A stretch of DNA of 23,304 nucleotides from a virus, in IMG/VR virus record IMGVR_UViG_3300002161_000383, positions 478-23,781 of that record; one strand, 5' to 3'. Each line of letters starts with the position of its first letter. Positions within the stretch are counted from its first letter, which is position 1. Positions 1 through 23,304 of the stretch are shown here, one piece after another. Under the pieces are notes generated by a model, which searched no databases, had not been told where the DNA came from, and saw only the letters and a list, made by a program, of their open reading frames with translations. A program made the position numbers and the translations under genes.

Positions 1-264
1 CTTGCTCCCACACTTGCTCCCACACTTGCTCCCACACTTGCTCCCACGCTCGCCCCGACGCTCGCCCCCACGCTCGCCCCCACGCTCGCTCCGACCTTAG
101 CTCCCACACTTGCTCCGACGCTTGCTCCGACGCTTGCTCCGACGTTAGCTCCGACGTTAGCTCCGACGTTAGCTCCGACGCTTGCTCCGACGCTTGCTCC
201 GACGTTAGCTCCGACGTTAGCTCCGACGCTTGCTCCGACGCTTGCTCCGACGCTCGCCCCGACG
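1..264 (+). repeat. Tandem 12-bp coding repeat (22 x Leu-Ala-Pro-Thr)
   Basis: Twenty-two consecutive in-frame 12-base units each encode LAPT. Units differ only at synonymous positions (ctt/ctc/tta for Leu, gct/gcc for Ala, ccc/ccg for Pro, aca/acg/acc for Thr). The array may continue upstream of the window. It is tandem with no spacers, so it is not a CRISPR array. Confidence 0.95.
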
Positions 265-888
265 TTTACTCTTCCGCCAACTACGGTCCCACCAACAACT
301 GCGCCTCCTACGACGGTTCCGCCAACCACGGTCCCACCAACAACTGCGCCTCCTACGACGGTTCCGCCAACCACGGTTCCGCCAACCGTTCCACCGCCGA
401 CGTTTACTCTTCCGCCAACTACGGTCCCGCCAACTACGGTCCCGCCAACTACGGTCCCGCCAACTACGGTCCCGCCAACTACGGTCCCGCCAACTACGGT
501 CCCGCCAACAACTGCGCCACCGGTTACTACGGCTAAACCAACTTCCACGACCGGCACGACCGGTACAACCGGTACAACCGGCACAACCCCGTCAGGTTTA
601 GCCGCACTTCCGCAAGCTCGTGAGGCACAATACAAAGACCTACTTGCAAATGTGCCGGAACCCGATCTGGAAACTCCGTTCTATAAGGCGTGGAAACGGC
701 AGCAGGCGGAGAAGCAACGCGAATGGCAGCAGAGAAACCAAGGGGAGCAAGTTGAGCAACCTGCACCGCCCCCCGCCCCAGAACAACGGAATGTGCCTGG
801 ACCCCGTGCAGTGGCTGAAGCTCCCGCGTCACAAATAAGCCCTGCTGAACAAGCCCTCGCAGATCTGATGCGGCTCCTACGTAAGTAA
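1..888 (+). CDS. Repeat-rich putative virion protein, 5'-truncated by the window
   Basis: Frame 1 is open from the first base to the TAA at 886-888, giving 295 visible residues of a protein that begins upstream. Residues 1-88 are 22 perfect LAPT tetrapeptides. Residues 89 to about 173 are PPTTV and PPTTA units with two FTLPP breaks. Next comes a short collagen-like run of four Gly-Thr-Thr units (about 541-588). From about residue 198 the sequence is ordinary, charged and partly Pro/Gln-rich, ending in a predicted helix with MRLLRK. The repeats use varied synonymous codons, which argues that the peptide is what is selected. It lies 16 bases upstream of the next virion gene and probably shares its transcript. 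The function is not recognised; an extended, flexible virion component or linker is an inference. A GTG or ATG start inside the visible part is unlikely because the repeat frame runs off the edge. Confidence 0.8.
   Translation, partial: LAPTLAPTLAPTLAPTLAPTLAPTLAPTLAPTLAPTLAPTLAPTLAPTLAPTLAPTLAPTLAPTLAPTLAPTLAPTLAPTLAPTLAPTFTLPPTTVPPTTAPPTTVPPTTVPPTTAPPTTVPPTTVPPTVPPPTFTLPPTTVPPTTVPPTTVPPTTVPPTTVPPTTVPPTTAPPVTTAKPTSTTGTTGTTGTTGTTPSGLAALPQAREAQYKDLLANVPEPDLETPFYKAWKRQQAEKQREWQQRNQGEQVEQPAPPPAPEQRNVPGPRAVAEAPASQISPAEQALADLMRLLRK
265..519 (+). repeat. Tandem 15-bp coding repeat (PPTTV/PPTTA)
   Basis: In-frame units encode Pro-Pro-Thr-Thr-Val or -Ala. Higher-order copying is visible: a block containing acgtttactcttccgcc appears near 262 and again near 400, and the later part holds near-identical ccgccaactacggtc units. 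The near-identity of the 3' units suggests recent expansion, unlike the more diverged LAPT array. Confidence 0.9.
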
Positions 889-904
889 TTTTGAGGATTA
901 GAAA

Positions 905-2545
905 ATGGCAGAAGACGCAAGCGGAACCGTAGACTCTCCAATGTCAGATGCGGATTTCCAGGCTTACTTGGACTCCCTTCCCGCAATAGGGGGCATCAAC
1001 TGGAAAGATGTTGGGAGCGTCCTAAAAGGGGCAAAAGACGTATTTACCGGGGGTCAAGGTGCAGGTGCACAGATCGCGGCACTTGCGGGTCTTGGTGGAG
1101 CGCTTGGACTCTTTAAGAGCAGCAAGCCCCCCGGCTACCGTGGGGGTATCCCCTCACTGACCGCCACTCGGTCTCAGATTGCACAACCTGTACCCGCTGC
1201 GGGGGTAGCACCGCGTAGGCCGGGGAGCATGGGGCGTAGATATTTCACCGATGTAACCTATGCGCCGACTGTGGTTCCCACCTCAGGTGGTGGCGGTGGC
1301 GGTGGTGGCGGTGGTGGCGGTGGGGGCACTCTGACTGATACTGGCCTTGACCCAAACTCCCCCGGAGATACAGGCGGGCGCGCTGCAGGGGGCTTGCTAG
1401 CTCTTGCCCGAGGTGGCAGAGCGATGCCTCCGAGGTATCTGCGCGGTGAGACAGACGGTATGGCGGACAAGATCCCAAGCTCCATCGACGGCAAGCGTCC
1501 CGCCAAACTAAGTCATGGTGAGTTCGTCATCCCGGCTGATGTGGTCTCCCACCTTGGTAACGGTAATTCCGATGCAGGTGCCAAGATCCTCTACAAGATG
1601 ATGGACCGGGTGCGGCAGGCGCGTACGGGAACCAAGAAGCAAGGTAGGCAGATCAACCCGGCCAAGTTCACTCCTGGGGGTATTGCTGGATTTGCCGAGG
1701 GCGGTGCGGTTGCATTTGATGCAGGTGGATTGGCTGGGGACACCAGCACAGAATCGAATCTGTCTGCATATATCGGACCCTATGTAGCGGACTACATGGG
1801 GAAAGGGCAAGCACTTGCCGCTACACCGTATCAAGCCTACACCGGCCCTCTGACGGCAGGTCCCTCGGCACTGCAGAGCAAGGTTTTCACTGGGCTGGAA
1901 GGTTTGTCGTTCCCCGGGCAACTGGGGCAGACGTTCTCTTCTGCCGATGCTTACCAACTTCCTACGGCGGGAGGACCCGCTACGGGGCCCGGAGGTATTG
2001 CCTCGCAGTACATGAACCCATACCTGCAAGCGGTGCTGACTCCGCAGCTTGAGGAAATGCGCCGTCAAGGGGATATCTCTCGCACCAAGCTCGGCGCTAA
2101 GTTTGGTGGGGCTGGCGGTGCTGGAGCGTTCAGTGCTATGGGGGGTGGACGACAAGCAATTGAATCCTCCGAGCTTGAACGTAACCTCCTGCAAGAGCAG
2201 AACAAAGCAATCGGCACTGGGTATGCCAACGCCTACGACCGGGCGATGGGGCAGTTCAACACCGAGCAAGGCCAAGCCAAGACCCTTGCAGACATGATGT
2301 CTGGTATGGGTAGAACACAGCGCGACATTGAATCCGAAGGTATCGCTGCGGATCGGGCTCAGTTTGAGGAAGAACGTCTGTTCCCCTACAAGCAGTTGCA
2401 GTTCCAGCAAAGCCTCATCCAGGGCCTGCCCGTGAGCACGCAAACCACCTCTGAGGCTACGACGGGTCTGGGGCAACTATCTGGTACGTTGGGGGGTCTG
2501 ATGGGGTTGGCCGATCAGATCAAGAAGTTGTTCCCGAACGGTTGA
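905..2545 (+). CDS. Putative virion protein with poly-Gly run and GMADKIP motif
   Basis: 546 aa from ATG at 905, preceded by GAGG at a suitable distance. Residues 50-75 form a small Gly/Ala hydrophobic stretch, and a run of 14 glycines follows at residues 128-141. From about residue 180 come GMADKIP, IDGKRPAKLSHGEFVIPAD and then VSHLGNGN with a basic TGTKKQGR segment. This is a recurrent motif block in predicted structural proteins of uncultured aquatic tailed phages, and its biochemical role is unknown to me. The second half is Gly/Ala/Gln-rich and helical. It lies between the repeat protein and the 555-aa protein, and its TGA is close to the next start. A virion-associated role is inferred from motif and position; no enzyme motif is visible. 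Confidence 0.85.
   Translation: MAEDASGTVDSPMSDADFQAYLDSLPAIGGINWKDVGSVLKGAKDVFTGGQGAGAQIAALAGLGGALGLFKSSKPPGYRGGIPSLTATRSQIAQPVPAAGVAPRRPGSMGRRYFTDVTYAPTVVPTSGGGGGGGGGGGGGGTLTDTGLDPNSPGDTGGRAAGGLLALARGGRAMPPRYLRGETDGMADKIPSSIDGKRPAKLSHGEFVIPADVVSHLGNGNSDAGAKILYKMMDRVRQARTGTKKQGRQINPAKFTPGGIAGFAEGGAVAFDAGGLAGDTSTESNLSAYIGPYVADYMGKGQALAATPYQAYTGPLTAGPSALQSKVFTGLEGLSFPGQLGQTFSSADAYQLPTAGGPATGPGGIASQYMNPYLQAVLTPQLEEMRRQGDISRTKLGAKFGGAGGAGAFSAMGGGRQAIESSELERNLLQEQNKAIGTGYANAYDRAMGQFNTEQGQAKTLADMMSGMGRTQRDIESEGIAADRAQFEEERLFPYKQLQFQQSLIQGLPVSTQTTSEATTGLGQLSGTLGGLMGLADQIKKLFPNG
1286..1327 (+). repeat. Poly-glycine codon run (14 Gly)
   Basis: Fourteen consecutive GGN codons (mix of GGT, GGC and one GGG) inside the 546-aa virion protein. 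The mixed codons make simple replication slippage less likely than for a pure trinucleotide tract. It probably acts as a flexible hinge between the N-terminal domain and the GMADKIP block. Confidence 0.9.
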
Positions 2546-2548
2546 GGT
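2545..2548 (+). promoter_or_regulatory. Shine-Dalgarno GAGG deciding the start at 2554
   Basis: GAGG lies six bases before the ATG at 2554. A TTG at 2542 in the same frame would overlap the upstream stop and precede this site, so ATG 2554 is the better start. Confidence 0.6.
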
Positions 2549-2553
2549 CACAT

Positions 2554-4221
2554 ATGAACGGCATCGAATCTGTCATCCAAGCTGGTCAGCCTCCCCGGGC
2601 GGGTTCCGCCAATGTGCCGAAGCCCCTGCAAGACTTGATGGGGTTGGTCAATTACCTGATGTCCCAAAAGCAGGGGGGCGGTTCGCCAACGCCTTCTGTG
2701 GCCGAGGGGATAGCAGCGGCAGCGGCGCAGAACATGGCCCCTGATATGGGGGCAGCAGATGAAGGTATGTCGGAGCCTGATCTTCAGGATGTCCGTGACA
2801 CCGCCCTGCCCGCGATGCGGCAAGAGGAGATCATGGATCAGAACGCCATGCGGCAGGCGACAGAGCAGATCCAACAGCAAAACCGCCCTCAAGGTATCAC
2901 CAGCTTGGAGCCGGATATCGTCCCCCTGCGTGCTGGCGGGATTTTGGGTTACGACGATGACGAACTCGGGTTTGCTCCTGGCGGTCTGACGCCGGAGTTT
3001 GGTGGGTTTGATGTAGGTGCCAGTGAAGATACAGAACCCCGTGTTGAAGCATACGGCCCTGGGGGGAAGAAGGGCATGTTCACCGCTGCCGAGCTTCGGC
3101 AAATGGGTTATCCAGAGGAAGAGATTAAGAGGCGTTTTGCTTCTCAAGCTCCAGCAGCGCCTTCGGCACCTGCTGCGGCCCCGGCTCCGGCAGCGCCCAT
3201 GAAGATTACTCGGGTGCCCAACGCACCGGGTGCGGGAAAGCTCACCGCTCCCGCGATGCCCGCTGCTGAGCCGCCGGATGTAAACCCTTACGCAAAATAC
3301 GTTGATGAGGCGTTGAAGAGGCAGTTTGACCAACAGGCCCCCACGCAAACAGGGATCAACGCCGACATGGATGCGGCGCTCAGGGCTGCTGGTATTACCG
3401 GTCCCGCAGGGCAGAAGCTGGAGTCGGGTATCAAACAGCTTCAGGAGATGTACAACAAGCAGGCGATGACGCATGAGGAGGAGAAGAAGGGTCGTGCTAT
3501 GCGCGGGCTGCAGGAGTTCTTGCTTGCTGGTGCCCGTGGGGGTAAGGCTTGGCAGAACTTGGCAAACGCTGGGCGCGGTGGCCTCGCCTATGAAGATCGT
3601 ATGAAGGCCCAAGACGCGGCGTTCAACAAGCTGCGAAATGAACAGCAGGCGATCATCATCAAGATGGAGTCCACTGTAGAGGAAGCCCGCCGCGCCGAGG
3701 CTATGAACCGGTTCGACCTCTATCAGAAGAAGATGGACGAGTACCAGCGCCTGCGTAAAGCGTTCGACAACAACCAGATGCTGTTGGCAGGGCAAGCGTT
3801 CCAAGTTGCTGAACAAGCAGCTACGCGTCGGGAAGCTACCACTGCTCGGAGAGAAATCGCCAACCAGCAGGCTCAGATGCGTGCGGCCCTTGCGGCGAAC
3901 AAAGGTATCGGTGGGATCAAGCCTCCGTCGATGCGTGATGAGTTGGCCCTACGGCAGGATGTCAACTCCAAGTTCTTCACGGGGGCGGTCACCCCTGAGA
4001 TGCGTGCTTACTTGAACCGCAGTGAAGACGGCAAGCGCGTGCTGAACGATATTGCCAACGGGCGCATCAAGTACGATCCTAGAACTGGCTGGGGCGCAGC
4101 AGAATCGGCTATTAACCGCGCTGCAGAGATGTACAAGCGCGACATCCTTGGTTCCACTGGGCGTGATTCTGGGATAACCTCCGTAGAGCAGGCAATGCGT
4201 GAGCTTGGAGGAGCCCAGTGA
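2554..4221 (+). CDS. Putative internal virion protein, Ala/Pro-rich and helical
   Basis: 555 aa from ATG 2554. The N-terminal third is rich in Gln/Met/Ala and contains a GILGYDDDELGFAPGG block at about residues 128-144. An Ala-Pro linker follows at about 196-216. Residues about 289-451 are strongly helical and charged, with EEEKKGRAMRGLQEFLLAGA and many Arg/Gln/Glu residues, consistent with coiled coil. The C-terminal part carries RVLNDIANGRIKYDP. No signal peptide or catalytic motif is apparent. The TGA overlaps the GTG of the giant protein gene (GTGA), implying translational coupling. In phages of this layout such proteins sit just before very large ejection-type proteins, so an internal-core role is a reasonable inference but not shown here. 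Confidence 0.85.
   Translation: MNGIESVIQAGQPPRAGSANVPKPLQDLMGLVNYLMSQKQGGGSPTPSVAEGIAAAAAQNMAPDMGAADEGMSEPDLQDVRDTALPAMRQEEIMDQNAMRQATEQIQQQNRPQGITSLEPDIVPLRAGGILGYDDDELGFAPGGLTPEFGGFDVGASEDTEPRVEAYGPGGKKGMFTAAELRQMGYPEEEIKRRFASQAPAAPSAPAAAPAPAAPMKITRVPNAPGAGKLTAPAMPAAEPPDVNPYAKYVDEALKRQFDQQAPTQTGINADMDAALRAAGITGPAGQKLESGIKQLQEMYNKQAMTHEEEKKGRAMRGLQEFLLAGARGGKAWQNLANAGRGGLAYEDRMKAQDAAFNKLRNEQQAIIIKMESTVEEARRAEAMNRFDLYQKKMDEYQRLRKAFDNNQMLLAGQAFQVAEQAATRREATTARREIANQQAQMRAALAANKGIGGIKPPSMRDELALRQDVNSKFFTGAVTPEMRAYLNRSEDGKRVLNDIANGRIKYDPRTGWGAAESAINRAAEMYKRDILGSTGRDSGITSVEQAMRELGGAQ
4207..4213 (+). promoter_or_regulatory. Strong Shine-Dalgarno GGAGGAG for the GTG start at 4218
   Basis: GGAGGAG inside the last codons of the 555-aa gene, four bases before GTG 4218. 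It supports a GTG start that overlaps the upstream TGA. Confidence 0.7.
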
Positions 4222-7200
4222 AAGTAGTCCAGATACCCAACTATGGGCCTGTATCGTTTCCCGACTCCACACCGGATGACGTAGTTCAGGCTCAGGCACA
4301 GCGGCTTGCCGCTCTTGCAGAACAAAAGTATGGGTATCGTCCGGACTACCGGGAACTGGGACTGGGGCAGCTTATCAAGGGCGGCTTTGGCCGCGCTGTG
4401 TCTGGCCTGGGTAGTACCGTCACAGATCTGCTCCCCGCACTTGCCGGATCAATCGTAGGTAACGAAGCCTACGCCAGAGAACAGCTTGCGGAAGCTCAGG
4501 CCAAGCAACAAGAAGCCGAACTCAAGTACCCCACTGCGTTCAAGTCGTTTAGAGATATTCGCGGTGCGGGTGATCTGCCTGGGTACATAGCGGAGTCTCT
4601 TGGCGAACTGACTCCAGACATGCTCGCCATGCTTACAGGTGCAGGTGCATCTGGGGTGGTTGGTAAGCGTGTAGCGGTTGGTGGGTTAGAACGTCTTGCT
4701 GCGGAAAAAGCTGCACAGACCGCCGCCACACGCGGGATGTCTGAAGACGCGGCGAAGATCTACGCCGAGAGACTCGCGGCACGCGCTGCTGATCGTTATG
4801 GTGCAGAGGTTGCGGCTAGGGGGGCCTCACGCGGAACCAACATCGGTCTCGGCACCGCGTCGTTGGGGTTGAATGCCCCAAGCACATTTCAGGGCATCTT
4901 TGAGGAAACGGGTAACCTTGCTCCGGGTGTCGCAATTACTTTCGGTGCTGCGCAAGCTGCGTTGGATTCGCTCATCCCTGCGCGTTTGTTGGGGCAGTTC
5001 TCCCCTGCCGCCCGTGCCAAGGTCGCCAATGAACTCATTCAGCAGTCCACGATTGTTCCTCAGTCGTTGAAGGTAAACATCGCCAAGGAATTGGCGAAGA
5101 CTGGATTGGGCGAAGCCGCGACGGAAGGTGCGCAAGAACTTCTTGGTATCTTGGCCGAGCAGACTGCGGGTGCCACAGGAGAAGTATTCAGCCAGAAGAA
5201 CATCGACCGTATCCTCAACGCCAGCATCAAGGGGGCGATTGGTGGCACTGCGTTTGGCGCACCGGGTGCGGTTGCACAAGCTCAGCGGCAGAAGTCTGAG
5301 GCTCAGCGAATCTTGGACGAGCGGGCTGCGGCGGAACAACCCCCCACGCCTGAAACCCCCGTTGCTCCTCCGGCACCCCCTGCCATTGAGCCGCCCGTCA
5401 CTCCTGAAGTTCCGGTTACCCCTGAACCCCCCGCTAAACCCCCCGTTGCGCCACCTGTTGCGCCCGTTACCCCCGAAGCTGCGGTTACTCCTGAACCCCC
5501 TGCAACTGAAGCGCCACCCCCCGGTGCGCCTGAAATCCCCGCGCTCGACGCATGGCCTACCCGTCTGTTGGAGACCACACTCCAACACCAACAGGCGAAG
5601 CCTCCTGAGCAACAGAAGCAGGATCTGATTCAGGCGGTCCAAGCCGAGCTTGATAAACGATACGCAAAAGAATTCTCCGAGGCAGCGGTCGATGCTTTTG
5701 GCACACCAGAAGGACAACAAGATGCTGCTGGACAACCTACCCCTCCCGTTGTTGGAGAGGGCGTTTCAGTACCTGTGCAACCCGTTGGAGAAGCAACCCC
5801 CGCAGGAGTTGTCGCACCTGAACAACCTTCAGTGGTACGCCCTGCAGAACCTCCTCCAAGCCCTGCTATGGGAGAGGGAGTTGCACCCCCTGCAGTAGAA
5901 GCCGCCGCGCCGCCACCCCCTGTCACACCTCCTCCCCCACCGCCTGTTGCGCCCCCTGTTGCGCCGCCTGTCGCTCCCGCTGGCCCGGTAACCCAGGAAT
6001 CCCTCCTTGAGGACCTGCGTCGGATCAACACGCGCAAGGGTGAGTTGATGACCGCCGATGGGCGGGAACCGTTCCGGCCACGACAAGGTAAGGCACCTTC
6101 ACCTGCGCGTGCAGAGTACGAAACGATTGAAGCCGAGCTTGAACAGAAGCTCAAGCAGTGGAAAGAAACTACTGGGTACGACTTCGACCCCTCGCTGCTG
6201 ACTGCCCCTGCCCCTTCTGCGCCTAAATTTACACCCCAACAAATGTTGGAGCGTGCAGAGGAAGCACAGCGCAAGGCCGATGAAGCTGCTGCACCTCCTG
6301 CTGAACCCGCGCCGCCTATAGAAAAAGCCGCCCCACCTGCGGAAAGCGATAAAAAATCTGCGCCAGCTATAAAAAAACCCGCGCCGCAGACTGAAAAGAA
6401 GGAAGCCAAGCCTGCACCGGAAGACGCAGATCTGACGCCGGATGAGCGCAAGGCTCAGGAGAATGCACGCAAGACTTGGGCTGAACTGGACCGCAAGGGG
6501 TATCAACCTACCTCCGGAGAGAAGCTCCCGCCTCGGGATCGCAAAACCATCCTTGGTGTTGTAGCTACAACCCGTAAGCTCAACGAAGCTGCTTCTGCTG
6601 CCCGGGTATATTTCTCCAAGTCATCGAACCTGATCGATGTCCTGTACGACATCGCGTTCGATGTGGTGAACCCAACCTCAAAGTACCGGCGTGCTGAAGG
6701 TGAAGGTTCGGTTGAGAAGGCTCGGTTCCAAGGTACGGGCGGCAAGGTTGCACAGCAAGCGCAGAAGTGGGTGCAGGAGAAGCTGTCTCCAGACGCCAAG
6801 GCGCTGTACAACAAGTTTGTAGCGGAGCATCAGCGCTCCCTCAGAAATACCGAAGTTGGTATGGCTCGGCACGATGCCGAACAGGAACAAACCCGGGACT
6901 ACGCGGAAGCTGCGGCAAAAGACACCATCGAAGCAGCACGAGAGATCGCTGCGTATGCCAAACCCAAGAAAGTGGCCCCGCCTGAAGTCTGGAGAGATCT
7001 TGGCTGGACACCGAAGAGTCTGGAAGAAGCTGGGCAGTTTGCAGTACCCCTGCACCCTGTGGTGCGCCATGCGCTGTACAACGGAGACCTGAAGCAAGCC
7101 CTGCGTCTACTTGCCGCTGAATCTGAAGGCGTCAGCACGGACCTTGCCAAGCTGTATCTGAGCATCCCGATGAACACCACCGTGCAGGCGGTGGACAACT

Positions 7201-10200
7201 TGACCGATGCCACAGGTAAACGTGTAGCGGGGCTATACGACCCGCGCACAAACTCGATCTCGTTGGACTCCGTGTTCGGTATGAACAACCATGTGTTGTT
7301 CCATGAACTGGGGCATGCAATGACCTCACACGTCACTGCTAACCCAATGAACCCCTACACAAAACAACTTACCGTGTTGTTCAACGATGTGAAGGGTAGC
7401 CTCGACACCGCGTACGGCGCAACAAGCCTAGATGAATTTGTTGCGGAGACCTGGGCCAACGAAGAGTTCAAGGCGAAGCTGAACTCCATCAACCCCAAGG
7501 GTGCCTCAATCACGGCATGGGAGCGGTTCGTCAACATCATCCGTAACATGTTCCGCAGCTTCATGGGTAAGCCCTCGGTATCTATCGAGACTGCGTATGA
7601 CGTGGCCGACCGTGCGATCAAGTCGATCTTGTCTGCAGCCCCTGAGTACCGCGAAGCGGACTTGTTGTTTGCAGCGACGGTGAACCCGAAGTCGCCTATC
7701 GTCTCCCGGGCTATCGACTCGATGTTCGACTACACCGCGCAGGTTGCCGGTGAGGATGCAGCCAACGCCGCCAGTCGGTTCTTTGCTACCGCTGGGGACA
7801 CTGCTCGGCGGATTGGTTTCTCGGTGATGCCTCTTGAGGTGTTCGTAGACGTAGCCAAGAAGTACCTACCTCAAGCACCGCGCATCAATGAGTTGGTGCG
7901 TGAACGCGCCGGGGATGAGAACGCTCGGAACCAGAAGATTGAGGGTGTGGTTCGCAAGGCTGAAGAGTGGGCTCGTCGTTCGGGTCCAACCGCAACAGAA
8001 CGGTTTGATACCGTGGTCTACGACAGCACCACGCTCAAGATCGACCCCACTCGGCCCCGCAAGTTCTACGAAGACAAGTACGCACTTGCCTCGGCAGTGG
8101 ACATGCAGAACGCTCTCGATACTTGGGACCGTCTGAACAAGTTGCTGGACTCCACACCCGGGGCACGCAACCTGTACATCAACATGCGTGATGCTTACGC
8201 AGAGTTGTACAACGAACTCCTTGGTGCAATCGACTCTCGTGTGGATTCATCTATAGATGACCCCGCTGCCCGTGTACGGTTGAAGGATGAACTGCATGCC
8301 AAGCTAGCGTCCAAGGGGGAAATCGACCCGTACTTCCCACTGACCCGTAACGGTAACTATTGGCTGTCGTACAACGCGAAGGATGCCAAGGGGCAGACTG
8401 AGTTTTACGTGGAAGCGTTTGAATCGCCTCGGGAGCGCGACCGTGCTGTGGCTGCAGTGAAAGCAGCGGGTGCCATAGATGTGCAGAAGTTCTCCAATGT
8501 ACGAGAGCTTTCCTACAAGAACGCCCCACCTGCATCGTTTGTACGTGGGATTCTTGAGACGATGGAGAAGAGCCGCCCGAAGGGTTCGGTGGAACAGCAA
8601 CGCTTTGACGATGCTATGGAGTCCATCCTGCGGATGTACCTGACCACGCTGCCGGAAACCGCGATTGCTCAGTCATTCCAGCGTCGTAAGGAGACCGAAG
8701 GCTTCAAGAAAGACTCTATCCGTGCGCTGCGTGAGAAGACATTCTCGATGTCTCGGCAGTTGTCGAACATGAAGTACGCAGCCCGCATGTATGAAGTGCA
8801 GCAGGACATGCGTGAAGATGTCATCAAGATGGGTAAGGGCGGTGCGGAAGACAACCGCCTCGCCAAAGAATATCTCGATGAGATGGAGCGCCGGATCACG
8901 TTCGCCATCAGTCCCACGGTCAGTCAGACGGCACAACTCATCAACACGGTCGGCTTCAACTACTTGCTCGGCTTCAACGTCTCTTCGGCTTTGGTGAACC
9001 TGACGCAGGTTCCGCTCATTGTCATGCCGATGTTGGGTGGCAAGTACGGCTACGGAGATGCTGGTAAAGCAATCACCCGTGCGTACAAGACGTTCATGAG
9101 CAGTGGGTTCGGCAGAGAGGTAGAAATCCTTGGGGCTAAGGGCGAGAAAGACAACCGCCGCGCCATGCCTTCTTTGGACAACTACGACTTCAGCGACCCT
9201 AACCTACCCAAGGAAGTCAAGCGTTACGCTACCCTCGTCCGAGAAGCCGACAAGATGGGGCAGTTCAATCGCTCCATGATGTACGACACCCTAGAGGTTG
9301 ATGATCGTAAGAGTGCCCTGACTCGGGTAAACGCGGCCAGTGGGTTCGTCTTCCACCATGCCGAGCGCCTGAATCGGGAAGTCTCCATGATGGCTGCGTA
9401 TGACTTGGAGTTGCAGCGCCTCAACGGTAAAGATGCGACCGCAGAAGAGCGTGCGCTATCGGACGCGGACAAGGAAACACGTGCCGCCCATCAAGCGATC
9501 TACTTGGCAGAAATGACCAACGGCGGCTCCTCCGCAGCTACCGCACCGCCCATCGCGCAGAATGCCGTGGGTAAGGTCTTGTTCATGTTCAAGAAGTACG
9601 GCGTCTTGATGAACTACCTGTTGTTCAAGACTGCCAAGGAAGCCCTGCGGGGGGAGACTCCTGAAGTCCGTCGCGCTGCGTTCAAGCAACTCGCGGGCAT
9701 CATGGCTACGTCTGGGTTGTTTGCTGGTCTGCAGGGGATGCCGTTGTTCGGTGTGGTCGCCATGCTGTACAACATGTTCAAGGAAGATGATGACGAAGAC
9801 TTCGGCGCTGTGGTGCGTGGGTTCACGGGCGAGTCCATGTACAAAGGACTGGTAAACGAGGTAACTGGTCTCAGCATTGCCGAGCGGGTTGGCCTGAGCA
9901 ATCTGATCTTCCGCACCAGCCCGGTGTCGTCCGGCTCTGAAACGCTCGGTGAATGGGCTGCACAAACTTTCGGGGGTCCCGCCTACGGTATCGCTAGTCG
10001 CCTGCAACGTGGTTTACAGATGATCAACGACGGGGAGTACCAGCGCGGCATGGAGGCTATGGTGCCTGTGTTTGCGGCTAACCCCATGAAGGCGGTACGG
10101 TTTGCGACAGAAGGTGCGACCACCCTTCGCGGCGACCCCATCGTCGGAGACATTGGGCCTTGGAACGTGGCAGCGCAGATCTTTGGTTTTGCCCCTGCAG

Positions 10201-10511
10201 AGTACAACAAGCAGCTTGAGATCAACTCGATGCTGAAGGGTATCGACAAGGCGGTGACTACCAACCGAACCAAGTACCTGCGGGAGATGTATACCGCAAG
10301 TCGGATGGGGGATATTGACGGTGCGTTGGAGGCACGCGAGAAGCTGCAGGAGCTTTACATCAAACACCCGGGGCTCGGTGACATGGAGGCAACCATCAAG
10401 CGGTCGCTGGCCCAGCACGAGCGGACCACCCAGACGATGTACCACGGCGTTGTGCTGAGTAAGTCCCTACGCGATGAACTGCTGCAGACCGCAGCCGAGC
10501 AAGAGGACTAA
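4218..10511 (+). CDS. Giant internal-virion-like protein with HELGH metalloprotease motif
   Basis: 2097 aa from GTG 4218. The N-terminus (IPNYGPVSFPDSTPDD) matches a leader style common in large phage virion proteins. Residues about 40-340 are Ala/Gly-rich and helical. Pro/Ala-rich linkers occupy about 375-448, 532-595 and 690-738. A zinc-protease motif HELGH is at residues 1029-1033, with a downstream DEFVAE (1072-1077) supplying a plausible third Glu ligand as in gluzincins. The remainder is long helical sequence with hydrophobic segments near 1580-1610 and 1826-1853. This mosaic resembles the 'large polyvalent protein' class of phage giants, thought to be packaged and ejected with DNA. The protease could process virion proteins or act at the cell envelope; both are inference. 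It ends at TAA 10509-10511, next to the opposing-strand terminator. Confidence 0.88.
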   Translation: MKVVQIPNYGPVSFPDSTPDDVVQAQAQRLAALAEQKYGYRPDYRELGLGQLIKGGFGRAVSGLGSTVTDLLPALAGSIVGNEAYAREQLAEAQAKQQEAELKYPTAFKSFRDIRGAGDLPGYIAESLGELTPDMLAMLTGAGASGVVGKRVAVGGLERLAAEKAAQTAATRGMSEDAAKIYAERLAARAADRYGAEVAARGASRGTNIGLGTASLGLNAPSTFQGIFEETGNLAPGVAITFGAAQAALDSLIPARLLGQFSPAARAKVANELIQQSTIVPQSLKVNIAKELAKTGLGEAATEGAQELLGILAEQTAGATGEVFSQKNIDRILNASIKGAIGGTAFGAPGAVAQAQRQKSEAQRILDERAAAEQPPTPETPVAPPAPPAIEPPVTPEVPVTPEPPAKPPVAPPVAPVTPEAAVTPEPPATEAPPPGAPEIPALDAWPTRLLETTLQHQQAKPPEQQKQDLIQAVQAELDKRYAKEFSEAAVDAFGTPEGQQDAAGQPTPPVVGEGVSVPVQPVGEATPAGVVAPEQPSVVRPAEPPPSPAMGEGVAPPAVEAAAPPPPVTPPPPPPVAPPVAPPVAPAGPVTQESLLEDLRRINTRKGELMTADGREPFRPRQGKAPSPARAEYETIEAELEQKLKQWKETTGYDFDPSLLTAPAPSAPKFTPQQMLERAEEAQRKADEAAAPPAEPAPPIEKAAPPAESDKKSAPAIKKPAPQTEKKEAKPAPEDADLTPDERKAQENARKTWAELDRKGYQPTSGEKLPPRDRKTILGVVATTRKLNEAASAARVYFSKSSNLIDVLYDIAFDVVNPTSKYRRAEGEGSVEKARFQGTGGKVAQQAQKWVQEKLSPDAKALYNKFVAEHQRSLRNTEVGMARHDAEQEQTRDYAEAAAKDTIEAAREIAAYAKPKKVAPPEVWRDLGWTPKSLEEAGQFAVPLHPVVRHALYNGDLKQALRLLAAESEGVSTDLAKLYLSIPMNTTVQAVDNLTDATGKRVAGLYDPRTNSISLDSVFGMNNHVLFHELGHAMTSHVTANPMNPYTKQLTVLFNDVKGSLDTAYGATSLDEFVAETWANEEFKAKLNSINPKGASITAWERFVNIIRNMFRSFMGKPSVSIETAYDVADRAIKSILSAAPEYREADLLFAATVNPKSPIVSRAIDSMFDYTAQVAGEDAANAASRFFATAGDTARRIGFSVMPLEVFVDVAKKYLPQAPRINELVRERAGDENARNQKIEGVVRKAEEWARRSGPTATERFDTVVYDSTTLKIDPTRPRKFYEDKYALASAVDMQNALDTWDRLNKLLDSTPGARNLYINMRDAYAELYNELLGAIDSRVDSSIDDPAARVRLKDELHAKLASKGEIDPYFPLTRNGNYWLSYNAKDAKGQTEFYVEAFESPRERDRAVAAVKAAGAIDVQKFSNVRELSYKNAPPASFVRGILETMEKSRPKGSVEQQRFDDAMESILRMYLTTLPETAIAQSFQRRKETEGFKKDSIRALREKTFSMSRQLSNMKYAARMYEVQQDMREDVIKMGKGGAEDNRLAKEYLDEMERRITFAISPTVSQTAQLINTVGFNYLLGFNVSSALVNLTQVPLIVMPMLGGKYGYGDAGKAITRAYKTFMSSGFGREVEILGAKGEKDNRRAMPSLDNYDFSDPNLPKEVKRYATLVREADKMGQFNRSMMYDTLEVDDRKSALTRVNAASGFVFHHAERLNREVSMMAAYDLELQRLNGKDATAEERALSDADKETRAAHQAIYLAEMTNGGSSAATAPPIAQNAVGKVLFMFKKYGVLMNYLLFKTAKEALRGETPEVRRAAFKQLAGIMATSGLFAGLQGMPLFGVVAMLYNMFKEDDDEDFGAVVRGFTGESMYKGLVNEVTGLSIAERVGLSNLIFRTSPVSSGSETLGEWAAQTFGGPAYGIASRLQRGLQMINDGEYQRGMEAMVPVFAANPMKAVRFATEGATTLRGDPIVGDIGPWNVAAQIFGFAPAEYNKQLEINSMLKGIDKAVTTNRTKYLREMYTASRMGDIDGALEAREKLQELYIKHPGLGDMEATIKRSLAQHERTTQTMYHGVVLSKSLRDELLQTAAEQED

Positions 10512-10536
10512 AAAAGACCCCGGCGCTAGGCCGGGG
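10510..10536 (-). terminator. Rho-independent terminator of the leftward operon
   Basis: A perfect 7-bp stem (CCCCGGC 10518-10524 with GCCGGGG 10530-10536) and 5-base loop. Read on the minus strand it is followed by TCTTTTTT. It lies just downstream of the last minus-strand gene and touches the stop codon of the plus-strand giant gene. On the plus strand no U-tract follows, so it is oriented for leftward transcription. Confidence 0.85.
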
Positions 10537-10557
10537 CTCAAGGAGAACGAGACAACA

Positions 10558-10574
10558 GGTGGCATTGCGCCACC
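10558..10574. repeat. Small hairpin between the convergent arms
   Basis: GGTGGC (10558-10563) and GCCACC (10569-10574) can pair around a 5-base loop. It lies between the last minus-strand gene and the main terminator. There is no adjacent T-tract, so any role (RNA stability or pausing) is unclear. Confidence 0.45.
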
Positions 10575-10588
10575 GGGACGGCATGGTA

Positions 10589-10798
10589 TCACATGACCCG
10601 CCAGAACCGTACCCCTAGCTTGCCGTTCTCGATGCGCTCCACGTGGTGTACCTTTATGCCGTTGGTACGGGCTACTGACCTCATCTGCCGAACGAGGCGC
10701 GTGACGTTGACAGCCGGTATAAACATGGAAGCCCCGACGACAAACTTCTTCCATTCAATGGACATCGGCACGCCGTCGGGGTTTATCTCGTACTTCAC
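10589..10798 (-). CDS. Small conserved phage protein downstream of the primase
   Basis: 69 aa from GTG 10798, whose GTGA overlaps the stop of the primase-helicase gene. The sequence has a beta-rich start, the motif WKKFVVGASMFIPAVN, a basic helix with RLVRQMRSVAR, and a C-terminus ending LGVRFWRVM. This WxxFxxGxSxFIP / GVRxWR pattern is familiar from small unnamed phage proteins in replication regions. The basic helix suggests nucleic-acid binding, but no function is known to me. Coupled translation with the primase suggests a replication role. An internal ATG 12 codons in is possible, but it would remove a coherent N-terminus. Confidence 0.75.
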   Translation of the reverse strand: MKYEINPDGVPMSIEWKKFVVGASMFIPAVNVTRLVRQMRSVARTNGIKVHHVERIENGKLGVRFWRVM

Positions 10799-13641
10799 GC
10801 CTGTCTAGAGTGCAGGGTTGCCAACTCTTCTTCGCGTTCTTCAGACATAAAGCCTGAGCAATCCAGCATCAGCGCGTCAATCGGAGGCAGGTTCATACGG
10901 GTGCCTTTCCCCATGCGAATCTTCTTGATGACGCCTCGGGTAGATCCAGTCTTCAGGTTTGATACCAAATCGTGGTAAGAAAGCTGCAGCTTGTTGCACC
11001 ACTCCCGCAACGGCTTCGGCATCAGGTACAGCCGCTTCACGTCGTACTCGTACCGGGCGACAAGCTGGAACCGTGGGGTGCTGTCTGGCACGATGAACAC
11101 ATCTGATGCTTCCGTATTCCGGGCGTCGTCGGTGCTCTTGATGCGCAGGATGTTGTTGTAGTTCTCCGCAAGGAACGATGTCAGGATGCTTTCGGCGTCG
11201 TCATTCGACGCAATGTACCCAGCCTTGTTCGCGTCCAACAACGCGATAACCCACTTGAACAGCGCGGTCAGATCGTAGTTGATCAGCTTGAGCTGTTTGG
11301 CGACCAGCAGTCCAGCCAATGCCGAAGCCGCCTGCACAGACCAGAACCGGTGGGGCTGCACCAACCCCGCTGCTTTGTCTATGCGCCCCTGAACCGAGAA
11401 GAACAGATCACGAACTTCGTCCCTCTTCCGAATGCAGTATTGCATGTAGGGTACACATGCAACCCCGTAGTTACCCATCAGATCTCGGTTGAACTCGTCC
11501 GTGATCGCCTTGTCGCCAAAGTTATAAGCCACCGCGTGGTGCTCCAGCACCCGTACCGACTCGGCCTTGGGCATGGCTTTGTACATGGTGACGCGGGAGA
11601 TCAGGCTTGTATTGCCGGTGCTAGTGGCGTTCATCTTCCAGGGGTCACCCCGGTAGCGCTCCACGTTCCCGCCAATGCCGAGCCGGTTGCGCTGCTTGCC
11701 CCCAGTCAGTTGGTACAGGAAGTCACTTGCGTCCTTGGGGCTGACGTTCGTCAACTCATCAATGCTCAGGAAGATGTTCTTGTACACCTCCGCACGATTC
11801 ATCTTGGAGTTGAACGTGTCCCGCTCCTGACACATCATGTCTTCCGGGTCGCCCCAGATCGAGTTGCCCACACGCATAGCGGTGGTCTTACCGATGCCCG
11901 GGTCCTTACTGTGCATGTGGAACAGGGCCGAGCCGTCCGCTGAGAACGCCACCAGCGGGGAGCCGAAGCTCAGCCCAATCACGTACTGGTGCATCTCCAT
12001 GCCGGGGCGGTTGTAGAACTCAGCCATCTTGATCCACTCTTCCAGCGTCCCCTTGGACTGCAGCGCGGGGAACATCCGCACCGTGGAACTCGACGGTGGG
12101 TTCGGCTCAATACGGTCGGCGTGAATCTCTCGCGTGCCGACAACGAATGCCCCCATGTTGTCATCGACCCAACCAAACTGTCGGCGTGCGATGTCAGCCC
12201 CGGCTTCAGCTTGGAGCTTGTTGACCCATGCAGTTGTGTACGACATAAGTTCGTCCATCCTGATTACGGCAACACCATTCATTGCCATGTGCTTACGGAA
12301 TTCATCTTTGGACAACACCGAGGCCAGAGGAATGGTGAACTCTCGTACCCCGTCTTTTGGGAGGTGCAGTCGGATGACGATTGACTCGCCCAGTTCTGGG
12401 TCGGTCAATCTACGGATCACATACAGATCGTTGTGATATATGGGGATTTCAACCGGGTCCCCTTGCCTGTCCTTGGTGCGCTTGTAGACCCCACCATTCA
12501 CACCGCGAAAGAACGGAGCCGGGTACTTGGGGATCACATAAGTCTGCTTGCCCGCTGCGGGCATGCTCTCGGGGGTGTCTTCAACTACGTTGTCTTCTTC
12601 TGCCGCCTCCAGCACTTCACGGCCCAGTACGATTGGGCTCTTGATCTTGTTCCTATTGGGGCAGTCCCCGCACAGTGAACCTGGGTTCAGGTTTTCAAAC
12701 GTCTCACAGGTATACGGCCCCTTGATCTGCGCCAGCTTGTGGTTCGTTTCTTCTACGGTGTAGTTCGGATGCTTACCGGAAATCTCGTACGCAGCTTCTT
12801 CTGCATCCACACAAAACTTGGCAATCGACAACCCGCCGCGCCACATAGGCTCCGGCATGGTCTCTTGTTCGTCAATGATGAACTTCAGTTGTGCGCAACC
12901 GCGCCCAGCCTCCGTCTTCATCATGATGGTCTTGAAGACGTTGCGGTAGTTCCCAAGAATCGACGCAGAGATGTCGTCGTCAGAAGCCGCTGTGGATAAC
13001 TGAGGGCGTTTGGATACGGCCCCCACGATATCTTTGAACGTGTCGAAACTTACGGGAGGTGCGATGTCCCCGAGCAAGCTAACCGTTCTTGGGGGGTTGT
13101 CCTTGAAGTTCAGTGTGCCGGGGAGCCGCAGCACCCGAGCAATGTCAGACGTGACCGCTGGGTCCGCCTTCAACCCGTGGGTTACGCACAGTGCTTTGAG
13201 CCCTTCGGCAACGGGTAACCACTCCTCAGGTGTGACCGCCTCTTCCAAGATCCAGTACACATGCACACCGCGACCGGAGTTCACCAGCGTTGGTCGAGGG
13301 AGTCTAGTGCTACGACAAAATTGCTTTAGCGCAACGATGCCATCTGTCTGTCCGCCCGGATACCCCTCCTGCTCGGTCTTGTGTGGCCCGCAATCAATAT
13401 CCAGAAAGAAGGATTTCAAACCCTTCGCGTTGTCTGCCCTCCGTGATTGGTCGGTGGTATATGTAGCCAACCCAAAGTAGGCATCAAAGCCTTCGTTCAT
13501 CAGGTTCGCTGCTGTTGCTGATGCAGCTTCTACGGTGGAGTACAGCTTCTGGATGATGCGCTTCTTTTCAGGGTTCGCGCCAAACACACAGATGTACCCA
13601 TCTCCCCCAAGGACTGCGGATAGAAATTCGTTTGTCTGCAT
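10795..13641 (-). CDS. Primase-helicase fusion (AEP/RepB-type primase and DUF927-like ATPase)
   Basis: 948 aa from ATG 13641. The N-terminal domain has archaeo-eukaryotic primase features: an acidic pair in FFLDID (D81, D83), NSGRGVHVYW with H127, and a later SDIARVLRLPGTLNFK segment typical of RepB/primase-polymerase proteins. A linker at about 312-327 holds C312, C324 and C327 near other cysteines, a possible metal site. The C-terminal ATPase has Walker A GIGKTT (G584-T587), Walker B FLSIDE (D628, E629) and a sensor-like STGNTS, resembling DUF927/SF3-type helicases including the IWGDP segment after Walker A. It would prime and unwind phage DNA for the family A polymerase. Neighbours are a putative ssDNA-binding protein upstream and a small coupled gene downstream. 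Domain assignment rests on motifs only. Confidence 0.88.
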   Translation of the reverse strand: MQTNEFLSAVLGGDGYICVFGANPEKKRIIQKLYSTVEAASATAANLMNEGFDAYFGLATYTTDQSRRADNAKGLKSFFLDIDCGPHKTEQEGYPGGQTDGIVALKQFCRSTRLPRPTLVNSGRGVHVYWILEEAVTPEEWLPVAEGLKALCVTHGLKADPAVTSDIARVLRLPGTLNFKDNPPRTVSLLGDIAPPVSFDTFKDIVGAVSKRPQLSTAASDDDISASILGNYRNVFKTIMMKTEAGRGCAQLKFIIDEQETMPEPMWRGGLSIAKFCVDAEEAAYEISGKHPNYTVEETNHKLAQIKGPYTCETFENLNPGSLCGDCPNRNKIKSPIVLGREVLEAAEEDNVVEDTPESMPAAGKQTYVIPKYPAPFFRGVNGGVYKRTKDRQGDPVEIPIYHNDLYVIRRLTDPELGESIVIRLHLPKDGVREFTIPLASVLSKDEFRKHMAMNGVAVIRMDELMSYTTAWVNKLQAEAGADIARRQFGWVDDNMGAFVVGTREIHADRIEPNPPSSSTVRMFPALQSKGTLEEWIKMAEFYNRPGMEMHQYVIGLSFGSPLVAFSADGSALFHMHSKDPGIGKTTAMRVGNSIWGDPEDMMCQERDTFNSKMNRAEVYKNIFLSIDELTNVSPKDASDFLYQLTGGKQRNRLGIGGNVERYRGDPWKMNATSTGNTSLISRVTMYKAMPKAESVRVLEHHAVAYNFGDKAITDEFNRDLMGNYGVACVPYMQYCIRKRDEVRDLFFSVQGRIDKAAGLVQPHRFWSVQAASALAGLLVAKQLKLINYDLTALFKWVIALLDANKAGYIASNDDAESILTSFLAENYNNILRIKSTDDARNTEASDVFIVPDSTPRFQLVARYEYDVKRLYLMPKPLREWCNKLQLSYHDLVSNLKTGSTRGVIKKIRMGKGTRMNLPPIDALMLDCSGFMSEEREEELATLHSRQA

Positions 13642-13680
13642 ATCCGAGAATGGCTGGGGTTATAGATCGAGTAGCTGAGA

Positions 13681-13701
13681 GGGGGTGGGATCACCACCCC
13701 C
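13681..13701. repeat. G/C-rich hairpin between ssDNA-binding and primase genes
   Basis: GGGGGTGG (13681-13688) pairs with CCACCCCC (13694-13701) around a 5-base loop, in the 68-base gap between two minus-strand genes. On the minus strand it is followed by TCTCAGC rather than a U-run. A partial terminator, attenuator or mRNA-processing site would fit better than a full terminator. Confidence 0.55.
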
Positions 13702-13709
13702 CGTGCTAT

Positions 13710-14624
13710 TTACTCGTCGTCCCAACCATCCACAAGGCTTTCCAGACTGGTAGCACTTGCAGTAGGCTTCTTAGCCTCGACCTTCTTCGGAGGGGGTGCC
13801 TCCTCTTCTACTTCCTCGACCGCCACAGGGGTCGGCTTAGCAGCGGGCTTAGCAACCGGCTTAGCTGCTAAGGTGGTCGGCTTATCAAACAGCGGTTCCT
13901 TCGGCTTCGGTGGTGCCACGGTCAGCTTGATGGCTTCTTCCGCTTCCTTGGAGTTCTTCATCTCCTGCACGATGCCGAGTTCTTCCTCGGTGATCGGGCG
14001 TACGGGCTTGAAGATCAGCTTGGGCGTGGGGCTTGCGGTATCGAACCGCATCTCGGTGATGACCCCGGCGATAGGGGTGCCGTGAGCCCTCAGATGGCGG
14101 GCGTATGCCTGCAGAGGCAGCTTACCTTTCTCACCGTCACCGAACACTGAGGTCGGTGGCAGTACCACCTGATACACCTCGCGCTTCTCAACTTCACCCT
14201 CCAGCATTACAGCGATCCGCTGCTGATACCGGCAAGCGCGGGTCTCACCTTGGCCTGAACCCTTCACGTTCTGCGGGCAGTCCATGCACTTGGAGGCTTG
14301 GCGTTGATCCTCGGGAACTTCCGCTGCGGGAGTCTGGGAGTTGGTAGACCAGCAGACGGGCGAGCTTGCCTGCCCCTCCACATACGTACCTTCAAAGTAC
14401 GTGCGATGTACGCTCGGTGCGGCCTTGATGATGATCACACCCATAGACCGTTCTTCAGAAGTGCGGTACTCCTTGGAGCCGATCATCTCGCGGAACACGC
14501 CACCCTTGATAGAGACGCGGCGTTGCCCCATCTCTCCACCCGCCAGGGCGTTCGTGGTGTCATCTTCCAGTTGACGCAGGTAGGCCGGGACGCCGCCCTT
14601 AAACAGTGCAATCTCGTTACTCAT
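13710..14624 (-). CDS. Putative phage single-stranded DNA-binding protein
   Basis: 304 aa from ATG 14624 with a strong AAGGAG site. The first 200 residues form a beta-rich domain with four cysteines (C91, C113, C116, C131), possibly binding zinc. A Lys/Ala/Pro-rich flexible linker follows from about residue 235, and the protein ends in an acidic tail, VDGWDDE. An OB-like body, disordered linker and acidic tip is the general architecture of ssDNA-binding proteins, where the tail contacts partner proteins. The placement directly upstream of the primase-helicase agrees with that. No OB fold can be proven by eye; an unrelated recombination mediator is the main alternative. Confidence 0.7.
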   Translation of the reverse strand: MSNEIALFKGGVPAYLRQLEDDTTNALAGGEMGQRRVSIKGGVFREMIGSKEYRTSEERSMGVIIIKAAPSVHRTYFEGTYVEGQASSPVCWSTNSQTPAAEVPEDQRQASKCMDCPQNVKGSGQGETRACRYQQRIAVMLEGEVEKREVYQVVLPPTSVFGDGEKGKLPLQAYARHLRAHGTPIAGVITEMRFDTASPTPKLIFKPVRPITEEELGIVQEMKNSKEAEEAIKLTVAPPKPKEPLFDKPTTLAAKPVAKPAAKPTPVAVEEVEEEAPPPKKVEAKKPTASATSLESLVDGWDDE

Positions 14625-14636
14625 GGTTTGTTCTCC

Positions 14637-14873
14637 TTAAAGATCTTGGTCGGGGTTTGAGTCAGCCGCTTGGGTCAGCATTGCGGACTTGGCTGTGTTG
14701 TGTGCCCGCAAAGCGTTTTCTACCTCTGGCAGTTGGAACCGGTAGGTCTTTCCGATCTTGAGGTATGCGGTTTCAGGCACGGCACCAGTACGCACCCATG
14801 ACCGCACGGTTGAGACCGAGACTTGGAAGTAGTCAGCGACCTTGTCAATTGCAACGTATTTGTCTTCGGCCAT
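14637..14873 (-). CDS. Excisionase/MerR-like helix-turn-helix protein
   Basis: 78 aa. The N-terminal two-thirds match the HTH_17/excisionase pattern: AIDKVADYFQVSVSTVRSWV, a turn, then IGKTYRF and LPEVENAL. The C-terminal 20 residues are polar and probably disordered. It would bind DNA as a small regulator or architectural factor. The ATG overlaps the upstream stop as TAATG, so translation is likely coupled to the coiled-coil gene. No integrase is visible here, so a true excisionase role is unsupported; transcriptional control of the replication operon is an equally good guess. Confidence 0.82.
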   Translation of the reverse strand: MAEDKYVAIDKVADYFQVSVSTVRSWVRTGAVPETAYLKIGKTYRFQLPEVENALRAHNTAKSAMLTQAADSNPDQDL

Positions 14874-15304
14874 TAGGCCCTCCTGACAGTTATGGTGAAC
14901 TCGCTATCCACGTTCAGCCCGGGTGGTAGCAATTCCGGGTGCTGCTCCAAGAAGGATTCCATGTTCCCTTGGTGCAGACGCTTCTCAAAAAGCTCGGGCA
15001 CTTCGTGCTCAAGCACGAACCTACCCATAGCTTCCCAATCGTTTGTCCAGTAGCGCTTCTTCACGCCACGGTAGAACATGCCTACCCCAGCGATCTTGGC
15101 GCTATCGATGTTGTTGTCTTTGCAGTACCCGAGCAGCGCCAGCTTGATCGTCTTGAGACCTTCTTCCAGCTTGGCGACCTCCTCCTCGTGTTCCTTGACC
15201 AGCTTCTCCTTGGCGGTGCGCATCTTGAGGAATGCACGTACCAACCGGTCTACTGGAACTTGGGGGGAGGCTTCGCTCTCGGTCGTTGCAACCGTGTCGT
15301 CCAT
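14873..15304 (-). CDS. Conserved-looking phage protein with coiled coil
   Basis: 143 aa from ATG 15304 with AGGAG upstream. A polar N-terminus is followed by a strongly charged helix (about residues 28-60: KMRTAKEKLVKEHEEEVAKL and onward) likely to form a coiled coil. The second half is globular, with a VGMFYRGVKKRYWTNDWEAM segment and a C-terminus FTITVRRA. The overall plan (N-terminal coiled coil, small alpha/beta end) recalls phage nuclease-inhibitor or Gp157-like proteins, but I cannot assign a family. It sits between the SNF2 helicase and HTH genes in the leftward operon. Confidence 0.72.
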   Translation of the reverse strand: MDDTVATTESEASPQVPVDRLVRAFLKMRTAKEKLVKEHEEEVAKLEEGLKTIKLALLGYCKDNNIDSAKIAGVGMFYRGVKKRYWTNDWEAMGRFVLEHEVPELFEKRLHQGNMESFLEQHPELLPPGLNVDSEFTITVRRA

Positions 15305-15351
15305 GTCGTTCTCCTGTTGTCGGGGTTTGAATTCTAGTACGTTCTTGTGGG

Positions 15352-16890
15352 CTATGCTAGTAGCCTCTTATAGAGGTCAACTATTTGTGTGTGGACATCT
15401 CCTTTAGTGTCTAGCATTTGATACACGTGGCGTTCCGCGTTCGATCCTTGGAGCCGTACCACCGTTGTGGGGTGGCGCTGCCCTGCCCGGTGTACCCGTG
15501 CGTTTGCCTGTGAGTAGGTCTCCAAGGAGCTAGTAGGCCCCCACCACACAACCGTATCGGCTGCGGTCAACGTGACACCGTGCGATGCAGCTTGCGGTTG
15601 AATGACAAGGATACGCGGATCTGGCGTTTCTTGGAAGCGTCTGAAGATTTCAGTGCGCCTATTGGCTGGCACATCTCCATTGATGATTTCTACTGTGTAT
15701 CCGTCCTTGGTAAGCTGGCTTGCCACAAGTTCAATGGAGTTGCGGAACGGGACGAACACCAAAACTTTCTTGGCTGCTTCTTCGATGACTTCCAATAGCA
15801 CGTTGTATCGGTTCTTGATATCGAAGGTGACCGTATCACCTGTGTCTGCGTAGACCGCACCACAAGACAGTTGCAGTAGCTTGCTCAGGTTGACGGCTGC
15901 ATTGACGGAAGTGATCTCCTCCCCCGCAGCTTCGACAATCATCTTGTTCTTGAGCACCTTGTAATACTGCTCCTGCTGTTTGGTCAACGCTACGTGGCGG
16001 TCCACGTAGGTCATCTCGGGGAGGTCAAGGCACTCGGCTTTGGTGAACCTGATGGCTGGCTGCAGGGCGTTGAACACCGTTTGCGTGGCGGTCGGCTTGG
16101 GTATCCAGCGGAACTGGGTCGCCTTGAACATCACCATGTCGCGGAAGGAGGAGAAGAACTTTGGTACAGCTAAAGGGTTCACCAATTTAGCTAAGCCGTA
16201 GGCATCCATCGGGGACTGCGCTGCGGGAGTTCCTGTCAGCATCCACAACCACGTATCAGGACGCAGCAGTTTGTTGAGCGTTTTCCATCTCTTGGTCTGC
16301 ACGTTCTTGTATGCGTTAGCTTCGTCAACCACCACAAGGTCGAACCCGCCCGCTGCAACGTCCTCGGCAATGATCTCCAGACCATCGAAGTTGACGATGA
16401 CGAACTCTGTCTGGCTTGCGATAACTTCTTTGCGCTTGGTTGCTGACCCATAGGCTACATCCACCGACCTGTGCATTGCGAACTTGAACAGGTCCGCACG
16501 CCATGCCGAGTCCATGATGGACAACGGGCACACCACCAGCACGCGCCGGATACGGCTCTTCTTCATCAGGTAGTCCGCTGCCCAGATGACGCTGCCTGTC
16601 TTGCCGGTGCCCTGCTCGTTGAGGCAGAACGCCCGCTTGTTCAATGTCAGGAATGCGGCGGTTGTCTTCTGATGTTCGAAGGGGGCGTGCAGTCCAGGCC
16701 AGTCGTACTCTTTGAGGATGGGGGACGGCACGTTCTTGATCTTCAGGTTCTTCAGCACCTGTGCCTCGTCCAGACCCCAATGCACCGCCACCTTGTTAGC
16801 GCCGACCACCTTGCTCTTCGGGATGACTGACGTAACTTTGGTAGGGTCACGTAGTGTCAGGAGCAGCGCTTTGTTGTCAATGATTTGCAT
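15352..16890 (-). CDS. SNF2-type DEAD/DEAH-box helicase/ATPase
   Basis: 512 aa from ATG 16890, preceded by AAAAAGG. Superfamily 2 motifs are in order: FEHQKTTAAFL (Q/I region), Walker A EQGTGKT (K97), VLVVCPLSI (Ia), DEAN (D189-N192), MLTGTPA (III, near 221), a C-terminal RecA domain with VLVFVPF, and QANARVHRAGQ (VI, near 462-472). The HRAGQ form is characteristic of SNF2-family translocases. Phage members have been linked to replication, recombination or branch migration; a DNA translocase role here is inferred. The length is typical of compact phage members with no added domains. It starts after a 204-base gap with candidate regulatory signals, so it may head its own transcript. Confidence 0.93.
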   Translation of the reverse strand: MQIIDNKALLLTLRDPTKVTSVIPKSKVVGANKVAVHWGLDEAQVLKNLKIKNVPSPILKEYDWPGLHAPFEHQKTTAAFLTLNKRAFCLNEQGTGKTGSVIWAADYLMKKSRIRRVLVVCPLSIMDSAWRADLFKFAMHRSVDVAYGSATKRKEVIASQTEFVIVNFDGLEIIAEDVAAGGFDLVVVDEANAYKNVQTKRWKTLNKLLRPDTWLWMLTGTPAAQSPMDAYGLAKLVNPLAVPKFFSSFRDMVMFKATQFRWIPKPTATQTVFNALQPAIRFTKAECLDLPEMTYVDRHVALTKQQEQYYKVLKNKMIVEAAGEEITSVNAAVNLSKLLQLSCGAVYADTGDTVTFDIKNRYNVLLEVIEEAAKKVLVFVPFRNSIELVASQLTKDGYTVEIINGDVPANRRTEIFRRFQETPDPRILVIQPQAASHGVTLTAADTVVWWGPTSSLETYSQANARVHRAGQRHPTTVVRLQGSNAERHVYQMLDTKGDVHTQIVDLYKRLLA

Positions 16891-17094
16891 CTCGTACCTT
16901 TTTGGAATGGCAGAACAGGCAGAACAGGGTTAGCTGTTCTGCCGTCTGCTTATCGGTTCCCGAGAGGAGAAAGGATTCTCGTGCCGACTGGTGTAGTTAT
17001 CGGTCCCTCGGAAGACCGCTGCCCCCCACCCACACCTTACAGGGGTTGCCTGCCACCGCAGACAAATCCAATGTAGCGCTACCGCGCTGGCACG
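16891..17094. other. 204-base intergenic region upstream of the SNF2 helicase gene
   Basis: The longest non-coding stretch in the window. No convincing ORF lies here on either strand. It contains a direct and inverted repeat cluster at 16909-16943 and a candidate minus-strand promoter at 17070-17098. The rest shows short G/C-rich tracts without a clear motif. Confidence 0.7.
16909..16943. repeat. GGCAGAACAG direct repeat with inverted copy (hairpin or operator)
   Basis: GGCAGAACAG occurs at 16909-16918 and again, sharing one base, at 16918-16927. Its exact reverse complement CTGTTCTGCC is at 16934-16943, giving a perfect 10-bp stem with a 6-base loop. It lies about 20-50 bases upstream of the SNF2 helicase start on the minus strand. 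No T-tract follows. It could be an operator, an mRNA leader hairpin or a pausing site. Confidence 0.7.
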
Positions 17095-17098
17095 TCAA
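17070..17098 (-). promoter_or_regulatory. Candidate sigma70-like promoter for the SNF2 helicase segment
   Basis: On the minus strand TTGACG (17098-17093) and TACATT (17075-17070) are separated by exactly 17 bases. This is 5/6 and 4/6 match to consensus. The -35 overlaps the end of the HNH-like gene. The spacer contains a short palindromic GCGGTAGCGC. Orientation and position fit transcription into the SNF2 gene, but such matches also arise by chance. Confidence 0.4.
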
Positions 17099-17352
17099 GT
17101 GGCTTTTTCGCCTTTTTTGTGCAGATTCCTGCTGCGGTTTGCCTTCGGAGACTCCAGCTTGTAGCCGTCAGAGTTAGTGCCCCCACGCGCCAACGCTTTT
17201 ACGTGGGAGACATCTTTACCTTTACGATTCACGCCCTTCTTATCCATCGCCCTCCTGGCACGCTGCCGTTCCATGCGGTCTTCGTGTTCGCCGCGCTGCT
17301 GCTGCATTTCGTACTCGTGCTTGTACGGACGGGGGGACTTGGTGTAGGGCAT
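17095..17352 (-). CDS. Small HNH-like protein, minimal ββα-metal type
   Basis: 85 aa. A very basic N-terminal half (KSPRPYKHEYEMQQQRGEHE, then RMERQRARRAMDKK) is followed by a compact motif: GKDVSHVKALARGGTN with D and H, then LESPKANRSRN. The D..H...GGTN...N.R spacing looks like a cut-down HNH finger lacking zinc-binding cysteines. Short proteins of this pattern are common in phage genomes and are often called HNH or hypothetical. It starts one base after the stop of the Cas4-like nuclease (TGA-C-ATG), so the two are probably co-translated. Whether it cuts DNA or only binds it cannot be told from sequence. Confidence 0.78.
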   Translation of the reverse strand: MPYTKSPRPYKHEYEMQQQRGEHEDRMERQRARRAMDKKGVNRKGKDVSHVKALARGGTNSDGYKLESPKANRSRNLHKKGEKAT

Positions 17353-17353
17353 G

Positions 17354-18025
17354 TCAGTTCTTTCCGTTGTGCGGGCAGGTAGTCACCACGCAATGCTTTC
17401 GGCAAAGACCGGAAGGCTTGGGGTTCCACACGTCGTGACTCATGGCAAATTTTAGTTTGTCATGCTTGTCTGCCCACTTCTTCCAGAGCGTATCTTGCTG
17501 GGTGGATTCGCACTTGCTCTTCACGAACGCATTGCACACCACGAACAGCAGGCCGGAGCGCACCTTCTTGATCTCGGGGAAGTGCTTGAACACGCACAGG
17601 GACATCAACTCCAACTGATCCGGGTCCGCGTACTTGGAGGACTTGCCGGTCTTGTAGTCAACGATCCTTGCCTCCCCTGACTCCCGATCCAGAATCAGCA
17701 GGTCAGCAATCCCACGGAACCAAACATCGGGTGCGTCGAACTTGCATGGCTGCAAGTCCTCAGTGATCCCCATCTCGTATTCGCACAGCTTCTCCCCCTT
17801 GATGTGCTTCAGGTTGTCCAAAGCACCTTTGACAAAGGTGAAGTACGGGGGGAGAGGGCGGTCTTCCTTGATGTAGAACTCCGCAGCTTCGTGGAACCGC
17901 GTGCCGTACATCATCGCTTCTGACTCAGGCTCCTTGAAGTCCTTGACCACCCGCAGGTGGTAATACTTTCGAGGGCACTGTTCAAAAAGTTTCAGGCTGC
18001 TGTATGACCAGCGGCTCGTGCTCAT
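17354..18025 (-). CDS. Cas4/RecB-like PD-(D/E)XK nuclease with Fe-S-type cysteines
   Basis: 223 aa from ATG 18025, overlapping the upstream stop as ATGA. It opens with WSYSSLKLFEQCPRKYY (C17), then GTRFHEAAE with H45. The catalytic core follows as GIADLLIL (D108) and IVDYKTGK (D123, K125). The C-terminus carries C208, C212 and C217. One N-terminal plus three C-terminal cysteines is the [4Fe-4S] arrangement of Cas4, AddB and related exonucleases. The expected activity is a DNA exonuclease acting on ends in recombination or replication. There is no CRISPR context, so a Cas function is not implied. It lies downstream of the polymerase gene and next to an HNH-like gene. Confidence 0.9.
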   Translation of the reverse strand: MSTSRWSYSSLKLFEQCPRKYYHLRVVKDFKEPESEAMMYGTRFHEAAEFYIKEDRPLPPYFTFVKGALDNLKHIKGEKLCEYEMGITEDLQPCKFDAPDVWFRGIADLLILDRESGEARIVDYKTGKSSKYADPDQLELMSLCVFKHFPEIKKVRSGLLFVVCNAFVKSKCESTQQDTLWKKWADKHDKLKFAMSHDVWNPKPSGLCRKHCVVTTCPHNGKN

Positions 18026-18213
18026 CGCGGCATTTCCTTGTTTTGCATGATCGCAAGGGTAGCCTGAAGCACTCGTACCTCTACACCCATCCGCAGGGCG
18101 GTCTCTTCCGCAGCGGGGAGATCATCCTCCAGGCATTCGTTATACAGTTGTTTAGCCATGCGCTCGATGTTCATCAGAGGCATAGCGTAGTCCACGATCT
18201 CAGCAGTCGCCAT
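18022..18213 (-). CDS. Small hypothetical protein between polymerase and nuclease
   Basis: 63 aa, probably all helical: IVDYAMPLMNIERMAKQLYN, a short acidic turn (LEDDLPAAEE), then a second helix ending MQNKEMPR. Start ATG 18213 lies inside the last codons of the polymerase gene with GGAG upstream. Its stop overlaps the nuclease start (ATGA). The tight coupling on both sides supports it as real. No family is recognised; a small helical accessory or partner protein is possible. Confidence 0.7.
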   Translation of the reverse strand: MATAEIVDYAMPLMNIERMAKQLYNECLEDDLPAAEETALRMGVEVRVLQATLAIMQNKEMPR

Positions 18214-20917
18214 AACTTTTTCCTACTCCGCTTTCACAGTTAACAGGCAGCCCCCCTGCCCACTTCGGTACCCACCGCATACATTCTTCAACATACGCCC
18301 GAGCTTCATTTACTTCTTCGTCTCTGCAGATGCACGCGATAGCGTCATGCACTGTCAACACAACTTTGTACTTCATGGAGATACGCAGCATCTGTTCCCC
18401 GATGATGCAGCGGGCAATGGCTTGGCAGACGTTCTCGATGACCTTCCCGCCGTAAATGCGAGTGCGCCCTTTACGGGTCTTGTAGGTGAACTCGATCCCC
18501 TTCTCACCCTCGTGCGCCTTCAGGTCATCGTACCGCAGCATCAGCTTGCTAGGCAACAGGATTGCTTTCTCCACGGGCACTATTGACAGCACACCGGAGC
18601 GCCCTAGCATAGCCGGCTCGTCCCGCAGCATCGCAACCAGCATGAGCTGCGCCTGCCGCCACAAACCGGTGATCGCCGGGTTTGACTTCCGGTATACCTC
18701 CACGATTCGGCGGGCTTCGTCCAGATCCACGTTCGCCTCTGAGCCCCTTAACTGGGCGTGAAACTTCACCGCGCCCATACCGTACCCGCAGTTATGAACA
18801 ATAAGCGGTCCTACATCTGTCGCAATCATGAATCTGTTGTTCGGCCCTGCGTAAGCGATGTCGTAGGTCTGCAATTTCTGCTTGCATTTCTTTGACCGTT
18901 CGCTTGTTACGTGCGTTTTCACTTCGGGTTGCGAATCGAAGGTTGTCCGGTTCATACCCTTTGTTGTTATCAACCCTGTCAAGGTCACGCTTGGGGTCGT
19001 CCCAATTGGGGAGAGTAATGAGGTACTGTAAAAAAGCGGCGCGATCAGTACGCCAGGGTTCATGAACAGTGATACCCCGTCCACCATAGTGCGCGTATGT
19101 TTTGCAAGTCTTTGTGTGGCATCTTGAAATAACACTCGCAATTCGGTTGAGCAGTCTTTGCCTGTGCCCCATGTCTGGAACAATTGCTTCATAGCCCCAA
19201 TACTTTTTGCGAGTTGCGTCTGCCGCACCTTTAGCGCACGTATTGCACCTTGTTGTACGCCCCGACTTGAAGTTCTGTCTGTCAACTTGGCCTTGCCATC
19301 CACAATCACACCGGACCACGGGATGCCACCCTGCAGATCTACCCATGGACTTGATGTGCTGCTGCCAACCAACGACAGTGAGCGTGCCTTGTCGAAAGCC
19401 GATTGGGAAAGGGTAGGGTTTGTAACCACCTCGTACCACTCCCGCCACCCATGTTCCGTCAGAATTTCGTGTTCCGGCGTAGCGTCTACCCCCCATGCCC
19501 TGAGCGTCTCGCGCTCTCCCTTCGGGATCACCCCCTGGTGTGTTACCCATGATTCACCATCCCATACCAAATCCGTAGCTTGAACTTCTACAATACGCTT
19601 CCAACCTGAGTTTGTCAATACCCTAGTGTCGGCGGCAAAACAACCAAGGATCGTTGTCTTACCTACAAACCGTTCAGGGTCTGTGATCTCGGTGGTTGGC
19701 TTACCGTAAATTTGTGATGCCATCAGCTTGTACGGGTCGTGCTTAAACTGTTTCTTGGGTACACTTGCAAGAATCTCCTCGTTGTTCTTTCTGAACACCT
19801 CCAGCAGATCGTCTTGCCCCGCAAGCCACGCCAATACCCGTGCCTCAATCTGAGAAGAGTCGGAGTCAATGATGCTGTACCCTTCGGGCGCGAGGATAGC
19901 GCTCTTCAACTTCCCCGCGTTCTCTCCTCGGCTCGGCAGGTTCTGCAGGTTGATCTTGTCGTCCCCGCCGAACCGCCCCGTGTGCGCTGCGTAATACTTG
20001 ATCGGCACCGGTAGTGCGCCCCGCTCGGCTATGTCAATGAACCGTTGGGTGCGGGTCTCTTCCAGGGTGGACTTCATTCCAAGACGTGCCGATACCAACC
20101 CTTGCACGCGCCAGTCCGGATGGTGGAGCAATGCGATGAAGTCTTCGTCGTTCTTGGCAAACGCATGCGTTTCTTTACCCGTGGTCAGACTCGTCTTCCT
20201 CGGCGGCGTTACACCAAGATTGGCCAACACCTCTGCGAACTTTGGGTTGCTCATCAGATCCGATGCTTCCACACCACTGTCGGCCAGCAACTTGGACTTC
20301 TGTTCCTGAATACTCTGTAGGTGTTCTTGCAAAAGATCCTTGTCCAGCCGCAGCGTAGGCTCGATAAACATACGTAGCGTTGTGTCTATGAGCTTCAGTT
20401 CCTTCTTGGGGAACAGGGGCAAGAACTTCTTGAACAGCAGGTACGTAAGCTCCACGTCGGTGACGCAGTAGTCCCCGTACCGAGCCAGCCGCTCCTTGGA
20501 GAAGTCCTCGCGGCGCATACCCGCTACGGTCAGCACCTCCACGCCCTTGGTGCCGAGCCCCTCGCGCTGCGCTAACGCTGCCAGGGAGTTACTGACTTCC
20601 ACACCGTGCAGAGCCCGCCCCATGCACAGAGTATCAAGCCATAGGTTAGGCAGAATGCCAAACCGCCAAGCCAGAATGGCCCCATCAAACATAGCGTTAT
20701 GAGCCAACGCCATAGAGTTTTCCCAGTCAAACTGGAGTAACCAATCTTTGATCTGCTGTTCAGTCCCACTTGCCCACTCCACTACGCCGTTGTTGACCTT
20801 GAGCCCCACGCCGATAACCTCAAACCGTTTATCGCGTATGTACTCTTCAGTTGTAAGTTTCGTGAGGCTGAACTCCCTGTCGTAGTACGTTTCAAAGTCA
20901 AGAGTTATCAGGTCCAT
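18200..20917 (-). CDS. Family A DNA polymerase with 3'-5' exonuclease, interrupted by an intein
   Basis: The 905-aa precursor would give a 621-aa mature enzyme after splicing (425-aa N-extein, 196-aa C-extein). Exonuclease residues are DFE (D7, E9), AHNAMFD (D78) and YCVTD (D154). Polymerase motif A is DSDSSQIEAR (D353). Motif B is R416...K420-TTILG, then the intein, then CGYGMG. Motif C is TVHDA (catalytic D574 in the mature protein). The position equivalent to Phe762 of E. coli Pol I is Leu424. A longer reading frame opens at 20998, but ATG 20917 is preferred: it has GGAG upstream and begins at the conserved exonuclease strand. The start overlaps the glycosyltransferase gene by 20 bases. 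There is no 5'-3' exonuclease domain, as in many phage enzymes. Confidence 0.94.
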   Translation of the reverse strand: MDLITLDFETYYDREFSLTKLTTEEYIRDKRFEVIGVGLKVNNGVVEWASGTEQQIKDWLLQFDWENSMALAHNAMFDGAILAWRFGILPNLWLDTLCMGRALHGVEVSNSLAALAQREGLGTKGVEVLTVAGMRREDFSKERLARYGDYCVTDVELTYLLFKKFLPLFPKKELKLIDTTLRMFIEPTLRLDKDLLQEHLQSIQEQKSKLLADSGVEASDLMSNPKFAEVLANLGVTPPRKTSLTTGKETHAFAKNDEDFIALLHHPDWRVQGLVSARLGMKSTLEETRTQRFIDIAERGALPVPIKYYAAHTGRFGGDDKINLQNLPSRGENAGKLKSAILAPEGYSIIDSDSSQIEARVLAWLAGQDDLLEVFRKNNEEILASVPKKQFKHDPYKLMASQIYGKPTTEITDPERFVGKTTILGCFAADTRVLTNSGWKRIVEVQATDLVWDGESWVTHQGVIPKGERETLRAWGVDATPEHEILTEHGWREWYEVVTNPTLSQSAFDKARSLSLVGSSTSSPWVDLQGGIPWSGVIVDGKAKLTDRTSSRGVQQGAIRALKVRQTQLAKSIGAMKQLFQTWGTGKDCSTELRVLFQDATQRLAKHTRTMVDGVSLFMNPGVLIAPLFYSTSLLSPIGTTPSVTLTGLITTKGMNRTTFDSQPEVKTHVTSERSKKCKQKLQTYDIAYAGPNNRFMIATDVGPLIVHNCGYGMGAVKFHAQLRGSEANVDLDEARRIVEVYRKSNPAITGLWRQAQLMLVAMLRDEPAMLGRSGVLSIVPVEKAILLPSKLMLRYDDLKAHEGEKGIEFTYKTRKGRTRIYGGKVIENVCQAIARCIIGEQMLRISMKYKVVLTVHDAIACICRDEEVNEARAYVEECMRWVPKWAGGLPVNCESGVGKSYGDC
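18791..19642 (-). mobile_element. Intein in DNA polymerase motif B (284 aa)
   Basis: Starts at Cys1 (CFAADTRVLT, codon 19642-19640) and ends at His-Asn (PLIVHN, last codon 18793-18791) with +1 Cys in the C-extein. Block A includes CFAADTRVLT. Block B is VDATPEHEIL with T55 and H58. A block F-like segment, TYDIAYAGPNNRF, is at about 259-271, and block G is GPLIVHN. The extein joins as TTILG-CGYGMG, restoring motif B. Residues about 74-248 lack any LAGLIDADG or HNH signature in this frame, so the intein has no in-frame endonuclease. A complete HNH gene overlaps this region in the -1 frame. Hand counts give about 50% G+C for 18841-19140 against about 61% in 240 bases of flanking polymerase code (18421-18540, 19861-19980), consistent with a different origin. 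Confidence 0.93.
18792..19550 (-). CDS. HNH endonuclease nested out of frame inside the polymerase intein
   Basis: Up to 252 aa, read in the -1 frame relative to the intein. From residue 43 the layout is that of phage HNH endonucleases: a QGTLTVVGW strand, then a zinc knuckle (C81, C83, C102, C105), a linker with RLLNRIASVISRCH, then YGGRGITV, W166 and the catalytic finger LDRVDNNKGYEPDNLRFAT...ENARNKR (about 190-217). A basic coiled-coil tail of about 35 residues follows. The start is uncertain. ATG 19550 follows an in-frame TGA at 19556-19554 by one codon, but residues 1-40 look non-conserved; ATG 19496 or GTG 19448/19439 are alternatives nearer the domain edge. The stop TAA (18794-18792) is made from the intein's CAT-AAC His-Asn codons. 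The likely role is a homing endonuclease for the intein; cutting of the empty allele is inferred. Confidence 0.85.
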   Translation of the reverse strand: MGNTPGGDPEGRARDAQGMGGRRYAGTRNSDGTWVAGVVRGGYKPYPFPIGFRQGTLTVVGWQQHIKSMGRSAGWHPVVRCDCGWQGQVDRQNFKSGRTTRCNTCAKGAADATRKKYWGYEAIVPDMGHRQRLLNRIASVISRCHTKTCKTYAHYGGRGITVHEPWRTDRAAFLQYLITLPNWDDPKRDLDRVDNNKGYEPDNLRFATRSENARNKRTVKEMQAEIADLRHRLRRAEQQIHDCDRCRTAYCS

Positions 20918-22262
20918 GTTGTTCGTTCTCCGAGTTCTCAGGTTGTTTCTTTTCCCCGAAGCCAGCACGCACGCGCATGTTCGGGTAGTCGATGCCAAAC
21001 TTGTCAGCGTAACCAGCTAGGGTACGTGCAGTGCCGAGCCCGTAAGCCCCAAGGTTTGCGCCATCCACCAACAAACTTTTCAGCCGCTTGTTTGACTGCT
21101 CATCGTATGTCCACCAGCGCTTAGCCCGCTGTTTGTCATCCCCCTCGTTCCAATGCGGCGCACGGACGGAGCACTTCGTATCGTTGAACAGGTGGAAGAC
21201 AGGTTGCCCCGCCACGAAAAACAGATCCCACCCGTGGGTAAAAGCTCGGGCAGAGAAGTTGTGCTCCTCACCGTAGAAGTACAGAGCCGGATCAATCAAC
21301 ACCTGCCGGAACAAGTCTGCAGGGGCGAACACGCAGCCCGCAGATATACGGCTACCCTCTACGTCCTCGGTATGCCCGTACACAACACCTGCGTACCCAA
21401 TTGCCACGGCGCTCATCGACCCATCTTGGGCGGGTTTCTGCCCCACAGTAGCTGAGCCCCAGCGATCCAGCTTCACCTTGTTGTTCTCATAGGTGAATCC
21501 ATACGGCATCATGGACAGGTAAGGCTTGCTTGACTTGGACTTCAAGCGTTCTATCGTTCGTATAAACCATGTATCCCATCCGGGGTCGAACCGTGAATGT
21601 GAATCGACCTGTAGTACATAGTCCTCGTCATACAAAAGCGTGAATCCCACCGCTCGTGCCCAACAGGGGCCCCGGCTGAACTTGTAGTCCACAAACAGAT
21701 ACTCGATCTGCGCAGGCGCAGCCAACGCCAGCTTATCTTCTCGGGCAGGGTACATGGTCTGATCAACTACGACAAACCTCAGTCGTTCAGGGTGCTCGGC
21801 CTTAGCTACCGCATCTGCAACTGTCGCCCACAGTTCCTGATCATCACGGTACGAAGCGATGTTCACGAAGATGGTAGGTAGTGAGGCAGCTTTTTCGGTT
21901 GCACTTGTATATACGTAAACACCAACGTCGTCCTCCACGTACACCCCTTGCGGCGTAGGGAGCGCAACGACCAACTCGCTGTTTCGCTTTACACGTAGTA
22001 CCACTGTGTTGCAGCACTCAGATAAACGGTGCATCAGGAACAACGCATCGGACACGCTGAACTGCTCCAGCACGCGGCCAACCAACCCAACGTCGTACTT
22101 GCTCTGAGGCTTCCACGCAGCTAGATCGTCCGCCATAGTCCACTCGGCATCGTGTGCAACGCAGTGGCGCAATGGTGACCAATCAGGGTCGGCGTCCTTG
22201 ATTTCGAGCACGGACTTCGGCTTGCGTGCTACAAGAAGTTTTCTTATGGTCTCAAGCGGCAC
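20898..22262 (-). CDS. GT-A glycosyltransferase resembling GlcNAc family PF11397, with N-terminal extra domain
   Basis: 454 aa from GTG 22262 with GGAAGAG upstream. From about residue 128: TIFVNIASYRDDQELW, RGPCWARAVGF, then VLQVDSHSRFDPGWD with a D220-S-H222 metal motif, KPYLSMMPYGF, SAGCVFAPADLF, YFYGEEHNFSARAFTHGWDL and PVFHLFN. This series is that of the Skp1-hydroxyproline GlcNAc-transferase-like family. The first ~110 residues (KSVLEIKDADPDW, then YDVGLVGRVLEQF) recall a degenerate Rossmann methyltransferase-like domain without a glycine loop. The C-terminal 30 residues are polar. The target is unknown: modified DNA bases, a virion protein or a host surface sugar are all possible. Its place directly before the polymerase in a replication operon is unusual. 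It overlaps both neighbours. Confidence 0.85.
   Translation of the reverse strand: MPLETIRKLLVARKPKSVLEIKDADPDWSPLRHCVAHDAEWTMADDLAAWKPQSKYDVGLVGRVLEQFSVSDALFLMHRLSECCNTVVLRVKRNSELVVALPTPQGVYVEDDVGVYVYTSATEKAASLPTIFVNIASYRDDQELWATVADAVAKAEHPERLRFVVVDQTMYPAREDKLALAAPAQIEYLFVDYKFSRGPCWARAVGFTLLYDEDYVLQVDSHSRFDPGWDTWFIRTIERLKSKSSKPYLSMMPYGFTYENNKVKLDRWGSATVGQKPAQDGSMSAVAIGYAGVVYGHTEDVEGSRISAGCVFAPADLFRQVLIDPALYFYGEEHNFSARAFTHGWDLFFVAGQPVFHLFNDTKCSVRAPHWNEGDDKQRAKRWWTYDEQSNKRLKSLLVDGANLGAYGLGTARTLAGYADKFGIDYPNMRVRAGFGEKKQPENSENEQHGPDNS
20928..20931 (-). promoter_or_regulatory. Shine-Dalgarno GGAG supporting the polymerase start at 20917
   Basis: GGAG within GGAGAACGAACAAC, ten bases before ATG 20917 and inside the end of the glycosyltransferase gene. 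A similar GGAGAAC leader precedes other genes of this arm (starts at 14624 and 15304). Confidence 0.6.
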
Positions 22263-22467
22263 GGGACTCTTCCACCTCGATGAGCTTTTGGATGTAATGC
22301 GCAGCCTTCTTCAGATCTTGCACTCCGTTTTTATGTCTCCAACGGCTGAGATATTTGACTGCGTTGCCGTCAAGATACCCGAGCTGCCAGTCCAAGATCA
22401 CATCCCAGGTTTCATACTGGAATTGTTTGTAGTGGTTACCGCCCACCTGTGTCTCATTCGCGCTCAT
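22252..22467 (-). CDS. DUF3310 family protein
   Basis: 71 aa. It matches the DUF3310 signature closely: GGNHYK, ETWDVI near residues 19-24, then LGYLDGNAVKYLSRWRHKNG and DLKKAAHYIQKLIEVEE. The family is common in phage early regions; some members are described as nucleotide kinase-like, but the biochemical role is not settled. Length is typical of the minimal domain. Its end overlaps the glycosyltransferase start by 11 bases, and it begins one base after the zinc-ribbon gene's stop. Confidence 0.92.
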   Translation of the reverse strand: MSANETQVGGNHYKQFQYETWDVILDWQLGYLDGNAVKYLSRWRHKNGVQDLKKAAHYIQKLIEVEESRAA

Positions 22468-22468
22468 A

Positions 22469-22699
22469 TCAGGGCTTCTCCCATACTTTCAGCTTCAGCA
22501 TAACGCGTTGTTTTTCTTCCTCGATTTTCTGTAACGCTTCCGTCTTTTTGATAGCTGTAGAGGAAGGGCCAGGGACGATCCGCTCCTCGGTCCAAAATTT
22601 GTGCAGGTTTGCACACTGGTAGCGTCGGCGGCGCGATCCATCTTTGCGCATCCGCGTATCCAGAACTTCCGTCCATGTTCCGCACTCCGGGCATTTCAT
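22469..22699 (-). CDS. Small zinc-ribbon protein (NrdR-like N-terminal finger)
   Basis: 76 aa. MKCPECGTWTEVLDTRMRKD then RRRRYQCANLHKF gives C3, C6, C29 and H33 as likely zinc ligands, resembling the N-terminal zinc ribbon of NrdR but with His replacing the last Cys and no ATP-cone. The C-terminal half is a charged helix. The start ATG overlaps the upstream stop (ATGA). AAGGAGG lies unusually close to the ATG, with GGAG a little further upstream. An overlapping longer frame (22464-22736) lacks this pattern. DNA or RNA binding is likely; the target is unknown. Confidence 0.85.
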   Translation of the reverse strand: MKCPECGTWTEVLDTRMRKDGSRRRRYQCANLHKFWTEERIVPGPSSTAIKKTEALQKIEEEKQRVMLKLKVWEKP

Positions 22700-22881
22700 T
22701 CCTCCTTGTTCTCCGTAAAGCTAGGGCAGCGTTCATCTTCCATGATCCACGGCCCCATCCACCACTGGCGGTCTGAGTTAGGGTTCACGGGTGAATTGGC
22801 TACGTTGCGTTTACATGCCTTGCAGTATTCAAAGCATGGGTTACCAGCACAGCGGGCGAAGTCAGATGGTTCGTAGGTCAT
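22696..22881 (-). CDS. Small Cys-rich phage protein
   Basis: 61 aa. C11, C16, C20 and C23 form a probable zinc-binding cluster (RCAGNPCFEYCKACKR). A Trp-rich segment, QWWMGPWIM, follows, then C52. An excellent AAGGAG lies six bases before ATG 22881. Its stop overlaps the next gene (ATGA). Function not recognised; short Cys4 proteins of this sort are frequent in early phage operons. Confidence 0.8.
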   Translation of the reverse strand: MTYEPSDFARCAGNPCFEYCKACKRNVANSPVNPNSDRQWWMGPWIMEDERCPSFTENKEE

Positions 22882-22884
22882 GTG

Positions 22885-23304
22885 TTACTCCTTGATGCCA
22901 TGCGCCCGCTCGATGGCTTGGGCAAATGCCGTTGGCGAACCGGCAGTTCTAAACAAGCTATAGATCTCCTCCTCACTGAGCGGCTTGCGCTGGGGTGGGG
23001 TGGTGAGATGGATTTGCACAACCCTACGCGCAGCCTCGTACCCCTCATGCCATTGAGTCTCAGGCTCGCCGTCATCTCGGTTTGCCCACTTGTGCAGCCA
23101 ATCCAGCGCCACCGGCTCAGGCTTGCGCACCGGCTCTGCTTTCTTGACGCTGTAAACAGTTAACAACACATCCGTTGATGCCTGCCCCAGCGGGTGCTTA
23201 CGCTCACAGTTCAAACAGCAGTCACCGGGGATCAAGGTCTTCCAGCCGCACACCTCGCAAAGCTCCAGCGATGTCTGCTCAAGATCTGCCAGCTTTCGGT
23301 CCAG
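22885..23304 (-). CDS. Zinc-ribbon early protein, 5'-truncated by the window
   Basis: The frame is open from the window edge to TAA 22887-22885, giving 139 visible residues. The start lies outside; a GTG at 23253 would cut through the first CxxC pair and is unlikely. C16, C19, C30 and C33 (CEVCGW, CCLNC) form a probable zinc ribbon. Then comes a basic Pro-rich stretch, a WHEGYEAARRVV helix, and a C-terminal LSEEEIYSLFRTAG / FAQAIERAHGI segment. The latter is a pattern I recognise as a recurrent C-terminal module of unnamed phage early proteins. No function is known to me. Confidence 0.8.
   Translation of the reverse strand: MDRKLADLEQTSLELCEVCGWKTLIPGDCCLNCERKHPLGQASTDVLLTVYSVKKAEPVRKPEPVALDWLHKWANRDDGEPETQWHEGYEAARRVVQIHLTTPPQRKPLSEEEIYSLFRTAGSPTAFAQAIERAHGIKE
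22888..22893 (-). promoter_or_regulatory. Shine-Dalgarno AAGGAG formed by the upstream gene's last Lys-Glu codons
   Basis: AAGGAG ends six bases before ATG 22881 and is itself the AAG GAG preceding the TAA of the upstream gene, so the two genes are tightly packed and probably coupled. Confidence 0.75.

Follow-up and report, generated by a model that had tools for sequence, protein, structure and literature searches.

A probable mobile intein of a family A DNA polymerase gene with an HNH endonuclease gene nested in another reading frame

The window, i.e. the whole 23,304-nucleotide stretch of viral DNA analysed, contains a long open reading frame identified as DNA polymerase by PHROGs (phrog_17, E 9.7e-84) and as DNA_pol_A by Pfam (E 1.5e-25), which is interrupted by an intein at ILG/(C)GYGMG (slash, insertion point), a sequence that we take to be polymerase motif B (Table 1). 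The sequence-only reading had claimed that the -1 frame of the same DNA encodes an HNH endonuclease in the slot between the splicing motifs, and PHROGs identifies the ORF in this frame accordingly (phrog_374, E 2.5e-31, among other families); slot and identity stand, whilst the ORF is longer than the proposed core (about 18900-19424), its 5' end lying within the N-terminal splicing domain. Assignments of both HNH and intein are based on PHROGs, profiles, motifs and structure; Pfam returned no intein family for the window's proteins or the alignment members, and no HNH match was obtained for the window's HNH protein from Pfam or NCBIfam, nor for the alignment members from Pfam.

Table 1. Positions in the window of the polymerase gene, its intein and the nested HNH gene.
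Feature	Position	Strand	Details
Family A DNA polymerase ORF, intein-interrupted	18200..20998	-	932 codons; M28 (20917) is the probable start
Intein	18791..19642	-	284 stop-free codons; Cys1 at 19642 to His-Asn at 18796-18791
N-terminal Hint splicing half	19367..19642	-	intein residues 1-92; Cys1, TxxH block B
Intein-frame linker	18896..19366	-	residues 93-249; predicted disordered, near-neutral, stop-free
C-terminal Hint splicing half	18791..18895	-	residues 250-284; His-Asn at end
+1 extein codon TGC (Cys)	18788..18790	-	GCC (Ala) in empty allele
Nested HNH endonuclease ORF	18792..19550	-	252 aa; -1 (+2) frame relative to polymerase
Candidate HNH starts	19446..19550	-	ATG 19550 (+92 from Cys1), GTG 19448 (+194)
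Zinc-ribbon-like CxC...CxxC	19236..19310	-	C81, C83, C102, C105 of HNH protein; invariant 68/68
HNH core motif	18915..18980	-	HNH residues 191-212; D191 R192, N203, F206, N212 invariant (68 aligned)
HNH stop TAA	18792..18794	-	arises from CAT AAC, the last two codons (His-Asn) of the intein itself

The intein frame is open throughout with splicing motifs at both ends, as had been read from the letters, and carries the features expected of a class 1 intein, i.e. N-terminal Cys/Ser, TxxH, terminal His-Asn and +1 Cys/Ser/Thr. These were followed in a set of 82 inteins chosen in phase +2 only, so that agreement in phase within it is by construction (identical inteins, those with N-half scores under 60 and L184-L186 were left out; L004 was kept). 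Residue 1 is Cys in 81, the exception (L143) beginning within the N half at a contig end; His-Asn is terminal in all 82, the +1 residue is Cys in 80 and Ser in two, and T55 and H58 of block B are invariant in the intein alignment. Profile comparison matched the Mtu RecA intein (E 6.8e-5), and a Foldseek search with the AlphaFold model retrieved solved inteins (best E 3.6e-4), identifying the Hint fold. Predicted confidence is high at both ends of this model (pLDDT 93-98 for residues 1-90 and 85-98 for the C-terminal block) and below 50 for residues 94-249.

Alignment of 68 HNH sequences revealed 19 invariant residues; CapR is matched by Pfam in 11 of them, though not in the window's own protein. 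Residues 119-217 of the HNH model align with the PacI HNH (VIA: Z 5.3, rmsd 2.9, 79 aligned), a structural likeness of the predicted model that is suggestive only, and most VIA rows place the N-terminal part (43-109) on Tudor/CarD-like barrels. Foldseek gave no match for the HNH model at E <= 0.001, and comparison of its sequence with solved structures gave a single weak match (E 0.067) to a short 45-residue chain.

The out-of-frame arrangement is widespread, in keeping with the earlier suggestion that it might be a general architecture. We compared 86 distinct HNH-linked inteins whose two halves share a frame: the HNH lies in phase +2 in 84, in phase +1 in two and in frame in none, and the intein is a single ORF free of stops in all 86, as in the window. 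The inteins are related (by HNH identity, the set of 82 falls into 64 clusters at 90%, 31 at 70% and one at 50%) and are therefore not independent trials. Dropped from this set were three free-standing HNH loci that have no intein (L020, L094, L183), two loci in which the N half is missing at the contig's end (L150, L154), and SS3e (L092), an old record in which the polymerase/intein frame is broken and the intein halves lie in different frames. From 550 loci in a survey by intein N half, the best 80 were taken; one short motif is common to them all, and they are hence close relatives only. After removal of 11 duplicates, the 69 distinct loci comprised 63 in phase +2 with the core, two in phase +1 (L261, L262), one without the core (L188, on the contig of L004) and three cut by contig ends, with no in-frame HNH among the 65 HNH-bearing inteins. 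A large intein with a same-frame endonuclease was thus found neither in the window (phase +2) nor among the relatives (0/86 and 0/65). An assembly indel, named beforehand as a refuter, was considered and judged unlikely, since other contigs and GenBank phage records show the identical phase. The other sets of relatives comprised the best 80 of 245, the best 80 of 130 and all 42.

Over the 81 HNH cores (the 82-intein set without L004, in which the core is absent), the intein frame has no stop in any core against about 5.9 expected in each, the HNH frame is open in 79, and the third frame averages 13.7 stops (range 5-24). When the window's HNH core was resampled with synonymous codons, the intein frame stayed open in 0/2000 trials, as did the HNH frame in the reverse test (0/2000), which bears out, in both directions, the earlier estimate that a second open frame exceeds chance. 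The HNH core is broken in L141 and L155 and lost in L004, each with its intein frame open. According to the sequence-only reading, the dual-coding claim would be removed by close relatives in which just one of the two frames survives; relatives of this kind exist, but the claim is kept because 79/81 cores have both frames open, and decay of the HNH with an open intein frame is what a homing cycle predicts.

Constraint was compared between frames, as had been proposed, using 19 disjoint pairs of equal length compared without gaps (one pair including the broken L155). In the HNH core region omega is 0.24 (0.20-0.27) for the HNH frame and 0.87 (0.76-0.97) for the intein frame, with substitutions concentrated at the HNH third codon position. 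The values are reversed in the N-terminal overlap (intein 0.24, HNH 0.93), where HNH residues 1-38 are seemingly unconstrained, and the N-terminal Hint half ahead of the overlap gives an intein omega of 0.27. Judged by these substitution patterns, constraint changes frame along the gene, with the splicing halves held in the polymerase frame and the HNH core in the other, and the AlphaFold models of the two frames are complementary in a manner that matches this switch. Weak intein-frame constraint over the core is possible, the 11 closest pairs giving an omega of 0.70 (0.52-0.84). Both frames are thus open as claimed, but the intein frame shows little protein-level constraint over the core, where it is kept stop-free; "dual-coding" in the full sense fits mainly the C-terminal splicing block.

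Intein-less alleles of the same polymerase, which had been suggested as a check, were found (L007/L008/L009) and differ by an exact 852-nt insertion together with an Ala-to-Cys change at +1. In 78 intein-less loci, which contain repeats and represent 60 distinct sites, the +1 residue is Ala in 63 (48 of the 60 distinct) and already Cys in 14. Inteins are more alike than their flanking exteins in 16/19 pairs (in one example 98.2% against 70.1% and 58.9%) and not clearly so in the other three. The empty site and this incongruence between host and insert are indirect signs of homing by the HNH protein.

Taken together, these observations point to a mobile intein that houses a nested gene for an endonuclease, with homing and splicing served by different frames, a reading to which we assign a probability of about 0.86. 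Translation in the polymerase frame would give a pair of Hint halves with a long linker between them, stop-free and probably unstructured, and the intact catalytic residues and acquired +1 Cys suggest that the halves splice out post-translationally, restoring the polymerase. The DNA of the linker would also be read in the other frame, as an HNH homing endonuclease that includes a zinc-ribbon-like portion; translation of this gene probably starts within the polymerase mRNA, at +92 or +194, and yields a free protein. This protein may cut intein-less polymerase alleles, repair then copying in the whole 852-bp element along with the +1 Cys; the empty allele and the excess likeness of the inteins are consistent with both steps. 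Since the polymerase depends on it, the intein frame has to remain open, whereas the HNH would be free to decay.

How the HNH frame is reached bears on the first of the alternatives. Both candidate starts are made from conserved Trp codons, which partly accounts for the conservation of NTG at +92 (77/82 inteins) and +194 (72/82), and C before TG is rarer at these positions than codon usage predicts. Shine-Dalgarno-like matches of at least 4 nt precede +92 in 40/82 inteins (background 32%) and +194 in 6/82, so that any such signal at +92 appears at best weak, and in 7/82 inteins the HNH frame contains a stop after +92. A separate observation is an excess of A at +77 (43/81 against 17.0 expected). 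The weakness of these initiation signals, and the position of the HNH in the -1 frame of the polymerase in the window's group, would suit -1 ribosomal frameshifting, which would yield a polymerase/intein-N/HNH fusion and no free protein. We regard this as improbable: X_XXY_YYZ heptamers occur in intein codons 20-70 of just 7/82, with no conserved slippery heptamer; the window's HNH frame has a stop immediately ahead of the ATG at +92; and two other HNH types lie in the other phase, so that -1 slippage is not the general route.

The broken cores of L141 and L155 and the deletion in L004, all beside open inteins, are what would be seen were the HNH frame a dead relic within a working mini-intein, but the core omega of 0.24 over 19 pairs with changes mostly at its own third codon position, the 19 residues invariant over 68 sequences and the 79/81 open cores make this very unlikely. 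Least probable of all is a group I intron with an HNH ORF in which the polymerase frame is open incidentally. Such introns commonly carry HNH ORFs, and Sodalis SO-1 gp38/gp39 is annotated as a "type I self-splicing intron"; against this, Rfam detected no group I ribozyme structure: the window yielded no match, nor did 18200-21000 with E values of up to 5 allowed, and 12 related loci yielded only two small RNAs, which lie in L180 on the downstream side of the insert in the polymerase gene. The complete intein catalytic motifs, the Hint fold, purifying selection on the Hint halves and the lack of intein-frame stops in 86/86 all favour an intein. A non-splicing intein, i.e. an insert tolerated by the polymerase, would resemble the out-of-frame HNH insertion in the ShiLan methylase, for which PMC11855218 reports no detected splicing domains. 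This too we consider scarcely likely, given the retention of Cys1, TxxH, His-Asn and +1 Cys/Ser, the Ala at +1 in the intein-less allele, and an insertion site in a conserved polymerase motif, where a retained 284-aa insert should harm the enzyme.

The proposed nested arrangement extends beyond this HNH type. Two additional types nest in phase +1, with APSE-1 and a streptococcal prophage among the carriers; this phase is seen in APSE-1, GB2A, Javan104, Allobaculum and in scans. For one (group II), 24 of 25 nested copies are open, L284 being cut by a contig end, and 55 relatives lack the intein N half; group III comprises 34 open copies, two for which no C half was found, five duplicates and one without the N half (L356). 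As a control for one HNH type, the matching frame contains stops in 54/55 non-intein relatives against 0/25 nested copies, the sole exception (L335) being a short match with a weak intein-N match. Since both alternative phases occur, nesting would have arisen on two or more occasions, or on a single one followed by a shift to a different frame. In three HNH types, which use both alternative phases and more than one insertion site, a single stretch of DNA would thus encode mobility in one protein and splicing in another, and nesting a homing-endonuclease gene out of frame is probably a standard design among phage family A polymerase inteins that has evolved repeatedly.

In classical large inteins, the slot between blocks B and F is occupied by an endonuclease domain in the intein's own frame. 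They share with the present element the Hint halves, endonuclease DNA in the same slot and the inferred mobility, but here the endonuclease lies in a different frame and so cannot belong to the intein polypeptide. Group I introns with homing-endonuclease ORFs likewise have the endonuclease gene inside a mobile element and separate from the host protein; here, however, removal would occur at the protein level, so that the host frame must remain open through the endonuclease gene. Fractured genes, reportedly described by Dassa et al. in 2009, are split inteins whose halves are separated by a stand-alone gene for an endonuclease; they too keep the endonuclease apart from the intein polypeptide, at the intein's break point, whereas the halves here are not on separate ORFs but form one continuous ORF overlapped by the endonuclease gene. 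The ShiLan domain/Pacc40 insertion brings an out-of-frame HNH into actinobacteriophage methylases, and PMC11855218 proposes that this insertion is retained in the protein. An out-of-frame HNH, a host frame left open and a mobile distribution are common to both, but complete Hint halves flank and partly overlap the HNH gene here.

The same arrangement is present in Sodalis SO-1 (gp38/gp39) and APSE-1 (P45/P46), the nested ORF being annotated in both GenBank records; SO-1 is labelled a type I intron and P46 has no stated function, neither being described as an intein with a nested endonuclease. None of the papers covered by our literature search explains the nested ORF; the preprint with the likeliest overlap, that of Gosselin et al. 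2025 (10.1101/2025.01.02.630785, "non-canonical architecture"), is cited for overlapping frames in PMC11855218.

The nested gene would represent a third way to join self-splicing and homing, besides the intein with an in-frame endonuclease and the ORF-bearing intron. As a natural case of overlapping genes it is useful, too: the passage of constraint from one frame to the other is plain to see along one gene, sequences are numerous, non-intein controls and empty sites exist, and culturable carriers (Dhillonvirus, Jerseyvirus, APSE, streptococcal prophage) are at hand for direct tests of expression and homing. A survey restricted to the host frame would score such inteins as lacking an endonuclease, so that mobile inteins may be commoner than estimated; if the nested architecture is real, inteins catalogued as having splicing domains only, e.g. 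Salmonella Ent1, may be active homing elements with an overlooked endonuclease.

Both reading frames proposed by the sequence-only reading, an intein open for 284 codons and an HNH endonuclease gene in its -1 frame, are present in the window, within a DNA polymerase gene (Table). The insertion point lies within the motif ILG/(C)GYGMG (slash, insertion point) of the polymerase; a conserved intein Trp codon is overlapped by the ATG of the HNH open reading frame (ORF), whose TAA stop is formed from the last intein codons, CAT AAC.

Table. Coordinates of features in the window and in related loci (L-numbers) collected from databases
Feature	Sequence	Position	Strand	Basis or remark
Family A DNA polymerase, single open frame	window	20998-18200	minus	ORF and family matches
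Intein, 284 residues (polymerase residues 453-736)	window	19642-18791	minus	Cys first, His-Asn last, Cys next
HNH endonuclease ORF, 252 aa, -1 (+2) frame	window	19550-18792	minus	
Glycosyltransferase-like ORF (phrog_24687)	window	20898-22262		Overlaps polymerase ORF start
12-bp repeat, 22 copies	window	1-264		LAPT repeats in ORF 1-888
Array of 15-bp repeats	window	274-509		Follows the 12-bp repeats
2097-aa protein	window	4218-10511		C-terminal part matches DarB-like antirestriction profiles (phrog_10089, E 2.8e-71)
Nested HNH and polymerase	L089 (Sodalis phage SO-1)	2309-3067		Labelled 'type I self-splicing intron'
Polymerase gene in three ORFs	L092 (Salmonella phage SS3e)	398-3498		Apparent indels in intein; real split or sequencing errors
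Intein-less polymerase; free-standing HNH-like gene starts at its stop codon	L093 (Microcystis phage MJing1)	3170-3580		May represent a step preceding nesting or apart from it
As for L093	L094 (Pseudomonas phage Rollin)	3642-4283		As for L093
Larger intein, 364 aa	L170	2388-3479		Extra sequence between N splicing half and HNH
As for L170	L171	3807-4898		As for L170
Rfam isrK and C4 antisense RNA matches	L180 (Erwinia sp. OLFS4)	5405-5590		Downstream of polymerase intein; suggests a prophage
Intein	L264 (Salmonella phage Ent1)	1501-2397		Annotated 'encoding splicing domains'

Searches with the HNH protein identified the same nesting in three loci (L001-L003, 67-80% HNH identity) and in two E. 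coli Dhillonvirus records, and it recurs at 34-41% identity in MR14, Vibrio 97.13, EBPR siphovirus 2, Sodalis SO-1 and Salmonella SE2. Among 86 distinct inteins with both splicing halves in one frame, gathered with profile searches (the best 80 of 245 matches for one of these), the HNH gene lies in phase +2 relative to the intein in 84, in phase +1 in two and in frame, the arrangement that would point to an assembly indel, in none; the intein frame is free of stops in all 86. A survey through the intein N half, covering close relatives only (best 80 of 550 loci), gave 69 distinct loci, 63 with an HNH core in phase +2, two in phase +1, one without a core and three cut by contig ends, i.e. no in-frame HNH among 65 HNH-core inteins.

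Stops were counted across the HNH core (the DNA opposite the linker between the splicing halves, ~180 codons) in the 81 phase +2 inteins having one, with L004 left out. The intein frame contained none in any sequence, against 5.9 per sequence predicted by synonymous resampling of HNH (chance of zero: median 0.001, highest 0.022), the HNH core was open in 79 of the 81, and the third frame carried a mean of 13.7 stops (range 5-24); these counts are not independent trials because the sequences are related, the HNH set forming 64 clusters at 90% HNH identity, 31 at 70% and one at 50%. The proposal that both frames are kept is borne out by these counts, and the nesting is old and conserved, and no accident.

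Per-frame constraint was estimated from 19 disjoint pairs, with each difference classed by its effect in both frames. Omega for the intein is 0.27 upstream of the HNH overlap; over the N-terminal overlap, constraint acts on the intein (0.24) and not on HNH (0.93). Across the core, HNH is constrained (0.24, interval 0.20-0.27) and the intein frame near neutral (0.87, 0.76-0.97; 0.70, 0.52-0.84, for the 11 pairs more than 85% identical), differences being concentrated at the second base of intein codons, which falls third in HNH codons. Both frames are constrained in the C-terminal overlap (intein 0.15, HNH 0.34), where differences are few. The linker is thus mainly a stop-free spacer and no second folded protein.

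AlphaFold models agree with constraint that switches frame along the gene. For the intein frame, residues 1-92 and 250-284 are modelled with confidence, a folded part matching solved inteins, and 94-249 as disordered; for the HNH frame, the first 23 residues are modelled as disordered, and confidence is mostly high beyond residue ~41. The best structural match of the HNH-frame model is the HNH enzyme PacI (modest Z of 5.3, rmsd 2.9, 79 residues); Foldseek by itself returned no confident match. Four cysteines of the HNH protein are invariant across 68 sequences, 11 of which match CapR, a zinc-finger domain reported from homing endonucleases of phages (PMC10448857).

The polymerase gene lacks the intein in three contigs (L007-L009), relative to which the insert is exactly 852 nt; the joined flanks match at 97.3% over 300 nt, and the wider regions at about 92% and 97% on the two sides. 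The codon after the insertion point reads GCC (Ala) where the site is empty and TGC (Cys) where it is filled. All 82 intein-bearing genes of the set have Cys or Ser at this +1 position; 78 intein-less loci have Ala (63), Cys (14) or Ser (1), corresponding to 48, 11 and 1 of 60 distinct loci. The 14 instances of Cys, within L007-L084, may reflect natural variation or the past loss of inteins. In 16 of 19 pairs, similarity is higher between the inteins than between the flanking polymerase parts, e.g. 98.2% identity in L130/L137 against 70.1% and 58.9% for the flanks. The intein looks both mobile and capable of splicing. The expectation that close relatives keep both frames intact holds with exceptions: HNH has decayed beside an intact intein frame in three loci (L141, L155 and L004), and the intein frame is broken in the SS3e record, either truly or through sequencing error.

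Phase +1 nesting occurs in Allobaculum and Spirochaetaceae genomes, APSE-1 (P46 within P45), Caulobacter GB2A and Streptococcus Javan104, and comprises two HNH types. Inteins with the APSE type are followed by C(EN)xxQ or CxQAxxRD-like residues, and those with the Javan type by CGYGG or CGYQG; the host genes are annotated as polymerases in APSE-1, GB2A and Javan104, and flanking residues suggest polymerases on the scanned contigs. Inteins were open in 24 of 25 APSE-type cases (best 80 of 130; the exception is a contig-cut locus) and 34 of 36 Javan-type cases (no C half was found in the other two). A natural control comes from the same best 80 of 130 APSE-type HNH relatives, in which the matching frame contains stops in 54 of 55 outside inteins versus none of 25 nested. 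One of the phage records examined, that of Moraxella Mcat21, shows an intein-like N half but no HNH.

Methylase genes have been described with open insertions that hold an HNH gene out of frame (PMC11855218, PMC12613952), but without splicing domains being detected (PMC11855218). Our literature search, with one relevant preprint outside its coverage, returned no account of an out-of-frame endonuclease gene in an intein competent to splice. The SO-1 and APSE-1 records already list the nested ORF, and that of Ent1, in phase +2, is absent from the annotation in the record stretch examined. The data lend no support to the insert being a group I intron; the intron label of SO-1 looks wrong, since its sequence reads as an intein with complete splicing motifs.

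As regards HNH expression, 77 of 82 inteins have NTG at +92 nt from the intein Cys1 codon and 72 of 82 have it at +194, and at these positions TG is preceded by C less often than expected from codon usage (1 observed against 12.6 expected at +92, 3 against 23.0 at +194). This hints at start-codon selection, although relatedness of the sequences may play a part, as may a preference for particular HNH residues. At +77, A precedes Trp27, making ATG, in 43 of 81 inteins (17.0 expected), possibly another start site. Weak ribosome-binding matches at the candidate starts, the unconstrained HNH residues 1-38 and HNH-frame stops after +92 in 7 of 82 speak against a firm choice. Ribosomal frameshifting into the HNH frame is unlikely. 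We infer HNH translation, intein splicing and HNH cutting, such that splicing would remove the insert from the polymerase and the endonuclease would probably be translated separately, through internal initiation.
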